In this document: positions 1 through 64,000 of the stretch, piece after piece | How the letters are laid out: the number at the start of each line of letters is the position of its first letter | Numbering within the stretch: the first letter of the stretch is position 1 | Source: Myxococcus stipitatus | Lineage (GTDB): Bacteria > Myxococcota > Myxococcia > Myxococcales > Myxococcaceae | Direction: 5' to 3' | Assembly (NCBI RefSeq): GCF_038561935.1 | Contig: NZ_CP102770.1 | Span: 7,316,001 to 7,380,000, forward strand | DNA length: 64,000 nt | Notes under the pieces: model-generated | What the model was told of the DNA's origin: nothing | Database searches by the model: none | Seen by the model: the letters and a program-made list of their open reading frames with translations, nothing else | Translations under genes and position numbers: made by a program

Positions 1-2
1 GC

Positions 3-1736
3 GCCCTGCCCCTGGGGAAGCGAATCGAGACCTACCGCGCGGCCCTCAACGTGGGCGGCAAGGCTCCCGGCCAATGCAAGGTCCCCGCGCAGACGGAGGC
101 GCTGGCACAGTGCTACTGGCCGCTCGTCCTGAGCACCAACTACGACGACCTCTACATCGCGAGCCGGATGCAGCAGTCAGACCCGGCGACGATGACCGCC
201 ACGGCACGCCAGGGCTCCTCCGCGCGAGGCACGGAGAATGAAATCGCGGAGACGGACATCCCGGAGGTGCTCGGACGAAGCGTGGAGGACTGTCACAAGG
301 TGATTCGCTCCCTGGACTCCCCGAGTCGGCCCCTTCTCTGGGCCCTCCAGGGGTTCCTCGGAGGACAGGCCAAGAAGCTCACGTCCCTCTACCGGTCGAG
401 TGTCCTCGACAAGCCGCGACACCTCGCGCTGGCCAGCCAGGTGGTCGTCGGGCATCAGCAGTACCAACACGCCATCAACGCCCAGCCCCACTTCCGGCGC
501 TCCTTCGCGGAGGTCTTCTCCCGACGCTCACTGCTCTTCCTGGGCTCCGGCATCCTCGAGGAGTACCTCGTCAACCTCTTCGGGGAGATTGCACACCACC
601 ACGGCCCCGGTCCCCATCCCCACTTCGCGCTGTTCTGCAAGGAGTCCTTCGGAACCAAGAAGGAGCCGCCGGACCGCCGCTTCTTCCAGACGCGGCTGGG
701 CATCACGCCCGTGCTCTTCGACACCTACGCGGAGCTGCCCGACCTGCTCAACCGTCTGGCGGAGGCCGTGGGCAAGCGTCCTCGTCACACACGTCCTGGG
801 ACGACGCACCCCATCTCCTGGATGCCGGATGAGCTGGGATTCAGCCTGGTCGATGGACTCCACAAGCCGAGCCCCACCGTCGGCCCGAAGCGTGGCGGCG
901 CCGCCAAGGTCCCTCGCAAGCTCCGGCTCCGCTATGCCTCGCTGCCCGTCCCGACGGCGAAGGAGGAGTGCGTCATCATCAGCACCGGGCGTCGCGCGAG
1001 ACTCAAGCGACCCATCCACGGACGTCAGGCCAAGGACCTGCTCGCGAGAGCCCGTGACGCCGGACTCATCAAGAGCACGTCGACGGCCCCGTGGGAGGCC
1101 TTTCGCGACGGCTCCACGCCGCCCCTGGCCTTCCGGTTCGGCCGTGCGCCCATCTTCGCCGTCGCGGCTCGCATCGACCCTCCGCCGTCGCGACTCCATC
1201 CCGACGACCCCGAGGACAGCCGGGACCTCGGCATCATCCAGGGCGCGGTGTCCGAAGCACTCCTCATGGCGGACCAGGCGGGCTTCACGCAGGTGCACCT
1301 CGGCCCGGTGGCGTCGGGGCAATACCGCCTGTGGACGCCCCTCCACCCGTTCATCCAGACGCTCGCCGGCGTGCGCCACTTCTTCACGCAGCATCCCGAC
1401 TCACGCATCCAACAGGTCGAGCTCTACGTCTTCTCTCCTGGCGTCTGGTTCCCGGTGGTCGCCGGGAAGATTCCCGTGGGGGAGATTCTCTCCTCGAGCG
1501 TGATGAAGGTCTGGGTCGACGTGAGGAGTGCCGAGGGTGACTCGGAGCTCTTCGCGGTGACGGTCGGAGGCACGGCGGCCCCGGTGACGGTGAAGACGCT
1601 CAAGGAGCTCTGCGGCCTGCCCCTGGACCGCATGGACACGGAGATCCTCCCGCGCGCGGGCAAGGTCGTCCCCTCCCGCGACGACGACCGGCTGGTCACC
1701 CCCGCATCCATCGTCGTGTTCTCGCCCCGGAAGTAG
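3..1736 (+). CDS. SIR2-like protein with macro-like and ubiquitin-like C-terminal parts (5' partial)
   Basis: The reading frame is open from the left edge, so the true start lies outside the window. The GTG at 51 is only the first internal start codon. Visible are LSTNYDDLY near residue 30 and LLFLGSGILEEYLV near residue 165. These match the TNYD and distal-loop motifs of SIR2_2-type NAD-consuming domains in bacterial defence proteins. The N-terminal GAG nucleotide-binding motif would be off-window. Residues about 300-485 have a macro-domain-like pattern, with an AV..AL..A helix, HLGPVASG and LYVF. The last 75 residues (KVWVDV, FAVTVGG, LKELCGLP, ASIVVF) look like a beta-grasp or multiubiquitin-type fold. 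The SIR2 call is good. The two C-terminal assignments are inference. It is convergent with the hydrolase at 1749. Confidence 0.65.
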   Translation, partial: ALPLGKRIETYRAALNVGGKAPGQCKVPAQTEALAQCYWPLVLSTNYDDLYIASRMQQSDPATMTATARQGSSARGTENEIAETDIPEVLGRSVEDCHKVIRSLDSPSRPLLWALQGFLGGQAKKLTSLYRSSVLDKPRHLALASQVVVGHQQYQHAINAQPHFRRSFAEVFSRRSLLFLGSGILEEYLVNLFGEIAHHHGPGPHPHFALFCKESFGTKKEPPDRRFFQTRLGITPVLFDTYAELPDLLNRLAEAVGKRPRHTRPGTTHPISWMPDELGFSLVDGLHKPSPTVGPKRGGAAKVPRKLRLRYASLPVPTAKEECVIISTGRRARLKRPIHGRQAKDLLARARDAGLIKSTSTAPWEAFRDGSTPPLAFRFGRAPIFAVAARIDPPPSRLHPDDPEDSRDLGIIQGAVSEALLMADQAGFTQVHLGPVASGQYRLWTPLHPFIQTLAGVRHFFTQHPDSRIQQVELYVFSPGVWFPVVAGKIPVGEILSSSVMKVWVDVRSAEGDSELFAVTVGGTAAPVTVKTLKELCGLPLDRMDTEILPRAGKVVPSRDDDRLVTPASIVVFSPRK

Positions 1737-1748
1737 GGCCCCGCGCCT

Positions 1749-2321
1749 TCAGTGCCCGGAGGCCTGGGCCAGGAAGTCGCTGGTGGAGACCACCCGGGCG
1801 TAGGCCATGCCGAGCGCCGCGAGGAACGCGGCGTGGACCTGGGGCGCGGAGGCCGTCTGACCGTTGAACTCCATGGCGCGGGCCGCACACGCATCGTGGA
1901 GCACCGTGACGGGGTAGCCCAGGTCCGCCGCCGCGCGCACCGTGGCGTCCACGCACATGAGCGTCATCATCCCCGTCACCACCAGCTGCTTCACCCCCAG
2001 CGCCCGCAGGCGCTCCTGCAGGTCCGTCTCCCGGAAGCTGTTGGGGAAGTGCTTGAGCACCACCGCCTCCCCCGGACGAGGCGCGACGCGGGGATGAATC
2101 TCCGCCCCCTGCGTCCCCGGCAGGAAGAACGTGGCGCCCGGCTGCATCGAGATGTGCTGCACGTGGATGACCGGCAGGTTCCGCTCCCGGAAGAAGTCCA
2201 GCGCCGCGCGGGCCTGGACCGCCGCGGCGTCGGAGCGGTCGAGCTCGAACCGCCCGCCCGGGAAGTAGTCATTCTGGATGTCGATGAGCACCAGCGCCGC
2301 GTTCTCCAGGGTCTTCGCCAT
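1749..2321 (-). CDS. Isochorismatase-like cysteine hydrolase
   Basis: A 190-residue protein of the cysteine hydrolase (isochorismatase-like) superfamily, whose members hydrolyse amides or related bonds such as nicotinamide. The catalytic triad is readable: Asp in LIDIQNDYF, Lys in VVLKHFPNSF and Cys in TGMMTLMCVDATVRAA. The cis-peptide region TGMMT before the cysteine fits the family. The start is the ATG at 2321, preceded by a strong AGGAGG ribosome site. Upstream in-frame methionines lie beyond that site and across the divergent promoter. It is divergent from the GlxA-type regulator at 2431, a common pairing of hydrolase and regulator. The substrate cannot be read from sequence. Confidence 0.92.
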   Translation of the reverse strand: MAKTLENAALVLIDIQNDYFPGGRFELDRSDAAAVQARAALDFFRERNLPVIHVQHISMQPGATFFLPGTQGAEIHPRVAPRPGEAVVLKHFPNSFRETDLQERLRALGVKQLVVTGMMTLMCVDATVRAAADLGYPVTVLHDACAARAMEFNGQTASAPQVHAAFLAALGMAYARVVSTSDFLAQASGH

Positions 2322-2430
2322 GGGGTCCTCCTGAGTCAGTGGGGAGCTTCGCGCCATGGAATAACCAACCGAGGGACCCGGGCGGGAGTGTCCGGATTGA
2401 CAAAGTCCGGGCGGAAAACGACAAGCGGCC

Positions 2431-3414
2431 ATGGCCTCCGAGCCCTCCTTGACGCGCATCGCGGTGCTGGCCCTGGATGGATGTGTCGCGTCCAGCGTCA
2501 TGGGTCCCCTGGACGTGTTCGCCATGGCGAACCTCCTGAGCCAGGAGCAGGGCCAGGAGGCGCCCTTCGCCGCGGAGCTCGTGTCGCCGCGCCCCGGCCC
2601 CGCCCGGAGCTTCCATGGCCTGATGCTCGCGGCGGCGCGTGTCCCGGACGCCTCCGAGCGCTTCGACGTCGTCCTCGTTCCCGCGGCCGTGGGCAACGTG
2701 GAGGGCCTCGTCGCCGAACAGGCCGCCGCGACCTGGCTTCAGGGGCAGCATGAGCGCGGCGCGAAGCTCGCGGCCGTCTGCGCTGGCGTCTTCCTGCTCG
2801 CGGAGACAGGGCTCCTGGAGGGACGAGAGGCCACCACGCACTGGGGACTCGCCCAGCGCTTCGCGGCGCGCTACCCCCGCGTGTCGCTCAAGCCCGAGCT
2901 GCTCCTGGTGGACCTCGGTGATGTGCTCACCGCGGGCGGCGTCACCGCGTATCTCGACCTCTCGCTCCACCTGGTCTCGAAGCTGGCGTCACCCGAGCTG
3001 GCGGCGCTCTGCGCGAAGATGCTCCTGGTGGAGCCGGGCCGCAGGTTCCAGGCCCCCTACGCGGTGCATGCCGCGCCCCGAGACCATGGCGACTCCGCCG
3101 TGCTGCGCGCACAGGAATGGCTGGAGGCACACCTGCACGGGCCCGTGACGCTGACCGGCGCGGCCAGTGCCGCGAGCCTGGGGGAACGGACCCTCTTGCG
3201 CAGGTTCCGCAAGGCCACGGGCGACACACCACTCGACTACGTGCAGCGGCTGCGCATCGAGGCCGCGCGACGACTGCTCGAGACCACGCCACGCACCGTG
3301 GAGGACATCTCCCTGGCCGTGGGCTACGCGGACACCACCGCGTTCCGCCGCCGATTCAAGGCGCGCACCGGACTGACGCCCGATGCCTACCGTCGACGCT
3401 TCGCGCTGCGCTGA
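2431..3414 (+). CDS. GlxA family transcriptional regulator (DJ-1/PfpI + AraC HTH)
   Basis: A 327-residue regulator. Residues about 5-185 form a DJ-1/PfpI-like domain with the nucleophile-elbow cysteine in AAVCAGVFLLAETG followed by THW. Residues about 220-320 are an AraC-type pair of helix-turn-helix motifs (SLGERTLLRRFRKATG, then VEDISLAVGYADTTAFRRRFK, then GLTPDAYRRRF). Such proteins sense a small molecule and usually activate a nearby gene. The divergent isochorismatase-like hydrolase, about 110 bases away, is the natural target, but this is inference. The ATG at 2431 gives a full-length N-terminal beta strand. Confidence 0.93.
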   Translation: MASEPSLTRIAVLALDGCVASSVMGPLDVFAMANLLSQEQGQEAPFAAELVSPRPGPARSFHGLMLAAARVPDASERFDVVLVPAAVGNVEGLVAEQAAATWLQGQHERGAKLAAVCAGVFLLAETGLLEGREATTHWGLAQRFAARYPRVSLKPELLLVDLGDVLTAGGVTAYLDLSLHLVSKLASPELAALCAKMLLVEPGRRFQAPYAVHAAPRDHGDSAVLRAQEWLEAHLHGPVTLTGAASAASLGERTLLRRFRKATGDTPLDYVQRLRIEAARRLLETTPRTVEDISLAVGYADTTAFRRRFKARTGLTPDAYRRRFALR

Positions 3415-3422
3415 AAGACACC

Positions 3423-4505
3423 TCACCTGCAATAGCGCAAGCCGTCCTGGGGCAAGGTGCAGGACTGCCGGAGCTCGACGCAATCCCTGTCCGAGGCACA
3501 GAGCCTCCGGCACCGGTTCTCGATACAAGCCTGAGGCGTCGATGGGTTCTCGCAGGCGCCTGGCCCGAGCTCGTCCTCGTCGCAGCGCTCCCCCGCTTCC
3601 AGCCAGCCCTTCCCGAGGATGAACGGAATGGGACGGCTGGCCGCGACCAGCGTCGGCCCATCCACGAGCTGCACGACGAGATAGAGCGGCCTGTCCTGCG
3701 GAAGACTCGCTGAGGCCTGCCCCCAGGTCCCCTCCAAGATTTCAACCCCATCCCCGAGGCACACCACGGGCACCGAGGAAGCGGGGCGACTCGCCCCCCA
3801 GATGGCGAACTCTCGAAGGTCCTGGCTGTGGGTGGGGGGCGCCCGGAGAATCAGGATGATGGCGTCCCGCGAGAGGCCCTTCCACGACACGGAGAAGTCC
3901 GTCGCGGACTCGAACTGCTGGCCCGCGCGCGGGGAGACGACCTCGACACTTCCCTCGGAGTCCAAGCCGATGATGGGCGGATGCTCGGTCGGGTTCAGGC
4001 GGCAGAAGCCCTCACTGCATTCGAGGCTCGCGGTTCGAAGCGCGCGGCCATCGAACCGGGGGCACGCGGCGGTCGAACCGCAAGCACCGTTGTTCGGGTA
4101 GCACGTGAAGACCACCGGGTCACAGAAGAAGGTGGGCTCCAGGCACGGCGTCGTCGCTCCACACTCCACCGGCCGACACGCGTTCGCGACGCACTCCTCC
4201 CGCGCCGCGCACTGGTCGCTCTGACAAGGGCCGCAATATCCCCCGTCGCCATGAGGCAGACAGGGCTGGCCTCTCGCGCAGGTGTTGGCGCCCACCACCT
4301 CGGGACGACACGCGACGGCACAGCGCTCAGTCACCTCGGGACAGTCACCGTCATCACACTCCGCTTCCCTCACGCAGACCTCGAGCCCTTCTCGACAGAG
4401 CTCGCATGGCGCCAAGGGGGGGCCGCCGGCGCAGGACGCTGCATGGACCCACAGCATCAGCGCGACGAGGCCGGACGCGAGTGCGGCGCCATGGGCAGAG
4501 CGCAT
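3423..4505 (-). CDS. Secreted cysteine-rich protein
   Basis: 360 residues starting at the ATG at 4505, which overlaps the TGA of the upstream protease gene by one base (TGATG), so the two are probably translationally coupled. The N-terminus is a signal peptide (MRSAHGAALASGLVALMLW, then an HAASCAGG site that may be a lipobox). Residues about 25-170 are packed with cysteines in CxxC and EGF-like spacings (CELCREGLEVCV, CGPCQSDQC, CDPVVFTCYPN). A central region (about 185-300) looks like an Ig-type fold, and a further cysteine cluster closes the protein. Myxobacteria have many such surface proteins. No enzymatic motif is visible. Last gene of the three-gene operon 6518-3423. Confidence 0.82.
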   Translation of the reverse strand: MRSAHGAALASGLVALMLWVHAASCAGGPPLAPCELCREGLEVCVREAECDDGDCPEVTERCAVACRPEVVGANTCARGQPCLPHGDGGYCGPCQSDQCAAREECVANACRPVECGATTPCLEPTFFCDPVVFTCYPNNGACGSTAACPRFDGRALRTASLECSEGFCRLNPTEHPPIIGLDSEGSVEVVSPRAGQQFESATDFSVSWKGLSRDAIILILRAPPTHSQDLREFAIWGASRPASSVPVVCLGDGVEILEGTWGQASASLPQDRPLYLVVQLVDGPTLVAASRPIPFILGKGWLEAGERCDEDELGPGACENPSTPQACIENRCRRLCASDRDCVELRQSCTLPQDGLRYCR

Positions 4506-5947
4506 CAGTAGGCCGCCCCCACGGCCGTCCCCAGCTGCCACGAGAGGGCATCGGCTCGCGTGTCGAGATTCGCCCCGACTCCCGTGTAGCGGTGTCGCGG
4601 GCGAACCTCCCATCCTCGCGCCAGGCGGAGCTCCAGCAAGAACGACACGGGCAAGGAGTCCTTCGGGCTCAGGTAGACGCGAAGACTGCCCGCGAGCGAC
4701 GGCTCCCATTGCTGAGCGGACGATTCCCAGAGCGAGTAGTTCGCGCTCCAGAGTCGAGCACTGAAACCCAAGGCGGGTCTGTACCGGCTGAGCTGAAAGA
4801 GGCGCATCTCCAGCTCCGGCTCGAAGTAGAAGCCCTTGGCCCAGAGGTCCTTCTCCCAGAACTCGCCCTCGTCGGGCCCGCTGAGCGTCTCCCGCGCCTT
4901 CGACCACCGGTACCCGAGCGAGAACCGAAGCCCGAACCCGACGGTCCGCTTCACGGGGGACAGCCACCCCAGCTCCTGCGTCACACTCGCGCGCACCGCT
5001 TGCGATGTGGAGCTCCATCCCTCGTTGACCTCGGCTTGCCAGGCCAGCTCGAAGGAGCGGTCGTTCATGGACCGCAGCACCATCGCCTGTTTGTCCTCCG
5101 CGAAGACATCCAACGACAGGGCTTGAGAGAGCTGCGGTTTGTCGAAGCGAGGCCAGTCTCCGAAGCCAAGGTGCGCGATGGCCTCCGGCTGAGCCAACGC
5201 CAGACGTTGCCCCTCGAAGGCCACGGCCCAGGACACACTCGAGCCCGCGAGGCCCGCGTTGTGGACACCGACAACCTTCATCGCGCGCTCAGGCAACGTC
5301 ACCGCCGCCCCGCTCGCGCCTGGGGCCGCGGGAGAGAAGTACTGAATCAGGGGGACATGACTCGCGATGGAGCCTCGGGCGAGCTGCGTGAGCTGCTCCG
5401 GCGTCTTTCCTTGCCCCGCGACTCCGTAGAACGAGACCAGGTACTGCGCGAGCTTCTCCGCCACGGGCTTGCCCATGAGAAACCCGGGGCTGTTCGCGCA
5501 GACACTCCCTTCGGAGAAGCCATGGACATAGACGGCGAGGGTCCGCCCCTTCGGCCACCCGTTGAAGTCCACCTCCCCCGCGGACTCCTGCTGGAGTGCC
5601 ACCGCGTCACCGGGCGGAATCTCCAGCGCCGCGAGGTCATATCGCGGCCACACGAGGACGGGGGTTCCGGAGGTGATGGTCCAGCGGAGCGTCTTCAGTG
5701 GATTGGCCGCGTCCGAGCAGTCCACGCTGGAGATCGCCGCGCTCGACTTGCGATGGAGGACGTGGAGCGCGGTGAGCAGGAGGAATCGCCCTTGTCGTCC
5801 CGCGCGCCAGTCCTTCACGACGAAGGCGCTTCCGCTGGACGCGGGCATGGCATCCACCAGGAACGTCGGGACCTCCGCGGCCCGAGCCCCACCTCCCAGG
5901 AGGAGGCCCAGCAGGAGCGCGCTACGGGGCACACGAGAGATTCGCAT
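4505..5947 (-). CDS. Trypsin-like serine peptidase fused to a probable outer-membrane beta-barrel
   Basis: A 480-residue exported protein. I start it at the ATG at 5947 because this gives a clean signal peptide (MRISRVPRSALLLGLLLGGG, cleaved near ARAAE). The longer ATG at 5968 would add charged residues in front. Residues about 25-260 are a chymotrypsin-fold domain with His in LLTALHVL, Asp in RYDLAALEI and Ser in PGASGAAV. The last 190 residues are alternating amphipathic strands (VGFGLRFSLGYRW, FYFEPELEMRLF, LGFSARLWS, SLRVYLSP, FLLELRLARGW) and end in an aromatic residue (GAAY). That is what an outer-membrane barrel looks like. It overlaps the upstream gene by 26 bases. The protease call is good; the barrel is inference. 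Confidence 0.8.
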   Translation of the reverse strand: MRISRVPRSALLLGLLLGGGARAAEVPTFLVDAMPASSGSAFVVKDWRAGRQGRFLLLTALHVLHRKSSAAISSVDCSDAANPLKTLRWTITSGTPVLVWPRYDLAALEIPPGDAVALQQESAGEVDFNGWPKGRTLAVYVHGFSEGSVCANSPGFLMGKPVAEKLAQYLVSFYGVAGQGKTPEQLTQLARGSIASHVPLIQYFSPAAPGASGAAVTLPERAMKVVGVHNAGLAGSSVSWAVAFEGQRLALAQPEAIAHLGFGDWPRFDKPQLSQALSLDVFAEDKQAMVLRSMNDRSFELAWQAEVNEGWSSTSQAVRASVTQELGWLSPVKRTVGFGLRFSLGYRWSKARETLSGPDEGEFWEKDLWAKGFYFEPELEMRLFQLSRYRPALGFSARLWSANYSLWESSAQQWEPSLAGSLRVYLSPKDSLPVSFLLELRLARGWEVRPRHRYTGVGANLDTRADALSWQLGTAVGAAY

Positions 5948-6518
5948 GGACCCATCCCAGGTGCTCACGGGCCAGCTTCGCGCCCTCTTCCCCGCTGTAG
6001 ATGGTCAGCGGGTTGCTCATGATTCGGGCGCACTCGTTCCGGATGTCGCTGTGGAGGACGAAGGCCGAGGCACGGTCTTCGACCGGTTTCCTGGGAGCGG
6101 GGTCTTGGGGACGGCCCTGAGCAGGGGCCGCATTGACGGGGCCGCGGATGGCTTTCTCCGCGAGATGGACACGCAGCGAGATGCCGCCCAGCGTTCCGCC
6201 GACCAGGCCGAGCGAGAAGCAACACAGGCCCGCGCCCACACGACTGACCCGAAGAAGCGCGGTCCCCGAGCCCGGCTGCCGCATTCGCACAAAGCCGCCA
6301 AACGTCAGCAACGCTCCGCCTCCGAAGGCGAAGACCGTGGTCAGCAGGGTTTGGGAGATTCCTTCGAACGTGGACATGCCCGTGATGCCGCCGGTCGCGA
6401 AACCAAAGCAAAGCAACCCGAGCCCCATCCAGACGGGCCCTGCACGGTCCTCGGGGTCATAGGAGAAGCTGAGCGGCGGAGCCGCAGCGGGGCCTTCGCC
6501 CGGGCGCTTGTCTGACAT
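5922..6518 (-). CDS. Membrane protein with four predicted transmembrane segments
   Basis: 198 residues, first gene of the operon running 6518 to 3423. A GGGGGAG ribosome site sits just upstream of the ATG at 6518. Four hydrophobic stretches are visible between residues about 27 and 120 (VWMGLGLLCFGFATGG, LLTTVFAFGGGALLTFGGF, VGAGLCCFSLGLVGGTLGG and neighbours), followed by a soluble tail of about 75 residues with two cysteines (NECARIM, LSCAP). No known family is recognised. The 26-base overlap with the trypsin/barrel gene suggests the products work in the same envelope process, which is inference. Confidence 0.78.
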   Translation of the reverse strand: MSDKRPGEGPAAAPPLSFSYDPEDRAGPVWMGLGLLCFGFATGGITGMSTFEGISQTLLTTVFAFGGGALLTFGGFVRMRQPGSGTALLRVSRVGAGLCCFSLGLVGGTLGGISLRVHLAEKAIRGPVNAAPAQGRPQDPAPRKPVEDRASAFVLHSDIRNECARIMSNPLTIYSGEEGAKLAREHLGWVHANLSCAP

Positions 6519-6620
6519 CGGTCTCCCCCCTTGAAGCAGACAGCGAAGACCTCACCACACTTGGAGTGTGGCTGCCAAGGACCCCACGGACGACGCCGTC
6601 CCTCGGGGTCCGAAGGCCTC

Positions 6621-7979
6621 TCAGATGAACCGACTGCTCTTCACCGGAGAGTCCGTGAGCTGCCGATGTCGGACGCCCTCGCTCCGCGCCCAACCCGGGG
6701 CCACGTCACCCGTGAGGCCCTGAATGGCGGTGACCAGCGTCAGGAGCGTGGGCAGGTCGTCCAGCGCGTTCGTCTCCAGCTCTTTCGCGAGCAACTCCCC
6801 GGCCAGCACCTCGACAGGGCGCTCGTCGGGAGGGAGCCGCTCCGTCTGGCGTGTCTCGGAATTGAACTTCAGGCGCTCGCCCCACGGTGTCGACTTGCTC
6901 TGGTACAGGTACGTGGTCAGGTCGGCGGCGAAGGCGCTCGCCTGTGTCCAGCAGGTGAGGTGACTCCAGAGCACCTGCCCGGGGCGATGGGGATGCAGCG
7001 ACTCGAGCAGGGGGCCTTCGAGGTCCGCCAGGTCGTAGGCCACCACGAGTCCAGGCGCATCGCTGCCCCCTTCGGGCCAAGGCACCGCGGGCACACCCAG
7101 CCGCTTCGCGACGGCGAGGCCCAGAATGGCGCTCTGTCGCTCCGGGAGGATGAACACCCGAGGGATGCCCACCCCGACGTGCTTCAGGACCGCCTCCACG
7201 CGACGGAGGCCCTCCAGACAGAGCCCCCCCGCGTCCTGGACGTAGGCATAGCGCCCGGTCATCCCCTCGTCGAAGCCATACGGAGACAGGTGGAGCAACA
7301 CCGTCCCGGTCGTGACGAACTGCCAGCCACGGAGGTCCTTGCGGTCCAGGGACGTCGCGCCACGGACGGCATCGGCGCGGCGGAGGAAGTGCCGCAGGCG
7401 CGTCATCATGACCTCGAGCCCCTCGGGCTCCTCCGGGAGTGCCGCCGGAACGGTGTGCAGCCGCTCGAGGAGGGCGAGCCGACGCCGGGGCTCGTCCAGG
7501 TCTCCCGTCATCAAGGCGTTGTAGCCGAGCAGATAGCAGGCCATGAAGCGCGTATCGACGAGTCCCGGAGGGGTACACAAGGTCTGCACCGCCTGGCCAT
7601 GCGCACCGAGGTGCTCCAACGCCACCACGAACTCATAGATGACCTGCTCAGAGTCCGGAGCCAGCTCGAAGGCGCGTTGAAGGACGGTCGCCGCGAGGTC
7701 GTGAAGGCCCTGCTCGATCAGCTCATACCCGAGGGCGAAGTACTCCCCCGCATCGTCCGGAAGCAAGGCGATGTCGCGCACCTGCCGCGCCAGCTCGTCG
7801 CCCGAGAACACCGCCGCGACCCCGGCGAACGCCTCCCAGGCCTCGCTCCAGTGCGCCTTCGTCCGCAGCTCGGCCATTCCAGGGTAGGTCAGGACGGAAC
7901 GAATCGCCCTGAACGCCGTCTTTGCGTCTTCTGAAGCGAGGGCGGCGAGCGACTGGTCACGGAGTTCGGCGAAGGTCAT
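6621..7979 (-). CDS. TPR-containing protein of unknown function
   Basis: A 452-residue cytoplasmic protein. Residues about 60-180 are helical with TPR-like spacing (GYELIEQGLHDLAATVLQRAFELAPDS, then VVALEHLGAHGQAVQTL, then GYNALMTGDLDEPRRRLALLERL). The C-terminal half is globular with Rossmann-like strands (RVFILPERQSAILGLAVA, GLVVAYDLADLEG) and no motif I can name. It reads away from the intergenic region at 7980-8152, which carries three phased palindromes that may control it, the divergent amidohydrolase, or both. Confidence 0.85.
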   Translation of the reverse strand: MTFAELRDQSLAALASEDAKTAFRAIRSVLTYPGMAELRTKAHWSEAWEAFAGVAAVFSGDELARQVRDIALLPDDAGEYFALGYELIEQGLHDLAATVLQRAFELAPDSEQVIYEFVVALEHLGAHGQAVQTLCTPPGLVDTRFMACYLLGYNALMTGDLDEPRRRLALLERLHTVPAALPEEPEGLEVMMTRLRHFLRRADAVRGATSLDRKDLRGWQFVTTGTVLLHLSPYGFDEGMTGRYAYVQDAGGLCLEGLRRVEAVLKHVGVGIPRVFILPERQSAILGLAVAKRLGVPAVPWPEGGSDAPGLVVAYDLADLEGPLLESLHPHRPGQVLWSHLTCWTQASAFAADLTTYLYQSKSTPWGERLKFNSETRQTERLPPDERPVEVLAGELLAKELETNALDDLPTLLTLVTAIQGLTGDVAPGWARSEGVRHRQLTDSPVKSSRFI

Positions 7980-8023
7980 GGGCGCGGCTTAGCACGGGGG
8001 CACCCCTTGAATGGACAAACATC

Positions 8024-8075
8024 CTGACGTGTCAGCCGGAACATTGACGTGTCAACGCATTCCCTGACACGTCAA
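8024..8075. promoter_or_regulatory. Three phased TTGAC-NN-GTCAA palindromes
   Basis: Three 12-bp palindromes lie at 8024-8035 (CTGACGTGTCAG), 8044-8055 (TTGACGTGTCAA) and 8064-8075 (CTGACACGTCAA), exactly 20 bp apart, so they sit on the same helix face. They lie between divergent genes starting at 7979 and 8153, about 45 bases upstream of the TPR gene and 78 bases upstream of the amidohydrolase gene. This looks like a cooperative operator for an unidentified dimeric regulator. The same motif occurs at 16398 and at 25981-26013. Confidence 0.6.
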
Positions 8076-8152
8076 TCCGTGGCTTGTTGCGATTTCGCAC
8101 CCGCCGTCAGTCCATCCGTGTATAGGACTGGAACACCTCTCATCGGAGCACC

Positions 8153-10171
8153 ATGAACAGACATCCTCGGCGGGAGCGCTCTGCTCCCAGGCCTCTCCTT
8201 TCGCGTTCCTGGGTCTGCACCGCGTCCTTGGCCTTCCTGGCCTCGTGCGCGACGACGGGGGGTTCGATGGCGAAGCCACCCGACAGCGACAAGACCAAGA
8301 CCCTCTTCCTCGGAAAGGTCCTCACCATGGACGACAACATGTCCGTCGCCGAGGCCGTCCTGGTGGATGAGCGGGGCCACATCCTCGAGGTAGGAACCGA
8401 GAAGGCGGTCCGTGATGGACTCGGCTCGGGCGTCCAGGTCATCCAGCTCGAGGCGGGCCAGGTGCTGATGCCGGGCTTCATCGACTCCCACCTGCACCTG
8501 CTGCCCACCCTCCTCCAGAGCGTCCTCGAGTCACACAACCTGGCGCCCTGTCTGCCCGGTCCCTACCGCATCCCCACCGCCACGGCCTGCGAGTCGCGCG
8601 CGGACGTGCTGAGCACGCTGGCATCCATCCAGCTGTCCCCCGAGGCCCCGAAGGACGAGTTCGTCCTGGGCATGAACTTGGACCCGTCACGCCAGGTGTT
8701 CGACCCCCTCAAGTGCGGCATCACCGCGAAGGAGGCCAAGAGCGCCGGGGACTTCATGGACAATCCGAAGTTCTACATCGAGCGCTGCGTGAGCAAGGAC
8801 CGCCCGGTGCTCATCCTCGACCAGTCCGGCCACCTGGCCTACGTCAACCAGCGGGCCATCGACGTCGTCTGCGCGGGACAGGCGCAGTGTCCCCCTGCCT
8901 CCGTCGCACAAGGTGGCGGCGAGTGGGCGCCCAACAACGCGGCCCCCTTCACCGGCCTGCTCAAGGAGGCCTCGGGCTACAACCCCTTCATGACGGCGCT
9001 GCAGAGCAGCCTGCCGCTGGCCCAGCTCAAGTCACATCCCAAGAAACTCCTGGCGGCCTATGAGAAGGAGATCAAGCCCGGCATCCAGGCGATGCGTGAC
9101 GCGGGACTCACGACCCTCGCGGATGGCGGCCTCGTGGGCCTGTCTCAGCTCCAGGCGGTGCAGTTCCTGGCGGAGCAGGAGCACTTCCCGATGCGCGTCA
9201 CGGGTGTCGTGACCTACGACAGCGCGAAGCACGACGGCATCCCTCCCACGAGCCCCGCGTGCAACCCGCGCGAGGACCCGAACTGCAAGCTGCCCAAGTG
9301 GCTGGGCGCCGGGGGACTCAAGCTCTGGGTGGATGGCTCGACGCAGGGCTGCACCGCGAAGCTCGCGGCCCCGTACTCGTACTCGAAGACGGGCCACTGC
9401 TCGGACGCGGGCGAGGGCCGGGCCGACTTCGCGAACACCCAGGCCATCGTCGACGCGCTGAGCGAGCAGTGGAAGACGGGCGCCTGGCGCTTCCAGCTCC
9501 ACGCCAACGGCAACGACGCGAACCAGTGGGCCATCGACGCCTTCGCGCAGCTCCAGCAGCAGGCCGTGAACACGCACCCCGTGCTGTTCATCCACAACAC
9601 GGTGGGCACCGAGCAGCTGTCCAAGAACCTCGGCGACCTCATCAAGGGGAACTACCTCGCGCCGAACGGCCAGAAGACCCCCACCGTCAAGGCACACGTG
9701 ACGCACCTCATCGGCCATGTGGCGTACTGGGGCCACGCGTTCAGGGGCATGCTCGGCGAAGCGGCCGCGAACAACCTGGACCCCGTGGGCTTCGACCGCG
9801 ACCAGGGCATCCCGTTCTCATTCCACAGCGACTCGATGGTGACGCCACCTCGCCCGCTCTGGTTCGTCGAGCAGGCCGTCACGCGCCGCACCTGGGCCTA
9901 TCCCTCGCTCCAGGAGAGCGGCACCCTCGGCCTGGAGAAACACGCGGCCACGGTCGAGGAGGCCCTGCGCGCCATCACCATCGAGCCCGCCCGGCAGCAT
10001 GAGCTCGACGCGTGGCTGGGCAGCATCGAGGAGGGCAAGGTCGCCGACTTCGTCGTGCTCGGCGACAACCCCCTCGACTACGGCCCGAAGAAGAAGGACC
10101 CCACCCTGATTCACAAGATTCCCGTGGTGGAGACCTATCTGAACGGCAAGCCCACCTCGAAGCAGCCCTGA
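8153..10171 (+). CDS. Amidohydrolase family lipoprotein (Amidohydro_3/YtcJ-like)
   Basis: A 672-residue exported metal-dependent hydrolase. The N-terminus has a positively charged region, a short hydrophobic stretch and a lipobox-like SLAFLASC near residue 31. The amidohydrolase barrel follows: PGFIDSHLHL (metal-binding HxH) near residue 112, KLWVDGSTQG near 390, FQLHANGNDANQWAIDAF near 450 and FSFHSDS near 560. The usual closing strands are present (EEGKVADFVVLGDNPLD). Length is somewhat above the usual 540-600 for YtcJ-like enzymes. It starts at an ATG with GGAG four bases upstream. The substrate is unknown. It is transcribed divergently from the TPR gene across the phased palindromes. Confidence 0.9.
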   Translation: MNRHPRRERSAPRPLLSRSWVCTASLAFLASCATTGGSMAKPPDSDKTKTLFLGKVLTMDDNMSVAEAVLVDERGHILEVGTEKAVRDGLGSGVQVIQLEAGQVLMPGFIDSHLHLLPTLLQSVLESHNLAPCLPGPYRIPTATACESRADVLSTLASIQLSPEAPKDEFVLGMNLDPSRQVFDPLKCGITAKEAKSAGDFMDNPKFYIERCVSKDRPVLILDQSGHLAYVNQRAIDVVCAGQAQCPPASVAQGGGEWAPNNAAPFTGLLKEASGYNPFMTALQSSLPLAQLKSHPKKLLAAYEKEIKPGIQAMRDAGLTTLADGGLVGLSQLQAVQFLAEQEHFPMRVTGVVTYDSAKHDGIPPTSPACNPREDPNCKLPKWLGAGGLKLWVDGSTQGCTAKLAAPYSYSKTGHCSDAGEGRADFANTQAIVDALSEQWKTGAWRFQLHANGNDANQWAIDAFAQLQQQAVNTHPVLFIHNTVGTEQLSKNLGDLIKGNYLAPNGQKTPTVKAHVTHLIGHVAYWGHAFRGMLGEAAANNLDPVGFDRDQGIPFSFHSDSMVTPPRPLWFVEQAVTRRTWAYPSLQESGTLGLEKHAATVEEALRAITIEPARQHELDAWLGSIEEGKVADFVVLGDNPLDYGPKKKDPTLIHKIPVVETYLNGKPTSKQP

Positions 10172-10198
10172 GGCACCCGTCCTCGGGCGCGTGCCAGC

Positions 10199-10510
10199 TC
10201 AGTGGGCCTGAGGCTGCTCCTCCGCTTCGGCCATCCGGCCCGGCCAGCCGACGTTGTAGGCCTCGAAGATCTTGACCTCAGGCCGGGCAATCCCCGGCAC
10301 GGCCTTCATGCAGGGCTCCAGCTCGTTGCGCACGAACTGCTCCCAGTCCTGCCGGGAAGGCCAGATGTCGACCACCAGGAAGCCCTCGTCGGTGGCGGCG
10401 CTCACGTGAGACAGCAAGGCGGTCGAGGTCACCCCTCGCCGGACCAGCTCGCGCGCCACCGCGTCGTATTCCGACTGACTTCGCAGCTTCACCATCACCA
10501 TCACAGCCAT
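10199..10510 (-). CDS. ABM-like dimeric alpha/beta-barrel protein
   Basis: 103 residues with the short beta-alpha-beta pattern of antibiotic biosynthesis monooxygenase (ABM)-like dimeric ferredoxin folds: MVKLRSQSEYDAVARELV, then a TALLSHVSAATDEGFLVVDIWPS strand pair, then DWEQFVRNELEPCMKAV. Such proteins are small oxygenases or heme/quinone-binding barrels, but the sequence alone does not show which. It starts at the ATG at 10510 with AGGT nearby. Its end faces the end of the amidohydrolase gene 28 bases away. Confidence 0.8.
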   Translation of the reverse strand: MAVMVMVKLRSQSEYDAVARELVRRGVTSTALLSHVSAATDEGFLVVDIWPSRQDWEQFVRNELEPCMKAVPGIARPEVKIFEAYNVGWPGRMAEAEEQPQAH

Positions 10511-10641
10511 GGCACACCTACCTCTCGCGACGCTCCTCTTCTGCTTCGAAGATGGAGACGGACCTCGCGGGTGGCAGCGCCCTCACGCTGCGGGCGTGAT
10601 GACTCCTCTGGCCTTCATGCCGTGAGCGGAGACCTCGCCGC

Positions 10642-10971
10642 TCAGCACGCACAGCCGGGGCCCTTGCGACAGGTCTTGCTGCACGAGATGCACGAGTCTC
10701 CGCATGGACAGCCCTTCGTGCAGGTCTTGCAACAGGTCCTCGCGGGGGCAGGCTCGTACTCGGGGGGGTCGTCCTCGGACTCGGGCGCGGGGGGTACATC
10801 CTCGACCTCCCGGACCGCGTCCCCTTCCCGCTGAAGGCACACGCCTCCAGGTCCCTCTCGCGGGCAGACCTCCTGTCGGGTCGGCGGGTCCGCGAGCGGC
10901 CCGTCAGCCGCCTTCCCAGACACAGCCAGCAGGACCCCGACGGCGACAACGAAGCTTCGGCTCCAGTGCAT
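10642..10971 (-). CDS. Small secreted cysteine-rich protein
   Basis: 109 residues. The ATG at 10971 begins an export signal (MHWSRSFVVAVGVLLAVSG) and has a GGAGG ribosome site a few bases upstream. A longer frame upstream is low-complexity and unlikely to be coding. After an acidic, proline-rich middle, the C-terminus is a dense cysteine cluster (CCKTCTKGCPCGDSCIS, then CSKTCRKGPGCAC). This tail motif recurs in small secreted proteins of many proteobacteria and could bind metal, but its function is not known. Confidence 0.75.
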   Translation of the reverse strand: MHWSRSFVVAVGVLLAVSGKAADGPLADPPTRQEVCPREGPGGVCLQREGDAVREVEDVPPAPESEDDPPEYEPAPARTCCKTCTKGCPCGDSCISCSKTCRKGPGCAC

Positions 10972-11171
10972 GGACACCTCCGATGCGCAGGGTCCTCCAC
11001 CCCTCGTGGGGCGGCCATACCCCCTGAAGGGGAGCCGGCCCCTGGGGCCCCCGCCCCCGCTCATCGAAGTGCACTTCTGGATATTCCCCCATCAACCAGG
11101 GAAATCACTGGCTCCGTAAGGAATGGCCGACCGGGCACGCGTCCGGCGCAGTCCCCTCATCGGAGAACACA

Positions 11172-11690
11172 ATGCAGAGCCGTACCCGATTCCTGCTCCT
11201 GAGTTTGTCGTTGCTCGCCGCGATTCCCTTCCAAGCCTCCGCGCAGACGGAAGAGGGGCCTTTCTACAGCACCCAGCACCTGACGTCGTATTGGCAGAAC
11301 CGCCCCACCAACAGCGCGACGGAGATCTCCCTCAACGCGTGGGTCGTCCTCACGAAGCCGGGCTTCGGTCCCGCCCTGCGGCTGATGTACTTCCAGTGCA
11401 TGGACGGTCTCATCCGGCAGCACTGCAACCAGGTGCAGGGCCCCTTCGTCCATCGGTGGGAGGTCGAGGACTTCCTCAACTCGGGCCCTGGCGCCGGAAG
11501 CATCGTGGCGTACCTGGATGGAAACCGGTTCCTGAACGGCTTCGGCCCCTTGTTCGGCACGTACTACTACTACACGTGCGTGGGTGGACCGAGCCAGCAC
11601 CTCGTCGGCCGGATGAAGTACATCATGCTCCAGTCCGCCGACACCATCTATGGCCCCATTGCCGGGCAGAGCTGCCTGCCGGCTCCGTGA
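11172..11690 (+). CDS. Secreted protein of unknown function
   Basis: 172 residues with a clear signal peptide (MQSRTRFLLLSLSLLAAIP, cleaved near ASAQ). The mature part is aromatic-rich (TYYYYTCVGG) and has four cysteines at roughly even spacing (FQCMDG, HCNQV, YTCVG, SCLPAP), suggesting two disulfides. I do not recognise the family. The ATG has GGAG six to seven bases upstream. A strong hairpin that includes its stop codon separates it from the convergent methyltransferase. Confidence 0.8.
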   Translation: MQSRTRFLLLSLSLLAAIPFQASAQTEEGPFYSTQHLTSYWQNRPTNSATEISLNAWVVLTKPGFGPALRLMYFQCMDGLIRQHCNQVQGPFVHRWEVEDFLNSGPGAGSIVAYLDGNRFLNGFGPLFGTYYYYTCVGGPSQHLVGRMKYIMLQSADTIYGPIAGQSCLPAP

Positions 11691-11743
11691 CGTGAGTCTC
11701 CGCCGGAGCGGGAATCGGTTCCGCTCCGGTGGTCGTCACGTCA
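11688..11743. terminator. Bidirectional terminator hairpin
   Basis: A 9-bp perfect stem (CCGGAGCGG at 11703-11711, CCGCTCCGG at 11721-11729) lies inside an outer 8-bp stem (TGACGTGA at 11688-11695, TCACGTCA at 11736-11743). The outer arms contain the stop codons of both convergent genes. There is no strong T tract, so termination is inferred from position and symmetry. Confidence 0.65.
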
Positions 11744-12511
11744 CGTCGACGGCACGGGCTTCCGGGCTTCGATGAGGAAGCGCGTCGTGTGCGCGAGGAA
11801 CGGGCCGTCGCGCAGGATGCGCTCGTGCAACGCTCGCAGCTGGGGCCGGTACTGCTCCACCGTGAAGCCCGGGACCATCCAGATGACCTTGCGCAGGAAG
11901 TAGATGACCGCGCCGATGTCCAGGAACTCCGTGCGCAGCCGCTCCAAGCGCAGGTCCACGACCTCGAGCCCCGCCGCCTCGGCCTCGGCGCGTGCATCGT
12001 CGGGGTGTCGCTTCCGGTGGAGCTCCTCGGGCAAGGGACCGAGGAAATACTCCACGAGCTCGAAGACACTCGCGGGCCCCACCTGCTGCGAGAAGTACGT
12101 CCCTCCCGGCTGGAGCACGCGGGCAATCTCCCGCCACCACGTCGTCACCGGATGGCGGCTGACGACCAGGTCGAATGCGCCGTCCGCGAACGGGAGCGGC
12201 GGCTCGTCCGCATCCGCCACCACCACGACACCTCGAGGATGAAGCAGGCGCGTGGCCTTCGCGACATTGGGCGGCCAGGACTCCGTCGCCACGATGAGCC
12301 GTGGCAACGTCGACACACCCGCGAGCACCTCGCCTCCCCCTGTCTGGATGTCGAGCGCCGCGGAGGCCCGGGCCATCCGCTCCCCCATCCGACGCTGATA
12401 TCCCCAGGAGGGACGCTGCTCCGTGGCACGCCCGTCCAGCCAGGAGAAGTCCCAGCCCTCCACCGACACGCTCGCGGCCTCGGCCTCCAGGTCCTCATAG
12501 CTTCGTGACAT
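11741..12511 (-). CDS. Class I SAM-dependent methyltransferase
   Basis: 256 residues with methyltransferase type 11 features: a nucleotide-binding strand (GEVLAGVSTLPRLIVATESW), an acidic end of strand 2 (VVVVADADEPPLPFADGAFDLVVSRHPV) and the post-II region REIARVLQPGGTYFSQQVG. The glycine motif I is degenerate (DIQTGGGEVLAG). The C-terminal part (FLDIGAVIYFLRKVIWMVPGF) matches a family that often modifies small molecules. The start is the ATG at 12511. A much longer upstream frame is not convincing. Substrate unknown. Confidence 0.87.
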   Translation of the reverse strand: MSRSYEDLEAEAASVSVEGWDFSWLDGRATEQRPSWGYQRRMGERMARASAALDIQTGGGEVLAGVSTLPRLIVATESWPPNVAKATRLLHPRGVVVVADADEPPLPFADGAFDLVVSRHPVTTWWREIARVLQPGGTYFSQQVGPASVFELVEYFLGPLPEELHRKRHPDDARAEAEAAGLEVVDLRLERLRTEFLDIGAVIYFLRKVIWMVPGFTVEQYRPQLRALHERILRDGPFLAHTTRFLIEARKPVPST

Positions 12512-12694
12512 GGCTGGGATTTCTAGCGTGGCCCCAAGCCCCACGCGAGCAGCCCGGCCGGACACTGTCGCCGGGTGGGACGAACGGAGGTGACACCCCC
12601 ATGAGCAGGCGGTGTTTTTCGATGCATGAACATTCACTCCCAGCGTTGTGATGACAGTCAGGCGGATTCCACGAGACATGTCGCGTCGCCCCGG

Positions 12695-13846
12695 ATGAGA
12701 GCCAGGGCCCGTCCCAGGTCGAAGCTCGCCTGGCTCTCCCTGGCCGTGTTCGTCGGTCTGGCGGGGACCGTCAGCGGTTGTGACAATGACGACGAGCCCA
12801 CGACGACCCTGCACGCCGACCTGCAAGCCCTCATCGAGGACTCCGTCGCCAAGGGCCTGACGCCCGGTGCCTCCCTCGCCGTCACCTCGGGCCGAGGCCA
12901 GACGTGGCTCGGCGCCGCGGGGGTCTCCAACGTCGAGCAGGCGCAGGCCCGGTCCCCCCAGGACCGCTTCCGCGCGGGCAGCATCCTGAAGACCCTGGTC
13001 GCCACCGCCGTGCTCCAGTCCGTCGAGCAGCACAAGCTCGCGCTGGAGGACCCCCTGACGAAGCACCTGCCCGCGAGCGTGACGAACCGCATCGAGCACG
13101 CACGGGACATCACCGTGGCCATGCTGCTCGCGCACCGCTCCGGCATCCCGGAGTGGGTCACCTCCGATGTGGACATGCGCATCTTCGAGGACCCGGAGCA
13201 CCGCTGGACGCTCGAGGAGATTCTCGACCTCTCCCGTGCACAGCCCTCGGTGTTTCCGCCGGGCACCGGGTATGGGTACTCGAACACGAACTACGTGCTC
13301 CTGGGTGAAGTCCTCTCGGCGGTGGAGGGGAGGAGCTGGCGCGAGGTGGTCCGTGAGCGAGTCCTCGCGCGAGCGGGCCTCTCCCACTCGCTGCTGCCCG
13401 AGCCGGGCGACCCGACCTGCCCTGCGCCCTGCGCGCGCGGCTACATCTCCTTCGATGAGAAGCTCGTGGACATCACCCTCGTCGACCCGTCGATGGCGGG
13501 GGCGTCTGGTGGTCACGCCCTGGTGACCAGCGTCACCGACCTGGGCCTCTTCTGGAAGAAGCTCCGCGCCGGGGCGCTCTTCGAGCGCAAGGAGACGCTG
13601 GACGCCATGTTCGCGTTCCAGCCGGCGCCAGAGCCCGAGTCCCGGTTGGTGGGCTATGGGCTGGGGGTGATGCGCCTCGAGTCCCGAGGCGTCGTCGCCA
13701 TCGGGCACCTGGGCACCACCGCGGGCTACCAGAGCTTCATGCTCGAGGTCCCCGCGACGGGCCGCATCGTCACGGGGAACATCAACGTGATGGGAGACCT
13801 GGCCGCGGTGCTCGAGCCCATCCTGGAGCGGGTGGGCCAGCCCTGA
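12695..13846 (+). CDS. Beta-lactamase-fold serine hydrolase lipoprotein
   Basis: About 383 residues from the ATG at 12695. That start gives a standard lipoprotein signal (LAWLSLAVFVGLAGTVSGC). An upstream in-frame ATG at 12626 would put 23 extra residues in front. Penicillin-binding/beta-lactamase class C motifs are complete: SxxK in AGSILKTLV, YxN in GYSNTNYVLLG and HxG in AIGHLGTTAGY. Such proteins are D-Ala-D-Ala carboxypeptidases, esterases or amidases of the periplasm. The exact substrate is not deducible. It converges on the MEKHLA gene with a hairpin between them. Confidence 0.87.
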   Translation: MRARARPRSKLAWLSLAVFVGLAGTVSGCDNDDEPTTTLHADLQALIEDSVAKGLTPGASLAVTSGRGQTWLGAAGVSNVEQAQARSPQDRFRAGSILKTLVATAVLQSVEQHKLALEDPLTKHLPASVTNRIEHARDITVAMLLAHRSGIPEWVTSDVDMRIFEDPEHRWTLEEILDLSRAQPSVFPPGTGYGYSNTNYVLLGEVLSAVEGRSWREVVRERVLARAGLSHSLLPEPGDPTCPAPCARGYISFDEKLVDITLVDPSMAGASGGHALVTSVTDLGLFWKKLRAGALFERKETLDAMFAFQPAPEPESRLVGYGLGVMRLESRGVVAIGHLGTTAGYQSFMLEVPATGRIVTGNINVMGDLAAVLEPILERVGQP

Positions 13847-13862
13847 GGCCCCTCCCGCCGCT

Positions 13863-13896
13863 CGCCTCTCTTCCGCCGGATGGCGCTAGAGAGGCG
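13863..13896. terminator. Hairpin between convergent genes
   Basis: An 8-bp perfect inverted repeat (CGCCTCTC at 13863-13870 and GAGAGGCG at 13889-13896) lies between the plus-strand hydrolase end (13846) and the minus-strand MEKHLA stop (13886-13888), which sits at the edge of the right arm. A role as a shared terminator is inferred. Confidence 0.5.
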
Positions 13897-14392
13897 CGGT
13901 CCACACGAGCGCGCCCAGGCCGATGAGGATGCCCGTGGCGTCGTGGACCACCCAGAGCTCCACGTCATGGATGCGGAAGAGGCGTCCCGTCTTGGTGACG
14001 CGGACGCCCGAGTAGCCGACGGTGAAGCCCAGCGCGTAGGTGCGCTCGATGAGCTCGGCGCGCTCCTCGCGCCCCTCGGGTGGCGCGCTGAATCGCGCGG
14101 GGGTGGCGAGGAACTCCTCGGCGGAGTAGCCGAAGCGCTCGGACGCGGTGGCGTTGGAATAGAAGTAGACGGGGTCTGCCTGGGTGTCCTGCGCCAGGAG
14201 CATGAAGGGCGCCTGCGTGTGGAGCCACTCCAACCGCTCGCCCAAGGGCGCCTGCTCCAGCGAGGCGGGACACGCGCCGAAGCCCAGAGGGCGCCGTCGC
14301 AGGCGCTGATAGGAGGCGTCGAGCACCTCGAGCAAGGGCAACACTGCGTGGAGGGGCCTGGCGAGACGACGGCGAGGAAGAAGTGCGTTCAT
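13886..14392 (-). CDS. MEKHLA (PAS-like) domain protein
   Basis: 168 residues. Residues about 45-165 match the MEKHLA domain, a PAS-related sensor fold: PVYFYSNATASERFGYSAEEFLATPARFSA, then YALGFTVGYSGVRVTKTGRLFRIHDVELWVVHD, then GILIGLGALVW. There is no DNA-binding or output domain. The start codon lies two bases after the TGA of the upstream thiamine-diphosphate enzyme, so the pair should be co-translated. A stand-alone sensor beside an enzyme suggests it senses or modulates that pathway, which is inference. Confidence 0.85.
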   Translation of the reverse strand: MNALLPRRRLARPLHAVLPLLEVLDASYQRLRRRPLGFGACPASLEQAPLGERLEWLHTQAPFMLLAQDTQADPVYFYSNATASERFGYSAEEFLATPARFSAPPEGREERAELIERTYALGFTVGYSGVRVTKTGRLFRIHDVELWVVHDATGILIGLGALVWTAPL

Positions 14393-14394
14393 GG

Positions 14395-16134
14395 TCAGAG
14401 ATTGGCGGCGCGAGGGTTGGGACCGAGGACCTGGTCGGTATCGACAGGGACCGTCACCAGGAGGGACTGGCCGGGGCGGGCTCGATGGAACCCCATGATG
14501 GCGTCCAGGTTCGACAAGTCTGGCTTCAGGTCGAACGCCATCCAGCCACAGGCACGCGCGACGTCGCCGTAGCCCATGCGTGTCAGCGCGGTGTGGTGAC
14601 GGTGGGACTCGAGGCCCGGGTGCGTGACGGGCAGGACCTGCTCGACGATGCCGTAGTTGCCGTTGTCGAGCACGAAGAGCAGGAGGTCCAGGGTGCTCGC
14701 CTCCGAGAGGCAGCCCGCGAAGAGGCGGAAGCATCCATCCCCCGTGAACCCCACGACGTGTCCCTCGGGACTGGCCTGCCGCGCACCGATGCAGAGCCCC
14801 AGCACGTTGCCCATGGCCGAGCCCCGGTAGAGGGAGAAGAAGCGCGCGTTCGGGTGGGGACGCTGGGTGACGTACTGGCGATCCTTGTAGGAAAGACAGA
14901 CATCATCGAAGCCGATGGTCCCGGGCGTCCAGAGCCTGTCCAGGCGCGAGAAGAACTGGCGCAGGTCCACATGTCCGGGGCGCGGCGGCTGCCTCGGCTT
15001 GTCGTTGAGGTCCGACGGCGCGGGCCGGGCGCGCTGGGAGCGAGGGGGCCGGACCGCCAGCTGCTCGACGAGCGCGTGCAGGGCGCTGTCCAGGGGCGTC
15101 ACCCACTGGAGGAACGCGTGGCGCGCGCGGTGCGCGAAGCTCCCGTTCGCCTGGCCGTAGCCCTCCTCGATGGAGGTGATGACGAAGGTCTGCCCCGCGT
15201 TGTAGGGCTGGAGGTTGACGGTGTACTCGTCCGGGCACGCGCCGAGCACGAGCAGGATGTCGTCCTCGCCAAGACTCGACCAGAGCGCCATGGCCGCGTC
15301 GTTCCCGCCAAAGGAGATGTAGCCATGGCCCATGGGATTCTGTCGCTCGACGCCATTGGCGCCGTTGATGCTCCAGACGATGGGCGCGCCCAACAGCTCG
15401 CAGAGCTGGGTCGTGAGGCGCCCGGCCCGGGGGACACGCGCCAGCTCCTCCCCCGCGAGGATGACGACCCGACGTCCGTCATCGACGGCGTCCCGGAACG
15501 TCTCCACGAACTCGCGCATCCGAGCCGCGTCGGGCGCCAGGGGGTGGAGGGCGGAGAACGCCCCGGACTCCACGCCCGTCTGCTGGTTGAGCGCCATGGG
15601 CTCGATGACGAGCACCACGGGCTTGGAGCGCTGGAGCCGCCGCTGGGCCTGCAGGAGCAGCGCAACGAGCGTCGAGGGCTCATCGAGCAGGAACACCCCG
15701 CCGGGAAGCTCCGCCTTGAGCTGGTCGACGATGTTGTTGCCATGCACGGACGTGTCCTGGAGCGGGCACAGCCCATGGCTCGCGGCGGACGCCAGCGGCA
15801 CCAGGAACACCGCGGGAATGTCATGCAGCTTGGCGTCGCTCAAGCCGCAGGACAGGAGCTTCGTCGCCGCCCCCGTCGTGGCCACACAGCACCCCAGCGC
15901 CCCTGTCGCCAGGTAGCTTCCCAACGGCACGAAGCCCGCGGCGTACTCTCCCAGCGAGAAGAACCGCGGCCCGTCCTTCGATGACGGCGCCGCCTCACGC
16001 GGGTAGGGCTCCATGTGGCGGAGCAGATGCAGGAGCCCACCGCCCGTGACTCCCGTGCAGGTGGTGATGCCCCATGCGGTGAAAGCGTCGAACAACGCCT
16101 CGTATCCCGTCAAACCGCTTGCTGCTGTGTTCAT
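14395..16134 (-). CDS. Thiamine-diphosphate-dependent enzyme (acetolactate synthase/decarboxylase type)
   Basis: 579 residues from the ATG at 16134. The domain order is that of pyruvate-oxidase/acetolactate-synthase enzymes. An N-terminal pyrimidine-binding domain carries the Glu region (RFFSLGEYAAGFVPLGSYLATG). The central domain is DDGRRVVILAGEEL to NAGQTFVITSIEEG. A C-terminal pyrophosphate domain has GDGCFRLFAG followed after about 25 residues by LDNGNYG, the ThDP-Mg binding motif. The reaction could be decarboxylation or ligation of a 2-keto acid. It is not a close match to a housekeeping enzyme I recognise. It forms an operon with the MEKHLA protein. Confidence 0.87.
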   Translation of the reverse strand: MNTAASGLTGYEALFDAFTAWGITTCTGVTGGGLLHLLRHMEPYPREAAPSSKDGPRFFSLGEYAAGFVPLGSYLATGALGCCVATTGAATKLLSCGLSDAKLHDIPAVFLVPLASAASHGLCPLQDTSVHGNNIVDQLKAELPGGVFLLDEPSTLVALLLQAQRRLQRSKPVVLVIEPMALNQQTGVESGAFSALHPLAPDAARMREFVETFRDAVDDGRRVVILAGEELARVPRAGRLTTQLCELLGAPIVWSINGANGVERQNPMGHGYISFGGNDAAMALWSSLGEDDILLVLGACPDEYTVNLQPYNAGQTFVITSIEEGYGQANGSFAHRARHAFLQWVTPLDSALHALVEQLAVRPPRSQRARPAPSDLNDKPRQPPRPGHVDLRQFFSRLDRLWTPGTIGFDDVCLSYKDRQYVTQRPHPNARFFSLYRGSAMGNVLGLCIGARQASPEGHVVGFTGDGCFRLFAGCLSEASTLDLLLFVLDNGNYGIVEQVLPVTHPGLESHRHHTALTRMGYGDVARACGWMAFDLKPDLSNLDAIMGFHRARPGQSLLVTVPVDTDQVLGPNPRAANL

Positions 16135-16562
16135 GCCGGCGCGATATGCGGCGCCTCGCAAAACCAATCAACCCAGGTCTTTCTGGCATTGTTGCAGGCT
16201 GCATCAACGATTGCGGGCGACGACATGGACAGGCATCCGCCCCGGTCGCGGGGCATGCAACGCGATGCAAGGGAATGCTCGTAGACCGGCGTCATGCGCG
16301 CTGAAGCGGCGCCACTCGGACGGAGAAGGAAGCCACGCGGGAGTGCTCCGTCAGGAGTATCAGCGGGTGTCCTCCAGGAGAAGGGGCCCTGTCTGTCTTG
16401 ACACGTCACGGGCCGGACACCGGGCTGGTACAGGAGCGCGGTGTGGGCTGCGGGCCATGCGATGGCGATTGTGTTCCAGCGACCAGTCTGGCCCCGCCTT
16501 CCCTCTCGCGCCTGTTCGCGTGCACAATCCAGACGTCCACCCACCCTCCCAAGGAGTACCCC
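16135..16562. other. 428-bp intergenic region
   Basis: It lies between the divergent ThDP enzyme and GNAT genes and should hold both promoters. Visible elements are the TTGAC-type palindrome at 16398-16409, a repeated ATGCAA pair near 16256-16270, and AAGGAG at 16551-16556 in front of the GNAT frame. I see no convincing gene. The in-frame ATG at 16398 falls inside the palindrome. Confidence 0.5.
16398..16409. promoter_or_regulatory. Single TTGAC-NN-GTCAC palindrome
   Basis: TTGACACGTCAC matches the motif seen three times at 8024-8075 and twice at 25981-26013. It also contains a perfect TTGACA that could serve as a -35 box for the GNAT gene. It lies about 155 bases upstream of the proposed GNAT start. 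Confidence 0.4.
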
Positions 16563-17348
16563 ATCCACCTCCTCGAGCAGTTCGAGCAGCACGTGAGGCG
16601 CCGCACGGCTCCCCATGACCCCGCCTGGCGCTACGAGCAGGGTGAGGGAGTCGTGCGTGCGCTGGGCCCTTCACCGTCGCCCTTCGACAACTCGGTGTGC
16701 TGGGCGGACACGGACGAAGGGAACGCCGACGGGGTCATCCAGGCGCAAGTGGAGCACTTCCGCGCGTTGGGGCGCGCGTTCATGTGGAAGGTCTACGACC
16801 AGGATGCACCGGATGACCTCGAGGCCCGGCTGCTCCGCGCGGGCTTCCAGGTCGAGTCCCGGGTGTCCCTGGCCGTGTTCGACACCGCCTGCCCGCTGCC
16901 TCCGGCCTCGACCCGGGGGGGCGTGGAGCTCCGGCGCGTGGAGTCCGCCTCGGGGCTCCGGGCGGCCATGGAGGTCCAGGAGGTTGTCTGGAAGCAGGAC
17001 TGCCAATGGCTGCTCCAATCCCTGACCGAGGAGCTGCGAACCCAGCCGGAGCTGCTGCGCGTCTTCGTGGGCTGGGCGGGAGAAAAGCCCGTGTGCTCGA
17101 GCTGGCTCCGCATCGACGAGGGAACCCCCTTCGCGAGCCTCTGGGGTGGCTCGGTCCACCCGGACTTCCGAGGCCAGGGCCTCTATCGCGCCATGGTGGC
17201 GGCACGCGCCGAGGAGGCTCGCCAGCGCGGCATCACCTACCTCCATGTCGAGGCAGGTGACATGAGCCGCCCCATCCTGGAGCGCCTGGGGTTCCAGGTG
17301 CTCTCGCGGGTCGCCCGGTGCATCTATCGGCCACCGGGCATCCCGTGA
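16563..17348 (+). CDS. GNAT family N-acetyltransferase
   Basis: About 261 residues. The C-terminal half is a GNAT domain: VFVGWAGEKPVCSSWLRI, then ASLWGGSVHPDFRGQGLYRAMV with the R/QxxGxG/A acetyl-CoA loop, then ITYLHVEAGDMSRPILERLGF. The N-terminal half is a second, divergent GNAT-like region (FMWKVYDQDAPDDLEARLLRAGF). The start is uncertain. The frame has an ATG at 16398, but that would put 55 poorly coding residues in front. AAGGAG stands six bases before an in-frame ATC at 16563, after which the protein reads HLLEQFEQHVRRR, a plausible family N-terminus. The next conventional start is the GTG at 16593. Confidence 0.85.
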   Translation: MHLLEQFEQHVRRRTAPHDPAWRYEQGEGVVRALGPSPSPFDNSVCWADTDEGNADGVIQAQVEHFRALGRAFMWKVYDQDAPDDLEARLLRAGFQVESRVSLAVFDTACPLPPASTRGGVELRRVESASGLRAAMEVQEVVWKQDCQWLLQSLTEELRTQPELLRVFVGWAGEKPVCSSWLRIDEGTPFASLWGGSVHPDFRGQGLYRAMVAARAEEARQRGITYLHVEAGDMSRPILERLGFQVLSRVARCIYRPPGIP

Positions 17349-17358
17349 GGCGTGGGGC

Positions 17359-17955
17359 TCACGGCCCGGGCTTGAAGCCCAGCACCTGCACCGTGGTGCT
17401 CGGGCCTTGGTGGAAGCGCCCCTCGGAGACCTCGCGGTCGACCTCCACGCAGCGCTCCAGGCGCAGGCCCGCGAGCTCCGCCCGCAGGGCCTGGGGTGTC
17501 ATCAGCAGCGACACGTCCGACGGGCCGCCCTTCCCTGGCCGCTCGAGCTGGCGCGGCGTGTAGGCCTCGAGCACGAAGGCGCCCCCCGGCCGCAGCGCCC
17601 TGACACACGCCGCATGGAGCCGCGCGCGAATCGCCGGAGGGACATGCGCCCAGATGGAGACGATGCCCGCCCAGCGCGCCTCGCCCAGGTCGTACTCCCC
17701 CAGGTCCGCCAGGACGGTGGTGAGCGCGACGCCTCGCTCCGATGCGAGCTTCGCCGCGTTGGCCAGCCCGACCTCCGACAGGTCCACGGCCGTGACGGCA
17801 TGGCCCCGCTGCGCCATGAAGACAGCGTTCCTGCCCTCCCCTTCCGCCAGACAGAGCACCGGGCCGTCTGGAATCCGCGCGGCGACCTCGCGCAGGAAGT
17901 CGTTCGGCTCCGTGCCGTACGAGGCGAATGCGTCCGAGTAACGTTCATTCCACAT
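17359..17955 (-). CDS. SAM-dependent methyltransferase (TehB-like)
   Basis: 198 residues with a complete class I methyltransferase core: GPVLCLAEGEGRNAVFMAQRGHAVTAVDLSEVGLANA (motif I EGEGRN, acidic end of strand 2 VDLS), then WAGIVSIWAHVPPAIR, then VRALRPGGAFVLEAY. Size and motif I match the small TehB/tellurite-resistance-like group, which methylates metalloids or thiols. The actual substrate is unknown. A GGGAGGG ribosome site precedes the ATG. The next methyltransferase gene ends 20 bases upstream on the same strand, so the two may be one operon. Confidence 0.9.
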   Translation of the reverse strand: MWNERYSDAFASYGTEPNDFLREVAARIPDGPVLCLAEGEGRNAVFMAQRGHAVTAVDLSEVGLANAAKLASERGVALTTVLADLGEYDLGEARWAGIVSIWAHVPPAIRARLHAACVRALRPGGAFVLEAYTPRQLERPGKGGPSDVSLLMTPQALRAELAGLRLERCVEVDREVSEGRFHQGPSTTVQVLGFKPGP

Positions 17956-17975
17956 GTTGTCCCTCCCAACCCCTG

Positions 17976-18707
17976 TCAGACAGCGGCCCCGGGCTCGAAG
18001 CGCGCGAGGAAGACCTTGAACTGGAGCGATACGAAGAGCGTGCGCGGCGACACGAGCCCGCTCTGCGCGAGCAGGGAGAACAGCGCGTCATCGGACTCGA
18101 TGGGCCGCATCGTCGCCAGGTGATGGCGCTTGCGCTCCAGGTCCTCCAGCGGAATGCCGTAAGCCCGCCACCGGCGCAGCTCGATGTTGGACAGCTCGGG
18201 GTCCTTGCCGATGCGGCACCCGAGGACCAGCGGCGCGCCGGGCTTGAGCCGCCGGGTCACCTCGCGCAGCAGCGAGAGCCGCGCCGCGTCACCCTCCACG
18301 TGGTGCAACACCCCCATCAGCTGCGCCCCATCGAACGGCGGACCCGGAGGCAGGGTGTGCAGCTCACCGAGGTGCAGCCGCGTCCGCGAGAGGATTCCCT
18401 CCGAGGCCAGTCGCTTGCGAGCCACGTCGAGCATGGGCTCGGAAGGCTCCACGCCGGTGAAGCTCCAGCCCGGCACGTCGAAGCGGGTGTACGGCAACAA
18501 CTCCGCGCCCGTGCCCAGCCCCACGAAGAGCAGCGAGGCCGAGTCCTGGCCATCCAGCTGCGCGGTCAGCGCGCTGACGCCCAGCTCATACACGGCCTGG
18601 AAGCCCGCGAGGCTGATGGCGGCCTGGGCGTCGTAGTGGGCCGCGCGGTCGGCACCGAAGCCCGGGACGGGGTGGTGGGTTGCGGGGATGGGATGTTCAT
18701 GGGCCAC
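17976..18707 (-). CDS. SAM-dependent methyltransferase
   Basis: 243 residues from the GTG at 18707, which has GGAGG nine to ten bases upstream. The upstream ATG at 18794 lacks this. Motifs: LLFVGLGTGAELLPYTRFDVPGWSFTGVEPSEPMLDVAR (motif I GLGTG, acidic VEPS), then FDGAQLMGVLHHV, then LLREVTRRLKPGAPLVLGCRIG. Residues 1-45 carry AHYDAQAAISLAGFQAVYELG, a segment seen in UbiE/arsenite-type methyltransferases. It lies just upstream of the TehB-like gene on the same strand. Confidence 0.88.
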   Translation of the reverse strand: MAHEHPIPATHHPVPGFGADRAAHYDAQAAISLAGFQAVYELGVSALTAQLDGQDSASLLFVGLGTGAELLPYTRFDVPGWSFTGVEPSEPMLDVARKRLASEGILSRTRLHLGELHTLPPGPPFDGAQLMGVLHHVEGDAARLSLLREVTRRLKPGAPLVLGCRIGKDPELSNIELRRWRAYGIPLEDLERKRHHLATMRPIESDDALFSLLAQSGLVSPRTLFVSLQFKVFLARFEPGAAV

Positions 18708-18854
18708 GAGGGGTCCTCCAGCGGCTCGCCCGACGCGGGCGAGCCGAGAGGAAGATAGAAAGCGGCCCCGAGCCAGGGGAGAGCGAGGATTCATCTCGAA
18801 TCGGCGGAACGGAGGGTTCCCCCTCCGCCCCGCTGCCCCCAGCTCGAGAGGGGG

Positions 18855-19922
18855 CTACTCGAAGAGGGACAGCTGTCCCAGCGAGCGCAGCTCCCCCGTC
18901 GTGTCCCGCGCCACCGCGCGAATGCGGACGTGCGACACGGGTGTCGTGCCCGTGAGGTCCAGCTCCATGAAGGGCCGCGACCCCACGTCCGGCAGCAGGT
19001 TGGCCATGGACGTCCACTGGGTCCCGTCCGCGCTGCCTTCCAGCACCAGCTCGCTCAGGATGCCGGACACCGCGAAGTTGCGCAGCACGGCCTTGCGGAG
19101 CACCGCCGCGCGAGGGAGCTGCAGGGCGACCTCTCGAACCCCCGACTGGAAGAGCACGATGTCGCCGAGGCTGCCCTGGGTGAGCGGGCAAGGCGTCACC
19201 GCGTTCGTGTAGGTGCACGTCGCGCCACGGCTCATCGGGACGAGCGCCCTGCGGGGCAACGCGACTTCGTCACTGGTGTAGGTGATGTCGACCGTCTCCT
19301 CACCCACCTTCGCGTCGCGCTCGACGGTGAGGAAGGCCTTGAGCCCCGCCATGTCTTCCAGGGCGTAGTCACTCAGCGTGGCGGGCGCGGTGGCCTTGGA
19401 GATGACCCAGACGGGCCTGAGGCTCGTGCCGCGAACGGTCAGCGTGTGCGCATCGGGCCCCGCGCCGTGGGTGCCGGACAGAGACTTGAAGCCCACACTC
19501 ACCCCTTGAGCCGCCGCCGTGGCCGTCGGCGCGCCCGTCCACTCCTGGAGGGTGGGCATCGTTACCTCCCCTGCCTGGATGAGGAAGGCGGCCGAGACAC
19601 CGCGGCCCTGGGTCCGCGCGGGCGTGTGGGCAACGAAGCACCGCGCGATGCTCCCGTTGCGAGTGTCCGCCCCCAGCAGCTCGAGCTTGAAGGTGCCATC
19701 GGCCTCGGTCTTCACCGTCTTCCAGCTCGACGAGAAGCTCGCGAGCGCGCAGGCCGAGTTCTCACTTCGGTAGAACTTCAAGAGCTCGCCGGACAGGGCC
19801 GCTCCGGCCTCGTCCACCGCCTTGCCCCTCAGGACGATGTCCTGACCCTCCTCCACCTGGCTCGCGGTACAGCCCCCACACACCACCAGCCCCCCCAGCG
19901 TCAACGTGCGCATCCATCGCAT
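18855..19922 (-). CDS. Lipoprotein with discoidin-like C-terminal domain
   Basis: 355 residues starting at the ATG at 19922, chosen because AAGGAGG precedes it. The longer ATG at 19961 lacks a site. The signal is of lipoprotein type (LTLGGLVVCGGC). Residues about 20-110 read as a carboxypeptidase-regulatory/beta-sandwich fold (GKAVDEAGAALSGELLKFY, TEADGTFKLELLG). The C-terminal 110 residues resemble a discoidin/F5-F8 type C jelly roll (LRNFAVSGILSELVLEGSADG, then PVSHVRIRAV). It is probably a cell-surface binding protein. The function is not known. Confidence 0.78.
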   Translation of the reverse strand: MRWMRTLTLGGLVVCGGCTASQVEEGQDIVLRGKAVDEAGAALSGELLKFYRSENSACALASFSSSWKTVKTEADGTFKLELLGADTRNGSIARCFVAHTPARTQGRGVSAAFLIQAGEVTMPTLQEWTGAPTATAAAQGVSVGFKSLSGTHGAGPDAHTLTVRGTSLRPVWVISKATAPATLSDYALEDMAGLKAFLTVERDAKVGEETVDITYTSDEVALPRRALVPMSRGATCTYTNAVTPCPLTQGSLGDIVLFQSGVREVALQLPRAAVLRKAVLRNFAVSGILSELVLEGSADGTQWTSMANLLPDVGSRPFMELDLTGTTPVSHVRIRAVARDTTGELRSLGQLSLFE

Positions 19923-20098
19923 GGACACCTCCTTCATCGGTGAGCGCCGCCGACAGTGCAAAACCGGTGCAGACCTCCTCTCCCTCGACAGGCCCGGCTC
20001 CAGGCCCGGACATTCACGGCAGCGACGTCATGGCGAGCCGTCTACGCAGGTGCCACCGCCGCTTCGCAGTCCCCGACCTGGGTGTCGTGAGACATCAC

Positions 20099-21751
20099 CT
20101 AGCGACGGGTGAATACACCCAGCTTGTCTCGGTTCCAGGCGTTGATGGTCACCGAGGTGACGCGGTTCCGGGTCGCCGCGAACAGCGCCCCCGAGAACCC
20201 GGTCGCGTTCTCGCCCGTGGTCTGGAAGTAGAAGTCGTCACCGCTGTAGTGCATGAGCGCGAAGCGCTCCGCCTTGGGCCCCACGGTGAACGAGAGCGCC
20301 CCATCGCGCTGCGACACGGTGAGGTCGCCGTAGAGGCGGTTCGGGTACGTGCCGACGTAGGCGTTCAGGTTGCGTGGGGGCGTCGGGTTCACCGCGGGCT
20401 TGGAGTACTTCGTCTGGTCCTCCGTCACCGGCTCGGCCACGAAGGGCGCGATGTAGGCCAGCCAGTCCCGCGTCGAGGCGCCGTAGCGCACGACGTCGAC
20501 GAACTCGGCGGCGATGGCTTCGGGGACGCCGCGAGGGTTCGAGTTCGTGAGCACCGCGATGCCCAGCTTCTTGGAGGGGAACACGGTGATGGCCGTCGAG
20601 GCGCCGCGCTCGAAGGCCCCCGAGTGGCTCAGCCTCAGCTCTCCCGTGTTCTCGTAGTCCACGTTCCAGCCCAGGCCGTAGAAGCTGCTCCGGCCGCCGA
20701 GCTCCGTCGGACCGTGGATGACGCTGCTGGGCTTCCAGATGGTCTGAAGCTCCGCGGCGGCAATCAGCGGGGTGGGCAGCCCCGGGAAGTTGCCTCCGGC
20801 GAGCACCATCGTCAGCCACCGGGAGATGTCCCGCACGGAGGCGTTGCCGCCGCCCGCGGGCGCCTGCCCGTCGTTGTTCGCGCCCAGGTCCGGCTTCCAT
20901 TGGCCGTTCACCAGGGTGTGCAGCGCCGCGCGGTTCTTGCTCGCCTGGAGCTCCGCGAAGGAGAAGCTGGAGGAGGTCATCCCCAGCGGCACGAAGAGCA
21001 CCTCGCGCGCCAGGTCCTGCCACGAGCGCCCCGTCGCCGCGGCCATCGCCAGGGCCCCGGCGGTCAGGCCGTAGTTGGTATAGGCATACGAGTCGCGGAA
21101 CCTCGCCAGCGGATACAGCGACAGCTTCGAGATGATCTGCTCTCCGGTGTAGCCCAGGTCCTCGAGCAGGTCCCCCACGTGGTCTGGCAGGCCACTGCGA
21201 TGTGAGAACAGGTCCGCGGCCGTGACGTGCTGGCTCACCCAGGGGTCGGCCAGGGCGAAGCTCGGGCGCACCGTCTGCACGGCGTCGTTCCAGCCGACCT
21301 TGGCCAGCTGCCGCGTCAGCGCGGCGGCGATGACCGTGGAGCTCAAGGGCTTGGAGACGGACGCGAGCTGGAACACGGTGTCCGGGTCCACATCTCCCGC
21401 GACACCGGCCTGCCGGTCACCGAACCCTTTGAGGTAGCGGACCACGCCGTCGTAGACCACGGCGACCGCGATTCCAGGCACGGTGGTCGCGGCCTTGTCC
21501 TTCTTCACGATGTCATCGAGGACGGCCAGCGCGCGCGTCACGCCGTCCGCGGTGATTTCGCCGGAGGACGTGGGGGCCTGGGGTGTCGCGGTGGCGCGGG
21601 GACGAGGCGGCTGCGGGGCGGCTTCCGCGCGCGGACCGGTCCCGGTGATGGCGGCACCGACTCCGGCGGCTCCCAGGCCTCGCAGCAGCGTCCTGCGCGC
21701 CATGCGGGGTGGGGCCTTGGGTGTTGAGCCATTCACATCGTCGTTCGCCAT
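20099..21751 (-). CDS. Tat-exported serine hydrolase (beta-lactamase/PBP4* type)
   Basis: About 550 residues from the ATG at 21751. A twin-arginine signal is clear (ARRTLLRGLGAAGVGAAITG). The catalytic motifs are SxxK in LASVSKPLSS, YxN in YAYTNYG and HxG in RLSHSGAFERG. The C-terminal 120 residues are a separate lipocalin-like beta domain (NAYVGTYPNRLYGDLTVSQ, LSFTVGPKAERFALMHY) common in this group. Tat export suggests it folds before crossing the membrane. Members act as peptidases, esterases or inert binding proteins. The exact role is unknown. Confidence 0.9.
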   Translation of the reverse strand: MANDDVNGSTPKAPPRMARRTLLRGLGAAGVGAAITGTGPRAEAAPQPPRPRATATPQAPTSSGEITADGVTRALAVLDDIVKKDKAATTVPGIAVAVVYDGVVRYLKGFGDRQAGVAGDVDPDTVFQLASVSKPLSSTVIAAALTRQLAKVGWNDAVQTVRPSFALADPWVSQHVTAADLFSHRSGLPDHVGDLLEDLGYTGEQIISKLSLYPLARFRDSYAYTNYGLTAGALAMAAATGRSWQDLAREVLFVPLGMTSSSFSFAELQASKNRAALHTLVNGQWKPDLGANNDGQAPAGGGNASVRDISRWLTMVLAGGNFPGLPTPLIAAAELQTIWKPSSVIHGPTELGGRSSFYGLGWNVDYENTGELRLSHSGAFERGASTAITVFPSKKLGIAVLTNSNPRGVPEAIAAEFVDVVRYGASTRDWLAYIAPFVAEPVTEDQTKYSKPAVNPTPPRNLNAYVGTYPNRLYGDLTVSQRDGALSFTVGPKAERFALMHYSGDDFYFQTTGENATGFSGALFAATRNRVTSVTINAWNRDKLGVFTRR

Positions 21752-21877
21752 GACGCCCCCGAGCTGGCGCGCGTCGAAGAAGTTCCGACGGCGACGCCGC
21801 GCGGAGGATGGGACGCGCCCAGCGGGCACGCAATGGCCCCGGGTCCTACCGCCCATTCACTGGCGCACCATCGCGCG

Positions 21878-21990
21878 CTAGCGCTTGCGCTCGGTGAAGC
21901 CCTGCTTGCCCCGCTTCGCGATGAGCGTGTCCGCCGCGGCGCGGGCCTGCTTCTCATCCTTGTCCCCCAGCAGTCTTCCGAGACAAGGAG
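21878..21990 (-). pseudogene. Possible C-terminal gene remnant
   Basis: On the minus strand a short frame reads GDKDEKQARAAADTLIAKRG followed by KQGFTERKR and a TAG at 21878-21880. The composition is that of a real, highly charged helical C-terminus rather than a shadow. There is no in-frame ATG, GTG or TTG and no plausible upstream coding sequence. It may be the tail of a deleted gene or chance. Confidence 0.25.
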
Positions 21991-21993
21991 GTT

Positions 21994-22383
21994 GCGGCCC
22001 CTCGTCAGCGGGGCCGAATCAACCAGATTGCTCCCGTCATACGGATGCAATGACTCCGGCGCGCTCTGACCTGCTTCCGCAAGGGTCGCAAAAGACTCTC
22101 TTCTGTCCGAGAACAAGTCATGTCGCGGCTCCATCCAGAGTGCCGATGAGCCCACGCAACCCATTGAATCAACAGGGCTTCCAGGATTTCATGTCAAGCC
22201 TCATGACAGGGCGACCTCGCCCCCCTGCGCGAGGCGGCTCCACGGAAATGAGAAGAAATCTCGCAAACCATGAGAATCCCTAGAGCACTGAAACTGGTCC
22301 CTGGTTTGCTTTCTGAGGCGTCACACCGGAGGGCCAGGCCGCTCCGCCAGCCGGTGCCACCCTCGTAATCCCCTGGATGAGTG
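21994..22383. other. Intergenic region
   Basis: About 390 bases before the metzincin gene, with lower G+C than the flanks. No convincing coding frame, RNA or repeat was found. A short GC hairpin (CCTCGC/GCGAGG) lies near 22210-22232. The promoter of the protease gene should be here, but I cannot place a box with confidence. Confidence 0.4.
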
Positions 22384-23199
22384 ATGCTCGATCTGCGTTC
22401 CATGGCCGTGCTGGCGGGTGTCTCGTTGCTTGGCTCCGCGTGTGGAGGCCCCGAGGCTTCCGTGCCGGAGAAGGACGTCACCGGAATGACCTATGAGGAG
22501 TTCCGGAAGGTCACCTTCCAGGAGCCCGAGTCGGGCGTCTTCATCGCCTTTGGCGACCAGGCCTATGAGAGCGAGGAGCTGCTGCGCGAGGCCTTCGAGC
22601 AGGCGAACTCCGGCCTGGACACCCACCGTGGCGCGCTGGCTGTCTATTACTCCGGTGGCAAGGACGTGAAGTGGAGCGCGAGCGCGGCGCTCAACATCAC
22701 CTACTGCGTGAGCAGCGGGTTCGGGAGCAACTACAGCAAGGTCGTCAGCGCGATGAACACCGCGACGAGCGCGTGGGAGGGCGCCGGCCGCATCAACTTC
22801 ATCCACGTGTCCGCGCAAGACTCGAACTGCACGGCGCGCAACAACAACGTCGTGTTCGACGTGAGCCCCGTGAACGTGAATGGCCAGTACCTGGCGCGTG
22901 CCTTCTTCCCCAACTCCAGCCGCCGCAGCCGCAACGTCCTCATCGACAACTCGTCCTTCTCCTCGGGCGCCCCGGGCCTGGACGGAATCCTGCGCCACGA
23001 GCTGGGCCACACGCTCGGCTTCCGCCACGAGCACACCCGCCCCGAGGCGGGCGTCTGCTTCGAGGACAATCAGTGGCGGGGACTGACGCCCTATGACTCC
23101 AGCTCCGTCATGCACTATCCGCAGTGCAACGGCACGAACACCTGGAACCTCACGCTGACGAACCTGGACAAGCAGGGCGCGGGCATCCTCTACCCGTAG
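22384..23199 (+). CDS. Secreted zinc metzincin protease (astacin/matrixin-like)
   Basis: 271 residues. A lipoprotein-like signal (MAVLAGVSLLGSACGG) is followed by a pro-region and a metzincin catalytic domain. The extended zinc site is HELGHTLGFRHEHTRPE (three His plus the Glu), and a Met-turn SSVMHYPQCN follows about 30 residues later. Both features define metzincins. The first base triplet of the frame is a GTG at 22381 directly before the ATG. It is likely a secreted or surface protease, fitting a predatory lifestyle (inference). It ends against the Rid-family gene with a shared hairpin. Confidence 0.9.
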   Translation: MLDLRSMAVLAGVSLLGSACGGPEASVPEKDVTGMTYEEFRKVTFQEPESGVFIAFGDQAYESEELLREAFEQANSGLDTHRGALAVYYSGGKDVKWSASAALNITYCVSSGFGSNYSKVVSAMNTATSAWEGAGRINFIHVSAQDSNCTARNNNVVFDVSPVNVNGQYLARAFFPNSSRRSRNVLIDNSSFSSGAPGLDGILRHELGHTLGFRHEHTRPEAGVCFEDNQWRGLTPYDSSSVMHYPQCNGTNTWNLTLTNLDKQGAGILYP

Positions 23200-23205
23200 C
23201 CTGGT

Positions 23206-23227
23206 GGGCCGGTTCGCGAATCGGCCC
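23206..23227. terminator. Palindromic hairpin between convergent genes
   Basis: GGGCCG at 23206-23211 pairs with CGGCCC at 23222-23227. The centre TTCGCGAA is itself self-complementary, so almost the whole 22 bases pair. It lies seven bases after the protease stop and three bases before the Rid-family stop, and probably terminates both. Confidence 0.6.
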
Positions 23228-23229
23228 GC

Positions 23230-23664
23230 TCAGCCACGCACGACGGCGACCGCTTCGACTTCGAACAGCATCCCGTCCAGTGCCAGCCGAGGCACGGGGA
23301 TGAGCGTACACGTCGGTTTCAGTCCTTCCGTCCACACCCGGTCAAGCTCCGCGCCGATGACACGGAGCTTGTCCTGGGTGTGGTCCACCACGAGCAACGT
23401 GAGCTTGGCGACGTCGCTCACGCCCGCCCCCGCGGACGCCAGGGCCGTGCGGACGTTCTGGAATGCCTGCCGCACCTGGAGACCGAAGTCAGGCTGGAGC
23501 GCCCCCGTCTCCGTCTCCCCACCCTGTCCCGCGAGGAAGATGAGCCGCGTGTCCGAGGCCACCTGGGCCACGTGCGAGAAGCCGTAGGGCGCCGGGTCGA
23601 ACAACCCCTTCGGGTTCGTCAAGAGGAATGCGGGCTTCTTCGGCGCGTCCGTGCTCTGTCCCAT
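23230..23664 (-). CDS. Rid family protein (RidA/YjgF-like)
   Basis: 144 residues with the Rid chorismate-mutase-like fold: LIFLAGQGGETETG, then LQVRQAFQNVRTALASAGAGVSDVAKLTLLVVD, then FEVEAVAVV. The arginine that contacts the substrate carboxylate in true RidA imine deaminases (in the PARS-type segment) appears replaced by threonine in KPTCTLIPVPRL. This therefore more likely belongs to a Rid subgroup without proven deaminase activity. AGGTG precedes the ATG at 23664. Confidence 0.9.
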   Translation of the reverse strand: MGQSTDAPKKPAFLLTNPKGLFDPAPYGFSHVAQVASDTRLIFLAGQGGETETGALQPDFGLQVRQAFQNVRTALASAGAGVSDVAKLTLLVVDHTQDKLRVIGAELDRVWTEGLKPTCTLIPVPRLALDGMLFEVEAVAVVRG

Positions 23665-23821
23665 GGTTCACCTGTGTTGCCCGGGCCTTCGCGACCCTCG
23701 GCGGCCCCGTCGATATGCAAAGGGACGCGCGCGTCTTCAACAGAACCTGGAATGAAAAGGGCCTCGGCGGCATGAGCATCCGAGGCCCCTGGGACGTCAG
23801 TCTCGTGGACTCACCGCGACC

Positions 23822-24406
23822 TCACGGCCCGTCCACCGTGAAGTCGTCGATGGCCAGACCGCAGCTCACGCCGCCCGACGTGCTCGCCAGCTTGATGAGC
23901 GTGCTGGAGGTGGTCGCAGTGAAGACGTACGTCCGCACCGTCCAGCCCGGCAGCGAGTTGGAGACACTCGTGACGGACGACCCGTAGGTGAGCTGCGCGG
24001 TGCGCGTGCCCGTGCAGCCCGGCGGGAGCGCCACATAGAAGCGCACCGTATAGCCATTTCCCGCCACGGTGGGGATGGTCTGCTCGATGCTGCCCGCCCC
24101 GTAGCCGTTCAGGTCGATGGACTTCGTCCCGCTGTTCGGCGTCTTGTACGAGTTGTTCATCACCTTGATGCTGCCGCCAATCACCCAGTTGGTCAGCGTC
24201 GTCGCCCCCGTGGTGAGCACGGTGTAGTTGTAGCTTCCGGGCGGCGCGGCCTCGAAGCCGCTGTTGGTGACCTTGTTGATACCTTGCTCAGCCGTGCCCA
24301 GGTCGCCCGGCGCGCCCGCCTCCGGCGACTCGGGCCCCCCACACGCAGACAGCATGAGGCCCAGGCTCGCAACCACTCCCCCTCGAATCCATTGCATGAT
24401 GCGCAT
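23822..24406 (-). CDS. Secreted DUF642-like lipoprotein
   Basis: About 194 residues. A lipoprotein signal (MQWIRGGVVASLGLMLSAC) is followed by a single beta-sandwich domain: NSGFEAAPPGSY, LTNWVIGGSIKV, SIDLNGYGAGSIEQTIPTVA, YTVRFYVALPPGC, AIDDFTVDGP. This order matches DUF642/choice-of-anchor carbohydrate-binding-like modules. The start is ambiguous between the GTG at 24412 and the ATG at 24406, which share an AAAGGTG site. I prefer the ATG. Surface attachment is inferred. Confidence 0.78.
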   Translation of the reverse strand: MRIMQWIRGGVVASLGLMLSACGGPESPEAGAPGDLGTAEQGINKVTNSGFEAAPPGSYNYTVLTTGATTLTNWVIGGSIKVMNNSYKTPNSGTKSIDLNGYGAGSIEQTIPTVAGNGYTVRFYVALPPGCTGTRTAQLTYGSSVTSVSNSLPGWTVRTYVFTATTSSTLIKLASTSGGVSCGLAIDDFTVDGP

Positions 24407-24630
24407 GTTCACCTTTCACGTTGAACCGCCACGGCTCGGCGTTCCCCAAACGCCGCCGTCCTCGCGGTGGCCGACCATCGGCCCGTGAACAATGCCATCA
24501 CTGTCAGTATGGGGCGAGTTTCACGGTGAAACAAGCTGTCTTTCCCAGGGCACGAGAGTGATTGAGGCCGTTGACCCGGGACACGAGACACCCGGGGTGC
24601 AACAAACATGGTCATGAATGACCGCGCCTG

Positions 24631-25924
24631 TCACCGGACCGTCCGCGCGGGCGCTGGGCCCCAGTGCGGCTGGACGTCCACCGTCACGACTCCCGGGATG
24701 GAGATATCCACCACGGCCAGGTGAATCACATCCAAGAGTCCCGGTGCTGCCCCGTCAGGACGTACGTATAGCGGCCCAGCGGCAGCTCCGGGAACGACAG
24801 ACGCTCCTCGAGGGTGGGGGTGCCCTGGCTGGAAGGATTCCGCGAAGACATGGGAGGCACTGACAGGAGGGTTCGGATGAAGCGCCACTGCTCATGGGTT
24901 TTGAAGAGCGGGAGCTCGCCACGAAGGAAGTGGAGCGACCTTTGCTCCTCACCTCCCAGGAACACACGCTGCGGAAGGAAGTGGATGACGCGTCCATCCG
25001 AGTGGACCTCCCGGGCTGACCACATACTCCCCGAGGTCGAGGCCCAGGAGACGGAAATGGCCAGGGTCATGCGGTTCCGCCCAGTCACCGTCGCCGTGCA
25101 TCCGCGGCGGCAGCGACAAGGCATCCACGCGGGCCGAGACGAGCCGCCCGTCGCGGTCCACCAGGGAGCCCTCGATTCGCGGCCGTCCGGAGAGACGGAC
25201 CTCCAATGGTGCGTCCGCTGAATCCAGTCGTGCACCCACACGGGTCATCGTGCGGCAACCGCTCCAGGGTGAATCGGCCCTCCGCATCGGTGAAGGCTTC
25301 GAAGTATCGGGAGTGGTCGACGTTGAAGAGCGTCACCTGGGCGTTCGCCACAGGGAGCATGCGCTCGTCGACGACCCGCCCCTGGGCAGACACGCCGGGG
25401 GCAAGGACGAGCGTCACATTCCGCTGCCCTGTCGCCACGTCGAGGCTCAGCGCCACGCCTTCGGCAGACAGGACCCAGAGTGCGACGGAGCCTGCTGGGA
25501 GCCCCTCCAAGCTGAACGCGCCATCCGTGGCCGTGGTGGTACGGCCCAAGACGGGGGTCGAGCCTCGGCCCTCCGCAATCAACCTGGGGATCGGCTGAGC
25601 GTCCGCCGTGCCCGTGCAGTACAGGAACGTCAGCGGCATCCGCGGGTTCTCGCCACAAGGACGTGCGGACAGGGACTCGCCAGGAGCGCTCCAGGACGCG
25701 GAGACCTCCACCCCCGCCACCGGCGTCTGGTCCTCGCGCAGCACCCGCCCCTGCAGCGTCAACGTCCCATGAGGAGGTGGCGTGGGCACAAAGTGCGTGG
25801 CGAGTCTGTCGTTGCGTCGCGGAGTCACGTTGGAGGGGGGCGCATCGGGAGCTCGCGTTCCAAGCCAGAGCGTCGCGGAGACCGCGCCCAGAAACATGAG
25901 TCCATAGGGGAGCCACTTGCGCAT
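24631..25924 (-). pseudogene. Secreted carboxypeptidase-regulatory-like gene with three frameshifts
   Basis: Coding signal runs from the ATG at 25924 (GGAGATG upstream, signal anchor MRKWLPYGLMFLGAVSATLW) to a TGA at 24631, but not in one frame. Frame one carries repeated beta modules (GRVLREDQTPVAGVEVSASW, GRVVDERMLPVANAQVTLF, TDAEGRFTLERLPHDDP) and loses sense near 25240. Frame two continues with RVGARLDSADAPLEVRLSG to LGLDLGEYVVS near 25015. Frame three has REVHSDGRVIHFLPQRVF to LGRYTYVLTGQHRDSW near 24735. The end returns to frame two (DVIHLAVVDISIPGVVTVDV). Joined, this makes a protein of about 430 residues with several carboxypeptidase-regulatory-like domains. Either a decayed gene or three indel errors. 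Confidence 0.7.
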
Positions 25925-25980
25925 GCCGTCATCTCCAAGAGGAGCGACGCCAGCAGAGCACACGGGAGACATTGTCACGA

Positions 25981-26034
25981 GTGACGCGTCAACCCGCCAG
26001 ATTGACACGTCAAGCTCGACAGTCCGTGACACGA
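25981..26034. promoter_or_regulatory. Two TTGAC-NN-GTCAA palindromes plus a half site
   Basis: GTGACGCGTCAA at 25981-25992 and TTGACACGTCAA at 26002-26013 are 21 bp apart. A half site (GTGACACG) starts at 26026. The position is between the divergent broken gene (start 25924) and the small secreted protein gene (start 26110). The motif is the same as at 8024-8075, so both loci may share a regulator. Confidence 0.55.
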
Positions 26035-26109
26035 AGGCGTGTCCGCGCCCCTCGGAGCAGTCGCTGTCACCGCCATGGCATCTGACTTGCTGTCATCTCG
26101 AGACCGCCC

Positions 26110-26394
26110 ATGGACAAGACGCTCATCACCTCCTGCATCCTGGCCCTGGTGTCAGGCACCCCTGCCCTGGCCGCCGAGCCCACGCCCTCGTTCGAGACCC
26201 GAGCGAAGGAGCACTGCCAGAAGTCTCTCTCGATTCCCTCCTGCAACCAGGTGAAGCCGCCCGGCCCTTTCATCAAACGGTGTGTCGAGGACGCCGTGTT
26301 GACCGGGAGCTTCGAGTTCGTGGAGACCGCTCGGAAAGACTATCTGCGCGCGTGCCAGCGACTGACTCCGAAGCCGGCACCGTCCAAGCCCTGA
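26110..26394 (+). CDS. Small secreted protein of unknown function
   Basis: 94 residues with a signal peptide (MDKTLITSCILALVSGTPAL, cleaved near AAEP). The mature part has three spaced cysteines plus one more (EHCQKS, SCNQV, RCVEDAV, RACQRL) and helical character. No family recognised. It sits downstream of the palindromes at 25981-26034 and is convergent with the amidinotransferase gene, whose stop is seven bases away. Confidence 0.7.
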   Translation: MDKTLITSCILALVSGTPALAAEPTPSFETRAKEHCQKSLSIPSCNQVKPPGPFIKRCVEDAVLTGSFEFVETARKDYLRACQRLTPKPAPSKP

Positions 26395-26400
26395 CGCGCG

Positions 26401-27393
26401 TTACTCCCGCCACAGCGGTTGGGTCGTGCAGCGGAACGCGCCACCGAATGCCCGGGAGATGGTGAAGTCGACATACTCGACCTTCACGCCATGCCGGGCG
26501 ATGGCGTCACCGATGCGCCGGAAGATGGGGTCGGTGACATAGACGTCGGGAGAAATCGGCAGGCCGTTGGTGCCGAGCCGCGTGGCCTCGTCCTCGGTGA
26601 CCTCGATGCATTCCCAGTCGCGCAGGACGGCGGGGAGCCCATCGAGGAGCGCCTCCCGGCACGCGACCAGGAGCCCCTGGCGCACCAGCCCCAGCGCGCA
26701 GTCGAGGTGCAGGAAGTTCGGCTTGAGCCGGACGGACTCGACGGTGTAGCCCCGGGAGGCCAGCAGCTTGCGCAGGAAGGCCACGCCCGCCTCCGACGAC
26801 GCCTTCCCCGAGTTGCCCACGAACACGTGCTTGCCCAGCACCAGCGTGTCGCCGCCTTCCAGGAACGGGCCGACATGGGCGCCCTGCGCATCGATGGGCG
26901 CGGCGTCCGGCTGGGGCACGGCCACGTAGGTGCAGTCCGCGGGGTAGACCTCCTGCTCGAACAGGCTCCGGCAGGGGAGCACCTCACGGCGGCGGTGCAG
27001 GCTCCGCAGGCTGCCCTCGACAACGACGTCGCCCACGGTGAACCAGGGGTCCCTCACGAAGGAGTTGCTGTAGCCATACGGGCCCCCCGCCTCCTTCTGC
27101 GCCTCCGTCAGGAGCGACGGCAGCAGCACCCGCACGCCGTGCTTCTCCAGGACGGCCCGCAGCGCGAGCCGCTCGCCCTCCCAGGCCTTCTGACGCTCGG
27201 GCATCGCCTCCGCATGGTCCTTCCCGATCAAGCGGCGCGCGAGCACCCGCTCGGATTCGGGAAGGATGGCCAGCCGCGCCTCTGACTGCTCCTGGGACAT
27301 GACGCCCGCATCCGACAGGCGAAGCTGGCTGCGAGCGACCACCACGGTGCGCAGGGGCGCGAACTCGCTGGCTACGAAGACTCGTTTCGTCAT
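26401..27393 (-). CDS. Amidinotransferase/hydrolase family protein (GATM/DDAH-like)
   Basis: 330 residues from the ATG at 27393 (GAAGGGA upstream; an earlier in-frame ATG is not needed). The pentein-fold guanidine-modifying motifs are present: PWFTVGDVVVEG, an acidic FLEGGDTLVLGKHVFVG, His-Asp in FLHLDCALGLV, and a C-terminal Cys in GGAFRCTTQPLW. Such enzymes transfer or hydrolyse amidino groups, for example arginine:glycine amidinotransferase or dimethylarginine hydrolase. The FRCTTQPL ending favours the amidinotransferase branch. The substrate is unproven and no pathway partner is adjacent. Confidence 0.87.
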   Translation of the reverse strand: MTKRVFVASEFAPLRTVVVARSQLRLSDAGVMSQEQSEARLAILPESERVLARRLIGKDHAEAMPERQKAWEGERLALRAVLEKHGVRVLLPSLLTEAQKEAGGPYGYSNSFVRDPWFTVGDVVVEGSLRSLHRRREVLPCRSLFEQEVYPADCTYVAVPQPDAAPIDAQGAHVGPFLEGGDTLVLGKHVFVGNSGKASSEAGVAFLRKLLASRGYTVESVRLKPNFLHLDCALGLVRQGLLVACREALLDGLPAVLRDWECIEVTEDEATRLGTNGLPISPDVYVTDPIFRRIGDAIARHGVKVEYVDFTISRAFGGAFRCTTQPLWRE

Positions 27394-27509
27394 TCGAGAA
27401 TCCCTTCCTCTCAGCGGAGGTGGGACTCTATAGCGCACAGCGGATGAGCGTTTTCAAGCGAGGAGTTCCCGCGCTTCAACAGGCGCACATCTCGCCGCCC
27501 ACGTGGCGG

Positions 27510-27992
27510 CTACGGGTTCCAGCAGTTGGCGGGCTGGTCCCGGATGTACACCCAGAAGCGCTTGTCCGTCCGGACGTTGCCGTAGGCATACCAATTCCAT
27601 CCACCTTGGGGATGGTGGAACTGCGCCATCCGCCACCCATCGCCAAAGGCACTCGCGCACAGCTTGTTCGCGAGGGCCAGGCTCGTCAGCGTCACCCCCA
27701 GCACGGGCAGGGTGGTGGCCACGTTTCCCTCCGCCCAGCCGTTGTAGAAGTCCGGGCTCACCCCTGGCGGAACCGCGGAGCCGTCCTCACGGATGCACAG
27801 GATGGGCAGCGCCGCCGTGCAGGGCATGTCGCCCGTGTAGGGATTGCAGTCCATGCAGCCGATGAGGTCCACCCCCTGGGAATGGGCTCTCTTCCGCCAC
27901 GTCATCGCATACCCCTCCGAGGCTCCCGCCACGGGCGCGACCAGCAATACCCCACACATCATCCAGACACGCCCAGGGAATCCCTGCCACAT
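27510..27992 (-). CDS. Secreted cysteine-containing protein
   Basis: About 160 residues from the ATG at 27992, which is preceded by GGAGGTGGT. The signal is MWQGFPGRVWMMCGVLLVAP. The mature region has conserved-looking cysteines (GCMDCNPY, MPCTAALPILCI, NKLCASAF, ANCWNP) and an aromatic C-terminus (GWNWYAYGNV, RFWVYIRDQP). I do not recognise the family, although the GDGWRMAQFHHP segment resembles other secreted myxobacterial proteins. Confidence 0.75.
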   Translation of the reverse strand: MWQGFPGRVWMMCGVLLVAPVAGASEGYAMTWRKRAHSQGVDLIGCMDCNPYTGDMPCTAALPILCIREDGSAVPPGVSPDFYNGWAEGNVATTLPVLGVTLTSLALANKLCASAFGDGWRMAQFHHPQGGWNWYAYGNVRTDKRFWVYIRDQPANCWNP

Positions 27993-28126
27993 ACCACCTC
28001 CGGTCGCCTGGAACTCCAGACACGTCCAGGCGGACGCCGGACTAGCAGACCTTCGCCCCGGGACACCTCGTCCAGCGGGACCAGCCCCCGCCGGGTCAGT
28101 GAACAATGCCCCCGCCTCCGCGCGGC

Positions 28127-29392
28127 TCAGACCGACGGAGGTGGAGACTTCGCGGCGCCAGCAGCAGGCGCGGCATCCGACGTGGGCGGCGGAGCCCCTC
28201 CCGCGCCCTGCTGGGCAATCCGCTTCAGCGCGTCGACCATGTCCTCCAGCTGCTTCTGGGTCAGCGCGACCTTCGGCTCGGGGAGCACGGGGGGCTGGGC
28301 CGAATCACTCGCCGAGGCGTTGCGTCGCGATTGAATCTGCTGTCCGAAGATGTAACCGCCAACCGTGCCCAGGAGCGTGCCCAGCACCGCCGGGTCTATC
28401 TTCTGGCCTGTCCCCAGGATGATGATGGTCAGCAACAGGAACGCGAGGCCAATCATCTCCACCAAGGTCCGCTGCTGGAAGATGATGGTCTGGATTTCGA
28501 GCGAGAACCAGCGCGTGGCCAGGTAGATGGCGAAGAGCACGAACACCATGCCGTAGATGGCCAGGGTCAGGTTGCTGTCCACCTCCGTCTTCTTCGCCTC
28601 GCGGCCCAACAGCTCCTTGTCGATGGCCATGATGGCGTTATTGGCCGCGTCCACTTCGTGCTGGCGGTCGGTGCTCGTGGACTGGATGCGGTTGATGAGC
28701 GCCTGCCAGAGGCCCTCGGCCATCGCCTTGTCCTGCTTCAAGAGGTCCTCGAAGAGCTTCGGCGCCACTTCCGCCGCCAGTGACTCCGCGGACAGCAGGG
28801 CCGCCTTGAGGGGGTCATCCCCGGTCCGACCTCCCGTCGGTGGCCCCGAGTAGCTCTGTCGGATGGTGCTCTGGAGGAGGGTCAGCGGCCGGACACGCGC
28901 CCAGCTCGGCGGGTCCTCGGCCCGGTCGACCTCCAGGTAGAGCTCCTGGAGCAGCGCCGGTGTCTCGGGACGCAGGTTCCGACGTGGCAGGAAGTCCTCG
29001 GCGCGAATCAGCCCCCAGGTGAAGAGATCCCCAATCCGCTGCTCGATGAGCCGGTAATCACTGCTCGACGGTGAGCCGCCCTTCTTCACGACCGCGAGCA
29101 CCTTGGCGAAGTCCTGATTGAACGCCGATATCGCGGACGGCAGCTGCACCGCGTCGAGCTGCTGTGTCTTGATCTGATTCAGTGAGTTCTGCGCCTTGGG
29201 GAGCTCGCGCTTCAGGAACTCGAGCTCGCCCTCCGCCTTCTTCTTCCGCTCGAGCTCACTCGTCATCCGCATCCGCAGGAGCGAGTCGGACACCTTCGAG
29301 AAGTCCTGTCCGGCGGGTGCCTGCGTCTCGGCCGAAGCCAGCCCCGGCAGGCACACCATCCACGTCAACATGAGCCCCAGAATCGTCTTCAT
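28127..29392 (-). CDS. Membrane protein with signal peptide, coiled coil and two C-terminal TM segments
   Basis: 421 residues from the ATG at 29392 (signal MKTILGLMLTWMVCLPG, cleaved near LASA). Residues about 30-75 are a charged helix likely to form a coiled coil (RMRMTSELERKKKAEGELEFL). Residues about 95-280 are helical without recognised motifs. Two membrane segments follow (LTLAIYGMVFVLFAIYLATR and MIGLAFLLLTIIILGTG). A glycine-rich stretch (LGTLLGTVGGYIFGQQIQ) and a proline-rich tail follow. This looks like a periplasmic domain tethered to the membrane. The function is unknown. Confidence 0.8.
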   Translation of the reverse strand: MKTILGLMLTWMVCLPGLASAETQAPAGQDFSKVSDSLLRMRMTSELERKKKAEGELEFLKRELPKAQNSLNQIKTQQLDAVQLPSAISAFNQDFAKVLAVVKKGGSPSSSDYRLIEQRIGDLFTWGLIRAEDFLPRRNLRPETPALLQELYLEVDRAEDPPSWARVRPLTLLQSTIRQSYSGPPTGGRTGDDPLKAALLSAESLAAEVAPKLFEDLLKQDKAMAEGLWQALINRIQSTSTDRQHEVDAANNAIMAIDKELLGREAKKTEVDSNLTLAIYGMVFVLFAIYLATRWFSLEIQTIIFQQRTLVEMIGLAFLLLTIIILGTGQKIDPAVLGTLLGTVGGYIFGQQIQSRRNASASDSAQPPVLPEPKVALTQKQLEDMVDALKRIAQQGAGGAPPPTSDAAPAAGAAKSPPPSV

Positions 29393-29510
29393 GCTCCCCC
29401 CAAGAAGCGCCCCACCCCGCTCCGATGAATCACTCGGGATGAAGTGCTCCTGAAAGGATATGCGCGACAACCCCTCTCATCCAAATACAGGGAGGGGCGT
29501 CCCTGACTCA

Positions 29511-29539
29511 CCCGGCGCCCCGAGACACGGAGCGCCGGG
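29511..29539 (-). terminator. Hairpin after the small secreted protein gene
   Basis: CCCGGCGC at 29511-29518 pairs with GCGCCGGG at 29532-29539, an 8-bp perfect stem with a 13-base loop. It lies ten bases beyond the stop of the minus-strand gene at 29549, the right place for its terminator. Confidence 0.55.
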
Positions 29540-29548
29540 AGACAGGAC

Positions 29549-29848
29549 TCAAGGACAGACGTTGTAGCAGGACCCCGCCTTGCGCTCGCGACACTCGGCG
29601 GTGGAGGTGCACCTCGAGCAATCCCAGGAGCAGTAGCCCAGCAGGCCCACGGGCTCCTCCGAGAACAGCGCGGGGGTCACCTCCGCGGGCTGCCCGGAGC
29701 GGAGCTTCGACATGAGCAACGTCTGCCGGTCCGCGTCACAGGCCCCTGGCACCGGCGGGGCCTGCTCGTCGCTCGGCATGGAGGTGACAACCATTCCCAC
29801 CATGACGGCCAGCGCCAGCATGAATCCCAAGACAGGCTTCAGCAGCAT
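29549..29848 (-). CDS. Small secreted cysteine-rich protein
   Basis: 99 residues from the ATG at 29848, with AGGAG six bases upstream. An N-terminal hydrophobic signal (LLKPVLGFMLALAVMVGMVV) is followed by a spacer and a cysteine cluster (GYCSWDCSRCTSTAEC, then SCYNVC). The pattern matches small secreted proteins common in myxobacteria. Role unknown. It is the gene downstream of the large kinase on the opposite side of a 100-base gap. Confidence 0.75.
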   Translation of the reverse strand: MLLKPVLGFMLALAVMVGMVVTSMPSDEQAPPVPGACDADRQTLLMSKLRSGQPAEVTPALFSEEPVGLLGYCSWDCSRCTSTAECRERKAGSCYNVCP

Positions 29849-29948
29849 GCACGACTCCTGGAAGGAGGATTCCGCGCATGATGTCGCCAAGGACGGACTC
29901 GCCCGCATGCGTCATCCCGCGTGCTGTGGGGTGATGAACACGCGGCCT

Positions 29949-32942
29949 TCACTGCGCGCTCTTCGCGCCACGCCGCGCCGACTGGCGTTGCTGGATGCCT
30001 CGGCGCAGCTTCGCGATGAGGACCTCCGGACTGGAGGAGCGGACCATGACGTCGTCCGCCCCCGCGTCGAGCGCCGCGGTGAAGGCGGCGGGGTCCTCCT
30101 TGTCGACGATGAGGTAGATGGGGAGGTCCTCGGTGGAAGGCGCCTTGCGCATCGCCTGGAGCAGCGCGCGCAGGTCCCCATCCGGCAGCGGGTCGGCGAG
30201 GATGGCCGCCTGCGCCCCGGCTGCCAGCGCCTTCTCCACGTCGGCGCGAGTCCTCGCGCGCACGGTGCTCAGGCCCTCCGCCATGAGGCGAATCTGGAGC
30301 GTCATCGCGTTGGCGCCATCCGTCTCCGCCACCACCACGCGAGGCGCCGCCTTGTCGGCCTGGGTGCTCGACTCCAGCTCCGTGGTGAGCGCCTCCATCA
30401 CGGCCACCGGCAGACGCGGGTCCTGACGCAGGACCTGGAGCGCCTGGGCCGCCTTGGCCGTGGGCGGCTGGGCGCTCTGGACCTCCTGGACGAAGCGCGC
30501 CGCGCACAGCAGCGCGCCCGCGGCCCGGCCCCCTGGAGGCGTGCGGTCCTCCCCTTCCGGGAGCACCGCCATGAGCACCTCGTTCACCTCGGGCATGCCG
30601 CTCCCCACGAGGCCCAGGGCGCGGGCGCGGGTGGGCAGGATGAAGCGACGGGGCTCCTCCAGCCGCGCGGCCAGGGCCAGCGCGCTGGCGGCGGCGGAGA
30701 GCAGACCTTCCTCCACGCGGCCCGCGCCCAGCCTCGACACCAGCCGCCGCGCCAGCCTGGTGAGGAAGGGCGCCAGAGTCGCGCTGCCCCCGAGCATGGA
30801 CAACATCCCATCCAGCAGGCGGGCCTGGAGCTCCGCGAGCTTCGCCAGCGGGCCGCCCTCGCCCAGGAGCGCCGCGCTGTAGGAGGGCAGCAGGCGCACC
30901 TCCACCTGGGGATGCGCGGCCCGCAGCTTCTGCGCGAGCCCCGCCGGGTCCGCCACCGCGTCCTCGAGCACCAGTACCAGCTCATAGCCTCCGAGCGACA
31001 ACGCGCGCGGCGCATCCGCCGCGGGGCTGGTCGCCGCCGCGAGCCCTTGCACCAGGAGGAGCCGCACCGCCGCCTCGCGAGGCTCGGAGGGCTCCGCCAC
31101 CACCAGCACCATGCGCGCGCGCACGTCGCCACGCACGGGGCTGGCTCGGGCCACGGGCTCGGCCATGGGAGGCTTGGACTCCGCGAAGGTGCTCTCGTCG
31201 AGCACCCGGCGCCCGGTGAACTGCTCGGAGAACTGCGACATCATCCGCGTGTCGCGGGCCTTGTCCTCCGGTGAGGGCTCCAGGGGAATGGGGTCATGCG
31301 CCCGCACGTAGGGCGGAGGGGCCTCTTCCGCGGGGGGATAGAAGCGCTGGATGGTCTTCCGGATGCCCTGCTCGGAGGCGAAGAGCCCCTGGACCGCGAC
31401 AGCGCGCGTGGAGAACTTCAGCGCGTCCGTGACTTGCACGTCGCGCGGGTCCAGCACCGCGCAGACGAGCTCTCGTCCGCGCACGGCGAGCGGCACCGCG
31501 CACAGCCGCTCACACAGCTCGCGGGGAATCTGCTTGAGCAGCTCCTCGGGGATGGGAACGGACTGGAGCTTGTCCTCGGTGATGTGGGGCAGCCCGCTCT
31601 GCTCGGACAGCGCGCGCACCAGGTTGTCGGGCTCCAGCCACCGCTCGTGGACCAGCACCTGACCGAGCCTCCCGCCCCGCTGCTTCTGGAGCGACAGGGC
31701 CTGGTTGAGCATGTGCGGTGTGAGCATGCCGCGCGTCAGGAGGATGGTGCCCAGTTGCTGCCGCGCCCGGGACGGACGCGGGCCGAGTCCCGCGGCGATG
31801 ACGGGGGCCACGGCGGTGGGGGGCGGCTCGATTCCCAGGACGGGCTTGGGGGTGACAGGGCGGGCCACGGCGGCGTCCGCGGGGGGCGGTGTCACCGGGC
31901 GCAGCATGGGAGGCGGCGGAGACGAGACAGCGTGGCGCCGCACCTCCCGGGCGGGCGCCGAGCGGGTGCGCGCGAGGTCCTCGTCCTCCAGGCGGATCTC
32001 CTCGCCGGGAGCACCAGCGAGGTCGACCAGGGGCGAGCGCCAGTCGGGATTCGCGCGGCTGAAGAGGCTGGCGATGTCGACGGAGCCCACGCGCAGGCGG
32101 TGGTCGAACAGGAAGTTCTGGATGGATTCGGAGAACTCGCGCGCGGCGGGGCAGCGGGCATCGGGGTTGGCCGCCAGCGCGCGCGTCAGCAATTCCCACA
32201 GGGGCGTGGGCACGCCGGGGAGCGGCTCCAGGGTGCGCTCGTTGAAGCTGCCCAGCGCGTGGATGATCTGAGGCGTGGAGCCCTCGAAGAGCCGCTTCCC
32301 GGCGAGCATCTCGTAGAGCAGCAACCCCAGGAGGAAGATGTCGCTGCGCTGGTCCACGGGGCGGCCATGGACCTGCTCGGGGGACAGGTAGTTGATCTTC
32401 CCCTTGATGACGCCGGCCTGGGTCTCCTGTCGTCCCTCGTCGGCCACCTTGGCGATGCCGAAGTCGGCCAGCTTCACGCCTCCGTTGGAGGAGACCATGA
32501 CGTTGGAGGGATTGACGTCGCGGTGGACGATGTTGAGCGGCGCGCCCGAGGGGTCCGCGCGGCCATGGGCATACGCGAGCCCTTCGGCCACCTGATGGGC
32601 GATGAAGCAGATCTCCCGGAGGCCCAGCGGCACCTGACGCGCGCGGGCCGCCTTGAGGAGCGCGCTCAGGTTCTCCCCATCCACGAACTCCATCACCATG
32701 TAGTACTGGCCGGCGCTCGTACCCAGGTCCAGCACCTGCAAGACATTGCTGTGCTGGAGCGTGACGGAGAGCTTCGCCTCGCGCAGGAACAGCTCCACGA
32801 AGGAGGCATCCTGGACGAAGGACGGCAAGATGCGCTTCACCGCGACAGGCTTTTCAAAGCCTTCCGCGCCGACCACCTTGCCCAGGAAGACCTCGGCCAT
32901 TCCGCCCGCGGCCAGCTTCTTCACTATCCGGTAGGTCCCCAC
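29949..32942 (-). CDS. Ser/Thr protein kinase fused to MshEN and receiver-like domains
   Basis: A 997-residue multidomain protein starting at a GTG with CGGAG five bases upstream. Residues about 1-280 are a complete Hanks-type kinase: AAGGMAEVFLG loop, VAVKRIL lysine, IVHRDVNPSN catalytic loop, LADFGIAKV. A proline-rich linker leads to a GspE/MshEN-type N-terminal domain at about 395-520 (LGTILLTRGMLTPHMLNQAL, RLGQVLVHERWL, CAVLDPRDV). That domain can bind c-di-GMP in MshE. About 620-860 is a degenerate receiver-like and helical region. About 870-985 is a second receiver-like domain (RVVVAETDGANAM, AILADPLPDGDLRA, DDVMVRSSSPEVLIAKL). It has no transmembrane segment, unlike most bacterial kinases of this type. 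Confidence 0.9.
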   Translation of the reverse strand: MGTYRIVKKLAAGGMAEVFLGKVVGAEGFEKPVAVKRILPSFVQDASFVELFLREAKLSVTLQHSNVLQVLDLGTSAGQYYMVMEFVDGENLSALLKAARARQVPLGLREICFIAHQVAEGLAYAHGRADPSGAPLNIVHRDVNPSNVMVSSNGGVKLADFGIAKVADEGRQETQAGVIKGKINYLSPEQVHGRPVDQRSDIFLLGLLLYEMLAGKRLFEGSTPQIIHALGSFNERTLEPLPGVPTPLWELLTRALAANPDARCPAAREFSESIQNFLFDHRLRVGSVDIASLFSRANPDWRSPLVDLAGAPGEEIRLEDEDLARTRSAPAREVRRHAVSSPPPPMLRPVTPPPADAAVARPVTPKPVLGIEPPPTAVAPVIAAGLGPRPSRARQQLGTILLTRGMLTPHMLNQALSLQKQRGGRLGQVLVHERWLEPDNLVRALSEQSGLPHITEDKLQSVPIPEELLKQIPRELCERLCAVPLAVRGRELVCAVLDPRDVQVTDALKFSTRAVAVQGLFASEQGIRKTIQRFYPPAEEAPPPYVRAHDPIPLEPSPEDKARDTRMMSQFSEQFTGRRVLDESTFAESKPPMAEPVARASPVRGDVRARMVLVVAEPSEPREAAVRLLLVQGLAAATSPAADAPRALSLGGYELVLVLEDAVADPAGLAQKLRAAHPQVEVRLLPSYSAALLGEGGPLAKLAELQARLLDGMLSMLGGSATLAPFLTRLARRLVSRLGAGRVEEGLLSAAASALALAARLEEPRRFILPTRARALGLVGSGMPEVNEVLMAVLPEGEDRTPPGGRAAGALLCAARFVQEVQSAQPPTAKAAQALQVLRQDPRLPVAVMEALTTELESSTQADKAAPRVVVAETDGANAMTLQIRLMAEGLSTVRARTRADVEKALAAGAQAAILADPLPDGDLRALLQAMRKAPSTEDLPIYLIVDKEDPAAFTAALDAGADDVMVRSSSPEVLIAKLRRGIQQRQSARRGAKSAQ

Positions 32943-33051
32943 GAGTTCTCCGGAGCCGCCATGGAATTGCAGAGGTACCGGAGAGAGGAAAGGTCACAAT
33001 CGAGGGGACGGATCCGCCCTGTGATGGGAAAGCATTGAGAGTGTTTGTTCC

Positions 33052-35094
33052 TCAACGCTTCAAGGGAGCGGGAATGTCTGTTTGTGGATGGATGGCCGGA
33101 CGACCGGTGCCGTCGCCACGCGGCGCGTCCAGCCCCTCTCGTTGCATGAACCGGCGCAGCGCCGCGGGCCGTCGGTGCGCGGCCTCTCGCAGGCGTTGGA
33201 CCTCCCAGCGCCAGTGCGACTCCGACGGAGGATAGCGCCACCGTGAGATGTGTTCTGGCATCTCCGGGGCCAGCCGCTCCGCCCCGGCGTTCACCGCCGC
33301 GAGCACCCGCTCGGTCGTGAACGTATTGTCCAGGTGCCAGTGGAACCGCGTGATGAACCGCTCCCGGAAGATGGGTGACTTCATGAGGCCGCGAAACAGC
33401 ACGACGAAGGGCTCCCCCAGCCGCGTGTCGTGCAGCAGCCGCCCCAAGGAATTGGCTTCGGGCCCCATCACGAACGCATAGTCCAGGTCATACAACAGCC
33501 ACCGCCAGCGACCATCCCCCGCGCCCGTGGCCCCCGTGTTCTCACCTCCGCGATAGCGCCAGTACTTGAGGTTGTTGTGAGGCCAGTCATCGTTGCCGAA
33601 GTAGACCTGTGCGATGTGATAGTCGATGAAGTTCTCCACATCGATGCGCGCCTCGACGTACGCGAAGTGCTCAGGCACCGCGAGGTCGTGCCCCCGGACG
33701 TACGCCAGCAACTCCGCGTAAGGGGTGACGTCCCCGGCCTCCCCCGTGTCGAGCGTTCCGCGCCCTTCCAGGATGACGATCTTCTTCCGGTTCAGTCCGT
33801 AGTGGCTCGCCAGGGTGTACTCGTCGAGCCGCTCCCGTATCTCATGCAGCCCCCAGTACTCGCCGTTGAGGAACACCACCGTGGGGCGACACGCCTGGAG
33901 CTCCAGCCGTGTCTGGCGCAAGAGCTCCGGAAGGATGCAGTCCTTGAGTCTGGAGCCCATCTGGTCCTGGCCCGAAGCGCGGACGAGCAGTCGCTTCTGG
34001 CCTCGGAACGGGTGGTTGGGGAAGAAGTTCGCCGGGAACCACTCCGGGCCGTACTCCGCTTTCGCATACAACCGCAGGCTCTTCTGCGGCAACGAGGCGC
34101 TGCCTGAGCCATGGATGCGCACCCCCGCGTTCTGGGCGAACACCGGTGCCCCCGTCGTCTCGAACCACTCGACGTGGACAGGCCGCTCCCACTCCTCCCC
34201 ATCCTGCCTGTAATTGCCGGGCCCCCAGTAGTCGGGCCAGCGGGGTGTCTCGTCGTAGATGCGGCCTGGGACATAGATGCCCTGCTCATACCCGAACAAG
34301 TTCTCCGCGTTCGTCACCAGGGAGAGGACGGGCAGCGAATAGGCGGGCTCTTGGATGAGATAGGTGCGCGCCTCACCCGCGCCCACGGGCGTCTCTCCCG
34401 AGAAACGCTGGAGCCGCACCACCGTCGCGAGCACGGGGGGCGCCGCGGGGGGCATCCACCTCCACCACTCGGGAACTTCGGCGGGATTCGTCGGTATGAG
34501 ACTCAGCGGCGCGGGCTGCCCTCTTCGGCTCAGCAGAACCAGGGGCGCGGTATAGACGGGGGACGACGGCCCTGGCGCCGAGCCATCCAGCGTGTAGTGC
34601 GTGGTCGTGCCGGCCTCCGTGGGCAGCGTCAACAGCGCCTCGGCGGAATACAGTTTCGCGGGCGTGCTGAAGCGCAGGTGCTGGAAGTCGAGCCGGGTGC
34701 GCAGCTCCGTCCCCGTCGACAGATGGGCGACGGCTTCCAGGAACTCGCTCCCCTCCCCTGGCGCCCAGGGAATGCTCCACCGCCCTTCCTCCAGCAGCGC
34801 CTCCCCGAGCAACACGGAGCCGTCGTAGAGCTCGACCCGGACCACCCCCGCGTCCACCGGGAAGCCTCCCCGGAGGATGTGCTGCTCGTTGTCCATCGCA
34901 TCGATGGTGAGGGCGGATTCCGCTGCGGAAACCACCGGTGCGCGGAGGCAGGCAACGAGCACCAGCACGAGCGCCGCGAGCCTCCCGCCGCGAGCCGCTG
35001 CCCTTTCCCATCCGCGCCTCGAACCCCGTCCTCGAGTCTCACGAGGTGGCGTCGTACCGCGACAAGTCCTGATGATTCGGGAGGTGTCCATCAT
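33052..35094 (-). CDS. CotH family protein, paralogue 1
   Basis: About 680 residues. I start it at the ATG at 35094, with GGAG just upstream; a second ATG follows at once. A long charged n-region precedes an export segment (RLAALVLVLVACLRAPVVSA). A lamin-tail/beta-sandwich region (LTIDAMDNEQHILRGGFPVD) precedes a chitobiase-type CHB_HEX segment (TTHYTLDGSAPGPSSPVYT). The CotH kinase fold follows (VRIHGSGSASLPQKSLRLYA, LHEIRERLDEYTLASHYGLN, RWRWLLYDLDYAF). CotH proteins are spore-coat or surface protein kinases. A spore or extracellular role is inference. A close paralogue lies at 36428. Confidence 0.88.
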   Translation of the reverse strand: MMDTSRIIRTCRGTTPPRETRGRGSRRGWERAAARGGRLAALVLVLVACLRAPVVSAAESALTIDAMDNEQHILRGGFPVDAGVVRVELYDGSVLLGEALLEEGRWSIPWAPGEGSEFLEAVAHLSTGTELRTRLDFQHLRFSTPAKLYSAEALLTLPTEAGTTTHYTLDGSAPGPSSPVYTAPLVLLSRRGQPAPLSLIPTNPAEVPEWWRWMPPAAPPVLATVVRLQRFSGETPVGAGEARTYLIQEPAYSLPVLSLVTNAENLFGYEQGIYVPGRIYDETPRWPDYWGPGNYRQDGEEWERPVHVEWFETTGAPVFAQNAGVRIHGSGSASLPQKSLRLYAKAEYGPEWFPANFFPNHPFRGQKRLLVRASGQDQMGSRLKDCILPELLRQTRLELQACRPTVVFLNGEYWGLHEIRERLDEYTLASHYGLNRKKIVILEGRGTLDTGEAGDVTPYAELLAYVRGHDLAVPEHFAYVEARIDVENFIDYHIAQVYFGNDDWPHNNLKYWRYRGGENTGATGAGDGRWRWLLYDLDYAFVMGPEANSLGRLLHDTRLGEPFVVLFRGLMKSPIFRERFITRFHWHLDNTFTTERVLAAVNAGAERLAPEMPEHISRWRYPPSESHWRWEVQRLREAAHRRPAALRRFMQREGLDAPRGDGTGRPAIHPQTDIPAPLKR

Positions 35095-35282
35095 GTCTCC
35101 AGAACCGCCATGGGATTGCCAGCACACGGGAGCAAAGCAAGCTCAGCGTCGCGAGCCCGGCCGCGAGAGGTGGATTGTGAAACAGGGCGCGTGTTCTTTG
35201 TTCAATGGGCGCGGCCCCTGACGTCCGCTGCTGGAACCCGCCGCTTGTCGACAGGGATTCACCGTGAGCAGCGGCCCCTGAA

Positions 35283-36431
35283 TCAGGAGACGGAGCCGCG
35301 ACGCTGGTGGCGCAAGGCCACGAGCAGCATGCTGGCGAACGTCACCACCAGGACGGCCACCTCCTCCAGACTGTCCAGCGGGGCCTCGTTCTCGTTGATG
35401 AGCGCGAGGCTCGAGAGACACAGCACCAGATGGACGCTGAAGACGGGCAGCGACGCGCTGCCGAGCAGCACGAGCACCCTCGGCCGCAGCCACCGGTAGA
35501 CCCAGGGCGCACCCCTGTCCGCGAGCAGGGCCAGCGCCAGGAAGTTCACCAGGCGCAGCGGGCCCAGCGTCCACTTGTCGAGCAGCGCGGGGTGCTCCAC
35601 CAGGAAGGACACAGGCGGCCACTCATACCGCGCCAGCAGGAACAGGAGCCCCAGCCCCCAGGCTCCACCCAGCAGCACGCGAGAGCCCGTCCACCCCGCG
35701 ACATGTCCTCGCGCCCGAAGGCTTCCCCGCCACACGCCCAACACCCACAGGAACTGCCAGGCGAACAAATCAAATGCCCCCGAGTGCCCCATCTTCACCG
35801 GAACCCAAGGGAGCTTCCCCAGCCCGCCGTACAACATCTGCTTGAGCCCCAGCTGGGCCCAGAGCCAGACCAGACCACTGAGACACACCACCTTCGCCCA
35901 GCCCGCCTCCCTCGCCGCGAGCAGCAGCAGCGGCGTCAGGACCAGCAGCACCACGTACAGCGGCAGGATGTCGAGCAGCGGTGGACAGTAGAGCAGCGCG
36001 AGGCTGCTCCACAGCGCTGTCACGGGCTCCTGATGATAGAAGTCGAGCAGGTTGAGCACCGCGGGACGGTGCGAGGCCCAGCCCACGGTGCCGATGACGG
36101 TGAAGGCGAAGAGCAGCAACCCCACGTGGTGCGTGTAGACCTTGAGCGCGCGCCCCCGCAGGCTCCGCCAGAGCCGGCCCGGCGTGTCCCACGCCTTCGC
36201 GTGAGCACCGCCCACCAGGAACGCCGACAGGAACACGAAGCCCTCGGCGGCCGAGACGAAGCCGAAGGGCTGGCTGCTGTAGGCATTCAGCCGGGTGGGC
36301 AGATGCGTCAGCGTCATCAGCACGAGGAGCAGCCCCCGCAGGGCATCCAGCTCCGGCCTGCGCGACGCGGATGTCCGAAGAGGGCCGGACTCGAGAGACA
36401 ACGAAGGGACGGCGGCGTCCCCGCTCCTCAC
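35283..36431 (-). CDS. OpgC-like membrane acyltransferase
   Basis: 382 residues with about ten hydrophobic segments. RPELDALRGLLLVLMTLTHLPTR at the N-terminus and FVSAAEGFVFLSAFLVGG identify the OpgC group of acyltransferase-3-like proteins, which transfer succinyl or acyl groups to periplasmic glucans or polysaccharides. The GTG start at 36431 overlaps the TGA of the upstream CotH gene in a GTGA arrangement, implying coupled translation. Lying between two CotH genes, it may acylate a surface polymer in the same structure, which is inference. Confidence 0.88.
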   Translation of the reverse strand: MRSGDAAVPSLSLESGPLRTSASRRPELDALRGLLLVLMTLTHLPTRLNAYSSQPFGFVSAAEGFVFLSAFLVGGAHAKAWDTPGRLWRSLRGRALKVYTHHVGLLLFAFTVIGTVGWASHRPAVLNLLDFYHQEPVTALWSSLALLYCPPLLDILPLYVVLLVLTPLLLLAAREAGWAKVVCLSGLVWLWAQLGLKQMLYGGLGKLPWVPVKMGHSGAFDLFAWQFLWVLGVWRGSLRARGHVAGWTGSRVLLGGAWGLGLLFLLARYEWPPVSFLVEHPALLDKWTLGPLRLVNFLALALLADRGAPWVYRWLRPRVLVLLGSASLPVFSVHLVLCLSSLALINENEAPLDSLEEVAVLVVTFASMLLVALRHQRRGSVS

Positions 36432-38314
36432 GGTGAGCCCAGCTCCTCTTGCAGGAACCGGCGGAGCACCTCCGGCCGGCGCCCCAGCGTGTCACGCAGG
36501 CGCTGGATCTCCTGTCGCCAGGACTCCTCGGACTCCGGATACCGCCACCGCTCGATGTGCCGCGGCATCTCCGGAGCCAGGAGCTCCACCGTGGCGTCCA
36601 GCATCGCGAGCACCCGCTCCGGCGCGAACGTGTTGTCCAGGTGCCAGTGGAACCGCGCGACGAACCGCTCGCGAAACACCGGCGACGTCATGAGGCGGCG
36701 GAAGAGCACGACAAAGGGCTCCGCCATCCGCTCGTCGCGCAGCAGCCGGCCCAGGGAGTTGGCCTCGGGCCCACCCGCGAACGCGGCGTCCAGGTCGTAC
36801 ATCAACCAGCGCCACCGGCCATCGCCCGCGCCGGCGGTCGTCGAGCCGCCGCGAAGACGCCAGAACTTGATGTTGTTCTCGGGCCAGTCCTCGTTGCCGA
36901 AGTAGAGCTGCGCGACGTGGTAGTCGATGAAGTCCTCCACGTCGATGCGTGCCTCGACATGCGCGAGGTGCTCGGGCTCGGAGAGGTCGTGCTCCCGGAC
37001 ATAGGCGAGCAGCTCCGCGTAGGGGATGGCGTCCTCGGCATCTCCCGTGTCGAGGAGGCCGTCCCCCTCCAGGATGACGATGTTCTTGCGGTTCAGCCCG
37101 TGATGGCTCGCGAGGGAATACTCGTCATACCGCTCCCGAATCTCATGCAGGCCCCAGTACTCGCCATTGAGGAACACCACCGTGGGGCGACAAGCCTGGA
37201 GGGCCAGGTTCGTCTGGCGCAGGAATCCCTGGAGGGCGCAGTCCTTGAGCTTGCTGTTCAGTTGGTCCTGGCCCGAGGTGCGGACCAGCAGCCGCTTGAA
37301 GTCCTGGAGCGGGTGGTCTGGGAAGAACTCCGCCTGGAAGGACTCGGGGCCATAGTCCTCCTTCGCATACAATCGCAGACTCTTCTGCGGCAGCGCGGCG
37401 CTCCCCGAGCCATGGATGCGCACGCCCGCGTTCTGCGCGAGCACAGGGGCGCCTGACGCCTCGAACCACTCGACGTGGACGGGCCGCTCCCAGTCCTTCC
37501 CATCCTGCATGTAATTGCCGGTGCCCCAGCCCGCCGTCCCTTCCGGAGACGGGTCATGCATCCGCCCCGGGACATAGATGCCCTGCTCATGCCCGAAGAA
37601 GTGCTCCGCGTCCGTCACCAGCGAGAGGACGGGCAGCGACGTGGCGCTCTGTCCGATGAGATAGGTGCGCGCTTCTCCGGGCCCCACGGGGGTCTCTCCC
37701 GAGAACCGCTGGAGCCGCACCACCGTCGCGAGCACGGGCGGCGTGGCGGGAGGCCTCCATCGCCAGGTCTCCGGAGACGTGTCTGGGTTTGTCGGGATGA
37801 GGCTCAGCGGCGCGGGCTGTCCTCGCTTGTTCAGCAACACCAGGGGCGTGGTGTAGACAGGCGATGAAGGCCCCGGCGCCGTCCCATCCAAGGTGTAACG
37901 CGTGGTGGTGTCTGGCTCGGAGGGGAGCGTCAGCAGCGCCTCGGCGGCATACAGATTCTCGGGCGCGGCGAAGCTCAGGCGCTGGAAGTCGAGCCGCGTG
38001 CGAAGCTCCGTCCCCGCCATCGAATAGGCGACGACCTCCAGGGACTCACTGCCCTCCCCCGGCTGCCAGGGAATGCTCCAGCGGCCCGCCTCCAGCAGGG
38101 CCTCTCCGAGCAGCACGGAGCCCTCGTAGAGCTCCACCCGGAACACCCCCGAATCCACCGGGAAGCCTCCGCGCAGGACGTGCTGCTCGTTGTCCATCGC
38201 GTCGATGGTGAGGACCGCGGGCGAGGACTCCTCCCCCAGTTCGTCCGGGGGCACCTCCGAGGTGCCTCGACAGGCGACGAGCGCCAACACGAGCAGCGCG
38301 AGCCGGGGGATCAT
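36428..38314 (-). CDS. CotH family lipoprotein, paralogue 2
   Basis: 628 residues with a short lipoprotein signal (MIPRLALLVLALVAC). The domain order is the same as in paralogue 1, with about two-thirds identity over long stretches: IDAMDNEQHVLRGGFPVD, TRYTLDGTAPGPSSPVYT, RIHGSGSAALPQKSLRLYA, LHEIRERYDEYSLASHHGLN, RWRWLMYDLDAAF. The conserved Asp pair in the last segment matches the CotH kinase metal site. Unlike paralogue 1 it is lipid-anchored and translationally coupled to the OpgC-like gene. The pair probably arose by duplication around or across that gene. Confidence 0.88.
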   Translation of the reverse strand: MIPRLALLVLALVACRGTSEVPPDELGEESSPAVLTIDAMDNEQHVLRGGFPVDSGVFRVELYEGSVLLGEALLEAGRWSIPWQPGEGSESLEVVAYSMAGTELRTRLDFQRLSFAAPENLYAAEALLTLPSEPDTTTRYTLDGTAPGPSSPVYTTPLVLLNKRGQPAPLSLIPTNPDTSPETWRWRPPATPPVLATVVRLQRFSGETPVGPGEARTYLIGQSATSLPVLSLVTDAEHFFGHEQGIYVPGRMHDPSPEGTAGWGTGNYMQDGKDWERPVHVEWFEASGAPVLAQNAGVRIHGSGSAALPQKSLRLYAKEDYGPESFQAEFFPDHPLQDFKRLLVRTSGQDQLNSKLKDCALQGFLRQTNLALQACRPTVVFLNGEYWGLHEIRERYDEYSLASHHGLNRKNIVILEGDGLLDTGDAEDAIPYAELLAYVREHDLSEPEHLAHVEARIDVEDFIDYHVAQLYFGNEDWPENNIKFWRLRGGSTTAGAGDGRWRWLMYDLDAAFAGGPEANSLGRLLRDERMAEPFVVLFRRLMTSPVFRERFVARFHWHLDNTFAPERVLAMLDATVELLAPEMPRHIERWRYPESEESWRQEIQRLRDTLGRRPEVLRRFLQEELGSP

Positions 38315-38709
38315 GGGGAAGACACGCGGCGGAGGAACGGAGAAGACACGAGCATCGAGCGACGCCCGAGCAATCCTCGTGCCTCAAACTATCTCCCTGA
38401 ATTCATGGGACTGGGCCCCGGAGGCCCTGGCAGGTTGCCACGCCCAGGGTGGCGGATTGCCACGGCGGGCGGAGCCTCGGGGCTCGAAGTCGCCTCCCTC
38501 TCTCGCGATATGCACGACGTCGCCGCGCATTCTCATGCGACAAGAGCGCGCTTATCGAAGCATTGAGCCGCAATCAGGAGCGCTCACGCGCCGTATCGTC
38601 GTCACGCAGCAGGGATTTCTCCGGACGGAAAAGCGGGCGCAACTCCCCGTGAATCCAGCGGATAATCCGAACGAAGCACTTGTGATGTATCAGAGGGGGA
38701 TAACACGCC
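38315..38709. other. 395-bp divergent intergenic region
   Basis: It separates the minus-strand CotH/OpgC operon from the plus-strand 1130-residue gene. It holds the tandem TGGC-N5-GCCA palindromes at 38428-38462. A GAGGGGGA ribosome site lies just before the ATG at 38710. No gene or RNA is apparent, and I could not place promoter boxes with confidence. Confidence 0.45.
38428..38462. promoter_or_regulatory. Tandem TGGC-N5-GCCA palindromes
   Basis: TGGCAGGTTGCCA at 38428-38440 and TGGCGGATTGCCA at 38450-38462 are 22 bp apart, about two helical turns, and the bases following each (CG) also match. They are about 115 bases upstream of the CotH lipoprotein start and 250 upstream of the 1130-residue gene. 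This looks like a two-dimer operator. The regulator is unknown. Confidence 0.5.
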
Positions 38710-41700
38710 ATGCGTGTCGATGGCTCGCCACGTGCCACACAGACCAGCTCATCCGAAGGCGCGACTGAAACAGCCCGGACCGAGACTGAAACCAACCACA
38801 ACCAGGTCGAGGAGCAGGACTCTTCAGGTTCCGAAGGGTTCGACTCGACATCTTCTTTCGAGGACGACGGGGGCTCCGTCCGTCGCGAGAAGCTCCAGCC
38901 TCCGCCACCACCGCCGCCTCCCCCCCCCGAGGAAGAGGAGCCCCTTCCCCTCCCGCGCAAGGACCTGAAGCGCGGCGACTCCGGGCCCGAGGTGCAGCAA
39001 CTCCAGGACGCGCTGGTGGAGCTGGGCTACCTCACCGAGGCGCAGGCCGCCACGGGCCCGGGCGAGTTCGGCCCCAAGACGCAGGCCGCGCTGGAGCAGT
39101 TCCAGGCCGACCATGGCGTCTCCACGAACGGGCAGTACGCCAGCGCCACGCGCGAGGCCCTGGGCCAGGCGCTGTCCCAGCAGAAGGCCGGGGGCGGCAC
39201 CCCGCGCTCCGCGATGTCCGCCGAGGCCGCGTTCATCACCCAGTTCACCTCCGAGTACAACCCGACGGGCCCCCGCGGCAGCACCAACTGTGGCCCGGCG
39301 AGCCTCGCCATGTCGCTGGCGTACACGGGCCACATGCCCGGCGGGCTCACCAAGGAGCAGCAGGTCGACTACGCACGCGCGCTGATGAGCCCGCGTCGCG
39401 AGGCCGAGTTCACCTATGTGAAGTCCTCCGACGGCTCGCGTGTCCCGCAGCTCAACCGGGACCGGGAGCTGACGGGCGGCACCATGGTGAGCGACGGCAT
39501 CCAAGGCGCGGGGCTCGGCGCGCGCTACGGCCAGGGCTGGGATGCCCTGGACAAGCAGCTCGCCTCGGGCAACCCCGTCATCGCCAATGGCAAGACGAAC
39601 GCGGCGTGGCGTGAGCAGTTCCCCGAGCGCATGGGCTCGGGCGACATCGGCCACCTCAACGCGATCCTGGGGAAGACGCAGGACGGCAAGTACCTGGTCG
39701 CGGACCCGCTGCACACTGGCGGCCCCGTGGCGATGACGCGCGCGCAGCTCAGCGTCTTCTTCTCGCCCACGGGTGGACAGCCCTCGTTCACCGCGCTGGA
39801 GGGCGCCTCGAAGGGCCAGGGCGGCGCGGCCGCCGCGGGAGCTCGCGCGGGGGCGGGCGCCACCGAGGCCCTGACCCGCCTGCTCGAGCAGCCCCGCGCG
39901 GACCGCCCCGTGCCGGAGCCCGACCTCCTCACGCCGCGCACGGGCGTGGGCGCCGTCAGCATCAGCGTCGCGGGCGCCTCGGACGTGAAGACGCGCGCGC
40001 TCCAGGACGCGAAGACGCTGGAGGGCACGCTCCAGAACAGCCTGGAGAAGGGCGCGCTCCAGTTCGAGCAGTTCATCGCCAGCAACCCGGACCCGGCCTA
40101 TCAGGAGGCCTTCGTCCGCGCCGCGGAGCCCTCCCTCGCGAAGATGGGGCAGCTCTTCGCCGGAGTGTCGCCGGAGACGAACCGCAAGCTGCACCCGCCC
40201 GCGGGCCAGCGCGGGGTCGACCCGAAGGACCCGGCGGCGATGCAGAAGGTGGTCGACGCGGAGATTCGCATCGAGCACCAGACGTACTACGCGCTCGCGC
40301 GCGCCACGGAGCTGATGAAGGACCCGGCCGCGGGGATGGTGGGCAAGGCCTTCACCCGCGACGCGCCCCCCACCCTCGTCAACATGTCGATGACGAGCGC
40401 GGTGCGCACCGCCGTCAACTTCGGCATCGGCACGAAGCTCGCGTTCGACATCGAGCGCTCCCTCAGCCGCACCGAGGTCATCCCTCCCAACCACACCGGC
40501 CCCACGATGGGGACCGCGCGCGCGCAGCTCCACGAGACGCTGTGGAACAGCATCGACCTGCTCCGAGGCCGGTTCGCCGAGGCCGCGGGGAAGTCGGAGC
40601 AGCACCAGAAGAAGCTCACCGCGCTGCTCGGTGGCCCCGCGGCCATCCTCACGCCGGACCAGCAGAAGGAGTTCATCGGCGCGTACATGCGCGAGGGCAG
40701 CATCCAGAAGGACCTCGCGGACCACGAGCAGTTGGGCAAGCTGCTCGCCACCGCCGTGCCGGATGGTGTGCCCACCAGCGCCGATGACGCGCGCGTCGGT
40801 GCGCTGGTGCGAGAGCTTCCCCGGCTCGCGGACACGAAGGCCGGCGCCGCGTTCCTGGCTGAGCAGCTCACCGCCAAGGCGGAGAACAAGCCGCTCTTCC
40901 TCGACGTCGTGGGCAAGCTGAAGGACGGCAAGGACCTGCACGAGAAGCTGGCCGTCGCATTGGTGAAGAGCGCGGGCAGCGGCGCCATCCTCGCCGCCGG
41001 CAACAAGGCCCCGGGCGCGGCCCAGAAGATCTTCGACGGGCTCACGCGCTTCTCGGACCTGTTCGGGATGAAGCAGGACGACATGAAGTCCTATGTCCGG
41101 CTCCTGCGTGACATCAAGCCCGGCTCCTCGGAGGCGGACGTCCGCAAGACGACCGCGTCCCTGCGCTCCCTGCTCAAGGACCAGGAGACGGGCCTGCCGT
41201 TCAGCGCGGACACGCCTCGCGGACAGGCGCTGCGCGGCCTGGGCCTGCTCATCACCGGCACCGCGTTCGCGGGAGACGCCGCGGGCTGGAAGCAGGCGGA
41301 CCTCGCCGCGAAGCTCAAGATTGTCGGCGACGGGCTCAGCGTCGGCGCGGATGGGGCCACGCTCGTCACCGGTGTGCTCGGCAAGACAGCGACGTGGGCC
41401 ACGTCCGTGACGGTGCTCGGCAAGCTGTCCGGCGTGGGCGCCATGATGGGCGCGGTGGGCGACGCGATTCAGGGCCTCCAGTTCCTGCGCGACGGCGACA
41501 AGTGGAAGGCCACGGCCTCCGGCGCACAGGCCCTCGGCGGCGCGATGATGGCGGGCGCGGCGCTGTTCGGCGCGGCGCCGGGCTTCCAGATTCTCGGCGC
41601 GGCCCTCTTCCTGGGAGGACTGGCCGCCAAGTACCTGGACCCGGAGAAGGAGCGCATCCGCGAGCAGCAGGTGAAGCTGCTCACCGCGAGCGGCATGGAT

Positions 41701-42102
41701 GAGACGCTCGCGAAGAACCTCATCGCGCTGGGGCCGGACCTGCTCGACACGCGGCTGCGCCAGGGCGCGGGCATGTCTCCCGAGCAGGTGCAGAAGTTCG
41801 TCGCCGACAACCCGGCGCTGGCGAACGAGCCGCTGCACCTGGACAGCATGGCCCAGGCCGCGAGCGCCATGAAGATGAAGGGCGCGGACTTCCAGCAGTT
41901 CTTCGAGCGGCTCGCGAAGGAGCGCGGCGTCGACGTGGCCACGCTGGGACACGAGCTGCATGCGCGCTTCTTCGGGCGCCCGCCCTCCAGCGGCTTCGGC
42001 GGAGGTGAGGTGTACATGTCCGCCGGTCAGGAGTTCCGCGCGTGGGTGGAGGCGAACCACCCGGACGTCGCCGCCTGGGCGAAGCAGCACGAGACGCGCT
42101 GA
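38710..42102 (+). CDS. Large peptidoglycan-binding and C39-like peptidase protein without signal peptide
   Basis: 1130 residues from the ATG at 38710, with GAGGGGGA nine bases upstream. The first 80 residues are disordered, acidic and proline-rich, with no export signal. Residues about 88-155 are a PG_binding_1 domain (LKRGDSGPEVQQLQDALVEL, FGPKTQAALEQFQ). Residues about 170-350 read as a C39/papain-like domain with Cys in GSTNCGPASLAMSLAY, His in DIGHLNAILG and Asp in YLVADPLH. The remaining 780 residues are helical. Near residues 880-980 are long hydrophobic glycine/alanine stretches (GAMMAGAALFGAAP and neighbours) that could insert in membranes. This layout suggests an effector delivered by a non-Sec route, which is inference. 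Confidence 0.85.
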   Translation: MRVDGSPRATQTSSSEGATETARTETETNHNQVEEQDSSGSEGFDSTSSFEDDGGSVRREKLQPPPPPPPPPPEEEEPLPLPRKDLKRGDSGPEVQQLQDALVELGYLTEAQAATGPGEFGPKTQAALEQFQADHGVSTNGQYASATREALGQALSQQKAGGGTPRSAMSAEAAFITQFTSEYNPTGPRGSTNCGPASLAMSLAYTGHMPGGLTKEQQVDYARALMSPRREAEFTYVKSSDGSRVPQLNRDRELTGGTMVSDGIQGAGLGARYGQGWDALDKQLASGNPVIANGKTNAAWREQFPERMGSGDIGHLNAILGKTQDGKYLVADPLHTGGPVAMTRAQLSVFFSPTGGQPSFTALEGASKGQGGAAAAGARAGAGATEALTRLLEQPRADRPVPEPDLLTPRTGVGAVSISVAGASDVKTRALQDAKTLEGTLQNSLEKGALQFEQFIASNPDPAYQEAFVRAAEPSLAKMGQLFAGVSPETNRKLHPPAGQRGVDPKDPAAMQKVVDAEIRIEHQTYYALARATELMKDPAAGMVGKAFTRDAPPTLVNMSMTSAVRTAVNFGIGTKLAFDIERSLSRTEVIPPNHTGPTMGTARAQLHETLWNSIDLLRGRFAEAAGKSEQHQKKLTALLGGPAAILTPDQQKEFIGAYMREGSIQKDLADHEQLGKLLATAVPDGVPTSADDARVGALVRELPRLADTKAGAAFLAEQLTAKAENKPLFLDVVGKLKDGKDLHEKLAVALVKSAGSGAILAAGNKAPGAAQKIFDGLTRFSDLFGMKQDDMKSYVRLLRDIKPGSSEADVRKTTASLRSLLKDQETGLPFSADTPRGQALRGLGLLITGTAFAGDAAGWKQADLAAKLKIVGDGLSVGADGATLVTGVLGKTATWATSVTVLGKLSGVGAMMGAVGDAIQGLQFLRDGDKWKATASGAQALGGAMMAGAALFGAAPGFQILGAALFLGGLAAKYLDPEKERIREQQVKLLTASGMDETLAKNLIALGPDLLDTRLRQGAGMSPEQVQKFVADNPALANEPLHLDSMAQAASAMKMKGADFQQFFERLAKERGVDVATLGHELHARFFGRPPSSGFGGGEVYMSAGQEFRAWVEANHPDVAAWAKQHETR

Positions 42103-42112
42103 GCCGCGTCTC
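42091..42112 (+). terminator. Hairpin spanning the stop of the 1130-residue gene
   Basis: GAGACGCG at 42091-42098 pairs with CGCGTCTC at 42105-42112, an 8-bp perfect stem with a six-base loop that includes the TGA stop. It probably terminates or stabilises the transcript. Confidence 0.5.
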
Positions 42113-42218
42113 ACGGGGAGCGCCAGGCTCGGTCCATCGCACGAGCCTGGCAATCCCTGGCGAAGACAGCCCACGCGAAACATGAATAGGAAGTACGACG
42201 GCTGACGCAAGAGCAGCC

Positions 42219-42850
42219 ACCACCCGGTGGCCACCTGCAATGACTGTCACACCCCTCCGGGGCTGATTCCCGAGTACTACCCTGCAGCTGCGTGTCACCC
42301 GCCCCGGCTTCATCGAAGGCATCGCCGCGCTCAAGGCCAGCCAGGGCGTGCCGGACTTCCAGGTGAACGAGGACGCCACCCGTCAGGCGATGCGCACGTG
42401 CGCGGCCAGTGCCATGTCGAGCACTGCTGCAAGGGCAAGGAGAAGCGCCTGACGGCCCCTGGGCGAAGGGCATCACCCTCGACCAGGACATGGCGTACTA
42501 CGACGAGGACGGGCACTCCGACTGGGCCCACACGCGCACGGGCGCCAAGGTGCTCAAGTCGCAGCCCCCCGAGTTCGAGCTGAACAACCAGGGCATCCAT
42601 GCGCGCAGCGACGTCGCTTGCGCGGACTGCCACATGCCCTTCCAGCGCGTGGGCGCGATGAAGGTCAGCGACCACCAGGTGCGAAGCCCGCTGCTCAACA
42701 TCAACAGCCGCGCCTGTCAGACGTGCCACAAGCGGAGCGAGGCGGAGCGGCTCTCACGCGCTGAGCCCCCCAGACGCGAAACCTGGCCATGGACGCGCTG
42801 GTGGACGTCATCCATGACCTCGAGCGCGCCCAGAAGGCGCTGCTGCCCCG
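42219..42850 (+). pseudogene. nrfA: Relic of nrfH-nrfA (cytochrome c nitrite reductase)
   Basis: Fragments of a periplasmic nitrite-reducing complex survive in shifting frames. At about 42219-42285 HPVATCNDCHTPPGLIPEYY resembles NrfH, the membrane quinol-oxidising subunit. From 42282 the NrfA catalytic subunit continues with QLRVTRPGFIEGIAALKASQ and [12 protein letters not shown] frame change near 42400 leads to [16 protein letters not shown] and another near 42455 to [45 protein letters not shown] and RACQTCHKR. After a further shift near 42775 comes [19 protein letters not shown]. The N-terminus, the C-terminus and one heme cysteine (CGQCH read as RGQCH) are lost. It cannot encode an active enzyme. 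Confidence 0.8.
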
Positions 42851-42866
42851 GAGCAGGCGCCTCCAC

Positions 42867-43976
42867 TCAGCTCTGGAGGTGCTCCGGGGTGATGCCCGCC
42901 TCGTCGAGGTCCAGCGACTCCAGGGGGATTCGCTGGATGGACTCGCGCGGCTCGAAGTCGGAGTCGAGCTTGTCGCGGTACTTGTGCGAGCCGCTCTCGT
43001 ACGTCACCCAGAGCTCGTTGCCGACGACGTTGAAGCCCTGGGCGTAGGGGTCGATCTGCCCGTTGCTGATGTCCTTGCGCTGGGAGATGTCCGCCTCGAA
43101 GGAACCGCCGCTGGAATCGAACGGCTGGTAGACGAGCTTCCGGTCGCCGGTGGTGAACAAGAGGGCACCGTCGACCACCATCATCCCCTGTGCGCGGTCC
43201 GGCGCGCGGATGGGGCCTTGTCGCGAGCCCTTGATGATGGCGCCCGTGTCCTCATCCAGCTTGTAGCGCCAGACAGCCCCTGCCTTGCCGTCGCCGTCCT
43301 TGCTGTAGGCGCCGACGTACGCATAGCCATCCTTCACCGTCATGTAGCTGCCGGCCGACACCAGCCCGATGCCCGTCGCGGGGTCCTTCAGGTCTTCCGG
43401 CTGGGGGACCTCCGTCACCTGGAGGGCGGGGACCTCCGTCCCATCCTTCGCGGCCTGCTCGATGGCCTCGCGGCTGTAGACGTAGAGGTGCTTGGTGTCG
43501 GAGACGTAGACGAACTCGCCGTCCGTCGAGACGCCGCCGCCGTGGCTGGGCGCTCCCGCCAGGTGGTCGGGGCTCAGGCCGCCCAGCTTCACCTGCTGCG
43601 TCTCCTTGCCCGAGTCCTTGTCCTGCACCGAGAGCATCACGCCCCGGCAGTCGTCGTAGTACGTCGTGAGCACTTCCTTGCGGCCCGCGTCGTACCCCTG
43701 CCCCTGCGGCGTCCAGCCCGTGTCCAGGTGCAGCAGCTTGGGGCCCTCCGTCGACGTGCCGCCCGAGTCCAGCGGCGCGGGCTTCACGGACGCGGCGACA
43801 GCGGCCGACGAGGTGCTTTCGCCGGTGAGGTTCACCCGGCTCGGCCGGGCCTGCTCCAGGGTGTCCTTGAAGTAGGGCGATGCGGTGGGGGCTGGCGCGG
43901 GCGCGGGGGCGGCCTCGGGCGTCGTGGTCGACTTCTGGACCGTGGGGGCGACACGCGGAAGGACGGAGTTGATCAC
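42867..43976 (-). CDS. Probable beta-propeller protein
   Basis: 369 residues from the GTG at 43976, with GAGAGGAA upstream. The longer frame to 44021 lacks such a site. After a disordered proline/alanine region (residues about 15-60), the rest is repeated beta strands typical of a propeller: [68 protein letters not shown]. No signal peptide is visible, like the plus-strand 1130-residue protein. The nrfHA relic ends only a few bases from its stop. Function unknown. Confidence 0.8.
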
Positions 43977-44022
43977 CAGGATTCCTCTCGTTTGAGCTCC
44001 AACACCCACAGCATGCGCCAAG

Positions 44023-44059
44023 GGCGCCGCCCGGCGACATCGGCCGACCGGACGGCGCC
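44023..44059 (-). terminator. Hairpin after the small lipoprotein gene
   Basis: GGCGCCG at 44023-44029 pairs with CGGCGCC at 44053-44059. It lies just beyond the minus-strand stop at 44073 and may terminate that transcript. The loop is long, so support is moderate. Confidence 0.35.
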
Positions 44060-44072
44060 AGACAGCGCGGGA

Positions 44073-44498
44073 CTACTCCACCCAGGCGACGCTGCCCAAG
44101 CCCATGGACAGCATGTCGCAGACGTAGACGATCGAGTCGTCGCCGTCGTCGTAGACGCCCCGAGCCGGGATGCACTTCGCGGTGTTGGGATACGGCGCGT
44201 TGAGGCTCAGCCCGAGGAGGCGGCAGGACTCGTGGTCATCCGGCCCTCCACACTCCTCGGTGCAGCTGCTCGCGCGAATCCAGTACGGGTTGTAGAGCGG
44301 GTACGAGTCCGCCTCGTGCCAGCACAGGCCCGAGTCACAGTCCGCGTCCACCTCACAGCCCGAGCCCGTCACGTACATCCCCTGCGTCTGCTCCGACGTC
44401 TCCGGCGCCGGCTCCTGCACCGGCTCCGGCGACGTGTTGTTGCAGCCGAACAGCGAGAGCGAGACGACCGAGACCGCCACTGCGACGAAGTTCCTCAT
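44073..44498 (-). CDS. Small cysteine-rich lipoprotein
   Basis: 141 residues from the ATG at 44498 (AAAAGG upstream). The lipoprotein signal is MRNFVAVAVSVVSLSLFGC. The mature part has a low-complexity spacer and regularly spaced cysteines: GCEVDADCDSGLCW, SSCTEECGG, SCRLLG, KCIPA, YVCDM. The DCDSGLCW unit is a small disulfide module frequent in myxobacterial surface proteins. No enzymatic motif. Confidence 0.78.
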   Translation of the reverse strand: MRNFVAVAVSVVSLSLFGCNNTSPEPVQEPAPETSEQTQGMYVTGSGCEVDADCDSGLCWHEADSYPLYNPYWIRASSCTEECGGPDDHESCRLLGLSLNAPYPNTAKCIPARGVYDDGDDSIVYVCDMLSMGLGSVAWVE

Positions 44499-44664
44499 CG
44501 ATGGGTACCTTTTCGGGAGAAGGGGGAGCCCCCGAAACAAGCATTCCCAGCGAGCGGAACCAAGCAGAACCCCCAAGAATTCTTACTTTCGCAGAACGGC
44601 CGTAGTTCCAATGGACCCACGTCAATTCCGCCCCGCCCGGAAACGTGGACTTCGCCCCCTTCGG

Positions 44665-45498
44665 TCAGGGACGCAGGTGGCTCTCGAAGAACCGGGAGGT
44701 CTCCGCCCAGGCCGCCGCGGCCGAGGCCTCGACGTAGTCTTCGTTGGAGGGGTTCGCGAAGCCATGCAGCCCGTCGAACTCCACGATGCGGTGGCGCACT
44801 CCCGCCGCCGCCAGCGCCTCTCGTAGCGCCCGGGGCTTCTCCGGAGGAATCACCTCGTCGCGCGCCGCGAAGATGCCCAGCACCGAGGCCCGGATGGGGG
44901 CCAGCGCCTCCACGTCCGTCACCACGGGGTTGGCGTAGTACAGGACCGCCGCGTCCAGCTCCGGAATCGCCATGGCGGTCCGCAGCGCCCAGCTCCCCCC
45001 GAAGCACCACCCCAGGCTGCCCGTGCGCGGCGCCCGGATGCGCGGGTCCTCCTGCAGGAACGCATGCGCCGCCCTCAGCGCCTGGGTCGCACGCGCCGGG
45101 TCCACCGCGCGCAGCAACGCGAGGGCCCGGTCTCCCGTGGTGGCCACCTCGCCGCCGTACAGGTCCACCGCCAGCGCCGCGTAGCCATTGGCCGCCAGGC
45201 GGTCCGCCCAGTGGCGCATGTGCGCGTTGAGGCCCCACCACTCATGGATGACCAGCACCGCGGGCAGCGGCCCCTTCGCGCCGGGCGGCAGGCTCAGGTA
45301 CGCCTTCATCCCGGCGACCTCCAGCTCCTGTCCCCGAGGCGCGGGCGGCGCAGCGGTGCGCAGCACGTGCAGCGCCTTGAACTCGGCCTCCGAGACGGCG
45401 CCCGTGACGGAGGGCTCCCGCCCCGCGTCCTGCGGCCCCCTTCGGACACAACCCGCCAACAGCCCCACCGCGACCCACAGCCACAGATGACGACGCAT
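44665..45498 (-). CDS. Dienelactone hydrolase family lipoprotein
   Basis: 277 residues from the ATG at 45498 (GGAG upstream). The signal ends in a lipobox (VAVGLLAGC). The alpha/beta-hydrolase core is of dienelactone-hydrolase type: AVLVIHEWWGLNAHMRHWAD (catalytic-assist Glu), cysteine nucleophile in SLGWCFGGSWAL, Asp in AARDEVIP and His in DGLHGFANP. The triad is complete. Most relatives are cytoplasmic, so lipid anchoring in the envelope is unusual. It lies 62 bases downstream of the TIGR02996/LRR gene on the same strand and may be cotranscribed with it. Confidence 0.9.
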   Translation of the reverse strand: MRRHLWLWVAVGLLAGCVRRGPQDAGREPSVTGAVSEAEFKALHVLRTAAPPAPRGQELEVAGMKAYLSLPPGAKGPLPAVLVIHEWWGLNAHMRHWADRLAANGYAALAVDLYGGEVATTGDRALALLRAVDPARATQALRAAHAFLQEDPRIRAPRTGSLGWCFGGSWALRTAMAIPELDAAVLYYANPVVTDVEALAPIRASVLGIFAARDEVIPPEKPRALREALAAAGVRHRIVEFDGLHGFANPSNEDYVEASAAAAWAETSRFFESHLRP

Positions 45499-45560
45499 GC
45501 ATGTCTCCGCTCGCACGGGTGTCGCGCGACAACGAAGAAGGCGGGCCGGGGATTCCCGCT

Positions 45561-46535
45561 CTAGAAGAGAAGCCCCTGCCCCAGCCGCTTGATGAGCGGG
45601 GCCATCACGTCCGGGTCGAAGCCGATGTCCAGCAGCTCCAGCCGCCGCAGCTTCGGCAGGGCCTTGGTGGAGCGGAACGCGAGCGCGCCCTCCTCGCTCA
45701 CCTCGGTGCGCGACAGCTCCAGGCGCTCGAGGCTCGCGAGGCCCTTGCTCTTCGCCAACGCCATGGCCGCGTCGTCGCCAATCTCGTTGCGGTTGAGCGC
45801 CAGCCATTGGAGCGCGCCCAGGCCCTTCGCCTTCGCGAGGACGGCCACGCCCTCATCGGAGAGCCCGGAGCCGGACAGGTAGAGCCGCTCCCAGGGCAGC
45901 TCCGCCTTCGCGAGCACCGCCATGCTGGCATCCGTCAGGCCGCAGCTGGAGAGGCTGACGGAGCGCACGGCGGACAGCGACGGGCTCGACACCAGCGCCT
46001 GGACGGAGGCGTCTCCCGCGCCGACGAGCACCAGGGAGTCGAGCCGGCCGACTCGCGTCGCGGACGCCAGGGCCCGCATCGCCGCGTCGACCCCCGGGCC
46101 CTTCAGCCGCAGCCAGCGGACCTGGGAGAACCAGGGCTGCTCCAGCGCGAGCGCCAGGCCCATGCCGTCACGTGTGCCGACCGTCAGTCGGGAGATGGGC
46201 TCGCGCGCGAACAGCTCCGCCCCGTGCGTCGCGAGCGGCTCCTCCGGCAGCGTCAGCTCCTCGATGAAGCCTCGGCTGTAGGAAGGCTCGTGCACGCTCG
46301 CGGCGAGCAGCGGCTTGAACCAGCCTCGGCCGTGCGAATCCATCAACGCCCGCTCGCGGCGCTTGAGGTCGAGCCTCCGCGCCGGGTCCATCCGACCGGG
46401 CAGCGCGACCTGCACCCGGATGAGCTCCGCGCGCGCGGGGTCGCTGGCCTGAAGCACCTCCGCGCACGCCAGCCTCGCCGCATCGCTGGCGGGGTCCTCC
46501 ACGACTTTCGCGAGCAGGGCCTGGTAGTCGCTCAT
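45561..46535 (-). CDS. TIGR02996 + leucine-rich repeat protein
   Basis: 324 residues. Residues 1-45 (MSDYQALLAKVVEDPASDAA, then RLACAEVLQASDPARAELIRVQ) match the TIGR02996 repeat-companion domain, known mainly in myxobacteria and planctomycetes. From about residue 130 to the end are leucine-rich repeats of roughly 24 residues (LRWLRLKGPGVD-like, LDSLVLVGAGDAS, VRSVSLSSCGLTDASMAVLA, LERLELSRTEVSEEGAL). The ATG at 46535 overlaps the RT stop in an ATGA arrangement, so expression is coupled to the reverse transcriptase. It is a candidate effector or adaptor of the retron-like unit, which is inference. Confidence 0.85.
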   Translation of the reverse strand: MSDYQALLAKVVEDPASDAARLACAEVLQASDPARAELIRVQVALPGRMDPARRLDLKRRERALMDSHGRGWFKPLLAASVHEPSYSRGFIEELTLPEEPLATHGAELFAREPISRLTVGTRDGMGLALALEQPWFSQVRWLRLKGPGVDAAMRALASATRVGRLDSLVLVGAGDASVQALVSSPSLSAVRSVSLSSCGLTDASMAVLAKAELPWERLYLSGSGLSDEGVAVLAKAKGLGALQWLALNRNEIGDDAAMALAKSKGLASLERLELSRTEVSEEGALAFRSTKALPKLRRLELLDIGFDPDVMAPLIKRLGQGLLF

Positions 46536-47950
46536 CGTCCCAGCAGCTCCTTCACCTCGCGCTGCCAGCGCGCCCCCAGCTCGGGGTGCACCATGCGCAC
46601 GTAGGCGGCATAGCCTTCCAGCCACGCGGGGAAGTCCGCGCGGCCTCGCGCCTGCGACTCCACGCCGTGCTTGCGGCAGTTGGCGAGGATGGCCTTGAAG
46701 CGGCGGCGCTCCTCGCGCGGGATGGAGACCTGCTGGTTGACGGTGAGGCCCGTCACCCGCTGGCGCCCACCCTGTCGCATGACGCGGCGCTTGGCGCTGT
46801 TCTCCGCGAAGCCCTCCTGCTGGAGGATGGCGTTCACCCACCAGAGGAAGCGGCCCATCCGCTCCGGGGGCTTCGCGAAGGAGAAGGACAGGTCATCCGC
46901 GTAGCGCGTGTACTGGCCTCCCGCCTTCTTCGCGAGGGCGTGCAGTCGCGCATCCATGCGGCGGCAGACGAGGTTGGCGATGGCGGGCGACGTCGGCGCG
47001 CCTTGCGGCAGCACGCCCGGCCACACCACGGTGCCGTCCGGCAGGCGAGGCCGCCAGGTGGTGAGGCCCGCGAGCGTGGAGGAGACCTCCTCGTTGTAGC
47101 CGTGCGACTCGAAGAGGCCCTTCACCCGGCGGTAGTGCACCGAGGGGAAGAAGTCCTCCACGTCCACGCGCACCACCACCGCGTTGCCGACGTGGGCCTG
47201 GGCGTTCGTCACGGTGGAGCGGCCGGACACGAAGCCGTGCACGGCCTCGTGCATGGGCAGGCGCGCGAGCACCCCTTCGAGCAGGGCCCGCTGCGCGGCC
47301 TTGAGCTTCGCGCGAGGGGCGCAGATGCGGCGCATGCCTCCGGAGCGCTTGGGGGTCTCGAACTCCACGTAGCCCGCGCCGGGGCCAGAGCCCGGACGCA
47401 TCAGCGCCTCCAGCGCGGAGGGCTCCACGCCCACGAGCTTCGCCACGTCCTCGCGGGTGCGCAGCTCCGGCAGGGCCGGCGTGTCCGCGGGCTTGCGCTT
47501 CACGGGGGTGGAGCGCAGGCCCGGGAAGAGGCCGAAGTTCCAACCGGTGGGGTTCCACCCGCCCTGCGCGCGGGGGCTCGGGCGGCGCGGAGGGGCGATG
47601 CGCGAGTCGGGGAGCGAGACATCCGCCAGCCCCATCTTCTTCACGGCGGCGCGTGCGTGGGAGCCCACGCGGGAGTCCGGGTCCTTCACCCGGCGGCGAA
47701 GCTGACCCGCGGCGGCGACGCGCGGGAAGAGCAAGGGGATGAGGCGCACGGCCGCGAGCCGCTCACGAGGGTCCACGCTCCCGAGCCTCTTCGAGACGAC
47801 CTCGCTCCAGTGCCGGCTGACGTAGAAGCGGGCCACCTCGTATTCGGCGAGGCCCTGGTGTCGCTCCAGCAGCTCCGTGATGCGGTGGAAGTTCGCCTCC
47901 GGGTCCTCCATCAGGGGCTTGAGCTCGAGGAGGAGTGCGACCAGGTCCAT
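46532..47950 (-). CDS. Retron-type reverse transcriptase with N-terminal HEAT-like region
   Basis: 472 residues from the ATG at 47950, preceded by GGAG at seven bases. The frame is open to 48067 but overlaps the predicted RNA. Retron RT hallmarks are all present: RT1-2 (KRSGGMRRICAPRAKLKAAQ, HGFVSGRSTVTNAQAH with the NAxxH motif), RVDVEDFFPSV (RT3), LPQGAPTSPAIANL (RT4), YTRYADDLSFS (RT5 catalytic YADD, near residue 353) and QRVTGLTVN (VTG motif, near 400). These are close in style to the Mx162-type enzymes of Myxococcus. The first 130 residues are not usual retron sequence. They contain a HEAT-like helical pair (DPRERLAAVRLIPLLFPRVA, VKDPDSRVGSHARAAVKKMG). Upstream lies a candidate msr-msd and downstream the coupled LRR gene. 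Confidence 0.93.
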   Translation of the reverse strand: MDLVALLLELKPLMEDPEANFHRITELLERHQGLAEYEVARFYVSRHWSEVVSKRLGSVDPRERLAAVRLIPLLFPRVAAAGQLRRRVKDPDSRVGSHARAAVKKMGLADVSLPDSRIAPPRRPSPRAQGGWNPTGWNFGLFPGLRSTPVKRKPADTPALPELRTREDVAKLVGVEPSALEALMRPGSGPGAGYVEFETPKRSGGMRRICAPRAKLKAAQRALLEGVLARLPMHEAVHGFVSGRSTVTNAQAHVGNAVVVRVDVEDFFPSVHYRRVKGLFESHGYNEEVSSTLAGLTTWRPRLPDGTVVWPGVLPQGAPTSPAIANLVCRRMDARLHALAKKAGGQYTRYADDLSFSFAKPPERMGRFLWWVNAILQQEGFAENSAKRRVMRQGGRQRVTGLTVNQQVSIPREERRRFKAILANCRKHGVESQARGRADFPAWLEGYAAYVRMVHPELGARWQREVKELLGR

Positions 47951-47989
47951 GCAGGTGCTCCAGGGCCACCACGATGAGGCGGACTGCGA

Positions 47990-48144
47990 GCTCCTGGGGA
48001 CGCCGCCACCTGCACGGCAGAGGCGGACGAGGTCGGGGAAGCCCGCCAGGCGGACCTCGTACCGCATCGTCCTTCAATGGGTGTCATGGGCAGCCGCGAC
48101 GTGACATCGCGGACGGAAGGCTGGCTGCACGCGACCCCAGGAGC
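47990..48144 (-). ncRNA. Candidate retron msr-msd RNA
   Basis: The ends form a long inverted repeat: GCTCCTGGGGACGC at 47990-48003 and GCGACCCCAGGAGC at 48131-48144, ten perfect bp, one A-A mismatch, three more bp. It corresponds to retron a2 and a1. Reading 5' to 3' on the minus strand, a1 is followed by GTGCAGC. That could supply the branching G. Next is an msr-like element (stem 48090-48095/48123-48128 around a hairpin at 48094-48112, 8 bp with a 3-base loop). Then comes an msd-like hairpin at 48023-48065 (12 bp with one bulged base). a2 follows, and the RT start is 40 bases further on. The order a1-msr-msd-a2-RT matches known retrons. This is a structural prediction only. Confidence 0.6.
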
Positions 48145-48166
48145 GGAACGAAGCTCACCACATGTT

Positions 48167-51100
48167 TCAGGATGAAGGAAGTGTATCGAGCTCGGAGGGC
48201 TCATCTTCCTCCATCAGGGCGAGCAGGGCCTCGCGAGGCCCTCCGGGCGCACGACGCACCAGGGTGTCCAGCTGCCGTCCCTGGGCGCGCACGCGCTCGC
48301 CGTGGGCGCGCATCACGGACAGGGCATCGGGCTCCATCCAGGGACGCGAGAGCACGTCGAGGTTGTGCAGGAGCTCGCGGCGGTTGCGCGGAGCGGTGAG
48401 GCTGGCGCTCACGCCGGGCTGGGACAGCGAATAGCGATAGCAGTCCACGGCGGAGGGGAGCGGCGCGTCGGGCGGCGCTCCGGGCACGGGGCGGAGGAGT
48501 CGGCCGTAGCAGGTGGTGGTGAAGGTGAGCACGCCGGTGCCCTGACGCTGGGCTTCGGGGAAGAAGGCGGTCTCCGCGCCGGGATGCGCGGCGCTGTGGC
48601 GGGTCATCACCACGGGCCACGGATGGCGCGCCAGGGCGTCGCGGGCGAGATCTCTGAGGTGCGTGGAGAAGCCGAAGGCGCGCAGCTTGCCTTCGGCGCG
48701 CAGGCGCTCGAGCTCGGCGAAGTCCTCGTCGGAGAGCCGCTCGGGGGCGCGGACCCAGAAGAGGAGGAAGACGTCGAGCCAGGAGGTGCGCAGGCGGCGC
48801 AGCGCGGCCTCCACGTCGCGGCGCAAGGCTCCCGCGCCGGAGTGGTACGTGCCCGCCACGATGACGGCCTGGTCGCGGAGACCTCGGCCCGCGCGGAGGA
48901 ACTGGGTCAACGCGGCGTAGCGCGGTTCCCAGAAGAAGGTGTTGATGCCGGCCTCATGCGCCTCGAAGAAGGGCTCGCGAGACGTGAGGTGCGCGCCCGA
49001 GAGGACGAGGGGAGACACGTTGAGCCCCGTGCCGCCGAGGGGACGTGAGGAGGCGCGGGGAGGAGGCAGCGGGCGCGAGGTGGCCCGCGCGCGCGGTCTG
49101 GCGGGGGCGGTGGGGCGAAGCTGCGCGAGCTCGGGTTCAGTGGTGAAGAGCGCGTCGGGAAAGGTCAGGGTCAGGGCCCGCAGGTGGGCGGCGACGCGGG
49201 GAGGTTCGACGGAGCCACGCAGGCCATCGACGAGCCGGGCGAAGGAAGCGGCGTCCGCATGCCGAAGGCGCCAGGTCCATGCGGCGATGCGCAGGTCTTC
49301 GTCGCTCTCCAGGTGAGCGGGGGCCTGCCCATCATGGAGCAACGCGTCCACCCGAGTGTCGAGCGAAGTGCTTGCCTCCAGCGGAGACGCCGCCATGCGC
49401 ACCCTGGGCACGGTGTCATGCGACAAGGGAGCGGAGGCCTGCGCTTCATGGAGCAACGCGTCCACCCGAGTGTCGAGCGAAGCGCTTGCCTCCAACGGAG
49501 ACGCTGCCCTGCGCCCCCTGGGCACGGTGTCACGCGACAAGGGAGCGGAGACATGCGCCTCATGAAGCAACGCGTCCAACCGCGTATCGAGCGAAGTGCT
49601 TGCCTCCAGCGGAGACGCCGCCGCCATGCGCACCATGGGCGCGGTGTCACGTGACAAGTGGAGCAAGGCGCGCAGCTCCGCCTCATCGCGCTCGGGGTCG
49701 AGATGTTCCGCCGCCCGAGCTCTCACCCATGGGTCGGGGGAATGGACACAAGCGAGCGCGATGGAAGGCGCCGCATCCTCGCTCATCCGCTCGTTCGAGA
49801 GCGCGAGCTCCAGGCCCAGGCGCCGAAGTCCCGGGTCGGGGTCCTCGATGCAAACACGGAGGGCGCTGTCCACGTCCAGGACCGCGGCACGCAGCCACGG
49901 GTCCTCATGGGACTCGGCATGCTGCCGCTCCGTCTCCGTGAGCAGGTCGAGCGAAGCCAACGCCCGCAGGGCCACCGCACGCACCGAGGAGTCGTCATCT
50001 CGCGAGGCCTCCACGAGGGGCTCGGGCAGCTCCAGGAAGGCCGCGGCCATCGCGACGGCCCGACGCTCCCGCACCGACACGGCGCGCGGCGCGAACTCCA
50101 CCAGCGCGGTGGCGAAGTCCTCCGCGGCGGCCTGAGAACGAGGCCGACGCTCCCACGCCGCGATGACCTCCGCACGTGCCCCCTCGTCGGAGTCATCGAG
50201 GGCATTCAGCACAAGCCCCCGGCTGTTCGGGTCGTAGACCAGCGCCGAGATGACCGCCCGGCGGACGCCCGCGGCCGAATGCCCCGCCAGACTCCGAACC
50301 TGTTCGAGCAGTCGCGCCTGGTCGTGCTTCACCGCGATGCGCGCGGCCCATGCCAGCGCCCCCGGCCTGGGCGGCGCCGCGAGGATGCGCTCCGCGAGGT
50401 CCACTTCGTCCACGACGAGCCGCTCGAGCAGCGCACGCGCCTCGTCCTGTGCATGAGGAACCCGAGGCTCATCGAGCCAATGCAACGCCAGGCGTATCGC
50501 CTCCGGATCCTTGCGCTCACGAAGCCGGCGACGAGCGAGCGCCCGCAACGGTTCGTGCGGATCCCCCAGCCACTCCACCAGCTCATGCGCGGAGAGGGAC
50601 TGGGCCGCCCGAGCCTCCAGACGCGCGGTGGTCACCGCCGGGTCCTCACTGGCCAGCGAGCCACCCGCGTCGGGCGCTGAACCCTCGGACAGGAACGGCT
50701 GCCCGAGGGAGGCACCATCACCGTGACGAGCCCCCTCCAGCGGCGACGCCTGCGTCGCGGTCCCCCACTCCAGCTCCAGCCACGCGACCGCCGAGCGCAG
50801 CGGCCCTCGCGCCTGTTCCGGTGTCGCCGCCACTTCGCGCACGCGCCGCCGAACTGACTCGTTCCCCGCCCCCAGCCAGCTGAGCGCCTGCACCGCCGCA
50901 TGGCGCACGCGCCAGAACGGGTCCTCCAGCGCCGTCAGCAGCACCTCCACCGCCCCCACCCCCACCACCGAGGCCGCGGCACGCACCGCCGCGCGCCGCA
51001 CCCACCATGCGGGCTCTTCCCGCACCGCGCGCGAAGCCCGAGGCACCAACGCCTCCGCCCCCAATCGAGCGAGCGCGCGCCACGCGCGGTCTCGCACCAG

Positions 51101-51334
51101 CGGCATCGCATCCTCGAGCGCCTCGAGCAGCGCGGGGACGAAGCGAGCGTCCCGGGCATCTCCCAGTCGGCGCGCGGAGAGGGCGCGCACCTCCGCGTCC
51201 TCATCCGTGAGCAGTGCCTGTCTCAGCGCATGACGCCCGGCGAGCACCGCCAAGTCCACGGCTCCCGCCGCCTCGCGCCGCACCGGGACGTCCTCATCCA
51301 GCAGCCTCACGGTGGCCGGGTCCATGTCGAGCAT
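48167..51334 (-). CDS. HEAT-repeat protein with degenerate aldo/keto-reductase domain
   Basis: 1055 residues. Residues about 1-690 are HEAT-type helical repeats (DEDVPVRREAAGAVDLAVLA, ALEDAMPLVRDRAWRALARL, DDSSVRAVALRALASLDLL), interrupted by three 38-residue tandem copies. Residues about 760-1030 match an aldo/keto-reductase barrel (ERLRAEGKLRAFGFSTHL, LDVFLLFWVRAPERL). The catalytic residues are mostly gone: the Asp of GINFFDTA reads GINTFFWEP, the Lys strand reads VIVAGTY, and the His after the DVFLL strand is Phe. Only the Tyr (EPRY) remains. A binding rather than redox role is therefore likely. It is upstream of the RT on the same strand. Confidence 0.87.
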   Translation of the reverse strand: MLDMDPATVRLLDEDVPVRREAAGAVDLAVLAGRHALRQALLTDEDAEVRALSARRLGDARDARFVPALLEALEDAMPLVRDRAWRALARLGAEALVPRASRAVREEPAWWVRRAAVRAAASVVGVGAVEVLLTALEDPFWRVRHAAVQALSWLGAGNESVRRRVREVAATPEQARGPLRSAVAWLELEWGTATQASPLEGARHGDGASLGQPFLSEGSAPDAGGSLASEDPAVTTARLEARAAQSLSAHELVEWLGDPHEPLRALARRRLRERKDPEAIRLALHWLDEPRVPHAQDEARALLERLVVDEVDLAERILAAPPRPGALAWAARIAVKHDQARLLEQVRSLAGHSAAGVRRAVISALVYDPNSRGLVLNALDDSDEGARAEVIAAWERRPRSQAAAEDFATALVEFAPRAVSVRERRAVAMAAAFLELPEPLVEASRDDDSSVRAVALRALASLDLLTETERQHAESHEDPWLRAAVLDVDSALRVCIEDPDPGLRRLGLELALSNERMSEDAAPSIALACVHSPDPWVRARAAEHLDPERDEAELRALLHLSRDTAPMVRMAAASPLEASTSLDTRLDALLHEAHVSAPLSRDTVPRGRRAASPLEASASLDTRVDALLHEAQASAPLSHDTVPRVRMAASPLEASTSLDTRVDALLHDGQAPAHLESDEDLRIAAWTWRLRHADAASFARLVDGLRGSVEPPRVAAHLRALTLTFPDALFTTEPELAQLRPTAPARPRARATSRPLPPPRASSRPLGGTGLNVSPLVLSGAHLTSREPFFEAHEAGINTFFWEPRYAALTQFLRAGRGLRDQAVIVAGTYHSGAGALRRDVEAALRRLRTSWLDVFLLFWVRAPERLSDEDFAELERLRAEGKLRAFGFSTHLRDLARDALARHPWPVVMTRHSAAHPGAETAFFPEAQRQGTGVLTFTTTCYGRLLRPVPGAPPDAPLPSAVDCYRYSLSQPGVSASLTAPRNRRELLHNLDVLSRPWMEPDALSVMRAHGERVRAQGRQLDTLVRRAPGGPREALLALMEEDEPSELDTLPSS
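49332..49658 (-). repeat. Three 114-bp tandem repeats within a coding region
   Basis: Copies start at 49332, 49446 and 49560 on the plus strand (period 114 bp, 38 codons, in frame). They encode variants of SPLEASTSLDTRVDALLHEA followed by APLSHDTVPR. The third copy has an extra codon. Near-identity at the DNA level indicates recent expansion and likely copy-number variation between strains. Confidence 0.85.
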
Positions 51335-51370
51335 CGACGGAGACTCTAAGCGCCCTGCTACACTGTGCCC
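51335..51370. promoter_or_regulatory. 36-bp divergent promoter region
   Basis: Only 36 bases separate the ATG of the HEAT/AKR gene (51334, minus) and that of the plus gene (51371). On the plus strand TGCTACACT (51356-51364) resembles an extended -10, so transcription could start at or next to the ATG. On the minus strand TAGAGT lies about eight bases before its ATG. Leaderless transcripts in both directions are possible. No clear -35 is seen. Confidence 0.35.
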
Positions 51371-52003
51371 ATGCCCGACATGCTGGCCATCATCAGCAAG
51401 GCCATTTTCGAGAAGGAGGCCCCGGGCCTCTCACCCGGCCAGGTCCTTCCCACGGACCGGTATCGCAGCCAGAGCAAGCACCTGGCCCCCCTCGAGGCCG
51501 GTGGCCGTCTCTTCCTCGTCACCGTGCGGCCCCCCAACGAAGCCCTCTGGCTCGTCGCGGTGCTGGAGGGGCTCTCCTCCGATGACGAGGGCTGGGTGGG
51601 CCGCAAGAATCGCGTCCCCATCGCGGACATCACCGCGGCCATTCCTCAGCTCCGCTTCGAGTCCGGAAAGGGACTCCAGGCCGCCAAGGGCGCCCTGGGC
51701 ATGTCCCTCCAGACGCCCCGGGTCCTCACTCCCGCGGACGCGGAGCTCCTGCTGTCGAGCTCCGGGACCCGCCCCATCAACTTCACCGCGCACCAGGAAG
51801 CCTCCGCCCTGCCCTGCCTGTGCAAGCAGTGCCTGCCCCGAAGCGGTGAGCAGGCGGAGGCCCAAGGCATGCGCTTCATCCGCGCCCAGATGGAGAGCGA
51901 GGGACGCCTGCTCTACTACTGGATGCCCGAGGAGCTCCAAGGCCAGGCGCGAGCCGTCGATGAGGCGGTTCGCACCGCCTTCGTGGGACGGCTCGGAGCC
52001 TGA
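51371..52003 (+). CDS. Protein of unknown function with CxCxxC motif
   Basis: 210 residues from the ATG at 51371. A GTG at 51365 and an ATG at 51380 are alternatives. The sequence is globular without a signal peptide: GRLFLVTVRPPNEALWLVAV, VPIADITAAIPQLRFESGKG, then a CLCKQCLP cysteine motif near residue 155 that could bind zinc, and YYWMPEELQ near the end. I do not recognise the family. It is divergent from the HEAT/AKR-like gene and nearly abuts the convergent gene at 52007. Confidence 0.8.
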   Translation: MPDMLAIISKAIFEKEAPGLSPGQVLPTDRYRSQSKHLAPLEAGGRLFLVTVRPPNEALWLVAVLEGLSSDDEGWVGRKNRVPIADITAAIPQLRFESGKGLQAAKGALGMSLQTPRVLTPADAELLLSSSGTRPINFTAHQEASALPCLCKQCLPRSGEQAEAQGMRFIRAQMESEGRLLYYWMPEELQGQARAVDEAVRTAFVGRLGA

Positions 52004-52006
52004 GCA

Positions 52007-52537
52007 TCAGTCGTCCACGCGGCGGCCGGTGAAGCGCACCGTGCTGGTACACGTGCGGGTCTTGAAGTCCGCAGCCGGGGCGTAGGTGATTCGAAGGGAG
52101 ACAAAGCCCTGGATGCGCTTCGCGGTCAGCGAGTCACCCTCGATGACGAAGCGCTGCACCACGATTTCACCGGTGTCGGTGCCGACGATGGTGTTGAGCC
52201 CCACGAACTGGAACGGGCCGTCTTCGACGGAGGCACCGCCGACGACGTAGGGGGACTCATCCGGGAATCCCCCCTCGAGCTGGGCCCGGAAGAAGCCCGG
52301 GACTTCGAGGTGCGCATCGCTGAGCTCACCCTCGATGACGGTCCACCGCTGGTTCGCGGAGACGTCCCAGGCATCCCCCACCCCCTGGCGACCGTCGTCG
52401 CAGACGTACGGCACCGCGCGCAGCGTGGCCTCGCTCATCTCGATGTCGTAGACACTTGTGCCGAAACCGCCGCACCCGAGCGCCAACCCCGCCCAGGCGC
52501 CCAGGGCGCCTGACTTCACGAACGACATCTTCATCAT
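52007..52537 (-). CDS. Secreted protein of unknown function
   Basis: 176 residues. The N-terminus is a lipoprotein-type signal (MSFVKSGALGAWAGLALGC). The mature domain is beta-rich (YDIEMSEATLRAVPYVCDDG, VIEGELSDAHLEVPGFFRAQ, GEIVVQRFVIEGDSLTAKRI, FVSLRITYAPAADF) with two cysteines. Three methionine starts are possible (52537, 52534, 52528). AGAGGG fits the first best. No family recognised. Confidence 0.75.
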   Translation of the reverse strand: MMKMSFVKSGALGAWAGLALGCGGFGTSVYDIEMSEATLRAVPYVCDDGRQGVGDAWDVSANQRWTVIEGELSDAHLEVPGFFRAQLEGGFPDESPYVVGGASVEDGPFQFVGLNTIVGTDTGEIVVQRFVIEGDSLTAKRIQGFVSLRITYAPAADFKTRTCTSTVRFTGRRVDD

Positions 52538-52740
52538 CCAAGCCCTCTCGAAACGGGGACCGCAGCCGGCCCTCCATGCCCCGTGTGGCGACAGGAGACC
52601 GCCTCGGCGGCGTTGGAATCAAGAGCCCCTCGAAGTACTCCTCAGCCAACAACCATCTCCCGCGCGAGACATGGCGTGGCTTCCCTTCGAGAACGACCGC
52701 GGAGCGCCCATCCCGTGAGTCGAGACAGGCGCGGCCCGCG

Positions 52741-53538
52741 TCACTGAATCTTCTTCTCGGTGGCGCGGATGATGCGGCCGAAGTCGAAGTTCTCCGACGG
52801 GTCCTTCTTCTGCGGGTTCGTCTCCTTGTGGCCCACGACGTTGCCCGAGGGGACGTCGTAGCGCTTGGCCAGGTACGGCACGAGCTTCTCGAGCGCCTTG
52901 TACTGGGCCTCGGTGTAGCCGTCCTTGCCGTCGCCCTCGTTGACGATCTCGATGCCGATGGAACGGTCGTTCACATCCTTGCCGTCACCGCGCAGGTCGC
53001 CGTCTCCCGCATGCCAGGCGCGCTTCTGGTCGCCGACGAGCTGGAAGATGGTCCCGTCCTTGCCAATCATGTAGTGCGCGCTGACCTTGCCGTTCTTCTT
53101 GTCCTTCAACCACTGCTCGCCCTTCTTGAAGACACCCTGCCCGTCCGTGTCTCCGGTGAGCGTCGTGAGGCTGTTCCGGTCGGAGCCGTCGGCGGTGTGG
53201 TGGAGGACGATGGTGTCGATGTCCGCACCGGCGGGCCGGTCGTTGTAGCGGTCCGACTTCGCGGGACGCACCTGCATCTCCGGCGTCGGGTTGGAAGGGT
53301 CGGTGGACGGAGGCGTCAGCGGCGCCGGGCCCTTGGGCGCCGTCCCGGTGCCGTAGCCCGGAGGAGGCGTGCCCGGGCTCGGAGAGGGCGTGGGGCTCTT
53401 CTTCGAAGGCTCGAAGGTGTCGGGACGCGGAGAAGGAGATGCACCAGGCGTCGGTGTCGGCTTCGGCTCCGGTCGCGGCTCATCCTTGAGCGGACGCAGG
53501 AGGGTGTTGTTCACGAAGCGCTTGATGGGGTTGAACAT
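52741..53538 (-). CDS. N-acetylmuramoyl-L-alanine amidase (Amidase_2) without signal peptide
   Basis: 265 residues. Residues 1-90 are a short basic start and a long proline-rich linker. Residues about 95-262 are an Amidase_2/PGRP-type zinc domain: IDTIVLHHTADGS (first His), VSAHYMIGKDGTIFQLV, AWHAG, RSIGIEIVNEGDGKDGYTEA, and VVGHKETNPQKKDP (second His and Lys). It should cleave the amide between muramic acid and the stem peptide. No Sec or lipoprotein signal is visible, so secretion by a contractile or other dedicated system, or cytosolic storage, must be assumed. A SUKH-type gene lies just upstream on the same strand. Confidence 0.9.
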   Translation of the reverse strand: MFNPIKRFVNNTLLRPLKDEPRPEPKPTPTPGASPSPRPDTFEPSKKSPTPSPSPGTPPPGYGTGTAPKGPAPLTPPSTDPSNPTPEMQVRPAKSDRYNDRPAGADIDTIVLHHTADGSDRNSLTTLTGDTDGQGVFKKGEQWLKDKKNGKVSAHYMIGKDGTIFQLVGDQKRAWHAGDGDLRGDGKDVNDRSIGIEIVNEGDGKDGYTEAQYKALEKLVPYLAKRYDVPSGNVVGHKETNPQKKDPSENFDFGRIIRATEKKIQ

Positions 53539-53661
53539 GGGGGGCCCTGGGGTGTGGGATGGGGTGCGAAGAACAACCAGATTATCGCTGCCCGATATCG
53601 CGAGTTGCGCCTTCCCAGAAAGAAAGAATCGGCGCGACCCCCACGCGTGAGCCCCTCGGGT

Positions 53662-54558
53662 TCACGACTTCCGCTGCGTCCTCCGCGCCTGGATGCGCGC
53701 CTGCACCTCGTCAATCATCAGGTCCACGCGCTCGCTGAGCCATTGCTCGAAGCGCGCGAACCGTGGAGCGGGCTTGCGCGGCGCAGCCCCCGCCAACAGC
53801 TCGCGCGGGTCAGGGCCTTGATACAGCTCCGAGTCTTCGTGAAACCCCAGGTAGAGCGGCGCTTCGCCCGCGGCATCCCGGAAGTCACAGACGTAGAACC
53901 AGTCATCGCCATTGTGGTGGTCGCAGACTCGCAGCAGGCGAGGCGACTCGATGCCACGGAACAGCGCACTCGCCCGCCAGGCGAAGTCATGACTCCGGTC
54001 CATCAGCGAGCGGGAGTGCGAGACCAGCATCTCGGGCGGAGTCGTCGCATCCCACCACGCGTTCAGGAACGACACGCTCCCCACCCGTGACAGGAAGTCG
54101 CGGTAGGACGGAGGAAGCGCGAAGCCGAGCTCGCGCTCGACTTGCTCGAGCAAGGCCGGCTCGACGGGACGGCCCTGCACCACCGCCTGCTCACACTCGC
54201 CGAACTCCGCCTCCAGCGCGGCGGAGTGTCCCGCCGACTTCAGCTCGGCGAGCCAGGTGTTTCCACGGGAGAGGGCCTCGGCGAAGGACTCCGGGCCGTG
54301 CTCCTGGAAGTGCTCCCTGAGCGCCCCCAGCGAAGTGGGCTGCATCCGAGGTGCATCCGGGTCCTGGGGGCGTTGGACGTAGGCGAATCCCTCGGAGAGC
54401 CGTGCCGCGACGAGCGCTCGGGCCTGCGTGAGCGCCTCGCGGTTCGTGCGGCAGGCGAAGGTCTCCTCGCCGTGGCGGGTGCTGACGCTGACGCGGTCAC
54501 CCACCACGTCGATGCCACAGTGTTCCTTGCCTCGGTAGAGCCGATAACGCGTCGTCAT
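53662..54558 (-). CDS. SMI1/KNR4 (SUKH) family protein with N-terminal WGR-like segment
   Basis: 298 residues. The N-terminal 60 residues (RYRLYRGKEHCGIDVVGDRV, then FACRTNREALTQARALVAARLSEGFAYV) resemble a WGR domain. Residues about 130-285 are a SUKH/SMI1 domain: LLEQVERELGFALPPSYRDF, LLRVCDHHNGDDWFYVCDFR, PLYLGFHEDSELYQG. SUKH proteins often act as immunity proteins against secreted toxins. Its place between the M23 peptidase and the signal-less amidase makes immunity or cargo handling plausible. No ribosome site of note. Confidence 0.83.
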   Translation of the reverse strand: MTTRYRLYRGKEHCGIDVVGDRVSVSTRHGEETFACRTNREALTQARALVAARLSEGFAYVQRPQDPDAPRMQPTSLGALREHFQEHGPESFAEALSRGNTWLAELKSAGHSAALEAEFGECEQAVVQGRPVEPALLEQVERELGFALPPSYRDFLSRVGSVSFLNAWWDATTPPEMLVSHSRSLMDRSHDFAWRASALFRGIESPRLLRVCDHHNGDDWFYVCDFRDAAGEAPLYLGFHEDSELYQGPDPRELLAGAAPRKPAPRFARFEQWLSERVDLMIDEVQARIQARRTQRKS

Positions 54559-54605
54559 CCACCGGCAGCAACCCAGATTGGCTGGAGCGGGTCAACGAAC
54601 AGCCA

Positions 54606-55709
54606 TCAGAAGTTCGGATTCGTGGGAGCCTGCCCAGGTCTCCACAGGTTGATGCTGAGGGCACCGCGCGGGTAGTGCTGCCATGCCCACGGGTCGAACC
54701 CTCGCGGCGCAGCCCAGCCATAGGGCTCGATGTTGCTCGTCATGGGCGGATGGTCCTGGCTTGGGATGGAATAAGCCCGGCGGTACTCCGCCGCGGTGTT
54801 CGTCAGGCGCGTCACGGCCAGGTGCAGATGCGGTCCACTCGAGCATCCCGTGGAGCCCGCCTTGCCGATGACCTGCCCCTTCGCGACGCGCTGCCCGGTC
54901 GCGACGGAGTACGACTCGAAATGAGCGTAGTAGCTCACGAACCGTTCCTCATATTCACCCGAGCCAACGACATGCTGGATGTAGACCTCCTTCTGGATGG
55001 GAGAGTCGCAAGGCACAGGCCGGTCCCTCGCGAGCAGGACGACACCATCCGCCACGGAGAAGATGGGCGTGCCCATGGGCATTCCCCAATCATGACCATC
55101 GTGGTCATTGACGAAGCCCGTGTCCGACTGGTCTCGGCCCAGATGGTCCACGATGCTCGCGGTTGCGAGGCCTGGCTGGTCGAATTCATCGACGTTGAGC
55201 GTGAGGTCCTGCGCGAAATCGAAGCCGTTGCCGTGTCCCAGCCCCCACGTGAAGGCCGAGAAGGGCGCATCGAAGAGGGGCAGCGCATCCGGCGCCACGG
55301 TGAACACACACCCCTTGCGCTGATTCGCCAGGGCCTCGTCGACGGCGGACTTCAGGGGAACAGCCCCCACCCCTCGCCAGTAGTCGACCGCATTCCGGCA
55401 GCGCATGACGACATTGTTCAGGCCGTGGGTGGAGTAGAGGCCGGCATGCGCGACACGGCCCTCGGCCAACTGGCCACGCAGACGGCCACAGGGGTCCGAC
55501 TCCGAGGAGGCGTCCCACTCCAGCTCCCAGCGGTCACCGCGCCAGAGCATGCTGCAGTAGTGCCCCATCCCCGGGGGCACGGCGATGTTCGGATTCGCGG
55601 CGCCGTCGGGCGCCGCCTGCTGGCGCACACTCCTTCCGCCACCACAGGCCTGCAGGACCACCGCGACCAGCACCACACACAGACGGAGATTCATCACAGT
55701 CGAGCTCAT
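54606..55709 (-). CDS. M23 family metallopeptidase lipoprotein
   Basis: 367 residues from the ATG at 55709 (GAAGGGTG upstream). The lipoprotein signal ends in VAVVLQAC. The LytM/M23 zinc site is present: first His/Asp in VNDHDGHDWGMPMGTPIFSV, the YYAHFES strand and HLHLAV (second and third ligands). An N-terminal 120-residue region with cysteines (HYCSML, DPCGRL, MRCRNAV) precedes it. It should be a glycyl or lysyl endopeptidase acting on peptidoglycan cross-links in the periplasm, or a divergent relative. It lies 47 bases upstream of the SUKH gene on the same strand. Confidence 0.9.
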   Translation of the reverse strand: MSSTVMNLRLCVVLVAVVLQACGGGRSVRQQAAPDGAANPNIAVPPGMGHYCSMLWRGDRWELEWDASSESDPCGRLRGQLAEGRVAHAGLYSTHGLNNVVMRCRNAVDYWRGVGAVPLKSAVDEALANQRKGCVFTVAPDALPLFDAPFSAFTWGLGHGNGFDFAQDLTLNVDEFDQPGLATASIVDHLGRDQSDTGFVNDHDGHDWGMPMGTPIFSVADGVVLLARDRPVPCDSPIQKEVYIQHVVGSGEYEERFVSYYAHFESYSVATGQRVAKGQVIGKAGSTGCSSGPHLHLAVTRLTNTAAEYRRAYSIPSQDHPPMTSNIEPYGWAAPRGFDPWAWQHYPRGALSINLWRPGQAPTNPNF

Positions 55710-55809
55710 GCAACGGGCACCCTTCGCGGGTTCCGTCCAGCATGCCCGTGCTCACGACCGGTCCGGAGAAATCCTTGCGCACCGAGGGGTATCCAACCCC
55801 GACGCGCGG

Positions 55810-55837
55810 CCCGCCCGGAACGCTCCTCCCGGGCGGG
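55810..55837 (-). terminator. Hairpin after the small lipoprotein gene
   Basis: CCCGCCCGG at 55810-55818 pairs with CCGGGCGGG at 55829-55837, a 9-bp perfect stem with a 10-base loop. It is placed 26 bases beyond the stop of the minus-strand gene at 55864. Confidence 0.6.
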
Positions 55838-55863
55838 TCCGCTTCATTCACAGCCAGGCGTGC

Positions 55864-56148
55864 TCAGGGCGCCGCGGAACAGGTGTAGGAATACGAGAGC
55901 ATATACGCCGAGGTGACACCCCAGCGGGCCCAGATGCCACAGTCGCAGCCGCGGGTGCCCACCAGCTTCGTGTACGTCGCGTCGCTGTAGTACTCGAGCT
56001 CGTAGCTTTGCTCGCCACAGTTGCGCTCGGCGTCCTCGCGTGAAGCCATGTCCTGCTCCGCCACGTCGTCAGTCGGCGCACCACCGCAGCCCGTGAACAT
56101 CAGCCCCGCCGCGAGCAGCGCACCGCCAATGAATCTTCCAGCCTGCAT
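55864..56148 (-). CDS. Small DUF6289-like lipoprotein
   Basis: 94 residues from the ATG at 56148 with GGAGG seven bases upstream. The signal is lipoprotein type (GALLAAGLMFTGC). The mature domain (CGEQSYELEYYSDATYTKLV, then GTRGCDCGIWARWG, YSYTC) matches the short cysteine-containing DUF6289 proteins found in many actinomycetes and myxobacteria. Function unknown. Confidence 0.82.
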   Translation of the reverse strand: MQAGRFIGGALLAAGLMFTGCGGAPTDDVAEQDMASREDAERNCGEQSYELEYYSDATYTKLVGTRGCDCGIWARWGVTSAYMLSYSYTCSAAP

Positions 56149-56394
56149 TCATGCCTCCATGGACCTTGTTGGACTGGACAGCCCCACGAACATATCACTC
56201 AGAGTATGAGAAACTCATCAAGCGCCTGTGGGGCTGTCACGCCCCAGGTTGGGGGGACAGCCCCCCTGGAATCGCGCGTGAAACCCGCGCCGCGAGCCCT
56301 GTCTCCAGGCATGTCTCTCTTGCCACACCGTGGCATGTCGCTTGCCTCGCCCGCGAGACCTGGGCGCCGCGATGGCGATGATGAGGAATTGCGA

Positions 56395-57879
56395 ATGACC
56401 ACAGTCCGGCCGAGCCGAAGTCCGTCACCTTGGAATCTCTTCCTGTCACTCGCCCTCGCGAGCACGCTCCTGGGCTGTGCCTCATCGGGCCCCGCCGAGA
56501 GCGGAGACAACACGCCGGACGCGGGGGAGCCGGCTCCCGATGGAGGCGGCAACCCGTCATCCGATGGCGGCACCGCCGCACCAGACGGTGGCACCCGCCC
56601 GCTGCCCCCGTTCACCTGGGGGCAAGGCCCCCAGACGGGCACTCTCGTGGGAGACGTATGGACCCCAGGGCGCGACTCGGCGGGGCTCGTGAACGAAGCC
56701 TCCTGGGCGACCGTTCCCAAGGGGCGGTGGATTGAAGTCGCGGGGACCCCACTCACGTCGCTCGACGCGGAGGTCAAGGCCGCGCTGCCGGGCTTCCGCG
56801 ACCTCGGCTCGCTGGGAATCGCGGGCGTCATCAACGCCTACTCGGGGGTGGCGCTCGATGCGCCACGCGCCCGGTGGTGGGCTTTCGGTGGCGGCCACGC
56901 GGACAGCTCCAACAACGGCCTCTACCGCTTCGACATGGCGCGGATGCGCTGGAGCATCGAGCAGCTCCCCGACCACTCCACCCACTGGGCGGGTGTCCCC
57001 TGGGGCAACACGTACAGCACCTATCCCCCCGCCGCCGAGTACGCCAAGGCGAACCCCACCAGCGACGTGTACTCGGACGAGTTCTTCGACCCCGACCGGC
57101 CCGCCGCGTCGACAGGCAACCCGGTGGCCCGTCACACGTACAACGGGCTCGTCTACAACCCGGACCTCGACGAGGTGGCCTTCGGCGTGCGTCGCATGTG
57201 GCGCTACAGCCTGAAGACTCACACGTGGAAGCGCCACAACCCCTTCAACACCCCCGGGGCCGCCTATACCGGAGCCACGGGCTACGGCGGCGCGGCCGGC
57301 TGGACGTTCTGGGACGAGAAGGCGGGGCGCTACCTGTTCGGCCCCACGGAGAACTACAACTATTCGCGCTGGTGGTCCTTCGGCACCGCGGACGCATCCT
57401 GGAAGTGGGAGGTCGTGACGCCGCCCGCCTGGGCCTTCGCCCAGATGGCCCGGGTCGGCCGCACCCTGGTGAGCTTCCCGGCTCCGGGACACGAGGAGGC
57501 CCATGTGCCCTTCCCCCGACTCATCACCTACGACCTGGACACGACCCAGTGGGGCGAGCTGCGCCTGCGAAGCGACCTGGTCCGCGCCCGCTGCTACACC
57601 TCCTATTTCGAGGGCCAGGTGTTCGCCTATGTGCCCCCGCTCAATCGATACATCGCCGCGTTCCGGTATGACCGCGATGGCGACGGGACCTTCGAGTACC
57701 GCACGTGGATGGTGGACCCGGTCGCCCTCACCCTCACCGAGGCCCCCGAGTACGAGGTCGGCGCCTTCGGCGGATGGCATGAGCTGGTCAAGAATCGCTT
57801 CTTCTACCTCGCGACCCATGACGCGCTCGTCTACGTGCGCAAGGGTGAAGAGAACCTGCGTGTCTTCAGACTCCCCTGA
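56395..57879 (+). CDS. Secreted propeller-like lipoprotein
   Basis: 494 residues from the ATG at 56395, preceded by TGAGGA. The longer frame from 56206 starts with unlikely sequence. The signal is lipoprotein type (FLSLALASTLLGC), followed by an Asp/Gly/Pro linker. The rest is strand-rich with repeated WW/GGHADS-type turns: ARWWAFGGGHADSSNNGLYR, DEVAFGVRRMWRYSLKTHTW, GAAGWTFWDEKAGRYLFGPT, TYDLDTTQWGELRL. This is a Kelch- or galactose-oxidase-like propeller. No catalytic copper motif is evident, so it is likely a binding protein on the surface. Confidence 0.8.
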   Translation: MTTVRPSRSPSPWNLFLSLALASTLLGCASSGPAESGDNTPDAGEPAPDGGGNPSSDGGTAAPDGGTRPLPPFTWGQGPQTGTLVGDVWTPGRDSAGLVNEASWATVPKGRWIEVAGTPLTSLDAEVKAALPGFRDLGSLGIAGVINAYSGVALDAPRARWWAFGGGHADSSNNGLYRFDMARMRWSIEQLPDHSTHWAGVPWGNTYSTYPPAAEYAKANPTSDVYSDEFFDPDRPAASTGNPVARHTYNGLVYNPDLDEVAFGVRRMWRYSLKTHTWKRHNPFNTPGAAYTGATGYGGAAGWTFWDEKAGRYLFGPTENYNYSRWWSFGTADASWKWEVVTPPAWAFAQMARVGRTLVSFPAPGHEEAHVPFPRLITYDLDTTQWGELRLRSDLVRARCYTSYFEGQVFAYVPPLNRYIAAFRYDRDGDGTFEYRTWMVDPVALTLTEAPEYEVGAFGGWHELVKNRFFYLATHDALVYVRKGEENLRVFRLP

Positions 57880-58194
57880 GCAGGTTGTCTTTCCTGTCAT
57901 CCCGCGGGCGAGGTCTCGAGTTGAATCCCAGCCATCCTGGGAAATGGCCAGACATCCTCCTTTGTCGCAGCCGCGTTGACACGAAACGCCATCTCTGTCT
58001 GGATTTTACTTGGAGCGAACTCCCACCCGGGAGCGGCTGTCGCGACGTTTCGCTCCAGGCTCAAGAGATTCGAGAGACCCGGGCACGCGCCTTCCTCGCG
58101 GTGGTCCTCCTTCGGATGTCACTCCGAAGAGCGAGCATCGGGGGCGCCGTGCCCGTGTTCATGTCAACCATTGAAACAGAGGGGGTTCGCAGCA
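57880..58194. other. 315-bp intergenic region
   Basis: Nothing coding was found. A perfect TTGACA at 57976-57981 could be a -35 box for the gene at 58195. The start of that gene is preceded by GAGGGGG at about nine bases. No strong hairpin follows the upstream stop. Confidence 0.35.
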
Positions 58195-61043
58195 ATGAGG
58201 ATGCGGAGCAGGATGCTGTGGTCGTGCCTTGTCGCGCTGTCCCTGTCGCGGCTGGCCAGCGCCGACGTGGTGATACTCAACCCGGCGGAGATGAAGGCCC
58301 AGGTCAGCTTCGGCCCGCTCTCCCTCAAAAAGTTCACGCTGGAGGCCACGTCCACGACGGGCCACACCGCGTCCAAACCATTCACGACGAGCCCGTACTC
58401 GTTGACGGTGGAGAGCGGCCACTCCTATCGCTCCACGCTCGAGGCCGAGTTCAGCAACTCCATCGGCGCCAGGACCACGCTCAAGCTCGAGCGGTCCGTT
58501 CACACACTCGTCGACAATCAGGCCGGGCCCTCCACGGTGGACTTCACCTACCCGACGGCGGGCAAGGTCGACACCACCATCACCGTGACGGGAGGCACCG
58601 TCGCCCAATACGAAATCAACGCCTTCACCTACACGTCGACGGAGCAATACAGCGGGAAGGTCTCTCACTTCCTGCCGACATCCGGGCCGTCCACCGCGTC
58701 GGCCTGGATTCCCATCATCCCCTCGAACCGGGTCTTCGTCTCGGGCGTGGTCTACCTGCGCACCAGCTCCGGGGCCCTGGAGCAGCGCCCGCTCACGTAG
58801 CAGCTCATCGACATGAGCCAGGGACAGACGAGCGTCGCCTGGGCCTTCGACCTCACGGCCCGAGGGACACTCGTGGGAAACATCACCCCGCCCCCGGGCG
58901 CCTCGGTGGACTTCCACCACATCTACTTCCAGGGTGCCCTCGGCACGGCCACCGAGGGCATCCGAGGCGAGAAGAACATCCCAGCCGGGAGCTCCAACTA
59001 CAGCCTCGATGTTCCGCCCGGCCAGTATGACGTCGCGCTGCGCACGTACTACCTGCCCGCCCCCCAGCACTCGGAGACGAAGCCCTATCGGGTCACCATC
59101 CCCCCGAGCGTGACGACGACGCTGAACTTCGCCGAGTCGCTCGGCACCGCGCAGGCGCCGGTGCTCGTGACGGGATTCCTCTCCAACGCGGATGTCACGA
59201 GGGGCCAGCTGTGGCTCGAGCGGGAAGACCCGCTCGCGCCCCGCGTCGCCACCGCCGTGGACGAAAGCCTGGTGAATGGACGCTTCGACTTCGCGCTCCC
59301 CTACGGCCTCTGGCGGAAGGTGAGCATCTCCCTGTCCTTCGGCGCCGAGTCTGGCAGCCCGTCCCTGGTCGCCCAGGAGCCCTACCTGGATGCCCAGGTG
59401 TACCATCTCTACAAACGCAGCAACGCGCCGGTGCTCACCGTCCCCGCGAACACGACCCTGAGCTACGGCACGGAGCTGCTCTCGCTCGTCAAGACCACCC
59501 TCTACTTCGACGTGAAGGAGGCCCAGCCGACGGACCCGGAGATCCTCCTCAGCACCCGTCCGCCGTGCTGTCTCGCACCCACTATGAGGGCGGCATCGCG
59601 CGCTGGAATGTCAACGCCTCCTCGTATGGGCCCGGGACCCGCAAGAGCCTCGCGGCGCTGACGGTCATCGCGGAGCCCGGCATCTACCAACTGGATGCGA
59701 GCGCCGTCGTCAATGGCAGCACCACGCAGTTCTCCAACCAGCACATCACCATCGCGGAGCCGGCGCTGACGTCCGCCGGTACGAATGTGTCCGTCACGCC
59801 CGCCAACACCCAGGACCTCCAGGTGACGGTGAGCTTCCCCACGGTGTCGGGCTCGGGCGTCACCTCGGTCGTCGAGTCACCGCTGGGGCCCGAGACGCCC
59901 CAGGGCCTCAAGTCCTTCTGCTCCGACGGCGCCAGCGCGGAAGGAGTCGACTGCAGCCCGCTCTTCTACGACATCGACACCACCGCGCAGTTCACCGAGG
60001 CGACGGTGTGTGTCCGCCGGAAGTTCCGGGCGGGCAACGGGCTGTCCCAGTTCCTGCGCCTGTATCACTTCAACAAGGATGCCTTCCCGTCGGGGCAGTG
60101 GGAGGAGCTGCCTCCGCCTCCTGGCATGACGGAGCCCGCCATCGACTGCAGCGCGGACCTGGCGGCCTGTGGCTGCGCCAGCGAGGCGAGCTGCGGCATC
60201 GACTACACCGTGGACCCGCCCGTGAATGTCATCAAGATCTGCGGTGTCACCACGGGATTCTCCCCCTTCGCCATCCTCGCGCGTCCGCGCACCTTCACCA
60301 ACACGGTGGACGGCGTGGAGTACACGGGGCCCACGGGGCCGCCGTCGCCTCGGACGTGGACCGTCCCCAGGACGGGCGCGTACCGCATCTCCGCCACGGG
60401 GGCGAGCGGCGCGAGCGCGGCGGCGGGCCTCTCCGGTGGCTGCGGCGCGAAGGTCGAAGGCGTCTTCACCCTCCAGGAGAACGACGTGCTGGAGCTGCGC
60501 GTGGGCCAGAAGGGCACCGCGACGACGTACAGCGCGGGCGGCGGTGGTGGCTCCTTCGTCACGCGGAATGGCAGCGCCCTGCTCATCGCCGGAGGCGGCG
60601 GCAGACTGCGCGCGGGGGCCACGGTGCATGGGCGGCACGCCAGCACGGGCACCGCCGGCACCGCGGGGTCGACGGGTGCCAACTACACGTCCGGGTTCAT
60701 CGCGGGCGGAGCGGACGGGCAAGGCGGAGCCCGGGCCGCGAGCTACGGCGCGGGAGGCGGTGGCTGGTTCACCTCCGGCGCCTCGGATGGAAACTACGGC
60801 GAGGGCGGCTTCTCCTTCAGCGCTGGTAGCAAGGGTGGAGCGGGCAAGACGTGCGGTGGATGGGCGCACGGGGGTTACGGCGGTGGCGGCGCGGGTAACG
60901 GCTGCTACGGCGGTGGCGGGGGTGGTGGCTATTCCGGCGGTGGCGGAGGCTCGCTGAACACCGGCCCCCAGCAGGTCGCCACCGAGGCCGCGTGCACCGA
61001 GAACGGTCACGGCATCATCACCCTCGAGTCCGCTTCTCCCTAG
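58195..61043 (+). pseudogene. Large secreted glycine-rich protein gene split by a TAG and a frameshift
   Basis: The ATG at 58195 starts an export signal (MRMRSRMLWSCLVALSLSRL). Coding runs in one frame to TAG at 58798-58800 and continues in that same frame (QLIDMSQGQTSVAWAFDLTA), so a single base change would restore it (CAG to TAG). At about 59560-59580 a frame change follows (STRPP, then VLSRTHYEGGIARWNV in another frame). Downstream the protein shows beta domains, a cysteine cluster (CGCASEASCGID), and a C-terminal glycine-rich domain of the type in PF12810 (TGAYRISATGASGASAAAGL, LELRVGQKG, GGGGGGYSGGGGG). Intact, it would be about 950 residues. Either decay or sequence error. Confidence 0.72.
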
Positions 61044-61380
61044 GCAGCACTTCGCGCGGGAGCCGTCCCTTCGGCCGACACCTGACCGAAGGGGCGGTCC
61101 TCCTCGTGGGACCCCGCCGCTCCCAGCTCGCGGCCATTGAACACCCGTACCTTCGAGCCCCTGGCGGCCTGGTCGAACAAGGCCGCCGCGCCCTGGGCCT
61201 TCGCGGCCGACTTCGCCTTGGACGCGGGAAGAGAGGCGCGCGCGAGGTCCGCCTTGGCCCCAGCGCGTCCACGGGGAGACCGCGCTCCACGCTCCAGACC
61301 GCCGGCGCATCGCTGGCACCCCTCGTGACCTTCGGGACGTCCACAAGCCCGTCCTGGGCTTGCTCGGCCTCTTCACGCAT
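61040..61380 (-). pseudogene. Possible small frameshifted gene
   Basis: On the minus strand an ATG at 61380 begins REEAEQAQDGLVDVPKVTRG and continues to ERGLPVDALG. After a frame change near 61250 the reading AKADLARASLPASKAKSAAK is followed by ALFDQAARGSKVRVFNGREL and ends at TAG 61040-61042. Both segments look coding by composition and third-base bias, but no single frame covers them. The stop overlaps that of the glycine-rich gene on the other strand. I do not recognise the family. Confidence 0.35.
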
Positions 61381-61406
61381 GATGCCGCGCCACTTCCGGA
61401 GTCCCC

Positions 61407-62513
61407 GTGTCCACTCGCGTGATGAAACTCTCCCTGGTCTCCTGCTGGATGATCGTGGGCTTCTTCCTCGCAAGCCCCGCGCAGGCGGCTCCCACCCGCT
61501 CGGAGCACCGCGTCCCTGGCGTGGCTGGAATCCAGCTCTCCGTGCGCGAGGTTCGCGACAAGGGCAAGTCCGCCTCGGGCCTTCCACCCGTCATCCTCCT
61601 GCACGGTGCGCGTGTCCCCGGCCGTGCCTCATTCGACCTCCCCGTCGCCGGGGGCTCGCTGGCGGCGGACCTCGCGCTCGCGGGGCACACCGTCTTCGTC
61701 ATGGATGCGCGGGGTTATGGTGGCTCCACCCGTCCCGCGGCGATGCGTGTGCCCGCCACGGGCCGCCCCCTCGTGAGCTCTTACGAAGTCGTGCAGGACG
61801 TCCACGCGGTGGTGACCTGGGTGAAGAAGCGCACGCGCCAGCCGCGCGTCGCCCTGCTGGGCTGGGCCACCGGAGGTCACTGGCTGGGCATGTACGCGAG
61901 CCTCCATCCCGAGGAGGTCAGCCACCTGGTCGTCCTCAACGCGCTCTACGCCGGAGGCGCCCAGCACGCGATGCTGGGGCGCGGGACGAGCTTCGAGGAC
62001 CCGAAGCGGCCGGGCCAGTTCAACGCCGAGGGCATGGAGGCCTGGCGCTGGAACACCGCGGCCTCGCTCCTGGGCGTCTGGGACCGCTCCATTCCCATGG
62101 AGGACAAGTCGCAGTGGCGCTCACCGGAGGTCGCCGAGTCGCTGCAGCGGGAGGCGCTCGCGAGCGACACGCTGTCGGGCTCGCGCACGCCCCCCGCGTT
62201 CCGCGCGCCGTCGGGAGCGCTGGAGGACAGCTTCTACCTGGCCACCGGCCGGCAGCTCTGGGACGCGGCCTCCATCACCTCGCGCGTCCTCATCATCCGC
62301 TCGGAGAAGGACTTCTGGAGCCGGCCCGAGGACGTCACGGTCCTCCAGGAGCACCTGGTGCATGCCGCGTCGGTGAAGGCCATCGTGATTCCCGAGGCCA
62401 CCCACTTCGTGCACCTGGACCGCCCGGAGCGAGGCCGGGACCTCTTCCTTCGCGAGGTCCTCGGCTTCTTCTCCCCGACGCAGGCGACGCCCGCGCCGGG
62501 AGCGGGGCAGTAG
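61407..62513 (+). CDS. Secreted alpha/beta-hydrolase fold protein lacking the nucleophile serine
   Basis: 368 residues from the GTG at 61407, chosen for the GGAG five bases upstream (an ATG follows at 61422). The signal peptide is LVSCWMIVGFFLASPAQA. The fold is clear: PPVILLHGARVPG oxyanion region, VFVMDARGYGGS, the elbow strand RVALLGWATGGHWLG, then VLIIRSEKDFW (acid) and IVIPEATHFVHLD (His). At the elbow the expected Ser of GxSxG is Ala (G-W-A-T-G), so classical esterase activity is unlikely unless this is an error. It is convergent with the M28 peptidase gene. Confidence 0.88.
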   Translation: MSTRVMKLSLVSCWMIVGFFLASPAQAAPTRSEHRVPGVAGIQLSVREVRDKGKSASGLPPVILLHGARVPGRASFDLPVAGGSLAADLALAGHTVFVMDARGYGGSTRPAAMRVPATGRPLVSSYEVVQDVHAVVTWVKKRTRQPRVALLGWATGGHWLGMYASLHPEEVSHLVVLNALYAGGAQHAMLGRGTSFEDPKRPGQFNAEGMEAWRWNTAASLLGVWDRSIPMEDKSQWRSPEVAESLQREALASDTLSGSRTPPAFRAPSGALEDSFYLATGRQLWDAASITSRVLIIRSEKDFWSRPEDVTVLQEHLVHAASVKAIVIPEATHFVHLDRPERGRDLFLREVLGFFSPTQATPAPGAGQ

Positions 62514-62522
62514 CCCGGGGGC

Positions 62523-64000
62523 CTACGGCGTCCCCTCCCGAGCCGCTTCCGCGGGCGTCGTCTCGAACCTGCGGAAGAAGCTGGTCTCCTTGTAGTGGGG
62601 ACGCTCGGGCGCGTTGCCCACGAGGAGCGAGAGGTCCGCGAGGAACTTGACGAACTTCGCGGCCGCCTCGCGGTCCATCGGCTGACGCATGTCATCCGCG
62701 GGCGCGTGGTAGTACTTCGTGTACCACTCCTGCATCAGGCGCTCCTGCGCGGAGCCCGCAATCGGGCTGAACTTGAAGGACAGGGCGGGCACACCCTTGC
62801 GGACGAAGGCGTACTGGTCGCTGCGGATGAACAGCATGCGGTCGGGCTCGGGGTCCGGCACCAGCTTCACGCCATGGGAGGTCGCCACCTGCTGGAGCGG
62901 CGCCTCCAGGGTGGACTCGTCCTGGCCGTAGGCCACCATCTGCGTGAGCGGGAACAGCGGCATGAACATGTCCATGTTGAGGTTGGCGACGATGGAGGAC
63001 AGCGGCACCGTCGGCTTCGCCGCGAAGTAGCGCGCCCCCAACAGGCCCTTCTCCTCCGCCGTCACCAGCAGGAAGAGGATGGAGCGCTTCGGCTTCGCCG
63101 CCTGGAGTGCGCGCGCGACCTCCAGCACCGCCGCCACGCCCGTGGCGTTGTCCATGGCGCCATTGAAGATGGCATCCCCCTTCACGGGGACGCCGACGCC
63201 GACATGGTCCAGGTGCGCGGTGAGCACCACGTACTCCTTCGCGAGCGTGGCATCACTTCCGGGGAGCATCCCCACGACGTTCGGAGACTTCACCGGGGCG
63301 AGCGTCCGCTCGGACCGGGCCTCCAGCCGGGTGGGCATGTCGAAGTGCGGCAGCGGCTTGTTCGCGTTCGCCAGCGCCACCACGTCCTTGAAGGAGTACG
63401 GCGAGCCGGCGAACAGCTTCTCCGCGTGCTTGTTGTTGAAGACGACGCTGAGCTTCATTCCCTGGGTCTCGACCAGCGCGGGGTCGGCGAAGTCCATGGA
63501 GGGCTCGAAGCGCGCCCCGGCGATGCGCGACCAGGGCATCTCCTCCATCTTCGGATTGAACAGCACCACGACGCCCACGACACCCGCCTTGCGGAGCGCC
63601 TTGACCCGCTCCGCGGTGGCGCTGTGGTGTGCCCGGAGGGGCCCGGGGATATGCGCGGGGCCGCCGTAGAGGAACACGGCCAGCTTGCCCTTGAGGTCCA
63701 TGCCGGCGAAGTCGTCGTGCCCCGCCTCGGGAATCGAGAGGGCATTGCCCACGAACGCCAGGGGCGCATCCACCTCCCCCGCCTCGCCCAGGTGCTGCGA
63801 GATGAAGGCCTCATTCCCGTGGGTCAGCGGGAGGCGCTTGCCACCTCGCACCAGGGTCAGCTTCGCGCTGGATTCCGTCAGCCGCTTCGAGACCAGCTCC
63901 ACTTCCTGGAAGTAGCTGTCACCCGCGCCCGGCTTGATGCCCATCGCCGCGAGCTGCTCGGCGACATAGTTCGCGGCCTTCTGGTAGCCCTCGCGGCCCG
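62523..64000 (-). CDS. M28 family zinc aminopeptidase (5' partial)
   Basis: The frame stays open to the right edge (GREGYQKAANYVAEQLAAMG precedes the first methionine seen), so the N-terminus is off-window. A PA-like insert precedes the catalytic domain. M28 zinc residues are readable: His in VVLTAHLDHVGVG, Asp in GAMDNATGVAAVLEVARAL, Glu pair in VTAEEKGLLGARYF, Asp in NLNMDMFMP and His in KYYHAPADDMRQP. The product would be an exported aminopeptidase or carboxypeptidase-like enzyme, consistent with extracellular protein digestion. The signal peptide cannot be assessed. Confidence 0.9.
   Translation of the reverse strand, partial: GREGYQKAANYVAEQLAAMGIKPGAGDSYFQEVELVSKRLTESSAKLTLVRGGKRLPLTHGNEAFISQHLGEAGEVDAPLAFVGNALSIPEAGHDDFAGMDLKGKLAVFLYGGPAHIPGPLRAHHSATAERVKALRKAGVVGVVVLFNPKMEEMPWSRIAGARFEPSMDFADPALVETQGMKLSVVFNNKHAEKLFAGSPYSFKDVVALANANKPLPHFDMPTRLEARSERTLAPVKSPNVVGMLPGSDATLAKEYVVLTAHLDHVGVGVPVKGDAIFNGAMDNATGVAAVLEVARALQAAKPKRSILFLLVTAEEKGLLGARYFAAKPTVPLSSIVANLNMDMFMPLFPLTQMVAYGQDESTLEAPLQQVATSHGVKLVPDPEPDRMLFIRSDQYAFVRKGVPALSFKFSPIAGSAQERLMQEWYTKYYHAPADDMRQPMDREAAAKFVKFLADLSLLVGNAPERPHYKETSFFRRFETTPAEAAREGTP

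What the first reader, a model, noticed from the sequence alone, without database searches (positions are those of the whole stretch)
8024..8075. Three operator-like palindromes phased exactly 20 bp apart
TTGAC-NN-GTCAA type sites recur at 8024, 8044 and 8064. The precise period of two helical turns implies cooperative binding. The same motif is found at 16398 and at 25981/26002, each time between genes, which suggests one regulon.
Basis: seen in the sequence. Interest (0 to 1): 0.6.

Follow-up and report, generated by a model that had tools for sequence, protein, structure and literature searches.

The report
Enhancer sites of a Myxococcus regulon
The three evenly spaced DNA palindromes are real and belong to a set of enhancer sites that most likely lets one unstudied activator protein switch on many genes in Myxococcus and related bacteria; the reported copy stands, unusually, in front of a different type of promoter.

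Summary
TGACRYGTCA lies at 8025, 8045 and 8065 (period 20), at 16399, and at 25982/26003 (period 21): 6 found, 0.21 expected. Tandem copies 20-22 bp apart mark a real regulon: 9 pair matches in this genome, 0 for the backward pattern. None of 96 tandem groups lies inside a well-scored called gene.

The suggested regulator types (CRP/FNR, TetR) are not supported. In 73 of 96 groups a sigma54 -24/-12 promoter lies nearby, on one helical face (period 11). The sites are therefore most likely enhancers of a sigma54 enhancer-binding protein. The best candidate is a 548-aa protein outside the window (G000:C1:8484846-8486435): its gene is followed by motif copies and a sigma54 promoter in 27 of 27 genomes of the genus.

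Two qualifications. The single site at 16399 is at chance level. The reported triple has no sigma54 promoter; with its amidohydrolase gene it is conserved in 15 of 16 genomes, before a sigmaA-like -10 with no visible -35. It most likely activates there from class-I-like positions, which would be unusual for such a protein. Nothing was tested at the bench.

The parts
8025..8034 (.). site 1 of the triple, TGACGTGTCA
   Evidence: conserved upstream of homologs of the same gene
8045..8054 (.). site 2 of the triple, TGACGTGTCA
8065..8074 (.). site 3 of the triple, TGACACGTCA
8117..8126 (+). sigmaA-like extended -10, TGTG-TATAGG, 46 bp after site 3; no -35 seen by eye; no sigma54 element in this promoter
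   Evidence: assignment as a -10 is inference
8153..10171 (+). amidohydrolase gene (Amidohydro_3, 672 aa), the likely target of the triple
25982..25991 (.). site 1 of a pair, TGACGCGTCA
26003..26012 (.). site 2 of the pair, TGACACGTCA, 21 bp on
26076..26091 (+). sigma54 -24/-12 promoter TGGCATCTGACTTGCT, 63 bp after site 2
   Evidence: score 15.6; kept with the same distance in G014 and, with letter changes, G013 and G008
26110..26394 (+). likely target gene of the pair, 94 aa, signal-peptide-like start (by eye), weak C8 match below the Pfam cut-off
16399..16408 (.). single core TGACACGTCA; not supported as part of the regulon

Best explanation
The tandem palindromes are upstream activating sequences of one sigma54 enhancer-binding protein (bEBP) regulon of Myxococcus and related genera. 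Dimers bind sites about two helical turns apart, assemble into the AAA+ hexamer and, by short looping, open sigma54-RNA polymerase at a -24/-12 promoter, mostly 39-96 bp further on and on one helical face. The regulator is most likely the 548-aa bEBP at G000:C1:8484846-8486435 (N-terminal domain of unknown kind, Sigma54_activat AAA+ domain with GAYTGA, two Fis-type HTH stretches). At 25982-26091 this is the ordinary arrangement. At 8025-8074 the same array precedes a sigmaA-like promoter, and the most likely action is direct class-I-like activation of the amidohydrolase gene. Shown from sequence: sites, spacing, placement, sigma54 elements, phasing, conservation, linkage to the bEBP gene. Inferred: that this protein binds the sites, that it activates, and its mode at the triple.
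For: sigma54 elements: 73 of 96 tandem groups exceed the 95% point and 60 of 96 the 99% point of 4,356 control windows; about 9 and 2 are expected when the better of two sides is taken; 70 of 96 exceed the 95% point (10.05) of 393 gene-upstream windows. Phasing: 39 distances under 100 bp from 36 target clusters, resultant 0.70 at period 11.0, 0 of 20,000 uniform simulations. Regulator: among 50 loci covering 52 of 60 PF00158 matches, only L187 has a near-consensus pair (23.9, next 9.8). In 27 of 27 genus genomes at least two motif copies with 0-1 mismatch and a sigma54 element of score 12.4-13.7 follow the bEBP gene. MscS gene: directly behind the bEBP in five genomes, unlinked here but with its own pair and sigma54 element. 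Single-bEBP genomes G001, G015 and G024 still have 9, 4 and 5 pairs.
Against: 23 of 96 groups lack a sigma54 element at the 95% point, 9 of them the reported amidohydrolase type. G029 has pairs but none near its bEBP fragment; G034 and eight others have the bEBP without perfect pairs. Co-occurrence (56 of 56 genomes with pairs have the bEBP; 0 of 31 without it have pairs) is weak, since a control bEBP has nearly the same distribution in the 61-genome set. Paralogs (own: 63%, L188) could bind some sites. Binding was not tested.
Confidence: 0.72

Rival explanations
1. A TetR-family repressor (BetI-like) binds the palindromes and represses nearby promoters.
For: BetI1 of Ruegeria pomeroyi protects ATTGACG*CGTCAAT, the same core letters (passages of PMC12442346).
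Against: No TetR gene among 30 flanking proteins scanned; most groups sit upstream of, not over, sigma54 promoters and in helical phase with them; linkage to a bEBP gene.
Confidence: 0.08
2. The sites are bEBP enhancers, but the regulator is another of the 53 strong PF00158 proteins, for example the 63% paralog L188, or several paralogs share the motif.
For: One to seven family members per genome; 8 of 60 PF00158 matches were not scanned; L154 lies near a single site; genus-wide distribution is common to other bEBPs.
Against: Only L187 of the loci scanned carries the pair; linkage in 27 of 27 genomes; three genomes with a single family member at E<=1e-80 still have pairs.
Confidence: 0.17
3. 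At the reported triple the same protein represses, or merely competes at, the amidohydrolase promoter instead of activating it.
For: No sigma54 element in any of 16 homologous upstream regions (best 8.0); some bEBP-family proteins such as TyrR and FleQ repress sigma70 promoters (recalled).
Against: The sites lie about 63, 83 and 103 bp upstream of the predicted start, clear of the -10; 46 to 77 bp between site 3 and the -10 is three turns; no -35 visible.
Confidence: 0.35

Closest known systems
Nla28 regulon of Myxococcus xanthus (bEBP, sigma54)
   Same: bEBP with tandem enhancer elements upstream of -24/-12 promoters in the same genus (passages of PMC7910581 and PMC9765219)
   Different: Nla28 half-site is CT(C/G)CG(C/G)AG, many of its sites are intragenic, spacers are loose (up to 25 bp used); here TGACRYGTCA, intergenic, spacing fixed at 20-22 (or 32)
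NtrC/NifA-type enhancers (recalled)
   Same: palindromic tandem dimer sites upstream of sigma54 promoters; dependence on helical face is known for this class (recalled)
   Different: different letters; here sites are close to the promoter, mostly 39-96 bp from the -24 element; PMC7910581 gives 80-150 bp as typical
betI box of Ruegeria pomeroyi BetI1 (TetR family)
   Same: core letters TTGACGCGTCAA
   Different: reported over a -35 box and with no tandem two-turn array in the passages read; no sigma54 promoter there

Membership tests
sigma54 enhancer (UAS) of a bEBP, pair at 25982/26003 | -24/-12 promoter downstream | tested here: met
   score 15.6, 63 bp on, conserved in three relatives
sigma54 enhancer (UAS) of a bEBP, triple at 8025-8074 | -24/-12 promoter downstream | tested here: not met
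   best score -0.4 within 200 bp on either side; none in 16 homologs
sigma54 enhancer (UAS) of a bEBP, tandem groups as a set | tandem palindromes at a fixed helical face to the promoter | tested here: met
   spacing 20-22; resultant 0.70 at period 11.0
bEBP (candidate regulator) | AAA+ sigma54 interaction domain with GAFTGA-type loop | tested here: met
   PF00158 8.2e-60; GAYTGA in the sequence
bEBP (candidate regulator) | Fis-type HTH DNA-binding domain | tested here: met
   PF02954 4.6e-7, two stretches
bEBP (candidate regulator) | binds these sites | not testable with these tools
   linkage only
FHA-type bEBP of Myxococcus | FHA domain at the N-terminus | tested here: inconclusive
   no Pfam match in 29 N-terminal sequences, no convincing PDB sequence match, model pLDDT 47
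CRP/FNR site | half-sites about 10-11 bp apart centre to centre (TGTGA-N6-TCACA, recalled) | tested here: not met
   TGAC and GTCA are 6 bp apart centre to centre in every core (matrix)
TetR/BetI operator | core letters of the palindrome | tested here: met
   TTGACGCGTCAA shared
TetR/BetI operator | linked TetR gene | tested here: not met
   none among 30 flanking proteins scanned; not all flanks were scanned

The most novel reading that the evidence does not exclude
One AAA+ enhancer-binding protein serves two polymerase forms from the same kind of enhancer array: sigma54 at most targets and, with the array at class-I positions (about -63/-83/-103, or three turns further up), sigmaA at the amidohydrolase promoters, so that the reported triple is a bEBP-driven sigmaA promoter kept across the genus.
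Probability: 0.3. Interest if true: 0.75.

Novelty: new member of a known kind. Interest (0 to 1): 0.55.

Why it matters
M. xanthus is said to have 53 bEBP genes (passage of PMC7910581). This gives one such protein a precise enhancer motif and a testable target list (among them trypsin, astacin, lipase, phosphoesterase, LodA, HMG-CoA reductase, guanidino kinase, OmpA and MscS proteins). The conserved exception, the same enhancer before a sigmaA-like promoter, makes it possible to ask directly whether a bEBP can work with both polymerase forms.

Tried and rejected
Site 16399 was checked for a partner, a sigma54 element and conservation, and rejected as chance level. bEBP genes near the sites: a motif scan of the site loci found one (L010, the protein later searched as L154), beside a single site; it served as a control. 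An FHA domain, suspected by eye, was not confirmed. The two structure models were too weak (mean pLDDT 47 and 67), so no fold search was run. Enrichment of lipoproteins among targets is not claimed: my pattern matched only 5 of 72 and gene starts are uncertain. Co-occurrence of bEBP and pairs is reported but judged weak after the control. A PWM recalled from the Barrios consensus was used for sigma54; its weights come from no call. Literature: TGACGCGTCA with 'Myxococcus' gave 0 papers; six 11- or 12-mers gave 10 papers, 9 listed, of which by title only the BetI paper concerned a bacterial regulator and was opened; a 2005 FHA-bEBP paper (recalled) is not held. Searches were seen as listings; PMC12565409, PMC7910581, PMC9765219, PMC12442346 and PMC10849154 as passages only. 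Most subscription papers are not in the library, so an earlier description cannot be excluded.

Full report
Setting. The window is G000:C1:7316001-7380000 of a 10.17-Mb genome. The candidate regulator has 91% identical homologs in M. eversor, M. qinghaiensis and M. llanfairpwll...

Observation. The core TGACRYGTCA is at 8025, 8045, 8065, 16399, 25982 and 26003 (6 found, 0.21 expected, 0 of 100 shuffles reach 6). The looser 12-mer is not enriched.

Which copies matter. The genome has 51 cores (50 listed); about 33 would be expected if 0.21 per 64 kb is scaled up. Of the 50 listed, 23 form 11 tandem groups, none inside a called gene; 27 are single and 19 of these lie in called genes. The tandem is the meaningful element. 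Own-genome spacings are 21 (6), 20 (3), 32, 34 and 41. With 3 mismatches allowed there are 12 matches at 21 bp and 6 at 20 bp, against 0 for the backward control in each.

Relatives. Perfect pairs (gap 9-12) occur in 26 of 61 genomes: 24 of 27 of the genus (own included), 2 of 10 of other genera of the family, 0 of 24 of other families of the order. In the family they occur in 56 of 96 genomes and 8 of 26 genera; control 0 in all rows. I fetched 80 regions around such pairs, a part of those listed. With the own-genome loci this gave 96 tandem groups. None lies inside a called gene of score above 30; 2 of 96 lie in short weak ORFs. Relatives' spacing was pre-selected to 19-22; among adjacent sites in all loci 21 dominates (19: 1, 20: 23, 21: 67, 22: 10).

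sigma54 promoters. With a PWM built from the recalled consensus (the same consensus is quoted in PMC9765219), 73 of 96 groups exceed the 95% point of 4,356 control windows within 200 bp on one side or the other, and 60 of 96 the 99% point; about 9 and 2 are expected. Against 393 gene-upstream windows (95% point 10.05), 70 of 96 exceed it. In the own genome 8 of 11 groups do. For 72 promoters scoring at least 9.5 with a following ORF (L014, a pair with one mismatch, was added by hand), distances from the last site cluster at 39-43, 49-51, 59-63, 70-73 and 81-85 bp; the rest are 77, 94, 96, 108, 109, 130, 141, 145 (4), 148 and 150 (2). Grouped into 36 target clusters, 39 distances under 100 bp give a resultant of 0.70 at period 11.0; 0 of 20,000 uniform simulations reach it.

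Pair at 25982/26003. The sigma54 element TGGCATCTGACTTGCT begins 63 bp after site 2. Pair, element and distance are kept in G014, G013 and G008.

Regulator. Of 60 PF00158 matches 53 score above 170 bits. I scanned 50 loci covering 52 matches; left out were one of 186 bits, one of 62 and six under 36. Only L187 has a near-consensus pair (23.9; next 9.8), directly behind the stop codon of a 548-aa bEBP. In the best-hit loci of 30 genomes: all 27 of the genus have at least two copies with 0-1 mismatch, spaced 21+11, 20+12 or 31-33 bp, then a sigma54 element (12.4-13.7) 60-63 or 72 bp after the last such site; G029 has an element without sites, G034 neither, and G033 (not read by that script) a strong pair with a weak element of 8.4. 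The gene behind is a small protein in most; in G002, G009, G011, G022 and G026 it is an MscS channel. Here the MscS homolog (72-76% identical) is elsewhere and has its own pair (3268999/3269019) and element 82 bp on, which ties motif and regulator together in trans. Co-occurrence agrees: 56 of 56 genomes with pairs have the bEBP family, 0 of 31 without it have pairs, 9 have it without perfect pairs. It is weak evidence, because a control bEBP has homologs of at least 78% identity in the same 27 genomes and in G029, G033 and G034.

The reported triple. It goes with the amidohydrolase gene; homologs behind eight other fetched groups are 58-88% identical. Genes on the other side differ in size and orientation (not compared by homology). 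At E<=1e-150 the gene is found in 16 of 27 genus genomes; 15 of 16 have three or more copies (0-2 mismatches) within 330 bp upstream, L244 none. None has a sigma54 element (best 8.0). A TGTG-TATAGG or TGTG-TATGCT-like -10 lies about 30 nt before the start in most; in L243 it is doubtful. Distance from the last site to the -10: 46 (4 loci), 77 (2), 44-45 (5); L235, L236, L237 and L243 give 63, 31, 35 and 66, depending on which degenerate copy is counted. From 46 to 77 is three turns. I saw no -35. This is the geometry of an activator, but repression is not excluded.

Targets. Pfam names include trypsin, astacin, class 3 lipase, GON, Ig-like repeats, phosphoesterase, LodA, HMG-CoA reductase, ATP:guanido phosphotransferase, MPAB oxygenase, OmpA, MscS, Trp-halogenase-like and, below cut-off, AurF and C8. 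Several start like secreted proteins; no enrichment was established.

Comparison. By anatomy this is a bEBP/sigma54 enhancer regulon with a motif unlike Nla28's. The BetI box shares the letters but not the context. The triple carries the same enhancer but fails the sigma54-promoter test, so it is not filed as a sigma54 enhancer-promoter unit; what it works like is an activator array at a sigmaA-like promoter.

Noticed in passing
L082 (G014:C1:8826100-8832200), sites 3045/3066/3087: One triple lies between two divergent phosphoesterase genes, with a sigma54-like element 42 bp away on one side and 43 bp on the other.
   Followed up: partly
L087 (G018), gene 3275-5212: Another amidohydrolase (Amidohydro_3) stands behind a pair with a clear sigma54 element (15.2, 83 bp), so this enzyme family occurs with both promoter types.
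   Followed up: no
L235, L236, L238-L242, upstream of the amidohydrolase gene: A second, partly degenerate group of two or three copies lies about 90 bp above the proximal one; its target is unknown.
   Followed up: no
G000:C1:10060990-10062588 (L188): A 63% paralog of the bEBP, with a sigma54 element 44 nt behind its stop codon but no clear copy of this motif.
   Followed up: partly
L187, minus strand, behind the bEBP gene: A 118-aa protein follows the bEBP here; homologs follow it in most genus genomes, with a second copy nearby in some (L204, L206-L209, L211, L212). No family search was run on it.
   Followed up: no
L020:4116-5089: A LysR gene ends 44 bp before a pair whose sigma54-like element has CG in place of GG (score 7.5); similar arrangements are in L072 and L079.
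   Followed up: no
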